Of a stretch of 64,000 nucleotides of DNA, positions 1-64,000 are shown in pieces. Both the position numbers and the translations under genes were made by a program. How positions within the stretch are numbered: the first letter of the stretch is position 1; every line of letters begins with the position of its first letter. The notes below the pieces were generated by a model, which saw only the letters and a program-made list of their open reading frames with translations, searched no databases and was not told the origin of the DNA. The stretch is from positions 1-64,000 of the forward strand of contig LOEZ01000017.1 in NCBI GenBank assembly GCA_001516055.1. The letters run 5' to 3'. Source of the DNA: Gracilibacter sp. BRH_c7a. GTDB taxonomy: Bacteria; Bacillota; Desulfitobacteriia; Desulfitobacteriales; Syntrophobotulaceae.

Positions 1-65
1 TACGGGATTCGAACCCGTGTTACCGCCGTGAAAGGGCGGTGTCTTAACCGCTTGACCAATGGGCC
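1..65 (-). tRNA. tRNA-Glu (TTC), 3' end cut by window edge
   Basis: Read on the minus strand from 65, the sequence gives a D arm (TTGGTCAAGCGGTTAAGAC), an anticodon stem CCGCC/GGCGG around a loop with anticodon TTC, and a T arm containing GGTTCGAATCC. TTC reads glutamate codons. The gene runs off the window before its last bases, so the acceptor 3' strand is not visible. A consensus promoter lies just upstream. Confidence 0.95.
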
Positions 66-87
66 AGAAAGAATGAGAACATTTGAT

Positions 88-116
88 AGTATAGCTAAAT
101 GAATAATGATTGTCAA
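88..116 (-). promoter_or_regulatory. Sigma-A promoter of tRNA-Glu
   Basis: On the minus strand TTGACA (111-116), a 17-base spacer and TATACT (88-93) precede the tRNA 5' end by about 22 bases. Position and near-consensus boxes make this a convincing housekeeping promoter. Confidence 0.75.
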
Positions 117-274
117 CCCGATTTTATGAAAAAACAATAAAATATTATACTAATAATACAATGTTTTTGTCTTGACTTTTTCACATTTCTTTGCTTGACA
201 GATTATTTCTTAAGTTTTCTTAGGTTCTTTTGGCAAATAAATACAAAACGAGCAAAAAAGAATTAGCGATTTTC

Positions 275-1951
275 TTATTTAACTTCTTGTTTGACTTGTT
301 GAAGGATTGGTAAAATCATTGGTCTACGTTTAGTTTTCTCATATAGATGCTTGCCTAATGTATCTCTGATGCTATTTTTTAATAGTGCCCATTCTGTAAT
401 ACCATTATTTAAACATTTTTCAGTTATTTCTCGTATTTTAACTTTGGCTTCATCAAGCATCGTTTCTGATTCTCTTACATATACAAAGCCTCTAGTTACA
501 ATATCTGGCCCTGCTACAATCTGATCTGAAGATTTACTTAAAGCTATAACAACAATCAATATTCCATCCTGAGATAATTGTTTTCTATCTCTTAACACTA
601 TATTTCCAACATCACCGACTCCAAGTCCATCCACCAGAATTCTACCCGAAGCAACCTTGCCAGCAATACATGCTCTATTTTTTGTAAATTCAATTACTGA
701 GCCATTATCCGAAACAAATATATTCTCCTTGGCTATTCCAAGTTGCTCAGCTAATTGGCCGTGTTTTATCAGCATTCTGTACTCACCATGTACAGGAAGG
801 AAATATTTCGGCTTAACCATATTAATCATAAGTTTAAGTTCTTCTTGGCTGGCATGACCGGAAACATGCACACCCGACGACGGCTCGTAAATAACATTAG
901 CCCCTAGTTTAAAAAGGTGATCTATGGTCCGAGCCACGGATTTTTCATTTCCCGGAATAGGACTAGCTGAGATAACAACCGTATCTCCAGGTTGAATTTC
1001 CATCTTCTTATGGTCATTCATAGCCATACGCGTTAATCCCGACATCGGTTCCCCTTGACTGCCGGTTGTGATTATGCAAGCTTGTTTTCCAGGTAGTTGT
1101 AAAGTTTCGTCTAGATCCACCAATGTTCCCTCAGGAATGTCTAAATACCCTAGTTCAGCTGCTATAGTTGCATAATTTAGCATGCTTCTACCAACAATAG
1201 CTACTTTTCTATCATTATTAAGAGCAGCTGTGATCACTTGTTGCACTCGATGAACATTGGAAGCAAAGCTGGCAAGTATGATTCTACCTTTGGCACTTCT
1301 GAAGACTTCATCAAGCATCTGGCCAACCCGTCTTTCAGACATAGTAAAACCAGGTCTTTCTACGTTCGTACTATCGGACATTAGACAGAGAACACCCTTA
1401 TCTCCGAGTTCAGCGAACTTATAGATATCTAGAATCTCATTGGTTACTGGAGTATGATCAAGTTTAAAGTCACCAGTATGCACGATTGTTCCCAAAGGAG
1501 TGTGAATAGCCAAACCTAACGAATCAGGAATACTATGACTGACTCTAATAAAATCTACTTTGAAGACTCCTAATTTGATACTATCTCCAGGTTTCACTGC
1601 ATTAGTTTGAGCATTGCGTATGTTATTTTCTTTAAGTTTCGCATTCACCAGACCTAAGGTGAGTTTAGAGCTATAGATAGGTGCTTCAATATCCCGCAAA
1701 AGGTAAGGGAGAGTGCCAATGTGATCTTCATGACCGTGAGTGACAAGAATTCCTAAAAGTATTTCTTTATTGTCTACTACATAAGAATAATCAGGAATTA
1801 CTATATCAATCCCTAACATATCGTCTTCAGGAAAAGCTAAGCCAGCATCAATCAAGAGCATTTGATTATCATACCGGATTACTGTCATATTTTTCCCTAT
1901 CTCTCCCAGTCCTCCTAAAGGGATAATCTGTAATTTATGTTCTTTGGGCAA
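275..1951 (-). CDS. rnj: Ribonuclease J
   Basis: Metallo-beta-lactamase/beta-CASP ribonuclease with 5'-3' exonuclease and endonuclease activity, acting in mRNA decay and rRNA maturation. The zinc motif HGHEDH is at residues 72-77, followed by a conserved SHSIPDS and HTGDFKLD. HVSGHAS lies in the beta-CASP part, and the C-terminal domain is present (558 aa, the usual length). The start is TTG behind an AGGAGG. The position downstream of dapA matches rnjB (ymfA) of B. subtilis, so by synteny it may be the J2 type. A single RNase J could also serve both roles, and the sequence alone does not decide. Confidence 0.95.
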   Translation of the reverse strand: MPKEHKLQIIPLGGLGEIGKNMTVIRYDNQMLLIDAGLAFPEDDMLGIDIVIPDYSYVVDNKEILLGILVTHGHEDHIGTLPYLLRDIEAPIYSSKLTLGLVNAKLKENNIRNAQTNAVKPGDSIKLGVFKVDFIRVSHSIPDSLGLAIHTPLGTIVHTGDFKLDHTPVTNEILDIYKFAELGDKGVLCLMSDSTNVERPGFTMSERRVGQMLDEVFRSAKGRIILASFASNVHRVQQVITAALNNDRKVAIVGRSMLNYATIAAELGYLDIPEGTLVDLDETLQLPGKQACIITTGSQGEPMSGLTRMAMNDHKKMEIQPGDTVVISASPIPGNEKSVARTIDHLFKLGANVIYEPSSGVHVSGHASQEELKLMINMVKPKYFLPVHGEYRMLIKHGQLAEQLGIAKENIFVSDNGSVIEFTKNRACIAGKVASGRILVDGLGVGDVGNIVLRDRKQLSQDGILIVVIALSKSSDQIVAGPDIVTRGFVYVRESETMLDEAKVKIREITEKCLNNGITEWALLKNSIRDTLGKHLYEKTKRRPMILPILQQVKQEVK

Positions 1952-2095
1952 ATGCAGTACGCCTCCTTTTCTTATTAAATATATATACTTACCTTTAAAA
2001 TAGACAAAAGAATATGAAGAAGTATCAAATCTGAGAAACGATCTATACCTCTAGAGTTCGCCTGATTAAGTTAGCCGTACAGTCATATTATTAAT

Positions 2096-2124
2096 ATTAT
2101 AGTCGCCAATGATTGTCTCTGCAA
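2096..2124 (-). promoter_or_regulatory. Possible promoter for rnj
   Basis: The 305-base gap between dapA and rnj contains the dapA terminator and, further on, a perfect -10 (TATAAT, 2096-2101). It lies 17 bases from a weak -35 (TTGCAG, 2119-2124). Transcription would start near 2089 and give a leader of about 138 bases. I see no riboswitch in it. Confidence 0.35.
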
Positions 2125-2174
2125 GTACAGTATTATCCTATTTTTCAATACTTGTGGTTATTCCAAAGATAAAG

Positions 2175-2202
2175 AAAAACTTCGGCAAATGCCGAAGTTT
2201 TT
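2175..2202 (-). terminator. Intrinsic terminator after dapA
   Basis: A perfect 12-bp stem (AAAAACTTCGGC with its complement) around a 4-base loop, flanked by A and T runs, lies 55 bases past the dapA stop. It can work in both directions; on the minus strand it ends the dap/dpa operon before rnj. Confidence 0.85.
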
Positions 2203-2256
2203 CACCACGCGGTAAGTTCTTCAAATCCTCGCCTCTATATAAGAGAATAAAATGTC

Positions 2257-3144
2257 TTAAATATCTTCTGGTAATTCCTGAATCTTCTTAAGTAGTTCTT
2301 GTAAAATAGTTTTCTCCTCAGAAGTGGGTCCGGTTATAGGAAGACGGTAATCCCCAGCATTAAGACCTATTTGGTTAACCAGGTATTTGACGGGTACAGG
2401 ATTTGTGGCAATAAACATTCCTCTGAAGATTGGGAATAAAAGTAGGTGCCACTTCAAGGCTTGCTCAAAATTTCCTGCCTTGAAAGCATCTACCATCTTT
2501 TTGATTTTGTTACCGACAATATGAGAGGCAACACTAACTATCCCGCCTGCGCCAAGAGATAACATAGGTAAGGTAAGTGAATCATCTCCAGCATAAATAA
2601 CGAAAGAAGAAGGAAGATTACTTCTTAGTTCACTAACTTGATCCATCGTACCTGCGGCTTCCTTAATACATACTATGTTGGGTACCTCTGCAAGCCTACA
2701 GACAGTTTGGGGAAGCATATTGGCTGACGTGCGACCCGGCACGTTATAAAGCATTACAGGAAGTTCTGTAGCCTCTGCTATCGTTCTAAAATGTTGGTAA
2801 AGTCCTTCTTGAGAAGGTTTATTGTAATAAGGTACTACTGCCATAATACCATCAAGATTCAATCCATCTATCTTGCGGGTAAGCAGCACGCTATCTTTGG
2901 TGGAATTCGTCCCGACACCTGCGATTACTTTACAGCTATCCCCTACAGCTTCTTTTACAGTACGACATAGAAGATATTTTTCTTCCATGGTTAATGTGGG
3001 GGTTTCACCTGTGGTCCCTGCAATAACTATACCATCCGAACCATTGGCCGCAAGGTATTGAGCTAGATTAGCTGCAGCTGAGTAATTAACCTCTTGGTTC
3101 TCATCAAAAGGAGTAACCATAGCGGTGAGAATACTTCCAAACAT
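2257..3144 (-). CDS. dapA: 4-hydroxy-tetrahydrodipicolinate synthase
   Basis: Condenses pyruvate with aspartate semialdehyde, the first step committed to lysine, diaminopimelate and, in spore formers, dipicolinate. The 295-aa TIM barrel has the pyruvate-binding GTTGETPTL near residue 45, the catalytic tyrosine in YNVPGRTS (about 133-140) and the Schiff-base lysine in CIKEAAGT (about 162). AGGAGG precedes the ATG. It is the last gene of the dpaA-dpaB-asd-aspartokinase-dapA run, 52 bases after the aspartokinase, and a strong terminator follows. Confidence 0.97.
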   Translation of the reverse strand: MFGSILTAMVTPFDENQEVNYSAAANLAQYLAANGSDGIVIAGTTGETPTLTMEEKYLLCRTVKEAVGDSCKVIAGVGTNSTKDSVLLTRKIDGLNLDGIMAVVPYYNKPSQEGLYQHFRTIAEATELPVMLYNVPGRTSANMLPQTVCRLAEVPNIVCIKEAAGTMDQVSELRSNLPSSFVIYAGDDSLTLPMLSLGAGGIVSVASHIVGNKIKKMVDAFKAGNFEQALKWHLLLFPIFRGMFIATNPVPVKYLVNQIGLNAGDYRLPITGPTSEEKTILQELLKKIQELPEDI

Positions 3145-3196
3145 TACATTTCCTCCTTAAATAATTATCTAAAACAGCTTGCTTCATTGAAGGAGG

Positions 3197-4423
3197 CTAA
3201 GTTCCAAGTTGGAATTTTTTATGCAGACTTTGAACTGCCGAAACCATGTGTTCCTTTCTTACTAAAACCCAGATAGTGGTGTGAGAGTCAGCTGACTGAA
3301 GAATTTCCACATCACTTTCAGCTAACGCTTCTACCAGATTGGCCATTACTCCTGGTAAATCGGCAATTCCACCTCCCACTAAAGCCACTTTGGCACAACT
3401 AGATAGAGTTTCCGGTTCAAAGCCCATATTCCTCAAAATATTTGCAGCTTTGTTGGCAATTTCATCTCTGACTGTATAGAGTACTGCTTCAGGTTGAACG
3501 CTGATAAAGTCGACACTAATATCAGCTAAAGCCATCCCTTTAAATATCTTTTTGACAGATTGGGTTTTCTGGTCTTCATTTTGTATATTTATTTTAATCT
3601 GTGTAACGTTAGGAGTATGAGCTATACCTGCTATAATTCGATCTCCTATCACATCAGAACCTTCTTCCATATCTGGCTGGATATTGGTTACTAAAGTTCC
3701 AGGAGCATCAGTAAATGTACCCTTTACTCTTAAAGGTATATTCTTTTGCATAGCTATCTCAACAGCTCGTGGATGGATTACTTTGGCTCCCTGATGGGCA
3801 AGGTGACAGATATCGTTATAAGTAACCACATCAAGTATTTTAGCATCTTCAACTATGCGTGGGTCAGCTGTCATTATACCTTCAACATCAGTATAGATAT
3901 CAATTGCTTCCGCATTTAAAGCCACTCCAATAGCAGCTGCACTTGTATCACTACCTCCCCGGCCAAGAGTGGTAATCTGACCATCCTCTGTCATACCCTG
4001 AAAACCGGTAACAATTACTACTTTTCCTTCTTCCAGCTGGGATAGTATCTTTTCGGGCTGTACCCTGATTATTCTGGCATCGCCAAAACAATCATTAGTT
4101 ACTATACCCGCCTGTCCTCCGGTGAAAAGCACAGCTTCCAGTCCGAGGCTCTGGAGAGTACTTACCATTACAGTGCCAGATATTACTTCACCACAACTCA
4201 TTAATAAATCCATCTCTCTCTTTGGGACCTCAGAATATATACTCGACACCATCTTTATAAACGTATCTGTTGCATAAGGGTCTCCAGCTCGTCCTATGGC
4301 TGACACCACCACTACCGGTGAATACCCTTGACTAACTGCCTCAGATATTTTAGCTGCAACCTTTGTTCTGGTCTCTGGATTAGCTACTGAAGTACCTCCA
4401 AATTTCTGTACAAGTATTCGCAA
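3197..4423 (-). CDS. dapG: Aspartokinase (DapG-like)
   Basis: Phosphorylates aspartate as the first step of the aspartate family. The N-terminal kinase domain has KFGGTSV at residues 7-13 and a conserved GRGGSDTSA. Two C-terminal ACT domains from about residue 265 are for allosteric control. At 408 aa it has the single-polypeptide length. Its place between asd and dapA matches the diaminopimelate-sensitive DapG of B. subtilis, hence the symbol; the actual effector is not shown by the sequence. TTG start behind AGGAGGAG. No lysine riboswitch is visible upstream. Confidence 0.93.
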   Translation of the reverse strand: MRILVQKFGGTSVANPETRTKVAAKISEAVSQGYSPVVVVSAIGRAGDPYATDTFIKMVSSIYSEVPKREMDLLMSCGEVISGTVMVSTLQSLGLEAVLFTGGQAGIVTNDCFGDARIIRVQPEKILSQLEEGKVVIVTGFQGMTEDGQITTLGRGGSDTSAAAIGVALNAEAIDIYTDVEGIMTADPRIVEDAKILDVVTYNDICHLAHQGAKVIHPRAVEIAMQKNIPLRVKGTFTDAPGTLVTNIQPDMEEGSDVIGDRIIAGIAHTPNVTQIKINIQNEDQKTQSVKKIFKGMALADISVDFISVQPEAVLYTVRDEIANKAANILRNMGFEPETLSSCAKVALVGGGIADLPGVMANLVEALAESDVEILQSADSHTTIWVLVRKEHMVSAVQSLHKKFQLGT

Positions 4424-4461
4424 ACCAAACTCTCCTCCTTATGTTCTTTCCCTCTTCAATA

Positions 4462-5454
4462 TTATAACAGCAACTCAGCAATTTGTACTGCATTAGTAGC
4501 CGCACCTTTTCGAATCTGATCACCGGCTATCCAAAGGTTAATACCGTTATCAATAGTTAAGTCTTCCCTTATTCTGCCCACATAAATCTCATCCCTATCC
4601 GAACTATCTAGAGGCATGGGGTATCTGTCCTTGATTGGATCATCTACTACTATAATGCCGGGAGCTTTGGCTAAAATGTCTTTAACTTGCTTGACAGAAA
4701 GTTTATCTTCAGTTTCTATGTTTAGTGATTCACAATGAGATCTAAGTACAGGAACTCTTACGCAGGTAGCAGTTATACCTATGTCTTGCCTTTTAAAGAT
4801 TTTCTGAGTTTCTTTTACCATCTTCCATTCTTCTTTGGTATAGTCACCGTCGCCAAATACATCAATTCTTGGGATAAGATTAAATGCAATCTGATAAGGG
4901 AATGTTTCCAGCCCGGATATTTCTTCTTTATTATGCCAAGCTCTCAGCTGATTCTCCAGCTCTGCTATACCCTCTTTCCCTGCACCGGAGACTGCTTGAT
5001 AGGTAGATACTACTACTCTTTTGATTCTAGTTATATTTTCTAAAGGTTTTAAGGCCACAACCATTATTATTGTTGAACAATTAGGATTAGCAATGATACC
5101 CTTATGAGATTTAACATCTTCTGGGTTTACCTCAGGAACAACTAAAGGCACATTAGGATCCAATCTATAAGCGCTACTATTGTCAACCACTACAGCACCA
5201 CTTTGAACTGCTGAAGGTGCATATTCTGTACTGGCGGAACCTCCTGCAAATAATGCTATATCTATTCCCTGGAAACTGTCATGCGTTGTCTCCTGCACTA
5301 CTAACTCTTTACCCTGCCAAGTAATAACCGAACCGCTCGATCTTTTCGAAGCAAGTAATCTTAATTCATCTACTGGAAATTTACGTTCTGTGAGAATCTT
5401 AAGGAATTCCTGGCCGACTGCACCTGTCGCCCCAACTATAGCAATGTTTGGCAT
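4462..5454 (-). CDS. asd: Aspartate-semialdehyde dehydrogenase
   Basis: Reduces aspartyl phosphate to aspartate semialdehyde with NADPH. The 330-aa protein starts with the nucleotide-binding GATGAVGQEF and has the active-site cysteine in NPNCST (about 127-132), followed by the substrate-binding region with SGAGKEG. It supplies the substrate of DapA two genes on and is 38 bases from the aspartokinase start. ATG behind AGGAGGAAG. Confidence 0.97.
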   Translation of the reverse strand: MPNIAIVGATGAVGQEFLKILTERKFPVDELRLLASKRSSGSVITWQGKELVVQETTHDSFQGIDIALFAGGSASTEYAPSAVQSGAVVVDNSSAYRLDPNVPLVVPEVNPEDVKSHKGIIANPNCSTIIMVVALKPLENITRIKRVVVSTYQAVSGAGKEGIAELENQLRAWHNKEEISGLETFPYQIAFNLIPRIDVFGDGDYTKEEWKMVKETQKIFKRQDIGITATCVRVPVLRSHCESLNIETEDKLSVKQVKDILAKAPGIIVVDDPIKDRYPMPLDSSDRDEIYVGRIREDLTIDNGINLWIAGDQIRKGAATNAVQIAELLL

Positions 5455-5514
5455 TAAATACTTCCTCCTTCTATTTTAGAAAATGTTCGTTTATCACCTA
5501 AAAATAAGAGTAGA

Positions 5515-5548
5515 GAATTTGGTGTTCAGTCTATTTAACACCAAATTC
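5515..5548. repeat. 12-bp perfect inverted repeat between dpaB and asd
   Basis: GAATTTGGTGTT (5515-5526) and its exact complement (5537-5548) flank a 10-base loop. It lies just past the dpaB stop on the transcribed strand. The T-rich tail is interrupted, so it may be a weak terminator, an mRNA-stabilising hairpin separating spore-specific from vegetative transcripts, or a protein site. Confidence 0.6.
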
Positions 5549-5630
5549 ACCATAAAACCTATTTTAACTTACATAATTAACTCATTAAGAAATTATATGT
5601 CAACTAAACAATCTTTTATTCATTGTTTCC

Positions 5631-6227
5631 TTAACTATCAGAATGGAATTGTACTAATATGGGTTGAAGCTGCTTTCCTTGCAGTGCCCAAGAAATAGTA
5701 TCTGGAATCTTATTCATATGAGCTACCAGAGAATTGGCTTTATTGAGAGGACTATCCTGACCAAATGGTACCAAATAGATGTTCTTGGTAGATAATAATA
5801 TACCTATATTCTTTGCATTCGTACCTAATCCATCGTTGGTAGCTACAGCTATAACAACACATCCAAGGTTACGCAGATGAGCTTTAGCCGCCATTAAAAC
5901 GGGAGTGTCACTTATACCATTAGCCATTTTTGCTAATGTATTACCTGTGCATGGGGCCACTACCACGCAATCGAAAAGTTTAGAGGGACCAATGGGCTCT
6001 ACTTCAGGGATAGTTTTAAGTGGATCCTTTCCTGTTATCTCTTTTAGAACTGTTTTCCAATGACTTGCCTCTCCAAATCTCGTATTCATTTGGTCAACGG
6101 AATAAGAGATGATAGGAGTAATCTCGGCTCCTTCTTGTTTGAGTTCTTCAATTATTTTTACTACTTCAGCCAAAGTACAGTGGGAACCAGTTAGGGCAAA
6201 ACCTATTTTTAAACCTTCAAACCTCAC
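5631..6227 (-). CDS. dpaB: Dipicolinate synthase subunit B
   Basis: Flavoprotein-like subunit (SpoVFB) that acts with DpaA to convert the DapA product to dipicolinic acid in the mother cell for spore heat resistance. The 198-aa protein has the flavoprotein fold start (GLKIGFALTGSHCTL) and the conserved VVAPCTGNTLAKMANGI. The GTG start overlaps the dpaA stop by four bases (GTGA), which implies translational coupling. A perfect inverted repeat follows the gene. Confidence 0.95.
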   Translation of the reverse strand: MRFEGLKIGFALTGSHCTLAEVVKIIEELKQEGAEITPIISYSVDQMNTRFGEASHWKTVLKEITGKDPLKTIPEVEPIGPSKLFDCVVVAPCTGNTLAKMANGISDTPVLMAAKAHLRNLGCVVIAVATNDGLGTNAKNIGILLSTKNIYLVPFGQDSPLNKANSLVAHMNKIPDTISWALQGKQLQPILVQFHSDS

Positions 6228-7138
6228 TTGACCGCACCTCCCTTCCGTTCAGGGGATACGCATTCAAGAATAATAGGAGGATAGATTTTGGCAAGTATCT
6301 TACCCGCTGTTTTAGGAGCTACGATTCCTGGTAACCCTGGGGCAAGTTGGGCTTTAATCCCAAGCATCTGAGCATATTCGAAATCTGTTCCACCAGGAAT
6401 AGAGGCTAAATCGATAATAACTGCTTCTCGAGACATTTTATCTAACAGATTTCTATTTAGAACAAGTGCAGGTGCTGTGTTAAATATTATTTCCGCTTGG
6501 CTGATTACACTTTCAAGCTCAGTAAAACTAACTGCTTTAACTCCCATTTCCACTGCTCTAGCCAAGTCGGCATGTTTCCGAGCGACTACAGTTACTTTAG
6601 CTCCCATTCCTTTAAGCATATTGACCAAGGTTATTCCGAATCTGCCAAGTCCTATAACAAAACTTTCACTACTATGGATGGTAATATTCGTTGCTTCCAT
6701 AGCCATTTGGATAGAGCCCTCAGCGGAAGGTATGGAATTAAGAATTGCTACATCATCCCTATTAGCAATCTCTACTAACCTGATATCCATCTTTTGAGCT
6801 GCTGCCTTCAAGGCAGGACGAGCCCAACCAATAAAAAGTGGAACACACAAAGGTATGGATTCTAGAACATCACTGTTTAAAAAAATTGGTGAATTTGAAT
6901 ATTTTGCTTTAACTAGTCCCCGCTCATCTGTGCCAAACATCGGAAAAAGCAAAGCATCAGCTTTCTCCATTACTTCTTCGAATGAACTAGCATGTTCAAT
7001 ACTATGTCCTAGCGGAGATTTTTCTAGTCCAAGCCCAATAATGTAGGCTCCTTGTCTTTGTAGTTCGGGGATGAGGAAAATTTCTCGGTCATCACCACCG
7101 ATCACTGCAAGACGTACTCCTTCAAGTACCGCTCCCAT
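6224..7138 (-). CDS. dpaA: Dipicolinate synthase subunit A
   Basis: NAD(P)-dependent subunit (SpoVFA) of dipicolinate synthase. The 304-aa protein has a central Rossmann motif (VIGLGRFGITLVNMLKGMG, about 161-180) and a conserved C-terminal LAPGLPGIVAPKTAG. It is coupled to dpaB by a 4-base overlap. Its ATG follows AAGGAGG, and a sigma-K-like promoter lies 46-70 bases upstream, as expected for a late mother-cell gene. The gene shows the organism is spore forming. Confidence 0.96.
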   Translation of the reverse strand: MGAVLEGVRLAVIGGDDREIFLIPELQRQGAYIIGLGLEKSPLGHSIEHASSFEEVMEKADALLFPMFGTDERGLVKAKYSNSPIFLNSDVLESIPLCVPLFIGWARPALKAAAQKMDIRLVEIANRDDVAILNSIPSAEGSIQMAMEATNITIHSSESFVIGLGRFGITLVNMLKGMGAKVTVVARKHADLARAVEMGVKAVSFTELESVISQAEIIFNTAPALVLNRNLLDKMSREAVIIDLASIPGGTDFEYAQMLGIKAQLAPGLPGIVAPKTAGKILAKIYPPIILECVSPERKGGAVK

Positions 7139-7183
7139 GTTTATGCCTCCTTATGTAGGATAGTGTCTGGTTTAGCTACTATC

Positions 7184-7211
7184 CATTATATGAGTAGGCA
7201 TAGGATGCGGT
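7184..7211 (-). promoter_or_regulatory. Candidate sigma-K promoter for dpaA
   Basis: On the minus strand AC (7210-7211), a 17-base spacer and CATATAATG (7184-7192) fit the sigma-K pattern AC...CATAnnnTA with one mismatch. A 7-bp inverted repeat (GGATAGT/ACTATCC) follows. The function of dpaA supports the call; base matching alone is weak because TATAAT also fits sigma-A. Confidence 0.4.
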
Positions 7212-7226
7212 GCAAAAGATAATTTC

Positions 7227-8030
7227 TTAATCTAGGAAATTCTCAAGTCCAACAACTAGTCCTGTCATCTTGTAAGCTTTACGTATAGCAAGGATAACTC
7301 CCGGCATATAGGTCTCTCGGGTGTAGGCATCATGTCTTATGGTGAGGGTTTGTCCATAACCACCAAAGATTACCTCTTGATGAGCTATCATCCCTGGTAG
7401 GCGCACAGAGTGGACACGTAACCCATTAATATCTCCACCACGTGTTCCCGGTATTTTTTCAAACTCATTGGGGTGTCCCTGGATCATAGGCTTGCGTACT
7501 TTAGATATCATATCGGCAGTTACTAATGCAGTTCCTGATGGAGCATCAAGTTTTTGATCATGATGGTATTCTATGATGTCAACATGCTTAAAATACTTAG
7601 CCGTTTCTTGCGCAAACTTCATCATAAGAATAGCTCCTAGAGCAAAATTGGGTGCGATGAATACACCAACCTCATGTTCTTTAGACATTTCGTCAAGTTC
7701 GGCTATCTCCTGCTCATCAAGTCCTGTAGCACCGATAACTGGAACAACTCCAGCTCTTATAGCTGTTTTTGCATTGGCAAAAACAGACTGGGGATTCGTG
7801 AAGTCAACAAGTATATCTACCTTTAACTTCTTAAGTTTTTTTACATCGAGTGTTCCAATAATCTCTAATCCCAAAGGCTCTGTCCCCAAGATTAAGCTTA
7901 CGTCGGTTCCTTGATTCTGCATGTCTGAGACACCGACTATCTCCATATCATCATGGTTTAAAATAGTTCTTACTGTTTCTGAACCCATCTTGCCACAGGC
8001 TCCGGCTACAAATACTCGAATCTTATACAA
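7227..8030 (-). CDS. dapB: 4-hydroxy-tetrahydrodipicolinate reductase
   Basis: Reduces the DapA product toward lysine and diaminopimelate, competing with DpaAB for it. The 267-aa protein starts with the NAD(P)-binding VAGACGKMG and has the conserved EYHHDQKLDAPSGTA (about residues 153-167). TTG start behind GGAGGGG. In B. subtilis dapB lies elsewhere; here it sits directly upstream of dpaA, so both branches from one intermediate are adjacent. Confidence 0.96.
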   Translation of the reverse strand: MYKIRVFVAGACGKMGSETVRTILNHDDMEIVGVSDMQNQGTDVSLILGTEPLGLEIIGTLDVKKLKKLKVDILVDFTNPQSVFANAKTAIRAGVVPVIGATGLDEQEIAELDEMSKEHEVGVFIAPNFALGAILMMKFAQETAKYFKHVDIIEYHHDQKLDAPSGTALVTADMISKVRKPMIQGHPNEFEKIPGTRGGDINGLRVHSVRLPGMIAHQEVIFGGYGQTLTIRHDAYTRETYMPGVILAIRKAYKMTGLVVGLENFLD

Positions 8031-8057
8031 GTTAACCCCTCCTGAATCCTATACGGC

Positions 8058-8085
8058 AAAACCCCGTGCTCAATAGTTCGGGGTT
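8058..8085 (-). terminator. Likely terminator between ymxH and dapB
   Basis: On the minus strand AACCCCG and CGGGGTT form a 7-bp stem with a 12-base loop, followed by a short TTTTG. It lies about 55 bases past the ymxH stop. The short T run makes it a modest terminator. Confidence 0.5.
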
Positions 8086-8139
8086 ATAGCTTCTAATTAT
8101 TTTATTATATCCAGGAAGAGCTGTCAAAGGGTATGCCTT

Positions 8140-8403
8140 TTAAACGAATTGTGCATAGTCGATATCTACAATAATCACCTCGGTACCAATTTTCCTTATT
8201 GCTTCCCACGGTATCATAATAAAATCGCTATCTCTATCGTTATTCCTACTAAAAAACCAACTATGTCCAGATCTCGAAGATATGATAAGAGCTTCTACTT
8301 TGCCATTAATATTGATTTTTATATCACTTTCCCCAACCAAGCCAAGCTTAGCGCCATCATGAAGGTTGACTATCTCTTTACCAGCAATTTCACTTAGGAG
8401 CAT
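8140..8403 (-). CDS. ymxH: YmxH/YlmC-family sporulation protein
   Basis: An 87-aa PRC-barrel-like protein with the family signature: N-terminal LLSEIAGKEIVNLHDGAKLG, a middle IIPWEAI-like segment (IMIPWEAIRKIG) and a C-terminal IIVDI. YlmC/YmxH proteins are widespread in spore formers and lie beside dpaA/mlpA. Their molecular role is not established. ATG behind GGAGG; 3 bases separate it from the membrane protein gene upstream. Confidence 0.85.
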   Translation of the reverse strand: MLLSEIAGKEIVNLHDGAKLGLVGESDIKININGKVEALIISSRSGHSWFFSRNNDRDSDFIMIPWEAIRKIGTEVIIVDIDYAQFV

Positions 8404-8406
8404 ATC

Positions 8407-8718
8407 TTAACCTCCCTTTTGCGTGATACTTAACCATATTTTATATCCATAAGGTTGAAGTATCGCAATAAATATAGATAAAACTGCTAAGGGTTTAAAA
8501 TAGTATAGGGGTGGATTCCAAAACTCTTCTGGTATACCAAGGAAAGTTAAGAGTAATTCAAGAGAGATATATATTCCCCCGGCTGTCCCTACAAGTTGAG
8601 TTATGGCTTTGGATAACTGAGTCTTACTATGGGGTGACCTGTACCTCATCATCTTTATTCTTGTTCTTAAGGAAACTACAATGCCTGAAATCAGAAAAAT
8701 TGTAATTAGGGTTTTCAT
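8407..8718 (-). CDS. Small membrane protein, function unknown
   Basis: I do not recognise this 103-aa protein. It has three probable membrane helices (about residues 3-18, 42-62 and 73-92) separated by a basic stretch (RTRIKMMRYR) that should face the cytoplasm. ATG behind GGGGG. It lies 3 bases before ymxH and 60 after dut, so it is probably co-transcribed with both. A role linked to envelope or sporulation is only a guess from the neighbours. Confidence 0.7.
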   Translation of the reverse strand: MKTLITIFLISGIVVSLRTRIKMMRYRSPHSKTQLSKAITQLVGTAGGIYISLELLLTFLGIPEEFWNPPLYYFKPLAVLSIFIAILQPYGYKIWLSITQKGG

Positions 8719-8778
8719 TGAGATACCCCCTCAGGGATATTTATGAAAATAAGGAAAGTTCTATACCTATTTTTCTTT

Positions 8779-9243
8779 CTATGAAAGACCGGTTGATCCA
8801 AATCCTCCCGAACCTCTTTCTGTATCTCCTAATTCATTAACGAGGACAAATGAAGCTAAGGCAACCTCGACAAAAAGCATCTGCGCTATACGTTCTCCAT
8901 TTTTAATTATGACGTCTTCTTGTCCAAAGTTTGTTATTAGTACTCCAATCTCACCTCGATAATCGGAATCTATAACACCTACACCGTTACTTAAGGCAAG
9001 TCCTTGCTTAGCAGCTAAACCACTACGAGCGAAGAGTAGAGCTACCACGTTAGAGGACGGGAGTTCGATTGCTATACCTGTTGGGATACGTACCCTCTCC
9101 CCAGGTTTTATAGAAATTTCTTCATCAATACAGGCATAGATATCTGCTCCGGCGGCCCCTGATGTTGCATAGTATGGGCTGATTTCTGCTTTATTTTTAA
9201 CGTTACCAACATGTTTAACCTTGACTTCAATTTTTTCCTTCAT
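8779..9243 (-). CDS. dut: dUTP diphosphatase
   Basis: Hydrolyses dUTP to dUMP, keeping uracil out of DNA and feeding dTMP synthesis. The 154-aa trimeric-type dUTPase shows the family motifs in order: AGADIYA (about 30), ARSGLAAK (about 73), GVIDSDYRGEI (about 88), and the C-terminal lid RGSGGFGSTG (about 143). It has its own upstream gap of nearly 200 bases and a terminator before it, so it likely starts a separate transcript. Confidence 0.96.
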   Translation of the reverse strand: MKEKIEVKVKHVGNVKNKAEISPYYATSGAAGADIYACIDEEISIKPGERVRIPTGIAIELPSSNVVALLFARSGLAAKQGLALSNGVGVIDSDYRGEIGVLITNFGQEDVIIKNGERIAQMLFVEVALASFVLVNELGDTERGSGGFGSTGLS

Positions 9244-9418
9244 CTCTTCAACTCTTTCAATTTAAAGTTTTAATATAGTTTTTATATGAATTTTTCATAA
9301 CTCTTCTTTGCTCTAAAGATTTGCTCAGTAATACGCAAATATTAATAATAAAATAAACTATATGCTCTGCTTAAAAGGATTATTTCTGCCTAATTGGCAT
9401 AAAATCCTGCTATAAAAG

Positions 9419-9439
9419 AAAAACCGCCGTAGCGGTTTT
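9419..9439 (-). terminator. Terminator overlapping the M16 peptidase stop
   Basis: AAAACCGC and its complement form an 8-bp stem around a 4-base loop, followed by a T run on the minus strand. The hairpin begins inside the stop codon of the peptidase gene and separates it from dut. Confidence 0.75.
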
Positions 9440-10700
9440 AAGATATTGAATTTTCTATGATACTGTCAAAATCTAAGTTGAAGTCTTTTTGTCCAAGCGT
9501 CAAGATGCTTATTTTATCCTTGACCCAGAGACGTTCCATAACTCTTCGGACGTCTTCTACAGTGACTTTCTCTAATTGTTCTACAGCCTCTTCAGCAGTT
9601 TTTACCCTTCCGAAACTTAATTCTGTCTTACCAAGTCTACTCATTCGACTACTAACCGACTCGAGTCCTAAATACAGATTACCTTTAATCTGAGCTTTCG
9701 TTCTTTCGAGTTCATCTTGGGTGATACTTTCTTTCTTCAACTTATTCATCTCATCTATAATACACTTAATGGCTTCTTCTGTCTTATTAGGACTGGTTCC
9801 AGCATAGATAGCAAAGAGACCTGTATCTACATAGGTAGAATGATAAGAATAAACAGAATAAGCTAATCCACGTTGTTCTCTGATTTCCTGGAAAAGACGT
9901 GAACTTAAGCCCCCCCCGAGTATATTGTTAAGAATATGTAAAACGTACATGTCTTTGTCTTCCTGGCCAACCCCGGGCACTCCTAGGAGTAGATTCATCT
10001 GTTCCGTATCCTTACTTAAGGCTTTTCTGAAAGTGCTTCCAACCGGTTCAACCCCAACCTCATCAAAACGCTTTCTTTTAAAGTCTCCAAAAACAGAAAG
10101 TTTTTTTACTATTTCATCATGATTGATCTTTCCGGCCACGGCTATTACCACTTGGTCTGGTGTATAGCGAGTATCAAGATATTGCATGATTTTGTCCCTG
10201 GTAAGACTATTGATGGAATCAGCAACTCCGAGGATTGGTTTTCCAAGAGGATGATTATTCCACACGTACTGTGAGAAAAGATCGTGAATAAGCTCATCGG
10301 GCGAGTCTTGATACATCTTAATCTCTTCAATCACCACATTTTTTTCCTTGTCAATCTCCTTAAGATCATAACGAGAATTAAAAAACATATCACTCAGAAC
10401 ATCTATGGCCAAATTGACATCTTCATCTAAAACCCTCGCAAAATAACATGTAAATTCCTTTGTAGTAAAGGCATTGAGCTGTCCTCCCACAGCTTCAAGT
10501 GATTCAGCAAGCTCACGAGCTGTACGGTTTTCTGTCCCCTTGAAGAACATATGCTCTATAAAATGCGAGATTCCTTCATAACCTTCATTTTCATTACGGG
10601 AACCTGCTCCAACCCAGACCCCTAAAGCAACAGAATGTACATGTTCTATTTCTTCTGTGAGTAACCTTACTCCGTTAGGCAAAACAACTTTTTGATACAA
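9438..10700 (-). CDS. mlpA: M16-family zinc metallopeptidase
   Basis: Processing-peptidase-like protein (420 aa) with the inverted zinc motif in HFIEHMFFKGTE near residue 45, the distal glutamate region (NVVIEEIKMY) and the C-terminal inactive half with an R/Y pair (GLAYSVYSY). It matches MlpA (YmxG) of B. subtilis by position next to pnp and ymxH. A TTG at 10700 gives MYQKVVLPNGVR, the usual family N-terminus, 8 bases after GGGGAG. A GTG three codons earlier lies directly on that ribosome site and is less likely. The substrate is unknown. Confidence 0.9.
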   Translation of the reverse strand: MYQKVVLPNGVRLLTEEIEHVHSVALGVWVGAGSRNENEGYEGISHFIEHMFFKGTENRTARELAESLEAVGGQLNAFTTKEFTCYFARVLDEDVNLAIDVLSDMFFNSRYDLKEIDKEKNVVIEEIKMYQDSPDELIHDLFSQYVWNNHPLGKPILGVADSINSLTRDKIMQYLDTRYTPDQVVIAVAGKINHDEIVKKLSVFGDFKRKRFDEVGVEPVGSTFRKALSKDTEQMNLLLGVPGVGQEDKDMYVLHILNNILGGGLSSRLFQEIREQRGLAYSVYSYHSTYVDTGLFAIYAGTSPNKTEEAIKCIIDEMNKLKKESITQDELERTKAQIKGNLYLGLESVSSRMSRLGKTELSFGRVKTAEEAVEQLEKVTVEDVRRVMERLWVKDKISILTLGQKDFNLDFDSIIENSIS

Positions 10701-10749
10701 ATTCTTCACTCCCCAGGTTATTTTTGATCTTGCTATTAGTACATTTAGT

Positions 10750-11952
10750 TTATCCTTTAATATCCATTATATCCAAAGCCTTATTAATAAATAGGTTAAG
10801 TGTTCCAGAAAAATCTAGTGGATTACCGATACTATCCTCACCAGCTACCAAAGGTACCTCCTTAATAAGTTTATCTGCCATAAAAATATTATAGCTTCCT
10901 AGAATATCTCCTTTATTTATTGGTGGGTAAATCCCCTTAAGGAATTCTACCTGTAAACGAATCTCGTTAAGCCTAGCTGATTCCAAACAAAGTACAACAT
11001 CTCTACCAAGAGCTACCGACAAACTCTCTTGATAGCTAGGGTGATTGGTAACTCGATCACCCTTTTTACCCAAACTTACTATCTCTGTATTATTGAAACC
11101 CCATTCTAATAATCTCTGAGCATCCCCAAATCGATCAGGAGCATTTAAGACAACACAGATAAGTCTTCTGCCATTTTTACTTGCCGAAGCAACTAGGCAT
11201 TTACCTGCAGCATTCGTTGTTCCTGTCTTTACACCATCGGCTAAATAATAATTATATAACAATTTATTGGTATTGTTTATCACTCTGTTCTTTTGTGGAT
11301 ACTCATAATTAACTGTTGCAACTTTTCTTTGAACTATTTCCGAGAACTCTGGAATACCTAAGCCGTATCTAGCCATTACAGCTAAGTCATAGGCAGTGGT
11401 ATAGTGATTCTTATCGGGTAAGCCATGAGGATTAGTAAAATTAGTATTGTATGCTCCTATAGATACTGCTTTGAGGTTCATAATTTTGATAAAGTTGTCG
11501 AGGCTGCCTGCTGTTTGTTCAGCTATGGCTACACACGCATCATTACCAGACTTGACTAATGCTCCCTCTATAAGTTCTCCTAGTTTTAACTTATCATTCT
11601 TATTAAGATAGAGAGAAGATTCGCCAACTTTATCAGCTTTCTCACTAACGGTTACTACCTCATCTAAGTCAGCAAGCTCTAAAGCAACAATAGCAGTTAA
11701 TATCTTAGTTGTACTCGCAGGAGGACGCTGCTTGTGGGCATCTCTTTCATAAAGAATACTTCCTGTTTGAGCATCCATCAAAATAGCAGAATGAGCAGTA
11801 ACGTAAGGAAGGGTCCATTTTCCGCTTGAAACCTTTGCAGTCTCAATTGTAATATCATCTGTTGATACAATAATCTCACCATAAGCAGGGTTTGCTAAGA
11901 ATATACATAAAGCTAAAACGCCTAAAGTTTTCTGCGTCCATTTAGAAATCAT
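10750..11952 (-). CDS. D-alanyl-D-alanine carboxypeptidase (DacA/DacF type)
   Basis: Penicillin-binding protein that trims the terminal D-Ala from peptidoglycan stem peptides outside the membrane. It has a signal peptide in the first 30 residues, the S-x-x-K motif STTK (about 80), SGN (about 138) and KTG in DGVKTGT (about 240), then a C-terminal PBP5-like domain. About 400 aa. Start at 11952, 5 bases after AAGGGGTGG; a GTG nine bases upstream overlaps that site. Lying between ylxY and the M16 gene, it may be a sporulation DacF-like enzyme. Confidence 0.93.
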   Translation of the reverse strand: MISKWTQKTLGVLALCIFLANPAYGEIIVSTDDITIETAKVSSGKWTLPYVTAHSAILMDAQTGSILYERDAHKQRPPASTTKILTAIVALELADLDEVVTVSEKADKVGESSLYLNKNDKLKLGELIEGALVKSGNDACVAIAEQTAGSLDNFIKIMNLKAVSIGAYNTNFTNPHGLPDKNHYTTAYDLAVMARYGLGIPEFSEIVQRKVATVNYEYPQKNRVINNTNKLLYNYYLADGVKTGTTNAAGKCLVASASKNGRRLICVVLNAPDRFGDAQRLLEWGFNNTEIVSLGKKGDRVTNHPSYQESLSVALGRDVVLCLESARLNEIRLQVEFLKGIYPPINKGDILGSYNIFMADKLIKEVPLVAGEDSIGNPLDFSGTLNLFINKALDIMDIKG

Positions 11953-11994
11953 TTTTACCACCCCTTATCTTTTACAAGGGGTAGTATTTCCCGC

Positions 11995-12729
11995 TTAGCC
12001 AGATGTTATTAATTTTTCTATTGAAACTATATCGAATCCTTCATTCTTCAAACGTGATAGAATCAATGGAAGTGCAAGGAGAGTATTCTCTTTAGGGTGC
12101 ATTAATACAATAGCACCATTTTTTTCTGGTTTAACTCCATATCTAATCTTAGGTTCCAGGATTCTCTGAGCAATAACTTCAGGTGTACTTTCCGGTTTCC
12201 AGTCCACGGTATCTAATGTCCACAGAACTGTAGTATATCCCAATTCTGAAGCAGCCTGAAGACCGTTAGGACCTCTCTCTCCATAAGGAGGTGCATAGTA
12301 ATTAGTTTTTTTACCTGTTATCCCCACGATAACCTTGTCTGTAGCCATAATCTCTTCTTGGGTCTTCGAGACTGGTAATTTATCAGGGTGTGAATGATAA
12401 TAACCATGATTTTCGATTTGGTGCCCCTTAGAGTCTATTATTTTAATCATCTCAGAATTATTTTTGGCCCACCTGCCGGTAACAAAAAATGTAACTTTCG
12501 CATCATACTTTTCCAGCTCATCAAGCATGGCTGGAATAAATTCTTCTCCCCAGTCTACATTGATTGTCAATGCAATCACTTTCTCATTTGTAACTACTCT
12601 TTCTAGTGGGACAGGAAGATCAAGGCGACTCACTCCCATTGATCTAACATCTATAATAGTAAGGCTTATGAAAAGTACAGCTAGAGTAACTGCCTTAATT
12701 TTAACTTTTGATAATTGTAAAATAAACAT
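11995..12729 (-). CDS. YlxY-like polysaccharide deacetylase family protein
   Basis: NodB-fold protein behind an N-terminal membrane anchor (about residues 8-28), so extracytoplasmic. The start at 12729 gives 244 aa and follows AGGGGAGGGAG; the reading frame extends 27 codons upstream but without a ribosome site. Motif 1 reads NVDWGEE rather than TFDDG, as in the YlxY group, so the usual metal-binding aspartate pair is altered and deacetylase activity is doubtful. Motif 2 (HSHPD), YAPPYGERG and the C-terminal IVLMHP remain. Its position after pnp matches ylxY. Confidence 0.88.
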   Translation of the reverse strand: MFILQLSKVKIKAVTLAVLFISLTIIDVRSMGVSRLDLPVPLERVVTNEKVIALTINVDWGEEFIPAMLDELEKYDAKVTFFVTGRWAKNNSEMIKIIDSKGHQIENHGYYHSHPDKLPVSKTQEEIMATDKVIVGITGKKTNYYAPPYGERGPNGLQAASELGYTTVLWTLDTVDWKPESTPEVIAQRILEPKIRYGVKPEKNGAIVLMHPKENTLLALPLILSRLKNEGFDIVSIEKLITSG

Positions 12730-12840
12730 CTGTCTCCCTCCCCTTACATACTTATGCAAATAGAGAGTAATACAGACGTTTATAGGTTTAGAAAAACTCC
12801 TAGTAAACATAATCTATAGCATAATACTGCTATAGATTAT

Positions 12841-12912
12841 TATTAGTCCATCCGTGGACGTGCACCGCTCCTTGCCATCCTTGGCACCGCGGTATTAGTC
12901 CATCCGTGGACG
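12841..12912. repeat. Palindromic repeat cluster abutting the pnp stop codon
   Basis: Two identical 20-base copies (12841-12860 and 12893-12912) each contain the 14-base palindrome GTCCATCCGTGGAC. Between them lies another hairpin, ACCGC...GCGGT (12864-12893), with TGCCATCCTTGGCA at its tip. Positions 12864-12911 match 31589-31636 at 45 of 48 bases, and 12892-12912 matches 57862-57882 in reverse complement exactly. The last base touches the pnp stop codon, so the transcript would carry three consecutive hairpins right after translation ends. Confidence 0.85.
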
Positions 12913-15045
12913 TTATTGGTTTTGTTCTTGAGCAAGGGCCTCTTTCCTGGATAAATTAAGTCTACCCTGCTTATCAATTCCGGTAGCTTTAACTAATATC
13001 TCGTCACCCAGTTTAACCACATCTTCCACTTTATTCACCCTACCAACATCTAGCTGGGAGATATGAACCAGACCATCTTTTCCTGAAAGCCCAAGAACAC
13101 CAGGAATAACCTCGACAAAAGCACCAAAGTCCATAATTCTAACAACTTTTCCTTTATAAATCTGACCAACTTGAACTTCTTGAGTTAGAGATTGCACAAT
13201 TTTCAAAGCTCTTTCACCAGCTTCACCGTCAATAGCCGAGATAAATACTCTGCCATCATCTTCGATATCTATCTTCGCACCAGTTTCTTCAACTATCTTC
13301 TTAATGATTTTTCCGCCTGGGCCGATAATATCTCTAATTTTATCAGGATGAATAGCAAATGAAATTATACGTGGAGCATAACGAGAAAGTTCTTTCCTGG
13401 GTTCAGGTAATACTTGAAGCATTTTGTCTAGAATGAAATCTAATCCTCGCCTAGCTTGAGCCAGTGCTTCAGTCAATACTTCCCTGCTTACTCCTTTAAT
13501 CTTGATATCCATCTGCAGAGCAGTAACACCTTTAGCGGTTCCAGCAACTTTGAAATCCATGTCTCCATCATGGTCTTCCATTCCTTGAATATCTGTTAAG
13601 ATAGCGATATGACCTTCTTCCTCAATAAGACCCATAGCGATACCTGCAGCAGGTGCTTTTATTGGGACTCCGGCATCCATCAAGGCCAGAGTACTTCCAC
13701 AAACTGAAGCCATAGAGCTAGATCCATTAGACTCTAATACCTCTGACACCAATCTTAAAGTATAAGGAAATTCTTCCTCAGAAGGAATAAGTGGTAAGAG
13801 TGCGCGTTCAGCCAGTGCACCATGACCAATCTCTCGTCTGCCAGGCCCTCTCATAAAACGAACTTCTCCAACACTATAGGGCGGGAAATTGTAATGATGC
13901 ATGTAGCGTTTAGACTCTTCTAACCCTAACCCATCGATAATCTGTTCTTCACCTACTGCACCCAAGGTAGCGACAGTCATCACCTGTGTTTGTCCACGAG
14001 TAAATAATGCACTCCCGTGTGTTCGGGGAAGCCTTCCAACTTCAATTTCAATTTTTCTTATTTCGTCTAAAGCTCGTCCATCTGGTCTGATATGTTCAAC
14101 AGTGATGAGTCTGCGCATAATCTTATGGACCAAGCCATTCAGTACTTTCTTTACAATATCCAATTGCTCAGGGAATTCCTCAGCAAAAAACTCTAGTGCT
14201 TCTTCTTTTACTTTATCAACAGCCAACTCTCTGGCTTTTTTTTCTTCTACTCTAATTGCCTGATCAAGTTTCTCGTAAGACCATTCGCGAACTCTATCAG
14301 CAATATCCGCCGGAATCTCCACGGGGGGGACTTCCCTATTAGGCTTGGCGAGTCCTACCTTTAAGGCTTCTTCTCGAAAAGACTCTATAAAAGTAGCTAT
14401 CTTTTTGATTTCTTCATGGCCAAATAAAATCGCTTCCAACATCTGTTCTTCAGGCACTTCTTTGGCTCCAGCTTCCACCATCATGATAGCATCTTTCGTT
14501 CCTGCAACATATAACTGCATCAAGCTCTTTCCACTTTGTTCAACGGTGGGATTAATAATGTACTCACCATCTACCAGGCCAACTATAACTGCTGCAATAG
14601 GGCCTTCAAAAGGAATATCAGATATGGTAAGAGCTGCTGAAGCAGCATTAATCGCAGTCACATCGGGAGCACAATCTTGGTCTACGGACATAACCATAGT
14701 AGCCACTTGGACGTCATTCCGGTATCCTTCTGGAAAGAGTGGCCTGACAGGTCTGTCAATAAGCCTTGCCGTTAAAGTAGCCCTCTCACTAGGTCTTCCC
14801 TCTCTTTTGATAAAACCTCCGGGAATCTTACCTACAGCATAATAGCGTTCATCCATATCTACTGTCAACGGGAAAAAGTCAACACCTTCTCTTGGCTGAT
14901 CAGTACCCGTTGCAAAAGCAGTCACCACTGTATCTCCATACCTTAGGAAAATAGATCCTCCTGCCTGGCGACCTATAGTCCCCGTTTCAAAAGACAATTT
15001 TCTGTTTCCAACTAATAGTGAGCGTTCAATCACTTCCTGAGTCAC
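12913..15045 (-). CDS. pnp: Polyribonucleotide nucleotidyltransferase (PNPase)
   Basis: Phosphorolytic 3'-5' exoribonuclease of the degradosome. The 710-aa protein has two RNase PH domains (about 1-215 and 315-540) joined by the helical domain, then a KH domain with [12 protein letters not shown] (about 563) and an S1 domain starting near [16 protein letters not shown] (about 628). GTG start 7 bases after GGAGG. It follows rpsO, as in most bacteria, but a strong terminator separates the two. Confidence 0.98.
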
Positions 15046-15176
15046 AATGAAACCTCCTTAACACAATCCATCTTTTTCTATTTTCTCTATAACTTAAATT
15101 TTATTCGACATAAGTCTATTATTTCCTGCACTAGCAGAAAAAAACCACTGTAATTGAAATTTTTGAATGTGATAAA

Positions 15177-15210
15177 TAAAAAGCAAGGAGCGACTATTGC
15201 TCCTTGCTTT
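15177..15210 (-). terminator. Intrinsic terminator after rpsO
   Basis: AAAGCAAGGAGC and its complement make a 12-bp stem with a 7-base loop, followed on the minus strand by TTTTTATTTAT. It separates rpsO from pnp; partial read-through is possible. Confidence 0.9.
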
Positions 15211-15229
15211 AATTGGTGTTGATAAACTT

Positions 15230-15496
15230 TTAACGGCGCATCCCTAAATCTGATACAATTTTACGATAACGATTAACATCATTTTTCTTAAGGTAATTGA
15301 GGAGAGCACGACGTTGTCCTACCAACTTCAAAAGACCTCTTCTAGAATGATGATCTTTCTTATGAGTTTTAAAATGTTCCGTAAGTTCGTTGATTCTTGT
15401 AGTTAGAATTGCGATTTGAACCTCTGGTGATCCAGTATCACCTTCATGTTGTTGGAATTTTGTAATAATATCTTTCTTTTTCTCCGGTGTTAACAT
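15230..15496 (-). CDS. rpsO: 30S ribosomal protein S15
   Basis: The 88-aa primary 16S rRNA binder of the small-subunit platform. The family sequence is complete, including [12 protein letters not shown], the [14 protein letters not shown]-binding segment and the C-terminal [16 protein letters not shown] behind GGAGG. It follows ribF after a leader of about 105 bases that can fold. Confidence 0.98.
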
Positions 15497-15532
15497 TAAA
15501 TTGCACCTCCATAAATTTTAAAACCCCTACTG

Positions 15533-15581
15533 CCAAGTTGAACGTTGGAGAATCGCTCGACCGAGTCAGCGGTTATCTTGG
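15533..15581 (-). promoter_or_regulatory. Possible structured leader of rpsO
   Basis: On the minus strand CCAAG (15577-15581) pairs with CTTGG (15533-15537), enclosing a second hairpin (CGCTGACTCGGTCGAGCG). S15 often represses its own mRNA through such leaders, but I cannot match this one to a described class. The pairing is seen; the regulation is inferred. Confidence 0.4.
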
Positions 15582-15601
15582 TTATTTTAACTTAAAAAAG
15601 C

Positions 15602-16537
15602 CTATTTGTAAAGGGAAGCTAGGGCCTTTATTGCTTCCTGTCTATCTTTATCTAGTTGAAGAATAATTTCGTCTTTGCCTTCAAACTTTTTCTCTGAACG
15701 TAACCTAGCCTGAATAGTTATAGTAAGTTCTTTACCGTATAAATCGCCGTCAAAATCAAAAAAGTATATTTCTACAGTTTGTTCCTGTTGCGAGCTAAAT
15801 GTCGGCCTTATGCCAATATTCATCATCCCGCCATATTCCCGTCCATCTATTTTGGAGTTAACAGCATAGACCCCATTCTTTGGGATAAGTAAATCTTCTT
15901 TAGTCTGAAGATTGGCGGTTGGATATCCTAGCTGTCTACCTCGTTTATCTCCATGCACCACTATCCCACTAAGTCGAGGAGCATGCCCCATCATCGCTTT
16001 AGCTGCAGAGAAATCTCCATTTACGAGGCTACGACGGATTTCAGAAGATGATATAATCCTATCATTAAGTTTTGCGGCTTCTAAGATACTGACTCCAAAG
16101 CCATATTCCTGACCAAAGACTTCCAAATCTTGTGGCGTTCCTTTTCCCTTGGCACCAAAAGAATAATTGAAGCCAATAACCACATGAACAGCACCAATCC
16201 TAAGTAGAATATCTTTCACGAACTCTCTGGGAGATGTATTAGCAAATTCTAAAGAGAAGGGCCACAGAAATACCTTTTCTACTCCATTCCTCTCAAACTG
16301 CTCTAATCTTTCATTCTGGTCAGTCAGAAGGTTTAGCTTTCTCTGAGGATGAAGAATTTTAAAAGGGTGCGGATCAAAAAGGAGAACGGCAAAATTGCAA
16401 TGTAATTCTTTAGCTTTCGACCTTCCACATTTAAATAACTCTTGATGTCCTAAATGAACTCCATCAAAGTTCCCTAAAGCTATCACAGATGATTCATTAT
16501 TTTGATTCTGTTGTATAGTGCATATCTCCAAGAACAT
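15602..16537 (-). CDS. ribF: Bifunctional riboflavin kinase/FAD synthetase
   Basis: Converts riboflavin to FMN and FMN to FAD. The N-terminal FAD synthetase has GNFDGVHLGHQ (about 22-32) and SSSEIRRSL. The C-terminal flavokinase has GDKRGRQLGYPTANL (about 195). 311 aa, typical length. ATG lies only two bases after AGGAGG; a TTG two codons later has better spacing and may be the real start. No FMN riboswitch is seen. Confidence 0.96.
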   Translation of the reverse strand: MFLEICTIQQNQNNESSVIALGNFDGVHLGHQELFKCGRSKAKELHCNFAVLLFDPHPFKILHPQRKLNLLTDQNERLEQFERNGVEKVFLWPFSLEFANTSPREFVKDILLRIGAVHVVIGFNYSFGAKGKGTPQDLEVFGQEYGFGVSILEAAKLNDRIISSSEIRRSLVNGDFSAAKAMMGHAPRLSGIVVHGDKRGRQLGYPTANLQTKEDLLIPKNGVYAVNSKIDGREYGGMMNIGIRPTFSSQQEQTVEIYFFDFDGDLYGKELTITIQARLRSEKKFEGKDEIILQLDKDRQEAIKALASLYK

Positions 16538-16575
16538 TTCCTCCTAAACAACCAGCCTTCTACCCCTAGATGACC

Positions 16576-17460
16576 CTACATTATTACCTTATACGGACAT
16601 AAATAGCCATCCTTGAAGATCCCGATACCTATGAAGCTTTGATTGCAAAAAACCTGGACAGTCGATTGTTTGCTCAAATCTCCTCTCCCAATCATCCCTT
16701 CAGACGTGGATAAGCCATTTTTAAAAGCCTCCAATCTGCTTGAAGGAAGATTTACTATAGGTAATTCCAAACCCCATCCAAGATTAGTGAGAATACGAGT
16801 ATCCCCTTTGGATAGACATTCCTCAATTTCTTCAAGGGTCTTACTATCTTGAAGCTTAAACGGTCCAGATCTCGTTCGTAATAGAAATGACATATGTCCA
16901 CCACACCCAAGTGCCTGACCTAAATCGTCACATATGGTTCGAACATAAGTACCTTTAGAACATTCTATATCAAAAATGGCTTTGGGGAAAGTATCTTCAT
17001 ACCAATTAACTAATTCCATAGAATAAATGGTAATCAGACGTTTCTTTCTCTCTACTTCTATCCCTTTCCTGGCATATTCATATAAATGCCTCCCATTTTT
17101 TCTGACAGCAGAGAACATAGGAGGAAGTTGTTCAACATCACCAATTAATTTATTTAAGGCAACTTCAAAATCGTGTTTCGATACGTCAGGAACTATCTTG
17201 GATATTTCTTCACCAAACCCATCCTGAGTATCTGTAGCAATCCCTAAAGTTATTTCAGCTCGATAATATTTTTTTTGGCTTGTGTAATATTCAGCTAGTC
17301 TGGTTGCCTTTCCCAAACAGATTGGCAGAACTCCGGCAGCACCTGGATCAAGGGTTCCGATATGACCTACCTTACTTCCTTTTGTTCTTCTCTCAACCCA
17401 TCTCACAACATCAGTGGAAGTCATTCCGATAGGCTTTAATATATTAACAATCCCGTTCAA
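16576..17460 (-). CDS. truB: tRNA pseudouridine(55) synthase
   Basis: Makes pseudouridine 55 in the T loop of tRNAs. The 294-aa protein has the catalytic aspartate in GTLDPGAAGVLPICLGKATR (about 36-55) and the family N-terminus GIVNILKPIGMTS. The TTG start lies inside the nrnA 3' end (17-base overlap) behind GGAGGAGG, so the genes are coupled. Confidence 0.96.
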   Translation of the reverse strand: MNGIVNILKPIGMTSTDVVRWVERRTKGSKVGHIGTLDPGAAGVLPICLGKATRLAEYYTSQKKYYRAEITLGIATDTQDGFGEEISKIVPDVSKHDFEVALNKLIGDVEQLPPMFSAVRKNGRHLYEYARKGIEVERKKRLITIYSMELVNWYEDTFPKAIFDIECSKGTYVRTICDDLGQALGCGGHMSFLLRTRSGPFKLQDSKTLEEIEECLSKGDTRILTNLGWGLELPIVNLPSSRLEAFKNGLSTSEGMIGRGDLSKQSTVQVFCNQSFIGIGIFKDGYLCPYKVIM

Positions 17461-18460
17461 TATTTAAAGCCTCCTCCAAGGCAAAAATAACCTTCTGCTT
17501 TGCTTCCTTAAATGGTAGATTAATGGTACATCCAGAGGCACGTACATGTCCTCCACCACCTAATTTTTGAGCAACTTCATTTACATCCAGCCAAGAGTTT
17601 GAACGGAAGCTTACTTTAATATCTGAGTAGTCAATCTCTTTAAGTAAGGCTGCCGCTTCTACTTTTTCGATATTGCGGGCATAGTTAACCAGTCCTTCAC
17701 TTAAGCTTTCCTCAGCACCGCTGGTCTCAAAATCACTCTTGGAAAGCGCGATAATGGCAATAGTTCCTCCGTGTAAAAGTTCAAGATTGGACAACGCCTT
17801 ATATAGAAGTCTGGTCTGAGCAAGAGATTTTTCCTCAAAAAGAATATTATTGATATGCACTAAGTCTATCCCTGTTCTAACTAACTCTGCGGCTATCTTG
17901 AAGCTTTTAGGAGTTGTATTACTGAAGCTAAATCTTCCTGTATCTGTAATGATGGCGGTATACATGTTAACTGCTATATCCTTATAAATCTTGATTCCAA
18001 GCTTCCTAATAAGACGGTATATCATTTCCCCTGTCGCTGCTGCTTTGGAATCAACCCAGTTAATTGTTCCAAAATAATCATTGGAAATATGATGATCGAT
18101 ATTTAAGACTTTTTTGCCTAATAAAACATCTTTGGTTAATCCATTAATATCTATCCTGTCAAAATCCGCACAGTCGATAAAAATCAGTGTTTCGGGAAGC
18201 TGTTGGGGAAGTGAATCAGTAATCTGCTCAATGCCAGGAAGGAATTTTAGGCTATCCGGAATCGGACTTGCATTATAGAGAAATATTTTTTTTCCCATTC
18301 TCTCCAATGCCAAACCTAGAGCTAACATAGAGCCTAAGCAATCACCATCAGGATAGACATGGGAGAAAAGTGCCGCTTCTGTCACTTTTTCTAATTCTAT
18401 CGCTACTTGTTTTAATGTGTCATTCGTTGCTTTCTTCTGCATCGGCATCGGCAGAGTCAC
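17444..18460 (-). CDS. nrnA: DHH phosphoesterase, NrnA-type nanoRNase/pAp phosphatase
   Basis: Degrades 2-5 nt RNAs and dephosphorylates pAp; some family members cleave pApA or pGpG. The 338-aa protein has the DHH domain motifs DGDCLGS, DCAD and DHH (about residues 122-124), and the DHHA1 motif GGGGHVRASG near 305. The GTG start at 18460 follows GGAG and overlaps rbfA by 41 bases; ATGs at codons 5 and 7 are alternatives. It sits between rbfA and truB, the usual Gram-positive arrangement. Confidence 0.93.
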   Translation of the reverse strand: MTLPMPMQKKATNDTLKQVAIELEKVTEAALFSHVYPDGDCLGSMLALGLALERMGKKIFLYNASPIPDSLKFLPGIEQITDSLPQQLPETLIFIDCADFDRIDINGLTKDVLLGKKVLNIDHHISNDYFGTINWVDSKAAATGEMIYRLIRKLGIKIYKDIAVNMYTAIITDTGRFSFSNTTPKSFKIAAELVRTGIDLVHINNILFEEKSLAQTRLLYKALSNLELLHGGTIAIIALSKSDFETSGAEESLSEGLVNYARNIEKVEAAALLKEIDYSDIKVSFRSNSWLDVNEVAQKLGGGGHVRASGCTINLPFKEAKQKVIFALEEALNIERDC

Positions 18461-18803
18461 CTTTCACTCCAACTTCTCGTAATAGTTTGGAAATATGGGC
18501 CCCGTGCTCAATCGACTGGTCATATCTGAATGATATCTCAGGAACATAACGAAGACGAATGTTTTTACCAAGTTCACTTCGTATAAAACCTGAAGCACGT
18601 GTCAGTACATCCATACTACTCTTAATTTCTTCTTCTTTGCCTAAAATACTTACGAATACCTTAGCATGTCGTAAATCCTCAGCGACTTCAACATCGGTTA
18701 CTGTTACGAAGCCTAAACGGGGATCCTTGATATCTTCTCTTATCATTTTGGAGACTTCTTCTTTAATTGACTCACCCAACCTAGAAGCCCTGTGCTTAAC
18801 CAT
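18420..18803 (-). CDS. rbfA: Ribosome-binding factor A
   Basis: A 127-aa KH-fold factor for 16S rRNA maturation and 30S assembly. It shows the family features HRASRLGESIKEEVS at the N-terminus, DPRLGFVTVTDVE and VPEISFRYDQSIEHG. The C-terminus is acidic (DSADADAEESNE) and overlaps nrnA. It follows infB by 19 bases; the ylxP gene that often lies between them is absent. Confidence 0.96.
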   Translation of the reverse strand: MVKHRASRLGESIKEEVSKMIREDIKDPRLGFVTVTDVEVAEDLRHAKVFVSILGKEEEIKSSMDVLTRASGFIRSELGKNIRLRYVPEISFRYDQSIEHGAHISKLLREVGVKGDSADADAEESNE

Positions 18804-18822
18804 AATATTCCCTCCAATGATG

Positions 18823-21819
18823 CTAAAGTTCTCTCTTAACTTCCTCTATGGTGAAGGCTTCTAAGATATCTCCTTCTTTAATATCATTAAAGTTTCTCAG
18901 TCCAATACCGCATTCATATCCTTCAGCAACTTCTTTAACATCATCTTTAAAGCGTCTAAGAGATTCAATATCTGCCTCGTTAATAACTTTACCATCTCTT
19001 ACAACTCTAATCTTTGAAGAGCGGAATATTTTACCTTCTGTTAGATAACTACCAGCTACAGTTCCAATCTTCGGCACCTTGAATACCTGACGTACTTCTG
19101 CTTTACCTTGAACAACTTCTTTATAATCAGGATCAAGCAACCCTTCCATCGCTGCTTTGACATCTTCAATAGCATCATAGATAACTCTATACAGCCTTAT
19201 GTCGACTCCTTGCATATCCGCTGTAGACTTAATATTGGAATCGTGACGAACATTGAAGCCAATTATTATGGCGTTAGAAGCAGCAGCAAGCATGACGTCT
19301 GATTCGCTGATGGTTCCTACTCCACCATGGATAATATTTACTCTTACTTCTGAAGTACTGAGTTTATCTAGAGATTGCTTTATGGCTTCAACTGAACCTT
19401 GGACATCACCTTTGATAATAATGTTTAGGTCCTTTATTTCGCCTTCTTTAATTTTATCAAACAAATCTTCTAAGTTTAGTTTTGATTTTTGTTTAATCTC
19501 TTCGGCTTTGCGTTCATCTAAACGAGCATCGGTGACATTACGTGCAAGTTTTTCATCATTAACAACGTTAAAGATTTCCCCTGCTTGAGGAGCGACTGAC
19601 AGACCTTGAACCTCTACAGGCATGGAGGGGCCTGCCTTTTTAACATTTCGTCCTTTATCATCAACCATCGCTCTAATTCTGCCAAACGAATGTCCAGCAA
19701 CAATAATATCTCCAATATTTAGCGTACCTTTAGAGACTAAGATAGTTGCCACCGGGCCCTTGCCCTTATCTAGTTTGGCTTCGATAACTGTTCCGGTAGC
19801 CTGCCTGTTAGGGTTGGCTTTTAATTCTTTTACTTCAGCCACTAAAAGAATCATTTCCAATAAAGACTCAATATTGGTCCTTGTTATGGCAGAAACAGGT
19901 ACTGCGATAGTATCTCCGCCCCATTCTTCGACCACCAAGCCATGTTCAGTTAATTCTTGTTTAACTTTATCAGGATTAGCATTTTCCTTATCTATTTTAT
20001 TTATAGCAACTACTATTGGTACATTAGCAGCTTTAGCATGATTGATAGCTTCAACTGTTTGAGGCTTGATGCCATCATCTGCTGCCACCACGAGGATAGC
20101 AATATCCGTAACTTGTGCTCCCCTGGCCCTCATTGCTGTAAATGCTTCATGACCGGGAGTATCAAGGAAAGTAATTTTTTGATTCTTTATTTCAACTTGA
20201 TAAGCACCAATATGCTGAGTTATGCCTCCCGCTTCTGATGCTGTGACATTAGCTGAACGTATGGCATCAAGTAATGAAGTTTTACCATGATCAACATGTC
20301 CCATAACGGTAACAACAGGTGGACGTAGCTTCAGGTCTTCTTCCTTGTCCTCGATGTCATCTATTACTGCCATAGATTTTTCAATTTTTACTTCAACGGT
20401 TACACCCATTTCTGTTGCAACAATCGTAGCAGTTTCTGCATCAAGTTCCTGATTGATTGTTACCATAACACCTAGTTTCATCAATTCCTTAATGACTTCA
20501 CTAGCTTTACGGCTCATCCTCGAAGCTAATTCCTGAACTGATATCGTTTCTGGAATAACGATATGTTTCGGAGTTGGTTCTTTCTTTTCTATTGGTTGAG
20601 GCTTCTCATTCTTTCTAAGGATATTATTAAAATCCTTTTCCATACCACGTTTCTTTTCGAACACATAGTCTTTCTGATGAGCCTTCTTCTTATCGGGTGG
20701 TTGACGTTTTACCGGTTGTTCAGCAACTGTTAGTTCAACTGATTTACCTTCAATCTTAATCTTTTGCATCTGAGGTGCTTTTTTGTCTTGACCAGGACGC
20801 TGGCCTTGACCAGGCCTTCTTCCATCACCCGCTGGACGTTGGAAAGGTTGCTGACGATCCCCGGAAGGTCTTTGTCCTTGCGGTCTAGCATCTCCAAACG
20901 GTCTTTGTCCTTGTGGTCTCGGTGGTCCGGGTGGTCTTTGACCTTGTGGTCTTCCGTCTCCAAATGGTCTTTGTCCTTGACCTTGTGGCCTTCCATCTCC
21001 AAATGGTCTTTGTCCTTGCGGTCTTTGCTCTCCAAATGGCCTTTGACCTTGTGGTCTTGGTGGACCGGGTGGTCTTTCACCTTGTGGTCTTGGCGGGCCA
21101 GGGGGTCTTTGACCCTGTGGTCTTGGTGCTCCGAATGGTCTTTCACCTTGTGGTCTTGGTGGACCGGGTGGCCTATCACCTTGTGGTCTTGGTGCTCCAG
21201 GCGGTCTTTGACCCTGTGGTCTTGGCGCTCCGAGTGGTCTTTCACCTTGTGGTCTTGGTGGACCGGGTGGTCTTTCACCTTGTGGTCTTGGTGGACCGGG
21301 CGGTCTTTGACCTTGTGGTCTTGGCTCTCCGGGCGGCCTTTGCCCTTGTGGTCTTGGTGGACCGGGTGGTCTTTCACCTTGTGGTCTTGGTGAACCGGGT
21401 GGTCTTTCACCTTGTGGTCTTGGTGCTCCGGGCGGTCTTTCACCTTGTGGTCTTGGTGCTCCAGGCGGTCTTTGACCTTGTGGTCTTGGCTCTCCAGGTG
21501 GTCTTTGACTCTGTGGCCTTGGTTCTCCGGGTGGTCTTTGACTCTGTGGCCTTGGTTCTTCGGACGGTCTTTGTTCCGGATCTTCTTTGGATTTAATTGG
21601 TCGTTGGGATTGTGAAACATCTTCTGCTTTTTCAGCACCCGTTTGTCCTTTTGGGGAAGTCTTTTTGGAAAGAGTATTTTTCACTGTTTTGGCATCTTCG
21701 TTGTTAATAACGCTAAGATGATTTTTAACAGATACACCCATATCCTGTAATTTATCTATAAGTTCTTTGCTAGATATTTTCAATTCTTTAGCCAGTTCAT
21801 GGACTCGAATGTTGGTCAC
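18823..21819 (-). CDS. infB: Translation initiation factor IF-2 with long tandem-repeat linker
   Basis: GTPase that places initiator tRNA on the 30S subunit. The 998-aa protein has an IF2N domain (1-50), a proline/arginine/glutamine/glycine repeat region (about 80-345), a second IF2N-like segment near 430, the G domain with GHVDHGKT (about 506) and NKID, and domains II to IV. The repeat region has about 22 copies of an 11-residue unit of the form RPPGxPRPQGx. GTG start behind GGAGGTGAC. The long open frames on other strands here are by-products of the DNA repeat. Confidence 0.97.
20785..21580. repeat. 33-bp coding tandem repeat in infB
   Basis: About 22 imperfect copies of a 33-base unit encode the 11-residue IF-2 linker unit. 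Codon three of each unit varies (P, L, F, S, A) as does codon five (P, A, E, S, D), while RPQG is nearly fixed. Neighbouring copies are often identical at the DNA level, so copy number probably changes by slippage or recombination. Confidence 0.9.
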
Positions 21820-21947
21820 ATTGTCACCTCCAAATAAAGAGAATAAAAATATAATCGTTCACTCCTTAAATCAAATTAAGTTCATTTTTCAGTATGGTTA
21901 TTATAATCTGTATGTTTAAATAAAAGTAAACAGATATACCCCCCTAC

Positions 21948-22253
21948 CTATATGGTGTTATCTCTTTCCTTTATAATTGCTTCTGCAAAACCTTTATCGG
22001 CAATAAGCACTATGGATCTGGGCGAGATACCTAGCGATGATCCTAACTCTTCTTTACTTCCGCCGATAATTATAGGTATTTTTAATTCTTGGGACCATTT
22101 TTCAAATTTAGTTAATGCACTTCGTGAATCTTCAGCAATTATTACTAAATCACCTTTTTTTTTCTTTAGTAAGGCTTCTACTTGAGATTCTCCTGAATAA
22201 ATTTTACCAGCTTTTCTAGCTAACCCTAGTAAAGATTTCATTTTTGGGTTCAA
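21948..22253 (-). CDS. ylxQ: L7Ae/YlxQ-family RNA-binding protein
   Basis: A 101-aa protein of the L7Ae/L30e/Gadd45 fold. The family core is visible: KSLLGLARKAGKIYSGE, the ALLKKKKGDLVIIAEDS segment and SKEELGSSLG. Such proteins bind kink-turn RNA; YlxQ's own target is not settled. TTG start overlaps the ylxR stop by four bases (TTGA). It sits in the nusA-ylxR-ylxQ-infB cluster. Confidence 0.9.
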   Translation of the reverse strand: MNPKMKSLLGLARKAGKIYSGESQVEALLKKKKGDLVIIAEDSRSALTKFEKWSQELKIPIIIGGSKEELGSSLGISPRSIVLIADKGFAEAIIKERDNTI

Positions 22254-22516
22254 GAAGAATTCAACTGCCTTTCTATTTCATTTAAAGTTTCATTAGAAAG
22301 CTTTATCCCAAAATTTTTTTCGAATCTTTTGTACTTTATAGCCTTAGTCAGGCAATCCTGTTGTGAGCAGATATAGGCTCCTCTGCCATTTTTTTTAGAA
22401 GTCAAATCAAATTCTAAAACTCCCTCGGGTGTTTTTACAATCCTCAATAATTCTTTTTTGGGTTTCATTTCCTGACATCCGAGGCACATCCTCAGAGGGA
22501 TTTTATTTTTTTTCAT
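22250..22516 (-). CDS. ylxR: YlxR (RnpM) RNA-binding protein
   Basis: A small (88 aa) YlxR-fold protein, reported in B. subtilis to modulate RNase P (RnpM). It has the signature MCLGCQEMKPKKELLRI and GRGAYIC, with two C-x-x-C-like cysteine pairs. I place the start at the ATG at 22516, 6 bases after AAGGTGATC, rather than the GTG three codons upstream that is part of that site. It is 76 bases after nusA. Confidence 0.92.
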   Translation of the reverse strand: MKKNKIPLRMCLGCQEMKPKKELLRIVKTPEGVLEFDLTSKKNGRGAYICSQQDCLTKAIKYKRFEKNFGIKLSNETLNEIERQLNSS

Positions 22517-22592
22517 CTGGATCACCTTCCAGGATTCACATATTTAGTATTATTAGTTTATCAAAAATTAATTACTTGATGTAAGCTAGGTT

Positions 22593-24125
22593 TTATGACT
22601 TGGCCTTTTTACTTCTGGTCTTTTTGGGCTTCGGTTGCTCTTCTTTATTATCATTGTCCAAGACTTCAGGTTCGATGTCAGCTAATTCGTCTGAACCTTG
22701 ACCTACAACATACTCTTCATGTGCGCCTTCTTCATCTTCGTATACAACACCATCGTATTCTTCATCTGCATATTCTACTTGATCATAAGCTTCATCACTA
22801 TACTCGGTATCTTCATACTCTTCTTCGGTATACTCTGTATCTTCATCATACTCTTCTTCAACATACTCTGTGTCATCATATTCTTCATCTGTATACTCTG
22901 CTTCATCATATTCTTCTGCAGCATACTCTGCATCATCGTACTCTTCTTCAGCGTATTCTACATCATCATACCCTTCATATTCACCCTCAGCATACTCATC
23001 ATATTCCTCGTATTCGCCATCCTGATAGTTTTCGTAGTCTGAATCATAGTATTCATCATTCTCGTCGAGGGCTTCTGGAATTAGATTTTGAGCAATTGCC
23101 TGAGTTTCATTCTTAATGTCTATTTTCCAACCAGTAAGTTTTGCGGCTAATCTAGCATTTTGTCCTTCTTTGCCAATTGCCAGCGAAAGTTGGTAGTCAG
23201 GCACGATGACAAGCGTTACTTTGTCTTCTGGTTTAGGGTAAACACCTAAAACTTTGGCTGGCGAAAGAGCATTTGAGACAAATTCTATTGGATCGGTTGA
23301 CCAATTAATAATATCCATTTTTTCGCCTTTAAGCTCATTTACGATGTTTTGAACTCTACTGCCTTTTGGTCCTACGCAAGCTCCAACTGGATCGACATTG
23401 TTATCTTTTGAATAAACCGCAATTTTAGACCTTGCTCCTGCTTCTCTAGCAACAGCTTTAATCTCCACAATCCCATCATGGATTTCTGGTACTTCAAGTT
23501 CGAACAATCTTTTAATAAGACCGGGATGTGTTCTGGAAAGTAGTATTTGAGGTCCTTTGGTTGTTTTTTTGACTTCGACTACATATGTTTTAATTCTTTC
23601 AAACGGTTGATAGTTCTCTCCTTGTATCTGTTCTGAAGCAGGTAACACAGCTTCAATTTTCCCAAGATCAACTATCACGTTTCTTTGTTCATAACGTTGG
23701 ACTACCCCTGTAACAATATCCGCTTCACGATTGATATATTCATCATAAATCATCCCTCGTTCAGCTTCTCGTATTCTTTGAACGACAACTTGCTTAGCTG
23801 TCTGAGCCGCTATCCTTCCAAATTCGCGAGGAGTAACCTCAGACTCGACGATGTCCTCTAAAGAATAATTAGGGTCTATCTTCTGCGCATCTTCTAAAGA
23901 TATTTGGGCTCTTGGGTCTTCAACAGTTTCGGCTACATTCTTACGAGCATAGACTTTGATCTCCCCGGTAAGGCGATCTATATGAATTCTTACATTCTGC
24001 AAAGAAGAAAAATTCTTTTTATAGGCCGAAATAAGAGCAGCTTCAATAGCCTCGAATAATATTTCCGCAGAAACACCCTTTTCTTTTTCTAATTCATGAA
24101 TAGCTTCAATGAACTCCATGTTCAT
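22593..24125 (-). CDS. nusA: Transcription factor NusA with acidic tyrosine-rich tail
   Basis: Elongation factor that binds RNA polymerase and modulates pausing, termination and antitermination. The N-terminal domain (1-125), S1 (about 130-200) and two KH domains (about 205-345, with [10 protein letters not shown] and [16 protein letters not shown]) are normal. From about residue 357 the protein runs into some 120 residues of repeated E/D/Y units (DxEYxEEEYD type) and ends in a basic tail ([12 protein letters not shown]). Typical Firmicute NusA ends near residue 350-370, so the tail is extra. ATG behind GGGGGG. Confidence 0.96.
22680..23060. repeat. Coding tandem repeat for the NusA acidic tail
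   Basis: About a dozen imperfect 27-30 base units encode E, D and Y almost exclusively. The complement strand consequently shows long spurious open frames. It resembles the infB repeat in being an in-frame expansion in a disordered part. Confidence 0.85.
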
Positions 24126-24149
24126 TTACTTCAATCCCCCCTTTTCAAA

Positions 24150-24608
24150 TTAAAACTCAAAAGTAAGATGCGCTCTTTCGACAAGCTCTATAGGAATAGC
24201 TATTTCCTTTTTGTTATATTCCAAAACTACTTTATCATCTATTAACCCTTTTAGTATTCCTGTAAACCGAGAATAACCCTCAATTTCTGTTGTCGAATTA
24301 ACACTCACCAGCTCTCCTTTGAATTTTTCATAATCTTCTTTTTTGCGAAGTGGTCTTTCAATGCCAGGTGAAGATACTTCGAGCATATAAGCCTGGGATA
24401 TTATATTTTCATTATCCAACGACTCACTAACTCTTTGACTGACAGCTGCACAGTCATCAATATCCACGCCGCCTTCTTTGTCTATGTAAATCCTTAGAAA
24501 CCAGTGAGTACCTTCCTTGACATATTCTACATCAACTAATTCCAGACCCAGCTCTGTAACTTGAGGCTCAAGCAATTGTCTAGCTTTCATGACAAGATTT
24601 TTGCTCAT
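24150..24608 (-). CDS. rimP: Ribosome maturation factor RimP
   Basis: A 152-aa protein for 30S maturation, with the family's VEYVKEGTHWFLRIYIDKEGGVDIDDCA (split across about residues 28-55) and EVSSPGIERPLRK (about 83). It is the first gene of the rimP-nusA-ylxR-ylxQ-infB cluster and follows a terminator placed after polC. ATG behind AAAGGGG. Confidence 0.96.
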   Translation of the reverse strand: MSKNLVMKARQLLEPQVTELGLELVDVEYVKEGTHWFLRIYIDKEGGVDIDDCAAVSQRVSESLDNENIISQAYMLEVSSPGIERPLRKKEDYEKFKGELVSVNSTTEIEGYSRFTGILKGLIDDKVVLEYNKKEIAIPIELVERAHLTFEF

Positions 24609-24654
24609 ATACTTTACCCCTTTTTTAGATGTACTGTAAATCTAAACTTCTTAC

Positions 24655-24681
24655 AAATGAAAGAGTGGGGATTCCCCACTC
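24655..24681 (-). terminator. Terminator between polC and rimP
   Basis: GAGTGGG and CCCACTC form a compact stem (24663-24681), followed on the minus strand by CTTTCATTT. It lies about 80 bases past polC and probably ends the operon that contains proS and polC. Confidence 0.6.
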
Positions 24682-24760
24682 CAAGCTAAAAACGTGCTTC
24701 AAATAATTCCAGCTACTTAAATATATCATATACTCTTCCGGTCTGCAATATTCGTCCTAA

Positions 24761-27700
24761 CTAAAACAAACTTAGCTGATTTTTGTCAGGTAACCCTTTT
24801 AAGCATCCATGCTGCTGGAGTACTTCGATTACAGTCTTGCTCAATTTACCTTGAACTTGAAGGTCTTGGACTGAATTGATTACCCCTTGATCCCTTAGTT
24901 TAGCGATATTTGCGGCCGCATTCTTACCAAGTCCCTGGAGCGAGGAGAAAGGTGGGAGAATCCCTTCAGGTGTAACCTGAAAACTAGTGGCATCTGATTC
25001 CCATAAACTTACCTTACGCAGATTAATATTTCGACAATACATCTCTACAGCAATCTCTAAAATCGTCAATAAGTTTTTCTCTTTAGGACTAGCATTATTA
25101 CCTTTATTATTTATCTCTTTAATCGCTTCTCTGCATTTAGTCAACCCTTGAACAATTAGATCTGCATCGAACTCATCTGCCCTAACAGTGAAGAAAGTCG
25201 CATAAAAAGCTTCTGGATAATGGATTTTAAACCAGGCAATTCTAAAGGCCATAGTAACATAGGCAACAGCATGAGCTTTAGGAAACATATAGCTAATCTT
25301 TTGACAAGATTCAATATACCATTCGGGAACTTCGTGCTTTTGCATCTCCTCGATATCATCAGGTTTTAAACCCTTACCTTTACGCACAGCTTCCATAATA
25401 TTAAAGGCATGACTCGAATTTAATCCTTTTTGGATAAGATAGATCATTATATCATCACGGCAAGCAATAATCTCAGATATATCGGCCACTTTATCTAATA
25501 CTAAGTCTTGAGCATTCCCTACCCAAACGTTCGTACCATGAGAAAGACCGGAGACTCTCACTAGGTGAGAAAATGTCTGTGGTTTGATATCCTCCAACAT
25601 TTGCCTAACGAATTTTGTTCCGAATTCTGGGATACCCAACGTCCCTGTCTGAACTCCAATCTCTTTTGGGGTCACTCCCAGGGCTCCAGTTCCTGAAAAT
25701 AAGGAAAGTGTTTTCTGATCATCCAACCTTATTTTCTTGGCATCTACTCCCGTGAGATCTTCAAGCATCTTAATAGATGTTGGGTCGTCGTGACCAAGGA
25801 TATCCAGTTTGACTAGACGTCCGGATATGGAATGATAATCAAAATGGGTTGTAGTTATCTCAGATTTTGTATCATTGGCTGGTCTTTGCAAAGGAGTAAA
25901 ATCAAAGATATCACATTCTTTAGGGATAACCATTAGTCCTCCTGGATGTTGCCCAGTGGTTCGTTTTACCCCAGCACATCCTTGGACAAGTCTGTTGATT
26001 TCAGTCTGGTTATATTTAACTCCTCGTTCTTCTAAGTAATTCTTAACGAATCCAAAAGCTGTTTTTTCAGCCACAGTAGAAATAGTACCAGCTCTGAATA
26101 CATTTTCCTTCCCAAACAGTTCTTCAGTATATCTATGAGCTCTTGACTGGTATTCGCCAGAGAAATTGAGGTCGATATCGGGAACCTTATCACCTTTAAA
26201 ACCCAAGAAAGTTTCAAAAGGGATATTATGACCATCCTTTTCTAATTCCTTACCACATTTAGGACATTCCTTTTCCGGTAAGTCTACTCCGGAACCCACA
26301 CTACCATCAAGGATGAACTCAGAATATAAACACCCTTGATTTGGACATCTATAATGAGGAGGAAGTGGGTTGACTTCGGTAATGTCCGTAAATGTAGCAA
26401 CCAACGAAGATCCGACAGAGCCTCTAGACCCTACCAGATAACCATCATCGTTAGATTTCTTAACTAAAAGATGTGATATCAAATAGAGCACAGAGAATCC
26501 ATTGCCGATAATGGAGTCTAGTTCTTTTTGTAAAGCAGCACGCACCACTTCAGGGAGTGGATCACCATATAATCTATGAGCCTTCTCCCAAGACAGGGAT
26601 ATAATTTTGTCCGCAGCTCCTTCAATTTTTGGTTCAAAGAAATCATCTGGGAAAGGTTTTAATTCTTCTACTTCAGCAGCTATCTGTCTGGAATTAGTCA
26701 CTACAACTTTGTAAGCTTCTTCTTTTCCCAAATAAGCGAATTCCTCAAGCATCTCCTCTGTAGTTCTAAAGTATAACGGTGTTTGCTGATCGGCATCAGC
26801 GAAGCCTTTACCTGCTAGAAGTATCCGTCTATATACCTCATCTGTGTTATCTAAAAAATGCACATCACAAGTTGCTACTACAGGTTTACCTATATCTTTA
26901 CCTAATTGAACAATTTTACGATTTATTTCCTTGAGCTCATCGACATTTGCTATATCACCCCGGTTAACCAAGAACATATCATTAGCTATCGGTTGAATCT
27001 CTAGATAATCATAAAAAGAAGCTATTCTTGTTAGGTCATCAGGTGTGGCCGCTTGGAGGATAGCTCTATAAAGTTCTCCAGCTTCACAAGCAGACCCTAA
27101 AAGAAGCCCTTCTCTATGCGCCATAAGCAGAGAACGAGGAATTCGAGGGCGTCGATAGAAATGTTCGAGATGGGAATAAGTTACTAGCTTATAGAGATTT
27201 TTCAGGCCTATTTGGCTCTTAGCTAGAATTATAATATGATTTGCACGTTTACGGTTTAAATCATTTTCTTTTTCTTCTAAATCATCAACAAGGTAACCCT
27301 CCATACCTAGGATTACTTTAACACCAAATTTTTTCCCTGCTTCGGTAGCATCTGGGTAAGCCTGAACAACCCCATGGTCCGTAATCGCAATAGCCTCATG
27401 GCCCCATTCGCTTGCTCTCTTAATTAAGCTCTGAACTGATGAAAGTCCATCCATTTCCGACATCTTGGTATGAAGATGAAGTTCAACTCTTTTTTCTGAA
27501 GCATTGTCTTGGATTACCTTTGGCAAAACACTCATGATATCTCTAGGCATAAGGGTTAGTTCTGTGGTATAACGATCAAATTGGACCGGTCCTCTAATCT
27601 TGAGCCAATCTCCTTTGACTATTTTTATAGCACCCTGTCCTTCCTCCAAAAAAATCTTGCATCCGATAGAGTTAGTTTTATCTGTTATACCAAAAGTCAG

Positions 27701-28477
27701 AAGCTGTCTTCCACTCTTAAGCAGACGGATTTCAGCTTCACATACCTCACCTTCAACAATCACCTGTTTTTCTTCTTCCACAATATCTTTAAGTATACAA
27801 GGTGTCCCCTTGAATTCTTTCCCGTATAGAACGGTATTGGTCTTCAAATCCTGTTTTGCAGGCTTAGCTGCCAAGATTTCCTCAACAAATTTTCTCTCTT
27901 CTTTTTCTATATCCACATATATATTTTCATCATCAGCATCATCATCAATCTCCCAAATAACCTTGACTGTAAGTCTATATTTATCCTTGAAATAATCCTC
28001 AATAATATCCTTTTTTGTCTGACAGTACTCCATTGCCATAAGATTAGGCACAAATAATACAAGTCTGTTCTCTTCTACCTCATATCTAGCTTCAGAATTC
28101 AGCCATCCCTTGAGCGAAGGTACAATCTCCAATACCTCCAGGAGAATATCCTGCCAGTGATTATTACAGATATTGTCTAACGTGACTATTTCGGGGGAAC
28201 CTGTTTCAAGTGAAGATATTTCCTGTTGAGCGATCTTAATTTCAATCTTTATATTATTATCAAGCCTTGCCTCTAAAGATTTAGCAATTATTTGAAGTAA
28301 GTCTTTCTCTATAACACAAGAAGAGGAAAGGTGGAGTAACCATTTTCCTTCATTTGGAAAAACCTCCACCTGCTTGATTTCAATGTTCTCAATATAAGGA
28401 GCTAACTTAACGGCCACTTCTTGTGATAGTTCTTCAAAAAATATTGTTTCCCTTAGTTTAACAGCTGTATTTAACAC
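24761..28477 (-). CDS. polC: DNA polymerase III PolC, lacking the 3'-5' exonuclease domain
   Basis: Replicative polymerase of the Gram-positive C type. Visible in order: N-terminal domain, OB fold (about 215-310), PHP domain starting HLHTKMSEMDG (about 334), the PolC zinc cluster C..C...C..C (about 710-745), the catalytic PDIDLNFSGEYQ (about 765) and the PolC-type palm, fingers and C-terminal helix-hairpin-helix part. Standard PolC has an exonuclease inserted inside the PHP domain after GMEGYLVDD. Here that point (about residue 400) runs straight into HIIILAKSQIGLKNLY, and no FDxETTG motif occurs. Length 1238 aa against about 1430. GTG start behind GGAGGAG. Confidence 0.95.
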   Translation of the reverse strand: MLNTAVKLRETIFFEELSQEVAVKLAPYIENIEIKQVEVFPNEGKWLLHLSSSCVIEKDLLQIIAKSLEARLDNNIKIEIKIAQQEISSLETGSPEIVTLDNICNNHWQDILLEVLEIVPSLKGWLNSEARYEVEENRLVLFVPNLMAMEYCQTKKDIIEDYFKDKYRLTVKVIWEIDDDADDENIYVDIEKEERKFVEEILAAKPAKQDLKTNTVLYGKEFKGTPCILKDIVEEEKQVIVEGEVCEAEIRLLKSGRQLLTFGITDKTNSIGCKIFLEEGQGAIKIVKGDWLKIRGPVQFDRYTTELTLMPRDIMSVLPKVIQDNASEKRVELHLHTKMSEMDGLSSVQSLIKRASEWGHEAIAITDHGVVQAYPDATEAGKKFGVKVILGMEGYLVDDLEEKENDLNRKRANHIIILAKSQIGLKNLYKLVTYSHLEHFYRRPRIPRSLLMAHREGLLLGSACEAGELYRAILQAATPDDLTRIASFYDYLEIQPIANDMFLVNRGDIANVDELKEINRKIVQLGKDIGKPVVATCDVHFLDNTDEVYRRILLAGKGFADADQQTPLYFRTTEEMLEEFAYLGKEEAYKVVVTNSRQIAAEVEELKPFPDDFFEPKIEGAADKIISLSWEKAHRLYGDPLPEVVRAALQKELDSIIGNGFSVLYLISHLLVKKSNDDGYLVGSRGSVGSSLVATFTDITEVNPLPPHYRCPNQGCLYSEFILDGSVGSGVDLPEKECPKCGKELEKDGHNIPFETFLGFKGDKVPDIDLNFSGEYQSRAHRYTEELFGKENVFRAGTISTVAEKTAFGFVKNYLEERGVKYNQTEINRLVQGCAGVKRTTGQHPGGLMVIPKECDIFDFTPLQRPANDTKSEITTTHFDYHSISGRLVKLDILGHDDPTSIKMLEDLTGVDAKKIRLDDQKTLSLFSGTGALGVTPKEIGVQTGTLGIPEFGTKFVRQMLEDIKPQTFSHLVRVSGLSHGTNVWVGNAQDLVLDKVADISEIIACRDDIMIYLIQKGLNSSHAFNIMEAVRKGKGLKPDDIEEMQKHEVPEWYIESCQKISYMFPKAHAVAYVTMAFRIAWFKIHYPEAFYATFFTVRADEFDADLIVQGLTKCREAIKEINNKGNNASPKEKNLLTILEIAVEMYCRNINLRKVSLWESDATSFQVTPEGILPPFSSLQGLGKNAAANIAKLRDQGVINSVQDLQVQGKLSKTVIEVLQQHGCLKGLPDKNQLSLF

Positions 28478-28537
28478 GTATGTCTCCTCCAGAATAAAAC
28501 TAGCTACATATAAAAGTTAATCAATATTTTACTCTTA

Positions 28538-30259
28538 TTACAGAGTGCCATCCACCATTGTTTTAACCTGGGCGCAGACATCTTCTACCTTAATCAACTC
28601 AACATTACCTGTTTTACGCTGATTCAATTCTACTTTTCCCTCAGCTAATGTTTTTTTACCTATTGTAATTCTTAAAGGATACCCCACTAAATCGGCATCT
28701 TTAAACTTCACGCCAGCACGATCATCCCGATCGTCAAGGACTGTTTCTACTCCGAGTGCGGTTAACTCTTTATAGAGAGCTTCTGCTGTTGTTACTACTT
28801 CCTCATCTTTAAGAGAGACAGGTACAATAATACAATGATAAGGCGCAATCGGCATAGGCCAGATAATTCCGTTATCATCATAGTTTTGCTCGATGGCTGC
28901 AGCCATTGTTCTGCTAACACCTATACCGTAACAACCCATTAGGCAATACTGTTCATTACCTTTATCATCCAAATAAGTCGCCTTCAAGCTTTCACTATAT
29001 TTTGTACCTAGGTTAAAGACCTGTCCGACCTCGATACCCCTTGCTTCTTGGAGTTTTCCCTGGCATTTTGGACAAGGTTCCCCGGGAACGACCATTCTTA
29101 AATCCACTACTTTAGAAGGAATAAAATCTTGTCCACACTTGATATTTACTAAGTGATAATCCTTTTTATTAGCACCGCAGACTGCACTCTCCATCTCAGC
29201 AACCTCGAGGTCCACGGCGATAAAAATCTTTTCATCTATCCCAATCGGACCGACAAAACCAGGTTCGCAGTTAAGTATGGATAATACTTCCTCTGGGTCA
29301 GCCATTCTAAGGTTGACGAAAGGACCAAGAGCGTTATTAACTTTAATCTCATTTATTTCTCTATCCCCTCTGACTAGAACGAGGAAATATTTTTCATCAC
29401 CTTTAAAGACCATAGTTTTGATAAGAGCTGTCTTCTTGATATTTAAGAAGTCAGCCACTTGGTCTATAGTTTTGGTACCAGGTGTATTAATCTCACCCGT
29501 TAATCCTTTCAGAGTGTCATCTTTAAGTACTGCTCTAGGTAAACATTCAGCTTTTTCTACATTGGCAGCATAATCACATTCTTGACAGAAGACCACCGCT
29601 GCCTCACCTGAGTCTGCCAATACCATAAATTCATGAGTCCCGCCGCTACCTCCAATAGCTCCTGCATCAGCTTCTACTGCTCGGAAAGTAAGACCACAGC
29701 GGTTAAAAATCCTCTCATAAGCTTGATACATCTTGCGATAGCTTTCTTGTAATCCTGCAACATCTTTATCAAAAGAATATAAATCTTTCATGATAAATTC
29801 TCTGCCTCGCATCAAGCCAAAACGAGGTCTTCTTTCATCACGGTACTTATTTTGAATCTGATAAAGTAATAAAGGTAGCTGTTTATAAGAACGGACCTCG
29901 CTTCTCACCAAATCAGTTATAATCTCTTCATGGGTAGGACCTAAACAAAACTCTCTATTATGTCTGTCTCTAAGTCTGAACATTTCCGGTCCATAAACAT
30001 CCCACCGTCCTGATTCTTTCCAAAGTTCAGCAGGCTGCATTATCGGAAGCATGACCTCCTGGCCTCCCTTAATGTCCATTTCCTCTCGAACAATCTGCTC
30101 AATCTTTCTAATAACTCTCCAACCCAAAGGGAGATATGTATATATTCCGGCAGCAGCTTTACGAATGAAGCCGGCTCTTAGCATAAGTTGGTGACTAATT
30201 ACTTCTGCTTCAGCAGGTACTTCTCTTAATGTAGGGTTGAGCAATTGACTGACTTTCAT
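28538..30259 (-). CDS. proS: Prolyl-tRNA synthetase (bacterial type)
   Basis: Charges tRNA-Pro. Class II synthetase with motif 2 in the [20 protein letters not shown] region (about 137-157), an INS editing domain between motifs 2 and 3 (about 220-380) and a C-terminal anticodon-binding domain. The start at 30259 gives [13 protein letters not shown], the usual N-terminus, 8 bases after AAAGGA. The frame extends 19 codons upstream without support. It lies between ispG and polC; no T-box leader is seen. Confidence 0.96.
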
Positions 30260-30339
30260 AATCTTCATCCTTTCCCAACTAGGGCTTATCCCAAGTATCT
30301 TATGTAAATATAGCATTTCTTCTAAGATATAAACAATAT

Positions 30340-31416
30340 CTAAACAGAATTTCCTTTCAAATAAGTCTCGATTTTATCCATGAGCGCTTCTAGGAGTTGG
30401 TCTTCAGGCAACCTGGCAATTATTTCTCCTTTTTGAAAAAGTAAACCGGTACCTCTTCCACCAGCTATACCAAAATCTGCTTCCCTTGCCTCTCCAGGTC
30501 CGTTTACAACGCACCCCATAACTGCCACTGTCAAACGCTTGTCCAAGCCAGGAAGTTTTTCTAATCTCTTCTCTACTTCCTCAGCAAGTTGAGCAAGATT
30601 CACCTGTGTCCTCCCACAGGTTGGACAGCTAATAAGTTCATACCCATCATTTCTTAATCCCAAAACGCGAAGTATATTTAGGGCAACCGGTATTTCCTCT
30701 ATTGGATCTCCAGTAAGGGATACCCTTATGGTATCACCAATACCTTCAGCTAACAGTGTCCCTATCCCTATCGCTGATTTCACTAGACCGGATTTAATAG
30801 TTCCTGCTTCTGTCACCCCGACATGGAGGGGGTAGTCAACTATTTCAGCTATTTGACGATAAGCACCTATCATGAGTGGAACATGAGAAGATTTTAAAGA
30901 TATTTTTATATTATCATAGTTCTCTTCTTCCAGAATCCTTATATGACGCAAGGCACTTTCCACCATTCCCTCTACGCTTGGTCCATGGTATTTATCTAGA
31001 AGATCCTTTTCTAAAGAACCTGCATTGACTCCAATTCTTATGGGAATTCTCTTATCTCTGACCGCTTTAATAACTTCCTGTATTTTCCACCTCTGACCAA
31101 TATTCCCAGGATTAATTCTTAAACCCTGCACGCCATTTTCAACGGATTTCAGGGCCAACTTATAGTCAAAATGGATATCAGCAATTACAGGCAGTGTGCT
31201 CTTAATACAGATATCTTTTAGAGCATCAGCTGCCTGATTATCCAGAACAGCTACTCTTACAACTTCACAACCAACATCAGCTAATTCTTTAATCTGAGCA
31301 AGAGTAGCCTGAACATCTCTGGTATCCGTATTGGTCATAGACTGTACAACTATCGGCTTCCCTCCCCCAATAGGGATAGAGCCAATCTTAACTTCTTTAG
31401 TATTCCTTCGCTGCAA
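30340..31416 (-). CDS. ispG: 4-hydroxy-3-methylbut-2-enyl-diphosphate synthase
   Basis: The penultimate enzyme of the MEP isoprenoid pathway, an iron-sulfur TIM-barrel protein. It has VQSMTNTDT near the N-terminus and the three cluster cysteines in SCPTCGRT (about 270) and [11 protein letters not shown] (about 308). I choose the TTG at 31416, 8 bases after GGGAGG. The open frame begins eight codons earlier, but its start lies before the ribosome site. It joins dxr and uppS in a local isoprenoid group. Confidence 0.95.
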
Positions 31417-31440
31417 TACCCTAACCTCCCAATGCCACAT

Positions 31441-31690
31441 ATGTCAAAGCTTAAACTGAACTCTTCATCTGAGCTGTAGCGTAACATGTGCGACAAGCGG
31501 AGCACAGACAGCCACAACCCACAATGCTATCCAAGCTACACCGCAGCGTACACGACAAGCGGAGCACGGATGCGGAGCGCGGCAATTTACCGCTCCTTGC
31601 CCTCCATGGCACCGCGGTATTTGTCCATCCGTGGACTTTACGCCAGGAGGGCGTTACTGCCGAATAGTGCATGCTGCGGTGTAGCTCTCA
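31441..31690. repeat. GC-rich composite repeat element between rseP and ispG
   Basis: About 250 bases of visibly higher GC than the neighbours, with layered structure. There is a direct repeat CGACAAGCGGAGCAC (31491-31505 and 31553-31567), and a perfect 13-base inverted repeat (31535-31547 and 31673-31685). A 48-base block at 31589-31636 is shared with 12864-12911, and a further hairpin ACGCC/GGCGT lies at 31640-31654. Open frames across it show no family similarity. It may be a REP/MITE-like element or encode a structured RNA. Confidence 0.75.
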
Positions 31691-31708
31691 CTAGCATTAA
31701 CCTAACTT

Positions 31709-32767
31709 TTATTCCGTCAAAATCCGAAGTATATCTTGATAAGTGACCGCCAACATGAGAGATATTAAGAGTACAAACCCAGCCAGTTGAATCCAACCTT
31801 TTTTTTCAGCACTTAAAGGTTTACGCCTTATCCCTTCATAGACTAGAACGGTCAGTTGTCCTCCGTCCAGAGCCGGGATAGGTAGAAGGTTCAATATTCC
31901 AAATTGAATACTTAATATCGCTGTAAGACCTAATAAATTTGAAAGTCCTTGCCTAGCCCCCTCACCAATAACTTGAGCCACGGCTACAGGACCGCCTAAT
32001 TCAACAGGCATTTCACCTGTTATCATCTGTACTATATAGACAATAATCATTTTTGTAAAATCTACTGTCTGCTGTAATCCTAGTTTTGCAGCCTCAAAAA
32101 CTGAAACTTTTGTATTATTTACCTCGGGCATTATACCTATAAGTCCTCTATCCGTCTGTTGATCATACTCAGGAATGATTTCCAGATTGACTATTTCCTT
32201 AGTATCTCCCTTCTCTATCTTGAAATCGATTGTTTCTCCTGGTTTAGAATGTATCTGCTCAGTTATCGATTTCCAATCAGGAGTTTCGATACCATTAATA
32301 GCCAAGATACGATCACCAGCTACTAACCCAAACGCTGCAGCAGGCTTATCTTCCATAACGGAGCCAATAATATTCTCATCACTTGCAACCGGCATTCCAA
32401 ACCAAGCGAAGATAGTGATAAATAAAACTGCTCCCAATATAAAATTCATAAAAGATCCTGCTACTATAACAGACATTCTCTGGAAAATTGTCTTACTTTC
32501 AAAGCTTCTGTTATATAATTCCCCTTGGTAGTTTTTATCTTGTTCTTCAAGCTCTTCAGCACTAAGAAACCTAACAAAACCACCTAGCGGGAAAATTCTG
32601 ATAGAATACAAGGTTTCTTTACCTTGTATTCCGAAAATTTTCGGCCCTATACCAAAAGCAAATTCCAAGACTTTTATACCTGCTTTTTTAGCAACAATAA
32701 AATGACCAAATTCATGAACCATGACCATTAGGCCAAAAACTAAAATTATTGAAATAGTAGTAAGCAA
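31709..32767 (-). CDS. rseP: Site-2 intramembrane metalloprotease RseP/RasP
   Basis: M50 membrane protease that cleaves anti-sigma factors and remnant signal peptides within the membrane. HEFGH lies at residues 18-22 in the first helix, the PDZ domain spans about 125-200, and the second metal-binding motif is in LPIPALDGGQ (about 295-304). Four membrane segments. 352 aa. TTG start behind GAGGTG, 11 bases after dxr. Confidence 0.95.
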   Translation of the reverse strand: MLTTISIILVFGLMVMVHEFGHFIVAKKAGIKVLEFAFGIGPKIFGIQGKETLYSIRIFPLGGFVRFLSAEELEEQDKNYQGELYNRSFESKTIFQRMSVIVAGSFMNFILGAVLFITIFAWFGMPVASDENIIGSVMEDKPAAAFGLVAGDRILAINGIETPDWKSITEQIHSKPGETIDFKIEKGDTKEIVNLEIIPEYDQQTDRGLIGIMPEVNNTKVSVFEAAKLGLQQTVDFTKMIIVYIVQMITGEMPVELGGPVAVAQVIGEGARQGLSNLLGLTAILSIQFGILNLLPIPALDGGQLTVLVYEGIRRKPLSAEKKGWIQLAGFVLLISLMLAVTYQDILRILTE

Positions 32768-32778
32768 ACGATTTCACC

Positions 32779-33939
32779 TCACACTTTATTGAGACCTACT
32801 GTAATTATTTCTTCAGAGCGTTCTCTAGCCCAAAGGTCAGCCGCAATTATTTTTTCCAGGCTATCTGCTGCTAGAACTTCATGCTCTCCGCATACTTGTT
32901 GTATAAGTTCATACATCTCAAGGTATTCTATGCGTCCAGCAAGAAAAGCATGTACACAAATTTCATTAGATGCGTTCATGACAGCAGGAAGTGTTCCACC
33001 TTTTTTTCCACACTTATACGCAAGTCTGATAGAAGGGAAAGCTTCTTCATCAGGTTGGATGAAAGTTAATGTCTTACCTGCCAATTCAAGTTGTTCAAAA
33101 CAAATCGGCCAGCGCTCCGGATAACTAAGCGCATATTGGATAGGAAGTCTCATATCCGGAACTCCCATCTGAGCAATCACTGAACCATCAATATATTCTA
33201 CCATGGAATGGACAATACTTTGAGGATGAATAAGAACACTTATCTCGTCATAGTCCATCCCGAAAAGGAATTTAGCTTCAATAACCTCTAATGCCTTATT
33301 CATCATGGTCGCTGAATCGATAGTAATCTTGGCCCCCATTGCCCAGTTAGGATGTTTCAAAGCCATTTCCTTGGTTACCTTAGAAAGCTTCGACCTTTTC
33401 CAACCCAGGAAAGGTCCGCCAGAGGCGGTTAATATTATTTTCTTAACTAAAGATTTCTTGTCATCTAAACACTGGAATACAGCTGAGTGCTCACTATCTA
33501 CGGGAATAATTGAACACCCATTATCTTTTGCAGTTTTCATCACCAATTCTCCAGCAGCGACTAACGTCTCTTTATTAGCTAAGGCAATATTTTTTTTTGC
33601 TTTTAAAGCAGCTAATGTCGGTTCTAGGCCAATACGGCCGCTAACAGCTGTTACAACAGTATCAATATTATTGGCAACTACTGCTTCAACCAAACCGTCC
33701 ATCCCTGTTAAGACTTTCACTGGGAGATCATTTATCCGCTTTTTTAGTTCTTGGGCAGACCCTATATCCATTAAAATAGCTATTTCTGGTTTAAACTCTC
33801 TTACTTGCTTTTCTAACAAATCAACGTTAGAATACGCTGCCAGAGAATGCACTTTCAATTCTCCGGCTGAAGCTCTAACAACCTCCAAGGTCTGAGTACC
33901 GATAGAACCGGTAGCCCCTAAAATAGAAATAGTCTTCAC
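32779..33939 (-). CDS. dxr: 1-deoxy-D-xylulose-5-phosphate reductoisomerase
   Basis: The committed MEP pathway step. The 386-aa protein starts with the NADPH-binding ILGATGSIGTQTLEV and has the metal/substrate motif VDSEHSAVFQ (about 147-156) and the catalytic-loop HPNW. GTG start behind GGAGAAT, immediately adjoining the permease gene upstream. Together with ispG and uppS it supplies undecaprenyl phosphate precursors. Confidence 0.96.
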   Translation of the reverse strand: MKTISILGATGSIGTQTLEVVRASAGELKVHSLAAYSNVDLLEKQVREFKPEIAILMDIGSAQELKKRINDLPVKVLTGMDGLVEAVVANNIDTVVTAVSGRIGLEPTLAALKAKKNIALANKETLVAAGELVMKTAKDNGCSIIPVDSEHSAVFQCLDDKKSLVKKIILTASGGPFLGWKRSKLSKVTKEMALKHPNWAMGAKITIDSATMMNKALEVIEAKFLFGMDYDEISVLIHPQSIVHSMVEYIDGSVIAQMGVPDMRLPIQYALSYPERWPICFEQLELAGKTLTFIQPDEEAFPSIRLAYKCGKKGGTLPAVMNASNEICVHAFLAGRIEYLEMYELIQQVCGEHEVLAADSLEKIIAADLWARERSEEIITVGLNKV

Positions 33940-35060
33940 TAGTTATTCTCCTTAAACATTCCCGCTTTGCGTACTGCCTCATAAATAACAACAAGAGCTG
34001 GTCCTAGTATGAGACCGGCTGCCCCAAGAAGCTTTAACCCAACATAGATCGAAATCAGCGTCGGCAAAGGATGTATCCCAATATTCTGAGACATCACCTT
34101 AGGTTCTAAGGCAACACGGATTACAGTGACTACGAGGTATATAATAAGCACTTTTAGAGCAAGGGCTAGTTCACCTGTAAATAAGAGAACAACTGTCCAA
34201 GGTATAAAAATCAGGGACGGTCCTATTATCGGCAATAAATCAAGAAGGCCTGCGAGTATGCCTAGAGTCAGAGCATACTTATTGCCTATAAGTATTAACC
34301 CAATAGTTGAGACTATAGCCGTGACAGATACCAGGATAGTCATCGCCCTTAAAAAGCCTACTAAAGCTGACCCAAGGTTAGAGGCGACAATTCTTGTTTT
34401 AGCATTATGTTTCCCTTTAATTCTTTGGAAAAACCATTCCTTAACTAGAGGAAAACTGAAACTAATGATTAACGTAGCCACTGTAGCAACAACGATTACG
34501 ATCATAAAACCCGGGAGTGCCCCTAGAAAACTAAGTAATCCCATACTGCCTGTCTTAATTATTGTCTGGAGGGTGGAAAGTAGCTCTTGAGTTGATGAAT
34601 TAATAGCATTTTTAATCTCTGGATTAAGTTCGATATATTTTTGAAAAACTAAGCTCTTCTCTGCTATTAATGTAACGGTTTTTTCATACATCGCCGGCAT
34701 GCTTGTCGCTAGTTCGGCAAGCTCTCTATACAGCCTGCTTCCCAAAAATATTAATAATAAGACCAAAGATAAGATTACAAGCGTTAACACAATAATGGAA
34801 GCATATACTCTTTTCAAGTTAAAGGTTTTTGTCAGTTTAGCAACTAGAGGTTCAACAAGAAAAGCTAAGATAAAAGCTATAATGAAAGGGAATAAGGCTG
34901 AAAAGATTTGGTGCATAACTAAGGCTAAGACCGGAAGGAACTCCTGAACAGTATAAGTAAATAGCTTAAGTAACAACAGGACAGCAGCTACAACAATTAA
35001 CCTGTTAAGATTAATTCTTAAAGGGCTCTTTTTCGTATCATCCTTTTTATCTTCTCTCAT
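33939..35060 (-). CDS. AI-2E-family membrane permease
   Basis: A polytopic membrane protein (373 aa, about seven or eight helices) of the TqsA/YtvI/AI-2E group. It has the long extracytoplasmic segment between helices and the conserved GLLDLLPIIGPSLIFIPW (about 272-289). Transport substrates in this family vary (autoinducer-2, Na+/H+, unknown), so no substrate is assigned. ATG at 35060 is 4 bases past the cdsA stop; a TTG seven codons upstream also keeps the frame. It sits between cdsA and dxr, which adjoin directly in B. subtilis. Confidence 0.82.
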   Translation of the reverse strand: MREDKKDDTKKSPLRINLNRLIVVAAVLLLLKLFTYTVQEFLPVLALVMHQIFSALFPFIIAFILAFLVEPLVAKLTKTFNLKRVYASIIVLTLVILSLVLLLIFLGSRLYRELAELATSMPAMYEKTVTLIAEKSLVFQKYIELNPEIKNAINSSTQELLSTLQTIIKTGSMGLLSFLGALPGFMIVIVVATVATLIISFSFPLVKEWFFQRIKGKHNAKTRIVASNLGSALVGFLRAMTILVSVTAIVSTIGLILIGNKYALTLGILAGLLDLLPIIGPSLIFIPWTVVLLFTGELALALKVLIIYLVVTVIRVALEPKVMSQNIGIHPLPTLISIYVGLKLLGAAGLILGPALVVIYEAVRKAGMFKENN

Positions 35061-35064
35061 AGAA

Positions 35065-35853
35065 TCATCCCACCAATCCAATCATTAAAGCAAAATAAAC
35101 TACCGGTATAGCAAAAAGAAAGCTGTCAAATCTATCAAGAACGCCTCCATGTCCTGGTATCAGATTCCCAGAATCTTTGACCCCGGCACTTCTTTTAATA
35201 GCTGATTCAAAAAGATCACCCATCTGGGAAACAATACTAGTTAAGAGAGACAACATAAGTATGACTAAGAGTGAGCCTAAATCTGTCCACATCCAGAAAA
35301 AGAAACCTGACACAATTGCAACGATTAAACCGCCTAAAGCACCCTCCACCGACTTATTGGGACTGACCCTAGGGGCAAGTTTCCTTTTGCCTAAGGCATT
35401 GCCTGTTAAAAATGCTCCTGTATCGGTAAGCCATACTGTTACAAAGACATAGATAGCCCATAAAAAACCATTCGGTAGTTCCCGAAGATAAAATAAGTAT
35501 GTAAACAGGAGTACCGGATAAATCAAGGCTAAAAAGTTATAAGAAGCTTCAGTATAGGATCTATCCGGATAGGCTAAAGCATAGCCTGCAAAAACTATTA
35601 TAAACCAAATAACCCCTAACGGTAGTAACCACTGTGTGTACCCTATAACAAATATAAACAGCCAAAGGGCACAGAAAAAAAATGTCAAACCAGTGTTAGA
35701 AGCTATTCCAGCTTGTTGTCCTATTACTAAGAACTCTCTGAGAGCAAGCAAAGCAAGGATTAGAATTGTTACGGCCAAATAGGTTCCCCCTAGCCAGGTT
35801 ATCCCCAGCAAAAGCGGTGCTCCAATTAAGGCGCTCAATACTCTTTTAACCAT
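35065..35853 (-). CDS. cdsA: Phosphatidate cytidylyltransferase
   Basis: Makes CDP-diacylglycerol for phospholipid synthesis in the membrane. The 262-aa protein has about seven membrane helices and the C-terminal family signature GHGGVLDRFDSF (about 237-248). ATG behind GAGG, 3 bases after uppS. Confidence 0.95.
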   Translation of the reverse strand: MVKRVLSALIGAPLLLGITWLGGTYLAVTILILALLALREFLVIGQQAGIASNTGLTFFFCALWLFIFVIGYTQWLLPLGVIWFIIVFAGYALAYPDRSYTEASYNFLALIYPVLLFTYLFYLRELPNGFLWAIYVFVTVWLTDTGAFLTGNALGKRKLAPRVSPNKSVEGALGGLIVAIVSGFFFWMWTDLGSLLVILMLSLLTSIVSQMGDLFESAIKRSAGVKDSGNLIPGHGGVLDRFDSFLFAIPVVYFALMIGLVG

Positions 35854-35856
35854 TTA

Positions 35857-36627
35857 TTATTCCTCAACCTTCTTTATCCCGCCAAATCTCCGTTCTCTAT
35901 TTTGATAGATACGAATTGTATCGAGGAGGGATTCTTCATTAAAATCCGGCCAGCATTCTTCAACTACGACTATTTCGGAATATGCTGCCTGCCAGAGTAA
36001 GAAATTACTTAATCTCATTTCACCTGAAGTCCTGATTACTAATTCTGGATCAGGACAATCTGCTGTATCCAAATATTTTGCAAATACTTCTTCGTTAAGA
36101 TCTTCTCTAGCCAGATTATTATTTGAGATATCATGAAGTATTCCTTGGAATGCCTGAATAATCTCCGCTCTGCCTCCATAATTAAGAGCCAAGTTAAAAA
36201 CTAGACCGTTATTATTTTTGGTTTTTTCACAAGCATAAATAACTTCCTCACCAACATCTTTCGGAAGTTGATGGATATTTCCTAACACACATATTTTGAC
36301 GTCATTTCTATGCAGTTCTTCTAGCTCAAGGCGTATGTATTCTTTCAACAAGGACATAAGTATCCCAATCTCAGATTGGGGCCTTTTCCAATTCTCAGTA
36401 GAAAAGGCATATACGGTAAGATACTTTATTCCTATCTGCGAAGCGCATCGTACTATCCCTCTTAGAGCTTCTACTCCTGACCTATGACCCATTGTCCTTG
36501 GTAAACCTCTTTGCCTTGCCCATCTTCCGTTCCCATCCATTATTATAGCGACATGGAGAGGCAGCCTATCTTTATCTAGGTTATCCAATATTATCTTATT
36601 CTGATGCGTTTTCCAAATCTTAATCAT
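35857..36627 (-). CDS. uppS: Undecaprenyl diphosphate synthase (isoprenyl transferase)
   Basis: Builds the C55 lipid carrier for wall synthesis. The 256-aa cis-prenyltransferase has MDGNGRWARQRGLPR (about 30), the HRSGVEALR region and the C-terminal RTSGEMRLSNFLLWQAAYSE (about 204). ATG behind GGGGTG. The upstream gap holds a terminator and a degenerate heptamer repeat, so it probably begins a new transcript. Confidence 0.96.
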   Translation of the reverse strand: MIKIWKTHQNKIILDNLDKDRLPLHVAIIMDGNGRWARQRGLPRTMGHRSGVEALRGIVRCASQIGIKYLTVYAFSTENWKRPQSEIGILMSLLKEYIRLELEELHRNDVKICVLGNIHQLPKDVGEEVIYACEKTKNNNGLVFNLALNYGGRAEIIQAFQGILHDISNNNLAREDLNEEVFAKYLDTADCPDPELVIRTSGEMRLSNFLLWQAAYSEIVVVEECWPDFNEESLLDTIRIYQNRERRFGGIKKVEE

Positions 36628-36644
36628 TTACCACACCCCAAAAA

Positions 36645-36679
36645 TCGATGATTGATATTCGACATTCGATGGATGACAT
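36645..36679. repeat. Degenerate heptamer tandem repeat upstream of uppS
   Basis: Five consecutive 7-base units around the pattern TCGANAT (tcgatga, ttgatat, tcgacat, tcgatgg, atgacat). The same kind of heptamer recurs at 44429-44488. Confidence 0.45.
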
Positions 36680-36772
36680 CTTTTTCAGGCACATTTCTCC
36701 ATCACTTGGCTCACTTATCCAATAATAATTCAAAACTAAAAACCCCTGAAATACGATTACTCCTTTTTGTGG

Positions 36773-36802
36773 AAAGACCCCCTTCGACAGGGGGCCATCT
36801 TT
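36773..36802 (-). terminator. Terminator after the 62-aa gene
   Basis: CCCCCT and AGGGGG make a strong GC stem with a 5-base loop (36778-36794). It is extended by AAAGA/TCTTT and flanked by T-rich sequence on both sides. It lies 8 bases past the small gene and may work in both directions. Confidence 0.65.
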
Positions 36803-36809
36803 TGTTGGC

Positions 36810-36998
36810 TTACTTTATAAATCTATCATGTAGTACAACAAATTTCAATTTCCCTTCCACCTGATTCCATCTAACTACACGCAACTCTCCGCTTGGTATC
36901 GCCTTTCCAGTTGGGTAAGTAATAACGTAGCTATAATCGATTCTTTCATTCATTAGCTCTTGAACAACATCATTCCATTTTATTCCTAGCCAGCGCAA
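36810..36998 (-). CDS. Small protein of unknown function between frr and uppS
   Basis: 62 aa, not recognised with confidence. The layout is an amphipathic helix (WNDVVQELMNERI) followed by short strands (YSYVITYPTG, GELRVVRWNQ, KLKFVVLHDR), which loosely resembles a single PASTA-like or beta-grasp unit. The TTG start lies 9 bases after GGAAG at the very end of frr, 4 bases past its stop, so it should be the last gene of the rpsB-tsf-pyrH-frr transcript. A strong terminator follows. Composition matches the neighbours, and I think it is real. Confidence 0.65.
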   Translation of the reverse strand: MRWLGIKWNDVVQELMNERIDYSYVITYPTGKAIPSGELRVVRWNQVEGKLKFVVLHDRFIK

Positions 36999-37002
36999 GA
37001 TA

Positions 37003-37560
37003 TTACACTTCCATTATTTCTTTTTCTTTTTTGTCTAAAACATCATCTATATCTTTGATATATTTATCTGTGAGTTTCTGCGCCTTCTCTTGTCCCTTTT
37101 TAGCTTCATCTTCGGATACTACTTTTTCTTTCTCTACCTTCTTAATATCATCAATCAAATCACGTCTAATATTTCTCACTGCAACTCTATTCTCTTCTGC
37201 TTTCTTTTTAACAGTCTTAACAATTTCCGTACGTCTTTCCGCTGTTAATTGAGGAATAGTCAGCCGTATTACGACACCATCATTCGAGGGAGTCAGTCCC
37301 AAATCAGATTTTAAGATTGCTTTTTCAATAGCCGGCATTGAAGTTTTATCCCATGGCTGGATAATAAGCATCCTTGATTCCGGAACAGAAATATTAGCAA
37401 GCTGGTTTACTGGAGTAGGGGTTCCATAATAATCAACTGTTATTTTTTCCAGCATACCGGGATTAGCTCGCCCAGCACGTACTGAGGCTAATTCCTTACG
37501 AAGTACCTCAACAGTTTTTCTCATCCTGTCTTCAGCTTCATTCATAATGTCAGTAATCAT
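37003..37560 (-). CDS. frr: Ribosome recycling factor
   Basis: Splits post-termination ribosomes with EF-G. The 185-aa protein has the expected RAGRANPGMLEKITVDYYGTPTP (about 28-50) and a C-terminal helix rich in lysine and glutamate. ATG behind GGGAGGG, two bases from pyrH. Confidence 0.97.
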   Translation of the reverse strand: MITDIMNEAEDRMRKTVEVLRKELASVRAGRANPGMLEKITVDYYGTPTPVNQLANISVPESRMLIIQPWDKTSMPAIEKAILKSDLGLTPSNDGVVIRLTIPQLTAERRTEIVKTVKKKAEENRVAVRNIRRDLIDDIKKVEKEKVVSEDEAKKGQEKAQKLTDKYIKDIDDVLDKKEKEIMEV

Positions 37561-37562
37561 GA

Positions 37563-38282
37563 TTATTCCCTCCCAACATAGGTTCCAACAGGTTCTCCCT
37601 GAAGTGCTTTTATAATATTACCATTTTTATTAAGATTGAAAACAATCAAAGGTATATTGTTATCCATACACAAGGAAGTTGCGGTTGAATCCATCACCCC
37701 TAAACCTTTACTTAGCACATCAAAATAACTCAATTTAGAGAACTTTTTAGCCTCAGGATTCTTTAAAGGATCAGAATCAAAGACTCCGTCAACTCTTTTA
37801 GCCATCAGGATAACTTCAGCCTCTAGTTCAGCAGCTCTTAAGGCTGCTGTAGTGTCAGTAGAAAAGTAAGGATTACCAGTACCAGCTGCAAAAATTACTA
37901 TCCTGCCCTTTTCCATATGGCGAATAGCCCTTCTTCGGATATAAGGTTCTGCTATCTGCCTCATTTCAATGGCTGACAATACTCGAGTTTGGATATTATA
38001 CTGTTCGAGTGCATCCTGCAAAGCGAGAGCATTCATTACCGTTGCCAGCATCCCCATATAATCAGCAGTTGCCCTGTCCATCCCTTGAGAACTACCTGAA
38101 ATTCCTCGCCAGATATTTCCTCCACCGACTACTAGAGCCATTTCCACTCCGAGTTTTTGCACTTCACTAACTTGTTTAGCCACCGAGACCAGCATATCAT
38201 GAGCGATACCATAGCCTTGATCCCCTGCAAGTGCCTCCCCGCTCAATTTAAGCACAACTTTACGGTAACGTGAAGTAGTCAT
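37563..38282 (-). CDS. pyrH: Uridylate kinase
   Basis: Phosphorylates UMP to UDP. The 239-aa amino-acid-kinase fold has KLSGEALAG (about 12), GGGNIWRG (about 53) and the C-terminal [12 protein letters not shown] behind GGAGG. It lies in the conserved tsf-pyrH-frr order. Confidence 0.97.
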
Positions 38283-38342
38283 GAAAGAACCTCCGTATAT
38301 TTGTTTATTTCTACACTTAAGATAAAAATCCTTTTCCCTGAA

Positions 38343-38368
38343 AAAGAGAACACCGAAGTGTTCTCTTT
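38343..38368 (-). terminator. Terminator after tsf
   Basis: AAAGAGAACAC and its perfect complement (11 bp) around CGAA, with a T/C-rich tail on the minus strand, starts 2 bases past the tsf stop. It probably attenuates expression of pyrH and frr relative to rpsB and tsf. Confidence 0.75.
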
Positions 38369-38369
38369 A

Positions 38370-39023
38370 TTAACGATTCATTTCTCTCATAACCTCGTCG
38401 GCAAAATTGTCTTCACGCTTTTCAATTCCCTCGCCTAACTCATAACGAGCAAATCTGCGAATAGAAATTTTCTCGCCGATTTTGGCTACTTTTTCTACAA
38501 GCAAGTCTTTTATTATAATATCTGGATCTTTAATAAATGGCTGTTCCATAAGACAGATTTCCTTATAGAACTTATCAATACGACCTAGCACCATTTTATC
38601 TACGATCTTTTCTGGTTTACCTTCGTTCAATGCTTGAGCTCTTAAAATTTCTTTTTCGTGTTCTATAGTCTCCGCCGGAACCTCTTCAATATTAACATAA
38701 AGAGGTTTTGCTGCAGCTATTTGCATAGCAATATCTTTAGCGAATTGTTTAAAATCATCACCGCGAGCAACGAAATCAGTCTCACAATTGATTTCAACCA
38801 AAACTCCAATACGTCCCTCTCCATGAATGTAAGATTCAACTACACCTTCAGCAGCAATACGTCCTTCTTTTTTAGCAGCGGCTGCTAAACCTTTTTCTCT
38901 TAAGTAATCGATAGCTTTTTCTAGATCCCCATCACATTGAACTAATCCTTTTTTACAATCCATCATCCCAGCTCCGGTTCTCTCCCTAAGTTCCTTAACT
39001 AGAGCTGCTGTGATTTCTGCCAT
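38370..39023 (-). CDS. tsf: Elongation factor Ts (short form)
   Basis: Guanine-nucleotide exchange factor for EF-Tu. The 217-aa protein has the N-terminal UBA-like domain with [16 protein letters not shown] (about 12-27) and the core with the conserved NCETDFVAR (about 78-86). It is much shorter than the 283-295 aa of E. coli or B. subtilis, as is usual for the short EF-Ts of many Clostridia. ATG behind AGGAGGG. Confidence 0.97.
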
Positions 39024-39105
39024 AAACTAAACCCTCCTTTACATAAACAATACTCTTGATTCAGGTAGAGTTTAACCCTATCTGAACGCCAGAAGATGTT
39101 ATCAG

Positions 39106-39202
39106 GAAGTTAGCGGCCGTTATCCCCACATCTTCAAAAGTGGGGGTCTACGACCGCTTACTTCGTGATAAAGGTTTCAGGTGGTATTTTACGCCACCTG
39201 AA
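39106..39202. repeat. Nested hairpin element between rpsB and tsf
   Basis: An outer stem (39106-39116 with 39154-39164, 10 of 11 bases paired) encloses an inner one (CCCCAC/GTGGGG, about 39124-39145). A separate 9-bp hairpin, TTCAGGTGG/CCACCTGAA (39176-39202), follows. That last hairpin has its T6 tail on the plus strand, opposite to the genes. The block may be a mobile palindromic element or an mRNA control structure. Confidence 0.65.
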
Positions 39203-39238
39203 TTTTTTCTACAAACCCTTTTCTCACCCTGAATCTCT

Positions 39239-39973
39239 CTATTCCTCAACAGTTTCTTCACTGTTGTCTTCTTCAGCAGCAGCATCAATACTACCTTGTT
39301 GTCCTTCAATTACTGCGTCAGCCATCTTTGCAGTAAGCAGCTTAACAGCTCTAATTGCATCGTCATTAGCAGGGATAACAACATCAATCTCATCTGGGTC
39401 ACAGTTGGTATCAACTATGCCTACGATAGGGATATTCAGTCGTCTGGCTTCAGCAACTGCAATTCTCTCTTTACGAGGATCTACTATAAACAGTGCGTCA
39501 GGCAGTTTTTTCATATACTTGATTCCACCTAAGAATCGCTCAAGTTTGCCCATCTCATGGCGAAGAGAAGCGACTTCTTTCTTAGGAAGGACAGCAAAAA
39601 CTCCTTCAGCTTCCATCTTTTCAAGTTCGTGTAGTCTTTGAACTCTTTTTTGGATAGTTTGGAAGTTAGTAAGCATTCCACCTAACCAACGTTCGTTGAT
39701 AAAGTACATACCACAACGCTCAGCTTCTTCTTTAACGGATTCCTGAGCTTGTTTTTTAGTACCGACGAACAAAATGCTTCCACCATTGGTAGCTATATCT
39801 CTAACAAAATTATAAGCTTCATCAACCTTCTTGACAGTTTTCTGCAAGTCGATTATATAGATGCCATTTCTTTCTGTAAAGATGTAGCGAGCCATCTTAG
39901 GATTCCAGCGACGAGTCTGGTGACCGAAGTGCACACCGGCTTCTAGCAGTTGTTTCATAGAAATTACAGCCAT
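39239..39973 (-). CDS. rpsB: 30S ribosomal protein S2
   Basis: The 244-aa small-subunit protein, starting [21 protein letters not shown]. That ATG (39973) has a strong AGGAGG; the frame runs 25 codons further upstream into the leader but without support. The C-terminus is acidic ([15 protein letters not shown]). It is the first gene of rpsB-tsf-pyrH-frr with its own promoter at 40104-40132. Confidence 0.97.
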
Positions 39974-40030
39974 TGTGTTACACCTCCTCTCATATATTGT
40001 TTTTTCCTCCGCAGGTTCATCCTCGGTACC

Positions 40031-40050
40031 CCTTGTCATTTCTGACAAGG
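40031..40050 (-). promoter_or_regulatory. Hairpin in the rpsB leader
   Basis: CCTTGTCA and TGACAAGG pair perfectly around a 4-base loop in the 5' leader of about 125 bases. Autoregulation by S2 is known in other bacteria; whether this hairpin serves that here is unknown. Confidence 0.4.
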
Positions 40051-40103
40051 AACAATGTACACTAAGTCCCTCTGCGTGTGTATTCTAAATTAACACTGCG
40101 AAT

Positions 40104-40132
40104 AGAATATCACACCCGATTATCTATTGCAA
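40104..40132 (-). promoter_or_regulatory. Sigma-A promoter for rpsB
   Basis: TTGCAA (40127-40132), a 17-base spacer and TATTCT (40104-40109) on the minus strand give a start near 40097. Confidence 0.6.
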
Positions 40133-40158
40133 CAATTATTATCTAGCAAACACGAAGC

Positions 40159-40614
40159 TTAATCTGTCCCGTAATGGCTGGCAAGATTGGAGCGTATATG
40201 ATGAGTCATTATGAATTGTTCCAAATCTGTCAGTAGTTCATTAAAGGGAAAATAAAGATTCGAAAGATAATAGACTTGTTTACTAGTCTTAATCTGAACT
40301 ATCTCTTCATTCTGAGATACCCAATAAAAAGATGCTTTGCGAATATCCTTTGGTTCTAGAATCTTCCGCCCAAATAGCGAGCGAAAAACAATATTATTTC
40401 CTTCAACTATAATTCTCTTACTCTTGGCTGTTAGCCATGTTAATAAAAGAAATATTGTAGAAACTATATAAATCCAGGAAAATATACTTAAGTATAATTC
40501 AGGAAGATTGAACAGATAACTTAGCCCTCCGACTATAAGGGGATAAAGAATAATGAACACTAATCCAGGGACAACCAAAGGTCTTATACGGTAAACATAT
40601 TCGTTTCCTTCCAT
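40159..40614 (-). CDS. Membrane protein with a bacterial PH-like domain
   Basis: A 151-aa protein with two membrane helices (about residues 13-35 and 40-61) followed by a cytoplasmic beta-rich domain (KRIIVEGNNIVFRSLFGRKILEPKDIRKASF). This resembles the PH domains of YdbT/YvbH-like proteins (bPH2 group). Function unknown. ATG behind AAGGG, 12 bases past codY, so it is co-transcribed. In B. subtilis this position holds the start of the fla/che operon. Confidence 0.7.
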   Translation of the reverse strand: MEGNEYVYRIRPLVVPGLVFIILYPLIVGGLSYLFNLPELYLSIFSWIYIVSTIFLLLTWLTAKSKRIIVEGNNIVFRSLFGRKILEPKDIRKASFYWVSQNEEIVQIKTSKQVYYLSNLYFPFNELLTDLEQFIMTHHIRSNLASHYGTD

Positions 40615-40626
40615 AATATCAAACCC

Positions 40627-41418
40627 TTATCGATGATGTTTAACATATTTATCTAGTTCATCTAGAAGGTAGTCATTCAGTACCCTGATATAGGTGCCTT
40701 TCATTCCTAACGATTTTGATTCAATAACACCAGCAGACTCAAATTTTCGGAGAGCATTAACTATAACAGAACGGGTAATTCCTACTCGATCAGCTATTTT
40801 ACTAGCAACAAGTAAACCTTCACCGCCACCAAGTTCAGCAAATATATGTTCTACTGCTTCGAGTTCAGAATAGGAGAGAGTTCCAACCGCTATCTGAACT
40901 GCTGCCTTCCTCCGAGCCTCTTCTTCAGCCTGTTCAGCCTTAACTCTAAGAATCTCCATCCCTACCACTGTAGAGCCATATTCAGCAAGTATAAGATCAG
41001 CTGCAGTAAACTGTTCATCATATTTAGCTAAGACTAAGGTACCTACGCGTTCACCACCACCGAGTACCGGTACAATAGTAGTAATTTTATTACTAAACCC
41101 ACATTTTTCGTGTTTATTAAAAACACAATGATTTTCAATCTGATTAGAGTTAGCCTTTGTTTCAGTAATTCTTAACAACCCTTCATTATAACTCTCGGGA
41201 AAACGTTCAGTATGCAGGACTATTTCTTCCATCTCGTCACAACTGAAGCCCTCAAGAAAACTATAGCCAAGAATTTTCCCTCTACGGCCGACAATATAAC
41301 AATTAGCTTGGATTTTGGAACTCAAAACTTTCGCCATCTCATCAAAATCCACAGGTTTGCCCGCAGCTCTTTGGATAAGTTTGTTAATCGCCCTGGTTTT
41401 ATCTAGTAAATTCTCCAT
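40627..41418 (-). CDS. codY: Global regulator CodY
   Basis: GTP- and branched-chain-amino-acid-responsive repressor of nutrient-limitation genes. The 263-aa protein has an N-terminal GAF domain (about 1-155) and a C-terminal winged helix with [21 protein letters not shown] split about residues 203-225. ATG at 41418 follows AAAGGGGG; the frame starts 13 codons upstream without support. It is the last of the hslV-hslU-codY group, the same order as in B. subtilis. Confidence 0.96.
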
Positions 41419-41508
41419 TCTATTACCCCCTTTAAGATAGGAACATTTTCTTACCAAATATTTGTAATTTAAGATCTCTTTCCAAGTATATATGAATTAT
41501 TAGATAAT

Positions 41509-42888
41509 TTAAAGTATATATTTAGACAAATCTTGATTCTTTGCGACATCTCCTACTCGTGTATGAATATATTCTTTATTTATGGTGATGTTATAGTCTT
41601 CGGGAAGCTCTGAGGCTTCATATGATAGTTCTTCCAAAACCTTTTCCACAATAGTGTGTAGTCTTCTAGCACCAATATTTTCAGTTGAAGAATTGACATT
41701 ATATGCTATTTCTGCGATTTCTTCTATAGCATTCTCCGAAAAGTTAACGTTTATCCCTTCTGTAGATAGTAATGCACTGTACTGTTTGATAATCGACGCT
41801 TCAGGTTCTGTCAGAATTCTTTTGAAATCAGCAACACTAAGAGATTCCAGCTCTACCCGAATCGGGAATCTTCCTTGTAACTCAGGAATTAAGTCAGAAG
41901 GCTTGGCAACATGAAATGCTCCTGCTGCAATATACAAAATATGATCGGTCTTAACGGCACCATATTTAGTCATGACAGTCGAACCTTCCACAAGCGGCAG
42001 AATATCTCTTTGCACCCCACCTCGCGAAACATCAGGTCCTCCACTATTCTCTTTCCCAGCTATTTTATCTATCTCATCAAGGAAAACTATCCCTTCTTGT
42101 TCTGTCCGGCGAATAGCTTCCTGTACAGCTTCATCATGATCAATCAAGTTCTGGGCCTCTTCTTGAATGAGTATTCTGCGTGCTTCCTTAACCGCGACTT
42201 TCTTTTTCTTGCGTTTTTTAGGAAACATTCCAGCCATCATATCCTGGAGATTAATTCCTAACTCCATCCCTGATGCTCCTAGCATATCTGAATAAGCCGG
42301 ATTCTCTTCAACTTCTATCTCAATCATTATTTCTTCGAGTTCTCCGTTTTGGAGCTTTTGATGGAAGAAGTCCTTATCCTTTTCTGTTTCAGGAGTATCA
42401 GGATTCTCTTTCTCTTTTTCTGCTTCCTGGCCAAATAAGAATTGGAAAGGGTTCACACTAGGTGAGTCTTTTTTCTTACCAGATATTAAATCCAGAAGCC
42501 TCTTCTCCGCATTTTTCTCAGCCTGGACCTCAACTTCTTTTACTTTTTCACTTTTAACCATTCGTAAAGCGACCTCGGTTAGATCACGAATTATAGATTC
42601 TACATCCCGACCTACATAACCGACCTCCGTAAACTTAGTCGCTTCGACTTTAGTAAACGGAGCTTTAACAAGCTTCGCCAAGCGCCGGGCTATTTCAGTC
42701 TTCCCTACTCCCGTAGGACCTATCATCAAGATATTTTTGGGCAGAACATCTTCCTGGAGAGCAGAAGGCAGAAGAGAACGGCGATATCTATTGCGCAAAG
42801 CAATAGCTACAGCCCTTTTAGCTCCTTTTTGTCCTACTATGTATTTATCTAGTTCAGCTACAATTTGTCTTGGTGTCAATTGCTCCAT
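41509..42888 (-). CDS. hslU: HslU (ClpY) ATPase of the HslUV protease
   Basis: AAA+ unfoldase that feeds proteins to HslV. Walker A is GPTGVGKTE (about 54-62), Walker B FLDEIDKI (about 256). An I-domain with acidic and lysine-rich stretches lies between them, and the C-terminus ends DLSKYIL, the tail that docks into HslV. 459 aa. ATG behind GGAGGG, 3 bases after hslV. Confidence 0.96.
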
Positions 42889-42891
42889 CAG

Positions 42892-43428
42892 TTAACCCTC
42901 CAGCTCTTCGACAATGATATTATCATTAGTATATACACAAATTGAAGCCGCTACTTGCATGGCTTCTCTGACTAATTCTCCAGCACTTAGATCTGTATGA
43001 TTTACTAAAGCCCTTGCAGCAGCTAAAGCATAATTACCGCCTGAACCTATAGCAACAATCCCATCATCTGGTTCTATAACTTCTCCGGAGCCTGAGACAA
43101 GGAGAATACTATCTTTATCCGCTACGATTAAAAGTGCCTCAAGATTTCTTAACATTCTATCAGTACGCCATTGTTTAGCTAACTCTACCGCAGCTCTCTG
43201 TAAATTACCGTGAAACTCTTCCAGCTTGCCCTCAAATTTATCGAAAAGAGTAAAGGCATCGGCTACTGAGCCTGCAAAACCAGCTAATACTTTACCATGA
43301 TATAGACGCCTAACTTTACGAGCTCCGTGTTTGATCACTGTTGCCTGACCGAGAGTAACCTGACCGTCACCGGCCACTGCTACCTGTCCATCTTTTTTTA
43401 TGGCAATAATAGTTGTTGCGTGAAACAT
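42892..43428 (-). CDS. hslV: HslV (ClpQ) protease subunit
   Basis: Proteasome-like peptidase. The 178-aa protein begins [10 protein letters not shown]; removal of the first four residues would expose the catalytic N-terminal threonine, unlike the serine of the B. subtilis enzyme. Further family features are GDGQVTLG, the [17 protein letters not shown] segment and [17 protein letters not shown] behind AAGGAGG. Its promoter lies 22-51 bases upstream. Confidence 0.95.
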
Positions 43429-43449
43429 TGTACTACCTCCTTAATTGGA

Positions 43450-43479
43450 AGTTTACTTGATGACAATCATAAGAGTCAA
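43450..43479 (-). promoter_or_regulatory. Sigma-A promoter for hslV-hslU-codY
   Basis: TTGACT (43474-43479), an 18-base spacer and TAAACT (43450-43455) on the minus strand, giving a short leader before hslV. Confidence 0.55.
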
Positions 43480-43482
43480 GTT

Positions 43483-43516
43483 AATTTTCTAAATTGCGTT
43501 TACTTTTCCGAAAATT
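43483..43516. promoter_or_regulatory. CodY-like boxes upstream of hslV
   Basis: The CodY consensus is AATTTTCWGAAAATT. The base run 43502-43516 (ACTTTTCCGAAAATT) matches 13 of 15, and 43483-43497 (AATTTTCTAAATTGC) matches 10 of 15, centred 19 bases apart. Both sit directly upstream of the -35 box of the promoter that drives codY. Autoregulation is an inference. Confidence 0.45.
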
Positions 43517-44412
43517 TAAGTTAATTTAGCTCGCGGGTGAGAGTCCATATAGACATGACGAAGCTTTTCTCTAGTTAAGTGGGTATAAATCTGAGTTGAT
43601 GAAAGTTTCTTATGTCCGAGAAGTTCTTGGACACTCCTTAAATCTGCGCCCCCATCGAGGAGATGGGTGGCAAAGGTATGTCTGAGCATATGAGGATGAA
43701 CATGTTGGTTAAGGTTCGCTTTCTTCTCCAATTTATCTATAATTCGACGTACCGAGCGAGAAGTAAGTCTTAAATCTTTATAATTAAGTATCAGTGCTGC
43801 CTGGGAATCGGTTCTAACATCTAGGTAGGCAGAGATAGCTCTCTTCGAGGGCTCTGTTAAAGGCACTATTCTTTCTTTGCGCCCTTTACCCTTTACCCTC
43901 AGGAGACTACTATTCAAATCCACATCCATAATATTAAGTCCAACCAGCTCACTAACTCTTAGCCCAGATCCATATAATAATTCGATTATCACTTGGTCTC
44001 TCCAGCCATTTTTGGTTTCAGTCTGGGGTGCCCCAAGCAGTTTCTCCATATGCTCACGAAAAAGAAAGCGAGGTAAGTTCTTCCCCATCTTAGGAGTGGT
44101 AATTTTTTGGACAGGACTTTGAGGAACTAGCCCCTGTCTACACAAGTATTTGAAAAACGAGCGTAAGGCAGCCAGTTTACGAGCAATGCTTTTTCTGTTT
44201 AATTTCCTATCTGTCATAAAACCTGTATAGCTTCGTGCTATGTATTTGTCTATTTCTCGTACATCGAGCTCTTCAATATCTTTTCCAAGTTCATGAGCAG
44301 CATAGCCTAGAAACTGAAGAAGATCAGTTTGATAAGCAGAAATAGTTAATTCTGAAAAGTTTTTGGCGGTTAAATAAGCAGAAAAATCATCTAGGGTCTG
44401 GTATGCTAACAT
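43516..44412 (-). CDS. xerC: Tyrosine recombinase XerC/CodV
   Basis: Site-specific recombinase resolving chromosome dimers at dif. The 298-aa protein has an N-terminal SAM-like core-binding domain (1-100). The catalytic set is R in GSGLRVSELVGL (about 152), K in VKGKGRKER, H-x-x-R in HMLRHTFATHLL (about 243), H in LLGHKKLSSTQIYTH and the nucleophile Y near 279. It lies between trmFO and hslV, as codV does in B. subtilis. Confidence 0.93.
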   Translation of the reverse strand: MLAYQTLDDFSAYLTAKNFSELTISAYQTDLLQFLGYAAHELGKDIEELDVREIDKYIARSYTGFMTDRKLNRKSIARKLAALRSFFKYLCRQGLVPQSPVQKITTPKMGKNLPRFLFREHMEKLLGAPQTETKNGWRDQVIIELLYGSGLRVSELVGLNIMDVDLNSSLLRVKGKGRKERIVPLTEPSKRAISAYLDVRTDSQAALILNYKDLRLTSRSVRRIIDKLEKKANLNQHVHPHMLRHTFATHLLDGGADLRSVQELLGHKKLSSTQIYTHLTREKLRHVYMDSHPRAKLT

Positions 44413-44428
44413 CCTTTTTAGCCTCCTC

Positions 44429-44488
44429 TTATCGGATTTCGAAGTTCGAGGTACGATACTCGGTTTTTCAAATCACGAGCATCGAATA
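44429..44488. repeat. Degenerate heptamer repeat between xerC and trmFO
   Basis: Units of 7 bases ending in TCGA or CGA (atttcga, agttcga, ggtacga, tactcgg, then atcacga, gcatcga), with a short interruption. This is the same type as the repeat at 36645-36679. Confidence 0.45.
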
Positions 44489-44530
44489 TGGCCGTACTTA
44501 TTACATTCCCTTTTTTCCTCAGGTATATGT

Positions 44531-45844
44531 TTAGATTTGAAAGTTTGCACGGTAAGAATCTAGCACTGCTAACGCTCGCTCCGAAATCCTTTTATTCTTT
44601 TCTCTTTTTCCTTTGACCCTTTCACCAAGTGGGAGGATTAGTCCGAAGTTAATATTCATGGGTTGAAAATTAACGCTTGGTGAACCGGCTAGATGACCGG
44701 CTAGGCCACCAAGAGCCGTCTCAGGAGGAAATACTAAGGTATCTTTGCCCAGAATACGTTGTCTAGTATTGAGTCCTGCTAAGAGTCCGCTGGCTGCTGA
44801 TTCCACATAGCCTTCTACCCCTGTAATCTGACCTGCAAAGAATAAATCAGATCTGAGACGGCAACTGAAATCGGCATTTAAAATATGGGGCGCATTGAGA
44901 AATGTATTCCGGTGCATAATGCCATAACGAACAAATTCAGCGTTTTCTAATCCCGGAATTAATCTAAAGACTCTTTTTTGTTCCCCCCATTTAAGATGGG
45001 TTTGAAATCCAACTAGATTTAAGAGTGAACCCTGAATATTTTCTTTGCGCAATTGAACAACCGCAAATGGATTCTTACCAGTATGCGGATCAACTATCCC
45101 TACGGGTTTTAGAGGACCGAAAGCCATCGTTAAATATCCTCTGCTAGCCATTGTCTCAATTGGCATACAACCCTCAAATACTTGTTGGTTCTCGAATCCT
45201 TTAATCTCAGCTACTTCTGCATTTATTAACTCGTGATAGAACCTATCATATTCTTCCTTGGTCATTGAGCAGTTAAGGTAATCAGCATCACCTTTATCAT
45301 AACGTGACGCCCAGAAAGCCTTATTCATATCTACCGTTTCTAGTTCAACTATAGGAGCCGCAGCATCAAAAAAAGAAAGAGCTTCTTCTCCGGTAACACT
45401 GATGATATTCTCTGCTAGATCATCTGAAGTTAGCGGGCCTGAAGCAACAATTACATATCTGTCCTTCGGTATTCTTTTTACTTCTTCTCTAATAACAGTG
45501 ATATTAGGATGGTTAGTTAAAATATCTGTTATTCTTTCAGCAAAAAGCTGGCGGTCAACTGCCAAGGCCCCACCGGCAGGGACAGCTGTCTCATCTGCTG
45601 TTCGCATAATAAGAGAATCTAGTCTCCGCATTTCTTCTTTCAATAATCCAACTGCATTTTCTAAACCCGCAGCTCTTAACGAATTACTGCAAACCAGTTC
45701 TGCAAACCTATCAGTACAATGAGCAGGGGTGGATTTCTGAGGCCTCATCTCATAAAGTTCAACCTTAAGTCCTTGCTTAGCTAACTGCCAAGCAGCTTCA
45801 GACCCTGCCAGACCAGCCCCGATAATGAGAATACTACTATCCAT
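44531..45844 (-). CDS. trmFO: Folate/FAD-dependent tRNA (m5U54) methyltransferase
   Basis: Uses methylenetetrahydrofolate and FADH2 to methylate U54 of tRNA. The FAD-binding [17 protein letters not shown] is at the N-terminus, with [23 protein letters not shown] and [17 protein letters not shown] further on. I place the start at the ATG at 45844, 9 bases after AAAGG; GTG and ATG codons four and two codons upstream share the frame. About 437 aa. It follows topA by about 25 bases. Confidence 0.96.
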
Positions 45845-45868
45845 AATCATAATCACCTTTATCGCTTA

Positions 45869-47968
45869 TTAATTCTGTCCAATCTCTTTATTCTCTTCAA
45901 TATGCCGACAATCTTTATTTGTACACACATATTTCTTTTCTTTTCTGGTGTTTTTTTCTACCATAAGGCTGTTGCATTTTGGGCAGGGATATGGTGAAGG
46001 TTTCTCCCAAGCGATGAAATTACATTCAGGATATTTACTACATCCATAAAATTTCCGTCCTTTTTTTGATCGCCTAACTACTAATTTTTCACCACAATCA
46101 GGACAATCTACCCCAATCTCTTCAAGCAAAGGCCTGGCATTTTTGCAATCCGGGAATCCAGGACAGGCTAAAAATTTACCAAATCGCCCCATTTTAATAA
46201 CCATATTTCGACCACAATTCTCACAGATCTCATCTGAGACTTGATCCTCAACTTTAATCTTTCCAATCTTTTCTTCAGCTTTTTCAAGAGTCTCAGCAAA
46301 AGGAGTATAAAACTCTCTAATAATATTTTTCCAAGAAGCTTGCCCTTCCTCAACATCATCAAGCTTTTTTTCCATATTGGCAGTGAATTCTTGGTCTACA
46401 ATATCAGGAAAATGCTCTTTTAGCAAAGAGACAACGATTTCACCAAGCTCGGTAGTAACGAGTTTCTTTTCTTCTCTGACTACATATCCTCTGGTCTGGA
46501 TAGTTTCTATGGTAGGAGCAAATGTACTAGGACGCCCTATCCCTTCTTCTTCCATTTTTTTAACGAGAGAAGCTTCAGTATAACGTGGAGGCGGCTCAGT
46601 AAAATGCTGTTTTTCATCAAGTTTAAGCATTGTTAATTTTTCACCTGTTTTGAACTCTCCTGTTATACATCCTTCTTCATTATCTTGCTTTTCTGGATTA
46701 TCGGAGCTTTCTTCATATACAGTAAGGTATCCTTGAAATTTGACTGTGGAAGCATTAGCTCGAAAAGTATACTCTCCACTCTGGACATCGACAGTAACTG
46801 TATCATAAATGGCTGAGCTCATTTGACTAGCAATGAATCTCCCCCAAATTAAACGATAAAGTTTAATTTGGTCCCTACTCAAAAATTCTTTTATAGATTC
46901 AGGAGTTCTCCAAACAGAAGTTGGTCTAATCGTTTCGTGTGCTTCTTGGGTTCTTCCTTTTGTAGAAAACTTTCTTGGTTGTTCAGGATAAAACTGTTCG
47001 CCATAATTATCTACTATTAGTTCTTTAGCCTCTTCTTGGGCGGTATCCGAAACTCTTACTGAATCCGTACGCATATAAGTAATAAGACCTATTGTTCCAG
47101 TTTTCCCTAAATCAATACCTTCATAAAGTTGTTGCGCAATAATCATTGTCTTTTTAGGACTAAAATTAAGTTTCCGATAAGCTTCCTGCTGCAAGCTACT
47201 CGTCGTAAAAGGCGGTGCAGGTTGCTTCTTCTTTTCTTTTGTTTTGACTTCCCCTATCGTAAACTCTGAAGCTTTTAAATCTTGGAGTACTTGTTCCATT
47301 TCTTCATTACTTGAAATCGTAATCTTCTTACCTTTTTTATGAAGAAGTTTAGCAGTAAAACTCCCACCTTGACAGCGTAATTCCGCCACAAGTGACCAAT
47401 ACTCTTCAGGGTCGAAGTTCCGTATCTCCTCTTCCCTGTCATATATCAGGCGTACAGCAACAGATTGAACACGACCCGCACTGAGTCCCTTTTTTACTTT
47501 TCTCCAAAGTAGCGGGCTAAGCTTATATCCTACCAGCCTATCTAATACCCTTCTGGCTTGTTGAGCGTCGACACGATTCATATCAATCCCTCTGGGATTC
47601 TTGACAGCATTCTGAATAGTATTCTTTGTAATCTCATTGAACTCTACCCGAATATTCTTGGTTGAATCAAGCCCGAGTAAATGTCCAAGGTGCCAAGCAA
47701 TAGCCTCCCCTTCTCTATCAGGGTCTGACGCTAACAGAACTTTATCAGCAGACTTAGCTGCTGCTTTTAACTCTTTAACAAGATCCCCACGACCTCGAAT
47801 AGCAATATACTTAGGTTCAAAATCGTTATCAAGATCCACACCAATCTGACTTTTAGGTAAATCGCGCAAATGACCAAGCGAAGCCTTAACTTGGTAATTT
47901 CTAGATAAAAACTTACTTATAGATTTGGCTTTAGCTGGAGATTCTACGATTACGAGAGTCTTGGTCAT
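45869..47968 (-). CDS. topA: DNA topoisomerase I
   Basis: Type IA topoisomerase that relaxes negative supercoils. The 699-aa protein has the TOPRIM domain (VIVESPAKAKSI at 6-17, DPDREGEAIAWH near 111), the catalytic tyrosine in TYMRTDSVR (about 297) and three C-terminal four-cysteine zinc motifs (about 585-690). ATG behind GAGGTG. It follows dprA by 170 bases that hold a candidate promoter. Confidence 0.97.
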   Translation of the reverse strand: MTKTLVIVESPAKAKSISKFLSRNYQVKASLGHLRDLPKSQIGVDLDNDFEPKYIAIRGRGDLVKELKAAAKSADKVLLASDPDREGEAIAWHLGHLLGLDSTKNIRVEFNEITKNTIQNAVKNPRGIDMNRVDAQQARRVLDRLVGYKLSPLLWRKVKKGLSAGRVQSVAVRLIYDREEEIRNFDPEEYWSLVAELRCQGGSFTAKLLHKKGKKITISSNEEMEQVLQDLKASEFTIGEVKTKEKKKQPAPPFTTSSLQQEAYRKLNFSPKKTMIIAQQLYEGIDLGKTGTIGLITYMRTDSVRVSDTAQEEAKELIVDNYGEQFYPEQPRKFSTKGRTQEAHETIRPTSVWRTPESIKEFLSRDQIKLYRLIWGRFIASQMSSAIYDTVTVDVQSGEYTFRANASTVKFQGYLTVYEESSDNPEKQDNEEGCITGEFKTGEKLTMLKLDEKQHFTEPPPRYTEASLVKKMEEEGIGRPSTFAPTIETIQTRGYVVREEKKLVTTELGEIVVSLLKEHFPDIVDQEFTANMEKKLDDVEEGQASWKNIIREFYTPFAETLEKAEEKIGKIKVEDQVSDEICENCGRNMVIKMGRFGKFLACPGFPDCKNARPLLEEIGVDCPDCGEKLVVRRSKKGRKFYGCSKYPECNFIAWEKPSPYPCPKCNSLMVEKNTRKEKKYVCTNKDCRHIEENKEIGQN

Positions 47969-48056
47969 AATTCACCTCAATAGAACTTTCTTTTTAATCT
48001 TCTAATAAAGCTATCGAATAAGTTAAATATTCTCATTCGTTAAAAATAATAAAACC

Positions 48057-48085
48057 AATATACCAATTTTTCATTCAAATCACAA
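48057..48085 (-). promoter_or_regulatory. Possible promoter for topA
   Basis: TTGTGA (48080-48085), 17 bases, TATATT (48057-48062) on the minus strand, about 80 bases before the topA start, in a very AT-rich gap. Confidence 0.4.
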
Positions 48086-48138
48086 TTAAATTTATTTCTT
48101 CTGTATATTATGAATAAAATATCGAAGTCTTAAACAGT

Positions 48139-49257
48139 TCAACGCTGTAAAACATAATGCTGTCCGGGAAGCTGGACTAATCTGCCGGAAAGTTGCATCT
48201 CAAGTAAGCTAAGGGCTACTTCCTGGGGAGAAAAAGTGCAAAGTGATGTCAGTCTATCAATGTGAAGAGGAGTATCACTTAAAAATTGCATTATTTCTTC
48301 CTCACATTTATTATCAGCTGTTGAGGCACTCGAAACTGGAATAACTCTTTTTTGATTCCTACCAGCATTACTTATCTCCGGTTTATCCATTACTGATAGT
48401 TCGGCAATAATGTCTTCCTTAGTCTCAACAAGTTTGGCACCCATTTTTAATAGTTGATGTGTCCCTCTACTCATTTCACTAAATATGGGACCGGGAACCG
48501 CGAAAACTTCTCTACCTTGCTCTAATGCAAAATCCACAGTGATAAGTGCTCCACTTTTCTCAGCTGCTTCAACTACTATCACACCCCTGGAAGAACCGCT
48601 AATCAACCTGTTGCGGGCAGGGAATTGTCCAGGTTCGGAACACATTCCAGGTGGATATTCGCTTATTATAGCCCCTTTTCCTTTCTCCATAATCTCCAGA
48701 GCAAGTTTTAAATTCTCGGGTGGATATATCTTGTCTAAACCGCCTGCCAAAAATGCCCAAGTCGTCCCGTCCGCTTCAAGCGTACCTTTATGAGCGGCGG
48801 CATCTATTCCACGTGCTAGTCCACTTACAACTACGAAATCTTCTAAAGCCATTTCTTTTGCTAAGAATGAAGCTGCTGCTTTTCCATATGGTGTCGCTTT
48901 TCTTGCTCCTACCATTGCAATACATTCTCGTTTAGGTTCTAGCTTACCCTTATAAAATAACAAAGGAGGTGCACCAGGACATTCTGCTAATAAAAAAGGA
49001 TAACTATCTTCTTCCCTTGCTACCAAAGAAATTCCTTCTTTTGTTAGATTCGACTCAATTTTTTCTGGACTAATTCGCTTACGAGCTTGAAGAAAATCTT
49101 TGAGCCAAGGATTTATATCTACTAAAGTAAAATCCGGAGAATCCCAGGCAGCTTGAGCACTTCCATATCGAGCAATCAAATGGCGCAGTCGTTGACTACC
49201 GATACCAGGGATAGTTAAGATACAAGCTCTGATAATCTTTTCTTTACACAGATCCAT
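48139..49257 (-). CDS. dprA: DNA processing protein DprA/Smf
   Basis: Loads RecA on incoming single-stranded DNA. The 372-aa protein has an N-terminal SAM/HhH-like domain (LTIPGIGSQRLRHLIARYG), the Rossmann-like core with MVGARKATPYGK, SGLARGIDAAAHKG, LAGGLDKIYPPEN and SRGVIVVEA, and a C-terminal winged helix. ATG behind GGGGTTAGAGG. Presence does not prove competence, since dprA is widespread. Confidence 0.95.
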   Translation of the reverse strand: MDLCKEKIIRACILTIPGIGSQRLRHLIARYGSAQAAWDSPDFTLVDINPWLKDFLQARKRISPEKIESNLTKEGISLVAREEDSYPFLLAECPGAPPLLFYKGKLEPKRECIAMVGARKATPYGKAAASFLAKEMALEDFVVVSGLARGIDAAAHKGTLEADGTTWAFLAGGLDKIYPPENLKLALEIMEKGKGAIISEYPPGMCSEPGQFPARNRLISGSSRGVIVVEAAEKSGALITVDFALEQGREVFAVPGPIFSEMSRGTHQLLKMGAKLVETKEDIIAELSVMDKPEISNAGRNQKRVIPVSSASTADNKCEEEIMQFLSDTPLHIDRLTSLCTFSPQEVALSLLEMQLSGRLVQLPGQHYVLQR

Positions 49258-49296
49258 CCTCTAACCCCTATTCCTTCTAAGGTGATTCTTTATAAA

Positions 49297-49332
49297 GTAG
49301 AATATTCCTGCAAGCGTTCTGTAATATTCTAC
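49297..49332. repeat. 10-bp inverted repeat upstream of dprA
   Basis: GTAGAATATT (49297-49306) and its complement (49323-49332) flank 16 bases, 40-75 bases before the dprA start. A possible operator or leader hairpin; nothing further can be said. Confidence 0.4.
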
Positions 49333-49349
49333 CATTAATTCAAGCTATA

Positions 49350-49376
49350 AATATAGACCCTTTATAGGGCCTATTG
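49350..49376 (-). terminator. Probable terminator after the endonuclease IV-like gene
   Basis: ATAG-CCCT and AGGG-CTAT (49353-49374) form a hairpin, followed on the minus strand by ATTTATAG, about 25 bases past the stop. Weak T run. Confidence 0.45.
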
Positions 49377-49397
49377 CTAACTTCTATTTTTAATGGC

Positions 49398-50243
49398 TCA
49401 TAATGCCCAAATGTTAGCATGCATATTTTCATAGGTTTTCTTAAGCAAAAGTGTATCTTCCTCAATATTAGGGCTCTCACAAATTACTGTTCCTTGAATA
49501 CCAAATGCCAGGAGAGCCTTAAGTATTTCGGCATATCTTAACTCCGATTCCTCAAATATAAGATGCTTTTTTTCTCCTTTTACACCATAATCTATACCGG
49601 AGATATGAAAGTGGGCATTTTTTGTCCATCTATCTCCTAACTGTTCTGCAATTTGCTCCAATACAGTACAGAATTCATCATATGTATTATACCCACCATT
49701 TGAACGGGCATATAGATGACTAAAGTCAATACATGGCAATACTCCATCAATCTCCTTAGACAAAAGAATAGTTTCTTTTAAATCACCAAATTGAGAAGGC
49801 TTGCCCGTTGTTTCTGGTCTTAATACTACTTTGTTACCTTCCTTATCAAGTTCTTCCCTCACTTCAGCTAGCTCTTGTATTACTTTTTGCAAAACAATAG
49901 ATGGTTTATCTTCAGTATAAAAAGCAGGATGAAAAATAATACTTGTTGCTCCTAGGATATTAGCAATTCTTGCCGTATCTAACAAGCGGTTTTTACTAGC
50001 TATGACTTTTTCTTTTTCGCGTGAGTTCAAGTTAATATAATAAGGGGCATGGCAGGTAAGAGCAATATTTTCTGTTCGAGCGGTTGCAGCAACCTTAGCT
50101 GCCTTTTCTTCCTTCATTCTTACACCGTGGACGAATTCTACTTCCATAGCATCTAACCCAAGTTCTCTAACCCTTTGAACACCCGCTTCCGATGACCTTT
50201 CTCTCGAAGATAAGGGAACTCCGGCTGTACCGAACAGTATCAT
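49398..50243 (-). CDS. Endonuclease IV-like TIM-barrel protein
   Basis: Related to Nfo, the AP endonuclease that cuts at abasic sites. Most metal ligands can be placed: H in TCHAPYY (about 66), H in IIFHPAF (about 106), E in LRPETTGK (about 145), D and H in CIDFSHLYA (about 178), H in NAHFHISG (about 215), H in KKHLIFEES and E in VICESPN (about 262). About 281 aa. Start at 50243, six bases after GGGGAG. It is diverged from classical Nfo, so repair activity is likely but not certain. It lies 5 bases after serA. Confidence 0.8.
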   Translation of the reverse strand: MILFGTAGVPLSSRERSSEAGVQRVRELGLDAMEVEFVHGVRMKEEKAAKVAATARTENIALTCHAPYYINLNSREKEKVIASKNRLLDTARIANILGATSIIFHPAFYTEDKPSIVLQKVIQELAEVREELDKEGNKVVLRPETTGKPSQFGDLKETILLSKEIDGVLPCIDFSHLYARSNGGYNTYDEFCTVLEQIAEQLGDRWTKNAHFHISGIDYGVKGEKKHLIFEESELRYAEILKALLAFGIQGTVICESPNIEEDTLLLKKTYENMHANIWAL

Positions 50244-50254
50244 TAACATCTCCC

Positions 50255-51841
50255 CTATTCAGTATCAAAATTAATTTTCTTAACCCCTTGAATACCGATT
50301 AATTCCTTTAGTTTATTTAGTACTGAACACTTAATTTCCCCTTCAACTCCAACAATCATGATATTCGTCCCAATAGCTGTGGTTTTCCCTACCTGCATAC
50401 TCGTGATATTAATATTATTCTCTCCCAAAATGGTCCCAACCTTACCCACCATACCTGGATAATCTTCGTGAGGAATGAGGAGAAGCCAACCGATAGGATC
50501 CACATCAACTCGAAAATTATCTATTTCAACTATCCTGCCTTCTTTTTTTCCAAAAAGAGTGCCGGCAACCCTATGCTCACTCTTATCTGTTCTGACCGTA
50601 ACACTAAGAAGATCCACAAAATCCTCTGTATCCTGGCTTTTAATTTCTTTTACAATAATCCCTCTTGCCTTCGCAACTTCCGGAGCATTTACATAGTTCA
50701 CAGCTTCTTGAAGAATCGGGTTTAGTACTCCTTTGACAACAGCAAGTGTTAGCATCTTCGTATCAATCTTACTTATATAACCGTTATACTTTACCTCAAC
50801 ACTTTTTATCCTTCCCTCAGTAAGGTGTACTGCCAAAACACCCATTTTTTCAACGAGGTTAATATAAGGTTTAATCGTATCCATAACATCCTTGGCTACA
50901 GGAGGAATATTGAGAGAAGTCGCTACCGGCTCAGATCTTAACGCAGCCAAAACCCCTCTTGCTACCCCAAGGGCAACTTCATTTTCAGCTTCTTGAGTGC
51001 GTGAAGCAATTCTTGGAGTACATATAACATTTGGCATTTTCAGTAAGGGGCTATTTGAATCGACTGGCTCCTGGGCAAAAGCATCTAGAGCTGCCCCTGC
51101 AACTATTCCTTCTTGGAGTGCCTTGATAAGAGCAGCTTCTTCAATAATACCCCCTCGAGCACAATTAATTAAATTTACTCCCCTTTTCATTTTCTTGAAA
51201 GCATCTTCATTCAATAAGTTTCTGGTATCAACAGTAGTAGGTAGGTGCAAAGTAATATAATCCGCATTTTTGAGCAGGAATTCGTAATCCACAAGATCTA
51301 TACCAATCTCTTTTGCTTTATCTTCACTTATAAAAGGATCATAAGCTAGCACTTTCATATCAAATGATTTCGCTCTTCTAGCTACACCTGCACCAACTCG
51401 TCCTAAGCCTATAATACCTAAGACTTTTTCTCTAATCTCTGTACCTGTATATTTATGTCTTTCCCATTCACCATTTTGGACCGAACAATAGGCCTGGGGA
51501 AGATTTCTACTAAGAGCTAAAATCATACCTAAAGTATATTCAATGGAAGAAGTGCTGTTGCCTTGAGGTGCGTTTAAAACTATTATCCCTCTTTTGGTTG
51601 CAGTTTGGATATCGATATGTTCAACCTCAAGACCTGCTCTACCTATTACTGTGAGTTTTTTACCAGCTTCAATAACGTCTGAACCTACCCTGGTATCTCC
51701 TCGTACAACTAAAGCATCATATTCAGGAATAATTTTAATCAACTCTTCCTGAGAAAGCTCACCATATGTATCAACATTATGTTCTTCTTCCAGCAACCTA
51801 ACACCAGCGCGAGCAACTTTTTCACTCACTAAAATTCTCAT
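50255..51841 (-). CDS. serA: D-3-phosphoglycerate dehydrogenase (long form with ACT domain)
   Basis: The first step of serine synthesis. The 528-aa protein has the NAD-binding GIIGLGRVGAGVARRA (about 143-158), the catalytic arginine in NCARGGII (about 227), E in AQEPVD and the C-terminal ASB and ACT domains (about 330-528). The histidine of the usual HLG motif is not obvious in the PRIASRT segment near 285. It has its own consensus promoter and an attenuator-like leader, described separately. ATG behind AGGGGG. Confidence 0.96.
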   Translation of the reverse strand: MRILVSEKVARAGVRLLEEEHNVDTYGELSQEELIKIIPEYDALVVRGDTRVGSDVIEAGKKLTVIGRAGLEVEHIDIQTATKRGIIVLNAPQGNSTSSIEYTLGMILALSRNLPQAYCSVQNGEWERHKYTGTEIREKVLGIIGLGRVGAGVARRAKSFDMKVLAYDPFISEDKAKEIGIDLVDYEFLLKNADYITLHLPTTVDTRNLLNEDAFKKMKRGVNLINCARGGIIEEAALIKALQEGIVAGAALDAFAQEPVDSNSPLLKMPNVICTPRIASRTQEAENEVALGVARGVLAALRSEPVATSLNIPPVAKDVMDTIKPYINLVEKMGVLAVHLTEGRIKSVEVKYNGYISKIDTKMLTLAVVKGVLNPILQEAVNYVNAPEVAKARGIIVKEIKSQDTEDFVDLLSVTVRTDKSEHRVAGTLFGKKEGRIVEIDNFRVDVDPIGWLLLIPHEDYPGMVGKVGTILGENNINITSMQVGKTTAIGTNIMIVGVEGEIKCSVLNKLKELIGIQGVKKINFDTE

Positions 51842-51881
51842 TATTTTTACCCCCTAAAACTTCATCCCAATACATAATACC

Positions 51882-51936
51882 AAAAAACCTCCACATCCCT
51901 AACAGGGACGAGAGGTTATCCCGTGTTGCCACTTCC
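51882..51936 (-). promoter_or_regulatory. T-box-like antiterminator/terminator in the serA leader
   Basis: On the minus strand GGAAGTGGCAACACGGG (51920-51936) resembles the conserved T-box sequence, including TGGC, which could pair with the GCCA end of tRNA-Ser. It is followed by a terminator hairpin (ACCTC..TCCCT gtt AGGGA..GGAGGT) and T6 (51882-51887). The promoter begins only about 60 bases upstream, so there is no room for Stem I. Form and function are inferred. Confidence 0.6.
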
Positions 51937-51966
51937 CCTTCATTGCGCTTACTTGATTTTTTCCCG

Positions 51967-51995
51967 ATTATAAATTTAATTTCTCTTTCTGTCAA
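51967..51995 (-). promoter_or_regulatory. Consensus sigma-A promoter of serA
   Basis: TTGACA (51990-51995), 17 bases and TATAAT (51967-51972): a perfect match. Transcription should begin near 51960. Confidence 0.88.
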
Positions 51996-52018
51996 GAAGT
52001 TCTGGAGGATAAGTGTCT

Positions 52019-52687
52019 CTATTCAATTACTCTTCTACTCGCATGGTAAGTCTTAGCCCAGTAAGGCATATCTAAAGGTTGGACTTCCACACAATTTTTC
52101 GTTGCAGAAATAAACTGGGAATCTCCTAGATAAATACCAACATGACTGGCAAGCGTCCCATTAGTATTGAAGAATACCAGATCACCAGGCTCCAGCTTCG
52201 ACTTAGGGATTCCTACACCTTGTCTAAACTGTTCATATGATCCCCTTTCTAGTTGAATACCGTTTTCTCTAAAAACTAACTGAACTAACGCGGAGCAATC
52301 CACTCCCGCCCTAGTAGTCCCTCCATAGTTATAAGCCACCCCTTGCCATAAGAGAGCAGAAGCGACTATTTTTTCCCTAGTCTGGATTAACACCTTTTGG
52401 CTTTCAATTAATTGTATATTACTTACATTATTAATCCCAAATATATCTGCACCATCATTATGCTCCATGGTTTTTAAATTGAGTGGTTGCGGATCTAACA
52501 CTTGCTCCATTTGCTTTACGCTAATTGGATTTAAATTAAGTGTTGCCAGATCAGAAACATTCTGAACAGCAAGCATATTCATAGGAGTTACTGCAGTACT
52601 TGCTAAAAGCACCGCTGTCAGTCCTAATATTTGTCTAGGTATAACTACTTTTTGTTTTGGTTCTTCGAAGATAAGTGCAGCCTCCAT
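52019..52687 (-). CDS. NlpC/P60 cell-wall peptidase
   Basis: A secreted or membrane-anchored peptidoglycan hydrolase of 222 aa. A hydrophobic segment at about 17-37 serves as signal or anchor. The C-terminal NlpC/P60 domain has the catalytic cysteine in GVDCSALVQLVF (about 130), the histidine in LASHVGIYLG (about 181) and the polar residue in the segment after FISATKN. The middle part has no recognised domain. ATG behind GGAAGGAG. The target is probably the gamma-D-glutamyl-diaminopimelate bond, as in the family. Confidence 0.9.
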   Translation of the reverse strand: MEAALIFEEPKQKVVIPRQILGLTAVLLASTAVTPMNMLAVQNVSDLATLNLNPISVKQMEQVLDPQPLNLKTMEHNDGADIFGINNVSNIQLIESQKVLIQTREKIVASALLWQGVAYNYGGTTRAGVDCSALVQLVFRENGIQLERGSYEQFRQGVGIPKSKLEPGDLVFFNTNGTLASHVGIYLGDSQFISATKNCVEVQPLDMPYWAKTYHASRRVIE

Positions 52688-52944
52688 TTAAAGCAAACTC
52701 CTTCCCTTAGATATTTATACTATATTCTTTATGCTCAAGGAAAATAGATTATTCTATTACCAAGACCTAAAACTACTTTTGCAGCTAATCATTATTATTC
52801 TATTCCAACATTGGTCATATTGGTAATTATAATTTTCTCATAAATTTTACTGGTAAAAAATAGATATGTTTTTTATAATAAACTTACTGCTCAATGTGAT
52901 AAACAATATTAGCCTTAGCAAAATACAATTTGGAAGGTAAAAAA

Positions 52945-53289
52945 GTGAGCAATTTTGATTACCTTTTATTAGCCCATTTGTTAGGAGATTTTTTATTTCA
53001 GACTAAATGGATGGCCGATAACAAAGCTAACAATTGGTTTCCCCTGCTTATCCATTCTTTCATCTATACTCTAATTATCTGGATAACCTCCTATTTTGCT
53101 TTTGGAGGTTTATCACTCGAAGGTTGTTCCTTGCTCTTTGCCGCTCACCTTATTCTTGACAGAAGAACATTTATCAATTTATGGACTTCTAAGATAATGA
53201 GATTAGATAACAATGCCCCAGTATGGATAAGAGTAGTTATCGATCAAACATTTCATCTGATTATTCTAGCTATAGCTCTACACGTATAG
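52945..53289 (+). CDS. DUF3307-like small membrane protein
   Basis: A 114-aa membrane protein starting with the family-type N-terminus YLLLAHLLGDFLFQTKWMADNK, then three hydrophobic segments with the conserved AHLILD. The function of this family is unknown. I choose the GTG at 52945, which follows GGAAGG; a TTG five codons upstream overlaps the ribosome site. It is the first plus-strand gene after the long minus-strand run and has its own terminator. Confidence 0.75.
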   Translation: MSNFDYLLLAHLLGDFLFQTKWMADNKANNWFPLLIHSFIYTLIIWITSYFAFGGLSLEGCSLLFAAHLILDRRTFINLWTSKIMRLDNNAPVWIRVVIDQTFHLIILAIALHV

Positions 53290-53328
53290 TTTTTTCATCT
53301 GAACAGACATTATCCTATTTTAAGAGTT

Positions 53329-53362
53329 AGTCCATACCCTTTTCAAGGTATGGACTTTTTTT
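53329..53362 (+). terminator. Terminator after the DUF3307-like gene
   Basis: AGTCCATACC and its perfect complement (10 bp) with an 8-base loop, followed by T7. It lies 40 bases past the stop and just before the end of the converging cyclase gene. Confidence 0.88.
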
Positions 53363-53385
53363 AGCATTTATTTCACCTGCTTCGC

Positions 53386-55176
53386 TTACTCCGCTATTTC
53401 TCCCTCCACTTCATAGATCTCTACTAAATCTTTTTTCCCTTTGACAGATATGGGGTCTAATTCTCTACAGCGAAATCGCTCGCTTATTCTGGCAAACGTT
53501 TCCCTGCTTATAAGAATCTGTCCTGGTTTAGCATTGGATTCTAGTCTAGCTGCCAGGTTCACTGTATCACCAATCGCAGTATAGTCTAGACGGTCATGCG
53601 AGCCGATATTCCCAATTACAGCAGACCCGGAATTTATTCCTATACCTAGATTAACATCGAAACCATATTCTTTCTGTATTTCTTCAGCCAATAATTCGTA
53701 ATTGCTTTTTATCTCCAAAGCAGTTCGTGTAGCACGGTCGGCATGGTCATCTTGGGCTATTGGAGCACCAAATATAGTCATCACTCCGTCCCCAATGATT
53801 TTATCAAGAGTTCCTTCGTATTTAAATACAGCCTTCGTACAAAGGTCAAGATATCGATTAAGGATTTTAATAACTTCTTCGGGTTCCATCTTTTCAGACA
53901 GAGGGGTAAACCCTCGAATATCAATAAACATTACTGATACATCTTTCCGAATACCCCCCACTTCAATTTCCTTAGGATTGGCAAGAATCTCGTTAACCAC
54001 CACTTTGGAAACATATCTACCAAAGATACCGGTTATTCTATTTCTCTCCTTAACTTCTTGTAAGTACTGTAAAATGGTTGAGCAGATATAACCTATTATG
54101 AGTGCTAAGATAACATAAAAATAAGGGAGAAGAATTGCAAATGCATGAAATATGTAATAAACCACTGCCGAATAGCCGATAACCAGAATAAACAACAAAA
54201 TAATTCCCCATCTAGCCCGTACCAACTCAAATAAGGCAAAACCTAATATCGTCAATAATACTACTAAGAGAGTGCCGTAAGAATCCCCAACTCTTGTGTA
54301 CAGCTTGTTATCCAGAATGGCTTGGACTATATTGGCATGTATCTCCACACCGAACATCGGTGTCTTTCCCATAGGAGTAAGATATTGATCTTGAAGTCCA
54401 CTTGCATAAGGTCCAATCATTACAATGCTGTTCTCGAAATATGCAGGATCTATCTGTCGCTCTATTACTTTCCATATTGGTATAATTTCAAATTTTGATT
54501 CTACTGCTGAAGAAGCATAAGAAAAACCAACCTGTAAGTTGGAATCTAAATTAATACTTTCTCGCCCCCTGTACCAATTATGATTATCATCCCAACTCAC
54601 CCTACTCTTTTCTTCAAGAAGAAGATTTGCTATCCTCACATCAATAATGGGTATGACCTCTTCTGCCAAAGTAGGAATCCCTAAGTTTATTCTGCGTATT
54701 ATGTTATCATGATCTGGCAGAACATTGATATGTCCTATTCTCATCATAGGTATGCCAACTACAGGGCTTTTGAGATCTTCATAGTCATACACAGATTTTA
54801 TATTCTGAACAGATTTAAGTTCGAAATAAACTGGCAGATACACATTATCGTATTTGTCTACAACATCCGCTAAGGCTTGATCAGCTAATGGTTCATCGCT
54901 CTTCTCCGTAAACAGAATGTCCGGCCATACAGCTATTGCACCTTGAGAAGCAACTTTATCAATTATGTCAACCATAATACTCCTTGACCAGGGCCACCGT
55001 CCGACCTTCTCCAGACTATTTGTATCAATTGCCAGAATCTTAATTCTGGGATCAACAGCCCGGGTTTGCATGGTAAGTTTATCCGATAATATATTTTCTA
55101 TCATGTACAAGCTGTCAAATCTAAATAACAAAAGCATAAAACAACCTAAGAATATTGCAATTAAGAATCTTCTCAA
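53386..55176 (-). CDS. CHASE2-domain class III adenylate cyclase
   Basis: A membrane receptor making cyclic AMP. The 596-aa protein has an N-terminal helix (about 5-20), an extracytoplasmic CHASE2 domain (about 25-300), three closely spaced helices (about 300-370) and a class III cyclase domain (about 405-590). Metal-binding aspartates are in FIDIRGFT and IGDGVMTIFGAP; the lysine in DKIIGDG favours ATP over GTP. The transition-state N and R are in VNLAARLES. TTG start behind GGGAGG. The N-terminal 370 residues are paralogous to the protein at 56690-57841. No cAMP receptor is in the window. Confidence 0.92.
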   Translation of the reverse strand: MRRFLIAIFLGCFMLLLFRFDSLYMIENILSDKLTMQTRAVDPRIKILAIDTNSLEKVGRWPWSRSIMVDIIDKVASQGAIAVWPDILFTEKSDEPLADQALADVVDKYDNVYLPVYFELKSVQNIKSVYDYEDLKSPVVGIPMMRIGHINVLPDHDNIIRRINLGIPTLAEEVIPIIDVRIANLLLEEKSRVSWDDNHNWYRGRESINLDSNLQVGFSYASSAVESKFEIIPIWKVIERQIDPAYFENSIVMIGPYASGLQDQYLTPMGKTPMFGVEIHANIVQAILDNKLYTRVGDSYGTLLVVLLTILGFALFELVRARWGIILLFILVIGYSAVVYYIFHAFAILLPYFYVILALIIGYICSTILQYLQEVKERNRITGIFGRYVSKVVVNEILANPKEIEVGGIRKDVSVMFIDIRGFTPLSEKMEPEEVIKILNRYLDLCTKAVFKYEGTLDKIIGDGVMTIFGAPIAQDDHADRATRTALEIKSNYELLAEEIQKEYGFDVNLGIGINSGSAVIGNIGSHDRLDYTAIGDTVNLAARLESNAKPGQILISRETFARISERFRCRELDPISVKGKKDLVEIYEVEGEIAE

Positions 55177-55436
55177 CTTACAACCTCCCTTACCATCTTA
55201 AAAGATTTATCCCTTAATCGAGAAGTTTTCAATAAAGTTTTGTACAAATTCCACAACAAAGGTGTAAAACCTGCAAAAACTTAAACCTTTCATATTTTTA
55301 AAAATAATATTATTGGAATAATTATCATATTTTGTTAGAATAAAGTAAAATGTATACCATCCCTAATCATTGAACCTACCCGGGTAAAAAGTTAGACTGT
55401 TTATAAGAACTTGATTTTAACCAAATGGAGATTACT

Positions 55437-56588
55437 ATGGACATATCTAATGGCACTTTTAACTATTCAGAGCTGACCCCGGAAAATCTTATTAATATAA
55501 TTTTTAATTATATGGGGAGAATCGCTTACACCCGAGACTTGGATGAGCTCCTCGTCTTAATGGCTGACATGGGGAGGCAACTGGTAGTGGCAGACAGATG
55601 TACACTATGGTTAGTGGATCAAGAAGCCGGGGAACTATGGACCAAAGTTGCCCATGGTATTGGCCGTCATACTGTGCCCATGGACAGTGGTTTTGTTGGT
55701 TATGCGATTAAGCATAATCAATATCTGCTTATAGAAGATGCTTATGAAGATTCTCGCTTCAATCATACCATCGATAATCAAACCGGCTATCGTACCAAAG
55801 CAGTTTTATGTATCCCTATTGAGAATTCAGAAGGAGAAATAATAGGGGCTTTTCAAGCGATTAACAAAGTAACGCCTGAAGGCAAATTCTCCTTAAAAGA
55901 CGTAGCTTATATGACCCTTGTGGCTTCTTATAGTGGGAAAGCCTTAGAATCGGCTCAGTTAGTGTATGAAATAGAACAAACTCAAAAAGAGATTATTTAT
56001 GTTATGGGTGATATCGCTGAAAGACGTTCTAAAGAAACAGGTAATCATGTCAAAAGAGTCGCAGAATACTCTAAACTACTGGCTCTTAAGATAGGGTTAG
56101 GAGAAAATGAAGCCGATCTAATAAATATGGCTTCTCCCATGCATGATATCGGAAAAGTTGGTATTCCCGACTCAATATTAAAAAAACCAGGCAAATTAAC
56201 CACTGAAGAGTATGAAATCATGAAAACTCATGCAGAAGCAGGATATAATCTATTAAAAAGCTCTCGTCGAAGAATTATCAAAGCTGCCGCTGTAATATCT
56301 CACCAACATCACGAAAGATGGGATGGGAAAGGCTATCCCCAGGGATTGAAAGGTGAGCAAATTCATATCTACGGCAGAATAACCGCTATCGCAGACGTCT
56401 TTGATGCTCTAATCAGTAGCCGGTGTTATAAACTTCCTTGGGATTTAGATAAGGTAGTACAATTATTTCAAAATGAAAAAGGCAAACAGTTTGATCCATT
56501 ACTTGTAGATGTTCTACTCCAGAATATCGATGATATACTTTTAATCAAAAAAGCTTATACCGATATATCGGAAGATTATTTATCATAA
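55437..56588 (+). CDS. GAF/HD-GYP domain protein, likely c-di-GMP phosphodiesterase
   Basis: A soluble signalling protein of 383 aa. A GAF domain (about 30-175) with typical CTLWLVD and GFVGYAIKHNQ is followed by an HD-GYP domain with HDIGKVGIPDSIL (about 236-248), HHERWDGKGYPQGL (about 295-308) and IADVFDALISSR. All HD and GYP residues are present, so activity is expected; R-P-Y is replaced by RCY. ATG at 55437 is 6 bases after GGAG. It lies between two divergent CHASE2 genes; no GGDEF partner is in the window. Confidence 0.92.
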   Translation: MDISNGTFNYSELTPENLINIIFNYMGRIAYTRDLDELLVLMADMGRQLVVADRCTLWLVDQEAGELWTKVAHGIGRHTVPMDSGFVGYAIKHNQYLLIEDAYEDSRFNHTIDNQTGYRTKAVLCIPIENSEGEIIGAFQAINKVTPEGKFSLKDVAYMTLVASYSGKALESAQLVYEIEQTQKEIIYVMGDIAERRSKETGNHVKRVAEYSKLLALKIGLGENEADLINMASPMHDIGKVGIPDSILKKPGKLTTEEYEIMKTHAEAGYNLLKSSRRRIIKAAAVISHQHHERWDGKGYPQGLKGEQIHIYGRITAIADVFDALISSRCYKLPWDLDKVVQLFQNEKGKQFDPLLVDVLLQNIDDILLIKKAYTDISEDYLS

Positions 56589-56628
56589 AGTCTAAGCCTT
56601 CTATACCTATAAGAACAAAGCCAATTAT

Positions 56629-56669
56629 AAAGGAGCGCAAACCGAAAGTATTCGTTTTACGCTCCTTTT
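56629..56669 (+). terminator. Terminator after the HD-GYP gene
   Basis: A long hairpin, AAAGGAGCGCAAACCGAA against TTCGTTTTACGCTCCTTT with a 4-base loop and a few mismatches, ends in TTTTA. It can serve the converging CHASE2-only gene as well. Confidence 0.8.
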
Positions 56670-56689
56670 ATCATTTTTACAGAGCCTGT

Positions 56690-57841
56690 TTAAATAACAT
56701 TTCCTTTAAGACCCTTACGTTTTGCTAAATATCGCTCTATTATGGAAGATCCAAAAGCAAATAAGAGCGCAAAAATCGTATAGGAATAAGGAAGAAGTAC
56801 TTGAGATACTGAGTAATAATAAGGTACAAAAACTGTATACCCAACAATGGATAAAATCAAAACAATGGCTCCTACCCGTTTACTTAATAATTCGAATATC
56901 GTAAAACTAAGCATGCCAACCAAAAGCACTAAAAATGCACCATAAGACGGAGTTAACTTATTATAAAGCTTATCTTCTATAATCGCTTGGATACTGTTAG
57001 CATGTATTTCAACGCTATTCATTTGTTCCTTGCTAAACGGACTCAGGTAGTGATCAGCTTGGTCTGTCGCATATAGACCAATCATCACAATACTATTCTC
57101 AAAATGTTTAGCATCTGTCTCTCCCTCGATAACTTTCCAAGCAGGGATAATATCAAATTGCGGGTCCTGTGGAGGGGATGAATAAGATAAACCAATTTGA
57201 AGTTTTTCATCCAGAAGAATAGGCTCTTCTCCTTTAAACCAAAAATAATCTTCGTTCCAGGTAATTCTCTTTGATTCGGGAAGTAGTAAATTTGCCAAAA
57301 TAATATCTATGCTGGGAACAATCTCCTCATCTAAAGTAGGAACCCCAGGAAGTAGTTTTCGAACAACATTATCTTTATCCCCCAAGACATTGATATGTCC
57401 GATTCTTTCCATTGGTATATCTACTACTGGGAGCTTAAGATACTCCTGTTCAATTTCTTCTTTTGTTTTTGTAAGAACCTCAAAATCAAAATAGACAGGA
57501 AGATAGATGTTATCATACTTGGCAATAACCTGGGCTAGTTCCTTATCTTGGTTAGGGTCAGCACTTTTCTCAGTGAAAAGCAAATTAGGCCAAACAGCAG
57601 TTGCACCACTAGAAGCAAGAGTGTCAGCTAAGTCTGCCAGATCACCTCTAGACCAAGGCCAAGAACCTATCTTTTCTAAACTTTCTTCATCGATTGCAAT
57701 AATTTTGATTCGAGGATCAACTTCCCGTGTTTGAGTGGTAAGTGTATCTGCGAAAAGATTCTCTATGAAAAATAAACCTTCATATCGAAACAATAAAAGC
57801 ATAACCCACCCGATGATAATCGCTATTACTAACTTTCTCAA
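56690..57841 (-). CDS. CHASE2-only membrane protein, no output domain
   Basis: A 383-aa protein collinear with the sensor half of the cyclase at 53386-55176. Shared stretches include DPRIKI.AID, WPWSR, LFTEKS, YDN.YLPVYF, RIGHINVL, FENSIVMIG and SVEIHAN. It has the same N-terminal helix, CHASE2 domain (about 25-300) and three C-terminal helices, but ends in a basic tail (RYLAKRKGLKG) where the cyclase begins. No cyclase remnant follows before the terminator, so it looks like a finished gene, not a broken one. TTG start behind GGGAGG. Confidence 0.88.
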   Translation of the reverse strand: MRKLVIAIIIGWVMLLLFRYEGLFFIENLFADTLTTQTREVDPRIKIIAIDEESLEKIGSWPWSRGDLADLADTLASSGATAVWPNLLFTEKSADPNQDKELAQVIAKYDNIYLPVYFDFEVLTKTKEEIEQEYLKLPVVDIPMERIGHINVLGDKDNVVRKLLPGVPTLDEEIVPSIDIILANLLLPESKRITWNEDYFWFKGEEPILLDEKLQIGLSYSSPPQDPQFDIIPAWKVIEGETDAKHFENSIVMIGLYATDQADHYLSPFSKEQMNSVEIHANSIQAIIEDKLYNKLTPSYGAFLVLLVGMLSFTIFELLSKRVGAIVLILSIVGYTVFVPYYYSVSQVLLPYSYTIFALLFAFGSSIIERYLAKRKGLKGNVI

Positions 57842-57861
57842 TTTTCTACCTCCCTAAAGTC

Positions 57862-57882
57862 CGTCCACGGATGGACTAATAC
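57862..57882. repeat. Solo copy of the GTCCATCCGTGGAC palindrome
   Basis: Twenty-one bases identical in reverse complement to 12892-12912, centred on the palindrome at 57863-57876. It lies 21 bases upstream of the CHASE2-only start, so it falls in the promoter or leader of that gene. Confidence 0.8.
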
Positions 57883-57989
57883 AAAAATTCTACACCAATC
57901 ATGCAAAACCTTCTCAAAACCATAAATTTTTTACTAATATAATTGTTATAAGAATTATTTGCATTCTTGAATAGGTTTATTAAATATTT

Positions 57990-58673
57990 TTAATTTCTTA
58001 CTATTCTGTAATGTTTTGTAGGACGACCAATAGAACCATATTCCAGACTTACTTCCACTTTTCCTTTGTCTACGAAATACTCAAGATAACGCCAGGCAGT
58101 AATTTTAGATAAGCTGAGACCATCTGCTATTTGTTGACAGGATAATGCCGTATGTTGATCGTCCAAATATTTTAGAATCTGTTGTAGAGTTAGAAAGTGA
58201 ACCCCTTTTGGGAGTGAAGAAAGCGTATTCAAGTTCCCAAGCTCTGAGGGAAAATGCCAGTAATCCAATTCATCTTGACTGATATCAGCATGTTCTTTGA
58301 TTAATTGTCTCAGATTAGAATAGTTGGTTAATGCTTGCTGCAGCCTTTCGAAATCGAAAGGTTTGATGAGATAATCTACAGCACCATAACGAAGAGTTTC
58401 TTGTATAGTAGCTGTATCCTTGGCAGCTGTTACAAGGATAACATCTAGAGAGATACCATCCTGCCTGATTTGCTTGAGAAGGCTTAAGCCATTACCATTG
58501 GGCAGGAAAATGTCAAGTAACACAAGGTCTGGTTTCAACTCTTTAATCTTCTCCAGAGCCTCCGGTTCGGAACAGCATGTTCCAACTACCCTGAAACTAG
58601 GTAATTTTTCAGTAAACTGCCGATTTATACTGGCTACCATTGGATCATCTTCTACAATTAAGACTTTAATCAT
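57990..58673 (-). CDS. Response regulator, CitB/DcuR/MalR type
   Basis: A 227-aa receiver plus helix-turn-helix regulator. The receiver has EDD at about 7-9, the phosphorylated aspartate in DLVLLDIFLPNG (about 56) and K in LIKPFDF (about 106). The C-terminal half ends with a helix-turn-helix (CQQIADGLSLSKITAWRYLEY, about 183-203). The start at 58673 overlaps the kinase stop (ATGATTAA), so the pair is translationally coupled. Relatives control uptake and metabolism of di- and tricarboxylates. Confidence 0.9.
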   Translation of the reverse strand: MIKVLIVEDDPMVASINRQFTEKLPSFRVVGTCCSEPEALEKIKELKPDLVLLDIFLPNGNGLSLLKQIRQDGISLDVILVTAAKDTATIQETLRYGAVDYLIKPFDFERLQQALTNYSNLRQLIKEHADISQDELDYWHFPSELGNLNTLSSLPKGVHFLTLQQILKYLDDQHTALSCQQIADGLSLSKITAWRYLEYFVDKGKVEVSLEYGSIGRPTKHYRIVRN

Positions 58674-60285
58674 TTCCAACCATATTTCCCCCTTGCCTTT
58701 CATCTTCCAATATATCATGTGGAATAATAACTTTAAAAATAGTTGATTCTTCGATAGAGAAGAAAGATATTTCTCCTCCAGCTAAATCTACTCTATTTTT
58801 AACATTAGCAAGACCATAACCTGTTCCATTATCCTTAGTTGTAAATCCCGGTTCAAAAATCAAATCACGGATGTTTTCAGCTACACCATGTCCATTATCC
58901 TTAACTTCTATTGCAATCGATTTCTCTGATTGCTTGATAGAAACAGATACTTTTGGCTCTTTAGCATAAATCTTAGTTGAATCAAAGGCATTCTCGATTA
59001 AATTACCAAGTACAATCACACTAGCATGTTCGTCAAAGCTTTCGGGAAGGGAGAATAGATAACTTTCCGGATCTATAGAGAATATAATTCTCTTTTCTTC
59101 CGCTTCACTGGCTTTTCCCATTAACAGTCCAGTGACAGCATTAACTCTAAAATTACTTAACAGGCAACTAAGCAAAGACTTTTCTTCACTGGCTACACTT
59201 GCTACGTATTTTTGTGCTTGTTCAAAAGATCCTAATTGTAGCAGTCCCGAGATGGCATGTAATTTATTAGAGAATTCGTGTGTTCTCGCTCTAAGAGCTT
59301 CTACAATCTTCGTTACACCAGTGAGTTTTTCTGCCATTTCATTTACTTCGGTCATGGTCCTAATCGTTATAACAGTTCCAACAACTTTATTTTTGATAAA
59401 TAATGGGAAACAATTAGATAAAACAATATTATCATTCACTGAAATCTGTATGTTGTGTCGAGGTTCTTTAGTATTAATGACTTCGGTCAAGGGATAATCC
59501 GAAATAAAATCTGTCACTTTCTGACCGACCAATAAGTTTCCCTTAGGAAATAATGCTTTGGCAGCATAATTAATTACAGTAATATTCAAATCTCTATCTG
59601 TGGCGATTATTCCTTCACTTACAGAATGAAGTATGCCGTCCCGCTCTATTAGCCTTGTAGCGATTTCACCAGGCTCCATACCAGAAAGACGCTTTTTAAT
59701 ATTATTAGCTAGGAGAACAGATAAGATAATTATCAGTAGCAGGACTAAAGGAACTATTGCATAAACAGCTCTATACATTTGAGATAAGATATGTTTAATA
59801 TCCGGCTCTAAGAATGCAGCTACTACTCCCCCTACAAGTCTATCCTCAATATAAATAGGAACGTAGCCCTTAATCGCCGGTCCTGAATAACCTTCTGTTC
59901 GAGTAACAGTGGGTTCTGTTGCGAGTGGCTCCCCCTCTTGTCTTCCTACAATCTGATAACCTATACGAGAAGGAAAGGGATGACTTAATACAATACCATC
60001 CGTATCCATAAAAATTATATATGCTCCTGTACTATTTTTAATACTGTTACAAGTTTTCTGTAGAATATCTGTATCAAGCACAGAATTGGAATAAGCTTGT
60101 TCTACTTCAACGTCATTAGCAGCCCACATAGCAATTTCAATGACCTGTTTTTCCATGTGATTGATGAAGAAATGCAAAAAATTATAATGAAGCAGCCAAA
60201 TAGTTAGTAGTAAAGGGATTAACCCCGATATAGCCGTAAAAAAAAATACTTGTGTTCTAAGTGAAAAGACTTTTTTCTTCTTCAT
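58666..60285 (-). CDS. Sensor histidine kinase, CitA/DcuS type
   Basis: A 539-aa membrane kinase. Two helices (about 13-33 and 173-193) flank an extracytoplasmic PDC/sCache sensor domain (with GAYIIFMD and GVVAAF). A PAS domain (about 215-325) and a kinase core follow, with the phospho-accepting histidine in RTHEFSNKLHAISG (about 338-351). N in NLIENAFDS, and the DNGHG and GYGLANVK boxes are all intact. It probably binds a small carboxylate. No transporter lies next to it. Confidence 0.92.
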   Translation of the reverse strand: MKKKKVFSLRTQVFFFTAISGLIPLLLTIWLLHYNFLHFFINHMEKQVIEIAMWAANDVEVEQAYSNSVLDTDILQKTCNSIKNSTGAYIIFMDTDGIVLSHPFPSRIGYQIVGRQEGEPLATEPTVTRTEGYSGPAIKGYVPIYIEDRLVGGVVAAFLEPDIKHILSQMYRAVYAIVPLVLLLIIILSVLLANNIKKRLSGMEPGEIATRLIERDGILHSVSEGIIATDRDLNITVINYAAKALFPKGNLLVGQKVTDFISDYPLTEVINTKEPRHNIQISVNDNIVLSNCFPLFIKNKVVGTVITIRTMTEVNEMAEKLTGVTKIVEALRARTHEFSNKLHAISGLLQLGSFEQAQKYVASVASEEKSLLSCLLSNFRVNAVTGLLMGKASEAEEKRIIFSIDPESYLFSLPESFDEHASVIVLGNLIENAFDSTKIYAKEPKVSVSIKQSEKSIAIEVKDNGHGVAENIRDLIFEPGFTTKDNGTGYGLANVKNRVDLAGGEISFFSIEESTIFKVIIPHDILEDERQGGNMVGND

Positions 60286-60529
60286 TTACTCTCCAAAATA
60301 ACACATTGTGATTTTCGACTACATATTAGCAGATTGTTTTCGGAATATCTATAATTTTTTACAGCTAAAGAATTTATATTTAATTAATCTATAATAAATT
60401 AAATGAAAAAAACAAATACTATATTTTTGTCCCAAGTTTTTTTCCATCTATGTTAGTTATTACACGGTATTTTAATTCTGAAATAAGAAAGAATAATAAT
60501 GAAATCATATTTAAAGGAGTGAAGTTAGC

Positions 60530-60823
60530 TTGAGTAGAAATAAGAATAATTCTCAATTGGATCAATTAAAATATGAAGTATCTAAAGAATTAGGTTATAT
60601 TAATAGTGGCCCTAAAGAATATCAACAGTTTATAAACAATAGTAAATTTGAAGTGGCTAATGAATTAGGAATACCACTGAACCAAGGATACAATGGTGAA
60701 TTGAAATCAAGGGATGCAGGCAGAATCGGTGGTAGCATTGGTGGCAAAATAGGCGGTAATATGGTCAAAAAAATGGTGGAGTTCTCAGAGAATAATATGA
60801 AAAATAACGGTGGGAAAATTTAA
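60530..60823 (+). CDS. Alpha/beta-type small acid-soluble spore protein
   Basis: Binds and protects DNA in the spore and is degraded by Gpr protease on germination. The conserved part is KFEVANELGIPLNQGYNG followed by RDAGRIGGSIGGKIGGNMVKKMVE (about 43-90). The germination cleavage site lies at FE-VA. At 97 aa it is longer than the usual 60-75 because a second copy of the motif (LKYEVSKELG, about 13-22) precedes the normal one. TTG start behind AAAGGAG. Confidence 0.9.
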   Translation: MSRNKNNSQLDQLKYEVSKELGYINSGPKEYQQFINNSKFEVANELGIPLNQGYNGELKSRDAGRIGGSIGGKIGGNMVKKMVEFSENNMKNNGGKI

Positions 60824-60837
60824 ATAACCTAAATTTA

Positions 60838-60890
60838 AAGTGCACCCCCAATATTAGAACCAAATCAATATTGGGAGGTGCACTTTTTTA
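60838..60890 (+). terminator. Terminator between the spore protein gene and fdhD
   Basis: AAAGTGCACC.CCAATATT and its near-perfect complement form a stem of about 18 bp with an 11-base loop and a T6 tail. It can serve both converging genes. Confidence 0.88.
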
Positions 60891-60924
60891 TCTCTTTTTA
60901 GGCTTTAAGGCCAGCAATTATACT

Positions 60925-61698
60925 CTAGATAATCCTTTCGGAATGGGAATAAATATTGAGCTTACCTTTTCTCGCAAATCCAATAGTAGTAATGTTCAGG
61001 TCTTCTGCCAAATCAATGGCTAAATCAGTCGGGGCTGCACGAGATAATACTAAAGGTATTCCTGCTCTTGCTGCTTTAATAACAATCTCTGAAGAAACTC
61101 GCCCACTTAGCAATAATGCTTTATCCTGTAAATCTATATCCGAGATAAGGGCAGCACCAATAGCTTTATCAACGGCATTATGCCTGCCGATATCTTCCGA
61201 CATACAAAAGATTACTTCTCCTCCCAAAGCAGAAGCATGAATACCTCCAGTTAACTGAAAACCTTCTGATTTAGTTTCCATCTCTTCCATAAGCTTACTA
61301 AGCTTACTTCCTTCAAAAAGATGATTAGAAATAATACCTTTGACCTGACGTGCATCATTGATAAAATATAAACCTGCTCTTCCTTTACCACAGCAACTGG
61401 CAATATTTCTCCGCAAAAAACTATTCAAAGCAATCGGAAACGCAGCTAGTTTAATATTAATCAGACCTTCTTCTTGGATTTCCATGCTGGTTATATCTAC
61501 ATATTTTTTTATTAAACCTTCACTTAAAAGAAAGCCAACTGCTAACTCCCGCAGGTATTGAGGTGAACATACCAAAGTTACAATTTCTCTTTCATTAATA
61601 AAAATAGTTACAGGAAATTCTCTAGCAATGACATCACTAATCTCTTCTATTTTATTTTGACAATATTTATGGAGGGATCTCTTAATATAATTAGACAA
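60925..61698 (-). CDS. fdhD: Formate dehydrogenase accessory sulfurtransferase FdhD
   Basis: Passes sulfur from a cysteine desulfurase to the molybdenum/tungsten bis-MGD cofactor of formate dehydrogenases. The 257-aa protein has the catalytic cysteines in IASCCGKGR (about 99-107), EDIGRHNAVDKAIG (about 172-185) and SGRVSSEIV (about 201-209). TTG start behind GGAGAGAG. It implies a formate dehydrogenase elsewhere in the genome. Confidence 0.95.
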   Translation of the reverse strand: MSNYIKRSLHKYCQNKIEEISDVIAREFPVTIFINEREIVTLVCSPQYLRELAVGFLLSEGLIKKYVDITSMEIQEEGLINIKLAAFPIALNSFLRRNIASCCGKGRAGLYFINDARQVKGIISNHLFEGSKLSKLMEEMETKSEGFQLTGGIHASALGGEVIFCMSEDIGRHNAVDKAIGAALISDIDLQDKALLLSGRVSSEIVIKAARAGIPLVLSRAAPTDLAIDLAEDLNITTIGFARKGKLNIYSHSERII

Positions 61699-61804
61699 TT
61701 ATTCTCTCTCCTTTCATGTTAATAGTATTACAGAGGTGATAATGAAAAAAAGTCTAATTATAGATAAATAGAGAAGATTAGAGGCTAATAGAAAGTTTTA
61801 ACGC

Positions 61805-61834
61805 TTGCCAACAAAATGTCCTCTACTCTATAAT
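61805..61834 (+). promoter_or_regulatory. Sigma-A promoter of cysE
   Basis: TTGCCA (61805-61810), 18 bases and TATAAT (61829-61834), giving a start near 61841. It rules out the upstream ATG at 61833 as the cysE start, because that codon lies inside the -10 box. Confidence 0.65.
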
Positions 61835-61895
61835 GGTAGAGAGTAATCCCTACTATTTTAATCGGATAAGTGCAACAAGAACTGGAGTGGAAAGT

Positions 61896-62606
61896 ATGAA
61901 TTTTATAAAAAACCTTAAAGAGGATATCTATACAGTATTTGAACGAGATCCGGCTGCCAAAAGTACATTGGAGGTACTTCTATGTTATCCCGGTCTACAT
62001 GCACTTCTTGTTCATCGCATAGCCCATCTTCTCTACCAACGTAAATTTTATCTTCTCGCACGTATTATATCCCATACCAACAGATTTCTGACAGGGATAG
62101 AAATCCATCCTGGAGCTAAAATCGCTCGCCGCGTGTTTATCGATCATGGACATGGAACTGTTATTGGTGAAACAACTGAAATAGGTAACGATGTAACCAT
62201 CTACCAAGGAGTTACTCTGGGAGGTACAGGTAAAGAAAAAGGAAAACGACACCCTACTATCGGCGATAATGTAGTTATAAGTGCTGGAGCTCAAGTATTG
62301 GGTTCGATCACCATCGGAGACAGTTCTAAAGTTGGAGCAGGATCAGTTGTTCTCCAAGATGTTCCCCCTAACTGTACAGTTGTAGGTATCCCAGGCAGAA
62401 TAAAAGCTGGTAAAGCTAAGACTACAAAGGGTGTAGATTTAGAGCATCATAAGTTATCAGACCCTGTAGCAGAAAGTATTACTACTCTCCAGGAGAGAAT
62501 AGCCAAGTTGGAATCTATAATGGGACTAAGCACTTCACTACCAGCGGAACAAGAATCATTGCTTCAAACAGAGCCCAATCATACAAACAACGTATCAGAC
62601 AAATAA
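61896..62606 (+). CDS. cysE: Serine O-acetyltransferase
   Basis: Acetylates serine for cysteine synthesis. The 236-aa protein has an N-terminal helical part ([21 protein letters not shown]), the left-handed beta-helix with hexapeptide repeats (about 75-175), and [16 protein letters not shown] (about 86-101) with the catalytic histidine. The start at 61896 follows GGAGTGG, and the promoter position supports it. No cysteine T-box is seen upstream. cysK is not in the window. Confidence 0.95.
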
Positions 62607-62623
62607 AGATAACGAATTAAGAA

Positions 62624-62646
62624 ACGAAGCACCTAAAGTGCTTCGT
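62624..62646. terminator. Shared terminator between cysE and the FabK-like gene
   Basis: ACGAAGCAC and its perfect complement with a 5-base loop, T-rich on the plus side. The hairpin overlaps the stop codon of the converging minus-strand gene. Confidence 0.65.
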
Positions 62647-63577
62647 ATTCTTTTACAAGTCTGTTTATTATTTCACCAGCTGGGAGGATCTCCGTAATCT
62701 TCTCTATATACTCACCAGAAAAGACTAAACCTTGCTTAAGATTACCCTGCTGGGCATTATTTAAAGCATCCATAATACAAAAACTTTGTTTGCATTTTTT
62801 TAGACAACCCTCACAAGCTTGTGGGGGTTCAACTGTTCCATCAAGTATACTAGAGGCAAATTCATTTCGAATAGCCCTACCAGGTAAACCTACGGGACTG
62901 TCTATAAGCACGATATCTTCACGAGTTGCCTTTAGGTAGAGTTCCTTAAGAGAATCTGCACCATTGGATTCAACGCTAGCTGCGAACCGTATTCCCATTT
63001 GTACCCCGTCTGCTCCTAGACTAAAAGCTTCCTTAAGATCACAGGCATCCACGATTCCTCCCGCGGCAATTACAGGGAGAGAAACAGCTGCTTTAATCTT
63101 AGGAACGAGAATACGCATTGACTCATCAGTTCCCAAATGTCCACCTGCTTCCTTACCTTCGACCACCAGGGCTGCAGCTCCAAGTGTTTCCGCAATCTTA
63201 GCTAGTTTAGGAGTGGAGACTATGGAGACAAAAGGAGTTTTGGCATCAGCACACCAATTGAAAATATCTCTGGAAAACCCAGCACCTTGGACAATTAAGT
63301 CTATACCTTCTTCTAAGGCTGCGAAAACAAGCTCCTTAAAACGGCTAACAGCGAACATAATATTGATGCCAACTATGCCTTCGGTTTTTTCCTTCGCCTT
63401 TCTTATCTCTTCTCTTAATTCCTGCTGTTCCATCCCGGAAGCCGCAATCAGTCCAATTCCTCCTGCTTCAGCTACAGCAGCAGCTAAGCGGGATGTTGAC
63501 AACCTAACAGCCATGCCTCCCTGGATAATTGGATATTTCGGAATAAGATCTCCAATTTTCAATTCGGGAAATTTCAA
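62633..63577 (-). CDS. FMN-dependent enoyl-ACP reductase II or nitronate monooxygenase-like protein
   Basis: An FMN TIM-barrel protein of 314 aa. It has the family N-terminus YPIIQGGMA (about 15-23), an IVQGAGF segment, GKEAGGHLG (about 141-149) with the histidine, and VIAAGGIVDACDL and DGVQMGIRF. It ends with a cysteine cluster (CEGCLKKCKQSFC) common in clostridial relatives. FabK and nitronate monooxygenases cannot be told apart from this alone, and no fab genes flank it. The TTG start at 63577 lies 6 bases after GGAGGG; the frame extends ten codons further. Confidence 0.85.
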   Translation of the reverse strand: MKFPELKIGDLIPKYPIIQGGMAVRLSTSRLAAAVAEAGGIGLIAASGMEQQELREEIRKAKEKTEGIVGINIMFAVSRFKELVFAALEEGIDLIVQGAGFSRDIFNWCADAKTPFVSIVSTPKLAKIAETLGAAALVVEGKEAGGHLGTDESMRILVPKIKAAVSLPVIAAGGIVDACDLKEAFSLGADGVQMGIRFAASVESNGADSLKELYLKATREDIVLIDSPVGLPGRAIRNEFASSILDGTVEPPQACEGCLKKCKQSFCIMDALNNAQQGNLKQGLVFSGEYIEKITEILPAGEIINRLVKEYEAL

Positions 63578-63796
63578 ATTAGACCCTCCAAACTTTCTAT
63601 ATGTCATTAATTACAAGGTATACTACGACATAAAAATCAAGGCCCTACCAAATATGTTTTGATAGAAAAAGAAGACAATATTTAAATTTTACCTTTTTTC
63701 TGTTTTTTGTTCAAGTATATATATTGTCGTCTAATATTTCATTCATGCATTAAGACCTTCTATTTAACAAATAATAGCTTAAAGGAGGGTAAAATT

Positions 63797-64000
63797 ATGC
63801 ATACAATGTGGAAAGGTTCTATAAGTTTTGGTCTAGTTAATATTCCGATTAAGATGTTTACCGCTACTGAGGAAAAGGATATCAGATTTAGATATCTACA
63901 CAAGGAGTGTAATACCCCTTTAAAATATAAAAAGATTTGTCCCACCTGTGATAAAGAAGTCAGGGAAGATGAGATTGTCCGGGGATTCGAATATGAAACT
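63797..64000 (+). CDS. ku: Ku protein, N-terminal part (cut by window edge)
   Basis: The first 68 residues of a bacterial non-homologous end-joining Ku protein are visible: MWKGSISFGLVNIPIKMFTATEEKDI, split as in the family, then the FRYLHKECNTPLKYKKICPTCDKEV segment with three cysteines and the RGFEYE motif. ATG behind AAAGGAGGG. The rest lies outside the window. In spore formers Ku often acts with LigD during germination; whether ligD follows cannot be seen. Confidence 0.93.
   Translation, partial: MHTMWKGSISFGLVNIPIKMFTATEEKDIRFRYLHKECNTPLKYKKICPTCDKEVREDEIVRGFEYET

Follow-up and report, generated by a model that had tools for sequence, protein, structure and literature searches.

A serA leader of T-box descent in Gracilibacter sp. 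BRH_c7a, probably reduced to a tRNA-blind attenuator

The serA gene of Gracilibacter sp. BRH_c7a is preceded by a short leader that resembles the 3′ part of a serine T-box, which raises the question of whether such a leader can still respond to tRNA and, if it does not, what role it might have kept. The locus lies in the window, by which we mean the whole 64,000-nucleotide stretch of DNA analyzed here (contig LOEZ01000017.1, positions 1 to 64,000 of the forward strand).

The serA locus and its promoter

The serA open reading frame (50255–51841, minus strand) encodes a D-3-phosphoglycerate dehydrogenase of 528 amino acids, with orthologues across the order at 56–91% identity, and is preceded by the Shine-Dalgarno sequence AGGGGG (51850–51855, minus strand). 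Its promoter (51967–51995, minus strand) consists of TTGACA at 51995–51990 and TATAAT at 51972–51967 separated by a 17-nucleotide spacer, and is as perfect as the preliminary description had claimed, matching the consensus at 12 of 12 positions. It is the same at 28 of 29 positions in the sister species, the MAG Gracilibacter sp. LH_M27 (G001), and genera g2, g3, g8 and g10 have the same serA promoter. From the promoter position, transcription is predicted to start near 51960, giving a leader of about 120 nucleotides.

An NlpC-type gene lies immediately upstream (52019–52687, minus strand) and its reading frame ends at 52019, so there is no space upstream for a Stem I. The earlier statement that none fits holds on two counts, since the gap between the NlpC stop codon and the promoter is too small and about 150 nucleotides are missing in the alignment described below. 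An upstream start with a full Stem I inside the NlpC gene, the arrangement that the preliminary description had set against its own reading, was not found. A full Stem I farther upstream was likewise ruled out, as the DNA there codes for NlpC and the promoter and gene order are conserved: in G001 serA has an intact NlpC orthologue upstream, and in further genera of the family NlpC-like coding sequence is likewise found 5′ of serA.

Two further observations concern the window itself. An imperfect inverted repeat, TTCTTGACAGAA, covers the −35 box (51987–51998, minus strand) and is conserved in the serA promoters of g1, g2, most of g3, and g8; together with the conserved promoter spacer and the upstream CCTCCAGAACTTC, it could form a candidate protein site. 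At the other end of the window, a tRNA gene (1–65, minus strand) is truncated by the window start.

Descent from a serine T-box by internal deletion

We compared the leader with a covariance model, R1, built on the 3′ domains of 21 complete T-boxes only, the window being left out. R1 matched the window with 49.9 bits (E 6.5e-15 over 87.6 kb; E 3e-13 across the whole genome), which argues that the T-box origin of the leader is not a chance resemblance and confirms the initial reading of a T-box-like stretch with TGGC and a terminator. The match includes the T-box sequence TGGCAACACGG with its UGGN element (51921–51931, minus strand; TAGCAACGCGG in G001), and the adjoining GCGCAATGAAGGGGAAG (51932–51948, minus strand), a remnant of the Stem I 5′ strand, lines up with GCACTTTGATGGGGAAGT and CGCAATGATGGGAAAGT in full T-boxes. 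The full T-box model RF00230 gave no match in the window up to E 10, and it identified 13 T-boxes elsewhere in the BRH_c7a genome. Measured against RF00230, the 3′ domain with its terminator is present, and the specifier-bearing Stem I, Stem II and Stem III are absent; for Stem III this is seen from the alignment, in which the Stem I edge directly adjoins the T-box. Eleven R1 matches were listed in the genome, nine in full T-boxes, one as a second tandem copy, and the one in the window, which among those listed is the only one to stand alone. The minimum free energy of the whole leader was not unusual compared with shuffled sequences (z −1.2).

Full serA T-boxes, recognized by RF00230, occur on the same promoter in two genomes of genus g2 of the same family, G012 and G002 (the latter taken as Candidatus Dichloromethanomonas elyunquensis), and the same model also finds full serA T-boxes in G033 and G071, which represent two genera of the neighbouring family f2. 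All four carry AUUCCG or AUUCCA at the expected specifier place, which reads as UCC, and the BRH_c7a genome has a tRNA-Ser(GGA). When aligned with G001 and three full T-boxes, the window leader is without about 150 nucleotides between the Stem I 5′ edge and the T-box, with the deletion junction near 51932/51931. The alignment thereby bears out the earlier proposal that the leader's first bases represent the 5′ edge of Stem I, fused to the antiterminator, with the middle deleted. An assembly artefact was ruled out because the identical deletion is carried by the MAG of the sister species. At the level of sequence, the comparison thus shows a former transcriptional T-box for tRNA-Ser(UCC) that underwent one internal deletion of about 150 nucleotides, predating the divergence of the two species known in the genus, and that lost Stems II and III together with all of Stem I past its 5′ edge.

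Other serine-gene leaders of the order were noted in the same survey. T-boxes of the Ser type (UGGC) that carry a second, tandem antiterminator/terminator lie upstream of serC across the order (L019, L020, L030 and others), and a Ser-type T-box of this tandem form precedes serA in G033 (L075:561-704). In family f3 (G028, G030), the regions upstream of serA (L080:399-612 and L083:292-504) match the glycine-GGAnGA riboswitch with 67–69 bits, under the gathering score of 110. A serC of the usual type was not found in G000 (BRH_c7a itself), G001, G010, G002, G012 and G008, although serA is present, and another aminotransferase may replace it in these six genomes.

Constraint, tRNA contact and the terminator hairpin

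Between the window and G001, the region from the promoter to the U-tract is identical at 107 of 112 ungapped positions (95.5%), with each of its sub-parts at 93% or above, compared with 52% identity at the fourfold sites of serA and NlpC, an estimate of constraint that is one pairwise comparison between two species of the genus, one of them a MAG. The 27-nucleotide spacer immediately 3′ of the terminator is 59% identical, and eight complete T-box leaders in the same two genomes are 77–89% identical, indicating that the truncated leader is constrained at least as much as complete T-boxes are. Since identity is so much higher than at fourfold sites, the leader is not junk, and the comparison shows that the promoter, the short 5′ leader and the intrinsic terminator before serA are under constraint and are apparently kept by selection. 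The same contrast tells against a dead remnant, that is, a decayed T-box without a present role that happens to have been caught before its loss. Decay of the tRNA-contacting bases and the failure of RF00230 to match would be expected of such a remnant, but neither the excess of identity over fourfold sites nor the compensatory changes that keep the hairpin in other genera would be, and we regard this explanation as very improbable.

The decay just mentioned is seen in the antiterminator. Three tRNA-Ser genes were found in the genome, all ending in GCCA, and the UGGC of the window matches them, as the preliminary description had supposed; the pairing is, however, not conserved in G001, which has UAGC at this place. 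The two species also differ by a GCG/ACG change and by a 6-nucleotide indel in the A1 arm, and all three differences are located in the antiterminator. When folded without the terminator 3′ arm, the leaders of G012 and G002 form a canonical antiterminator in which an A1 helix (AGGG/CCCU) lies by a 7-nucleotide UGGCAAC bulge. The leaders of the window and G001 form neither this helix nor any canonical antiterminator under the same conditions, and the Stem I remnant AAGGGG pairs with CCCU instead. The antiterminator of the first reading therefore stands as to its T-box strand and falls as to its A1 helix, which is no longer canonical. The loss of pairing in relatives that had been set as a counter-test is likewise found for the tRNA-contacting bases, the one further species of the genus compared being G001.

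With UAG in G001 and broken A1 arms, pairing with the tRNA 3′ end is shown by this comparison to be no longer maintained. Together with the absence of Stem III, this indicates that the leader probably does not read tRNA, and the idea of a T-box still responsive to tRNA-Ser was not sustained. We nevertheless weighed a minimal working T-box, in which uncharged tRNA-Ser, or any tRNA ending in GCCA, would stabilize the antiterminator through UGGC with no codon reading. The fit of UGGC to all three tRNA-Ser genes, an intact A2 (ACG/CGU) and the strong conservation of the leader are in keeping with it. However, besides the changes noted above, UGGC lies in a small hairpin, and not in a 7-nucleotide bulge, in the predicted pre-terminator fold, and without Stem III the antiterminator alone shows no appreciable tRNA binding (review, PMC7583486). 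A working minimal T-box thus appears very improbable.

The terminator hairpin, AACCTCTCGTCCCT-GTT-AGGGATGTGGAGGTT (51886–51917, minus strand), has a predicted ΔG of −18.3 kcal/mol and is followed by the U-run TTTTTT (51882–51887, minus strand). A simple terminator scan of the window did not call it, probably owing to a bulge in the hairpin. In genera g10, g3, g6, g7 and g4, which share the NlpC-serA order, the hairpin alone is kept (ACCTCTCGTC...GAGGGGTTT and variants), and g9 and g8, with the same gene order, have other partial remnants. In a set of 12 leaders without the sensor, standard pairs fill 137 of the 139 pair cells and seven two-sided changes were found, the pairs being counted by hand from folds because the MAFFT alignment had misplaced the 3′ arms; whole-arm shuffles matched this pairing in 1 of 5000 cases. 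For g7 and G004 we saw no promoter 5′ of the hairpin, which may for that reason be the terminator of the NlpC gene there. On the serA tree, which has a weak backbone, a single clade of 14 sensor-less rows was not rejected (p 0.14), whereas a single sensor-less clade including G008 was (p 0.0015), and the sensor was therefore lost at least twice on this tree. These data indicate that the hairpin outlasts the sensor in the family.

We also considered attenuation by a leader peptide, encoded by a small ORF whose start codon lies within the Stem I edge (ATGAAGGGGAAG...). In the window this ORF has 14 codons and overlaps the terminator 5′ arm; in G001, however, it ends after six codons at UAG, it has neither a Shine-Dalgarno sequence nor a run of serine codons, and its ATG is inherited from Stem I. 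We dismissed this highly improbable explanation, as the ORF is not conserved.

A proposed attenuator and its relation to known systems

A conserved hairpin lies between promoter and gene, as a constitutive attenuator would require, and we consider it likely, on balance, that a former tRNA-Ser(UCC) T-box has been reduced to a tRNA-blind attenuator of serA that is selectively kept. In this model, serA would be transcribed from a strong promoter through the attenuator, some polymerases would terminate near 51882, and serA output would be set by read-through. Judging from folding, AAGGGG in the Stem I remnant, by pairing with CCCU of the terminator 5′ arm, may slow folding of the terminator and may thereby fix the fraction that reads through.

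A fixed attenuator alone leaves the conserved 17-nucleotide spacer and the Stem I edge unexplained, and a bound factor may be involved. Such conservation would suit a leader that still switches in response to a different signal, whether a protein, an RNA or the conditions of transcription, with the Stem I remnant turned into a binding site or a new antiterminator strand: 32 of 34 positions of the Stem I edge and 16 of 17 of the promoter spacer are identical, against 52% at fourfold sites, and AAGGGG/CCCU pairing is predicted in both the window and G001. These pairing strands are, however, identical in both species and so without covariation, the switch has no known ligand or partner, and the leaders of other genera that have the hairpin alone are unrelated in sequence. 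We therefore hold this explanation to be rather unlikely, and the more specific proposal, that the Stem I edge AAGGGG is a substitute antiterminator strand and the T-box platform has been rewired to a different signal, to be a shade less likely again.

If the tRNA-blind attenuator is the correct reading, a sensor was lost while a brake was retained under selection, and an expression platform can outlast its aptamer; a T-box 3′ domain detected in sequence would then need not imply tRNA control. The loss of riboswitches is poorly documented, as far as our literature search showed, and here a series from full T-box through sensor-less T-box to bare terminator is found in one family at one gene. 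T-box phylogeny is reportedly described by Vitreschak 2008 and Gutierrez-Preciado 2009. For T-boxes that are degenerate or without Stem I, our search of the literature returned only a passing mention of a box called 'degenerated', which belongs to a different gene family (PMC2494555), and a precedent may exist.

Truncated-Stem I translational T-boxes retain the specifier and Stem II, whereas the window leader is without any tRNA-reading part. Those of Actinobacteria (PMC7583486) share with it a shortened Stem I. The tandem T-boxes of serC and of serA in G033 likewise have a 3′ domain without its own adjacent Stem I, but there a complete T-box precedes in the same leader and here none does. A plain promoter-proximal intrinsic terminator, acting as a constitutive attenuator, has the same order of promoter, short leader, U-run hairpin and gene, and differs in that the window leader is demonstrably of T-box descent. 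T-boxes of serA as such are already known, and with the class I transcriptional Ser T-box on serA of Paenibacillus polymyxa (PMC8002221) the window leader shares the gene, the position of the promoter, the T-box sequence, the terminator and the Stem I edge; it differs in having no specifier, no Stem I, II or III and no canonical A1, and in that its UGGN is unconserved. Its closest relation is to the full T-box of G002 and G012, to which it is homologous.
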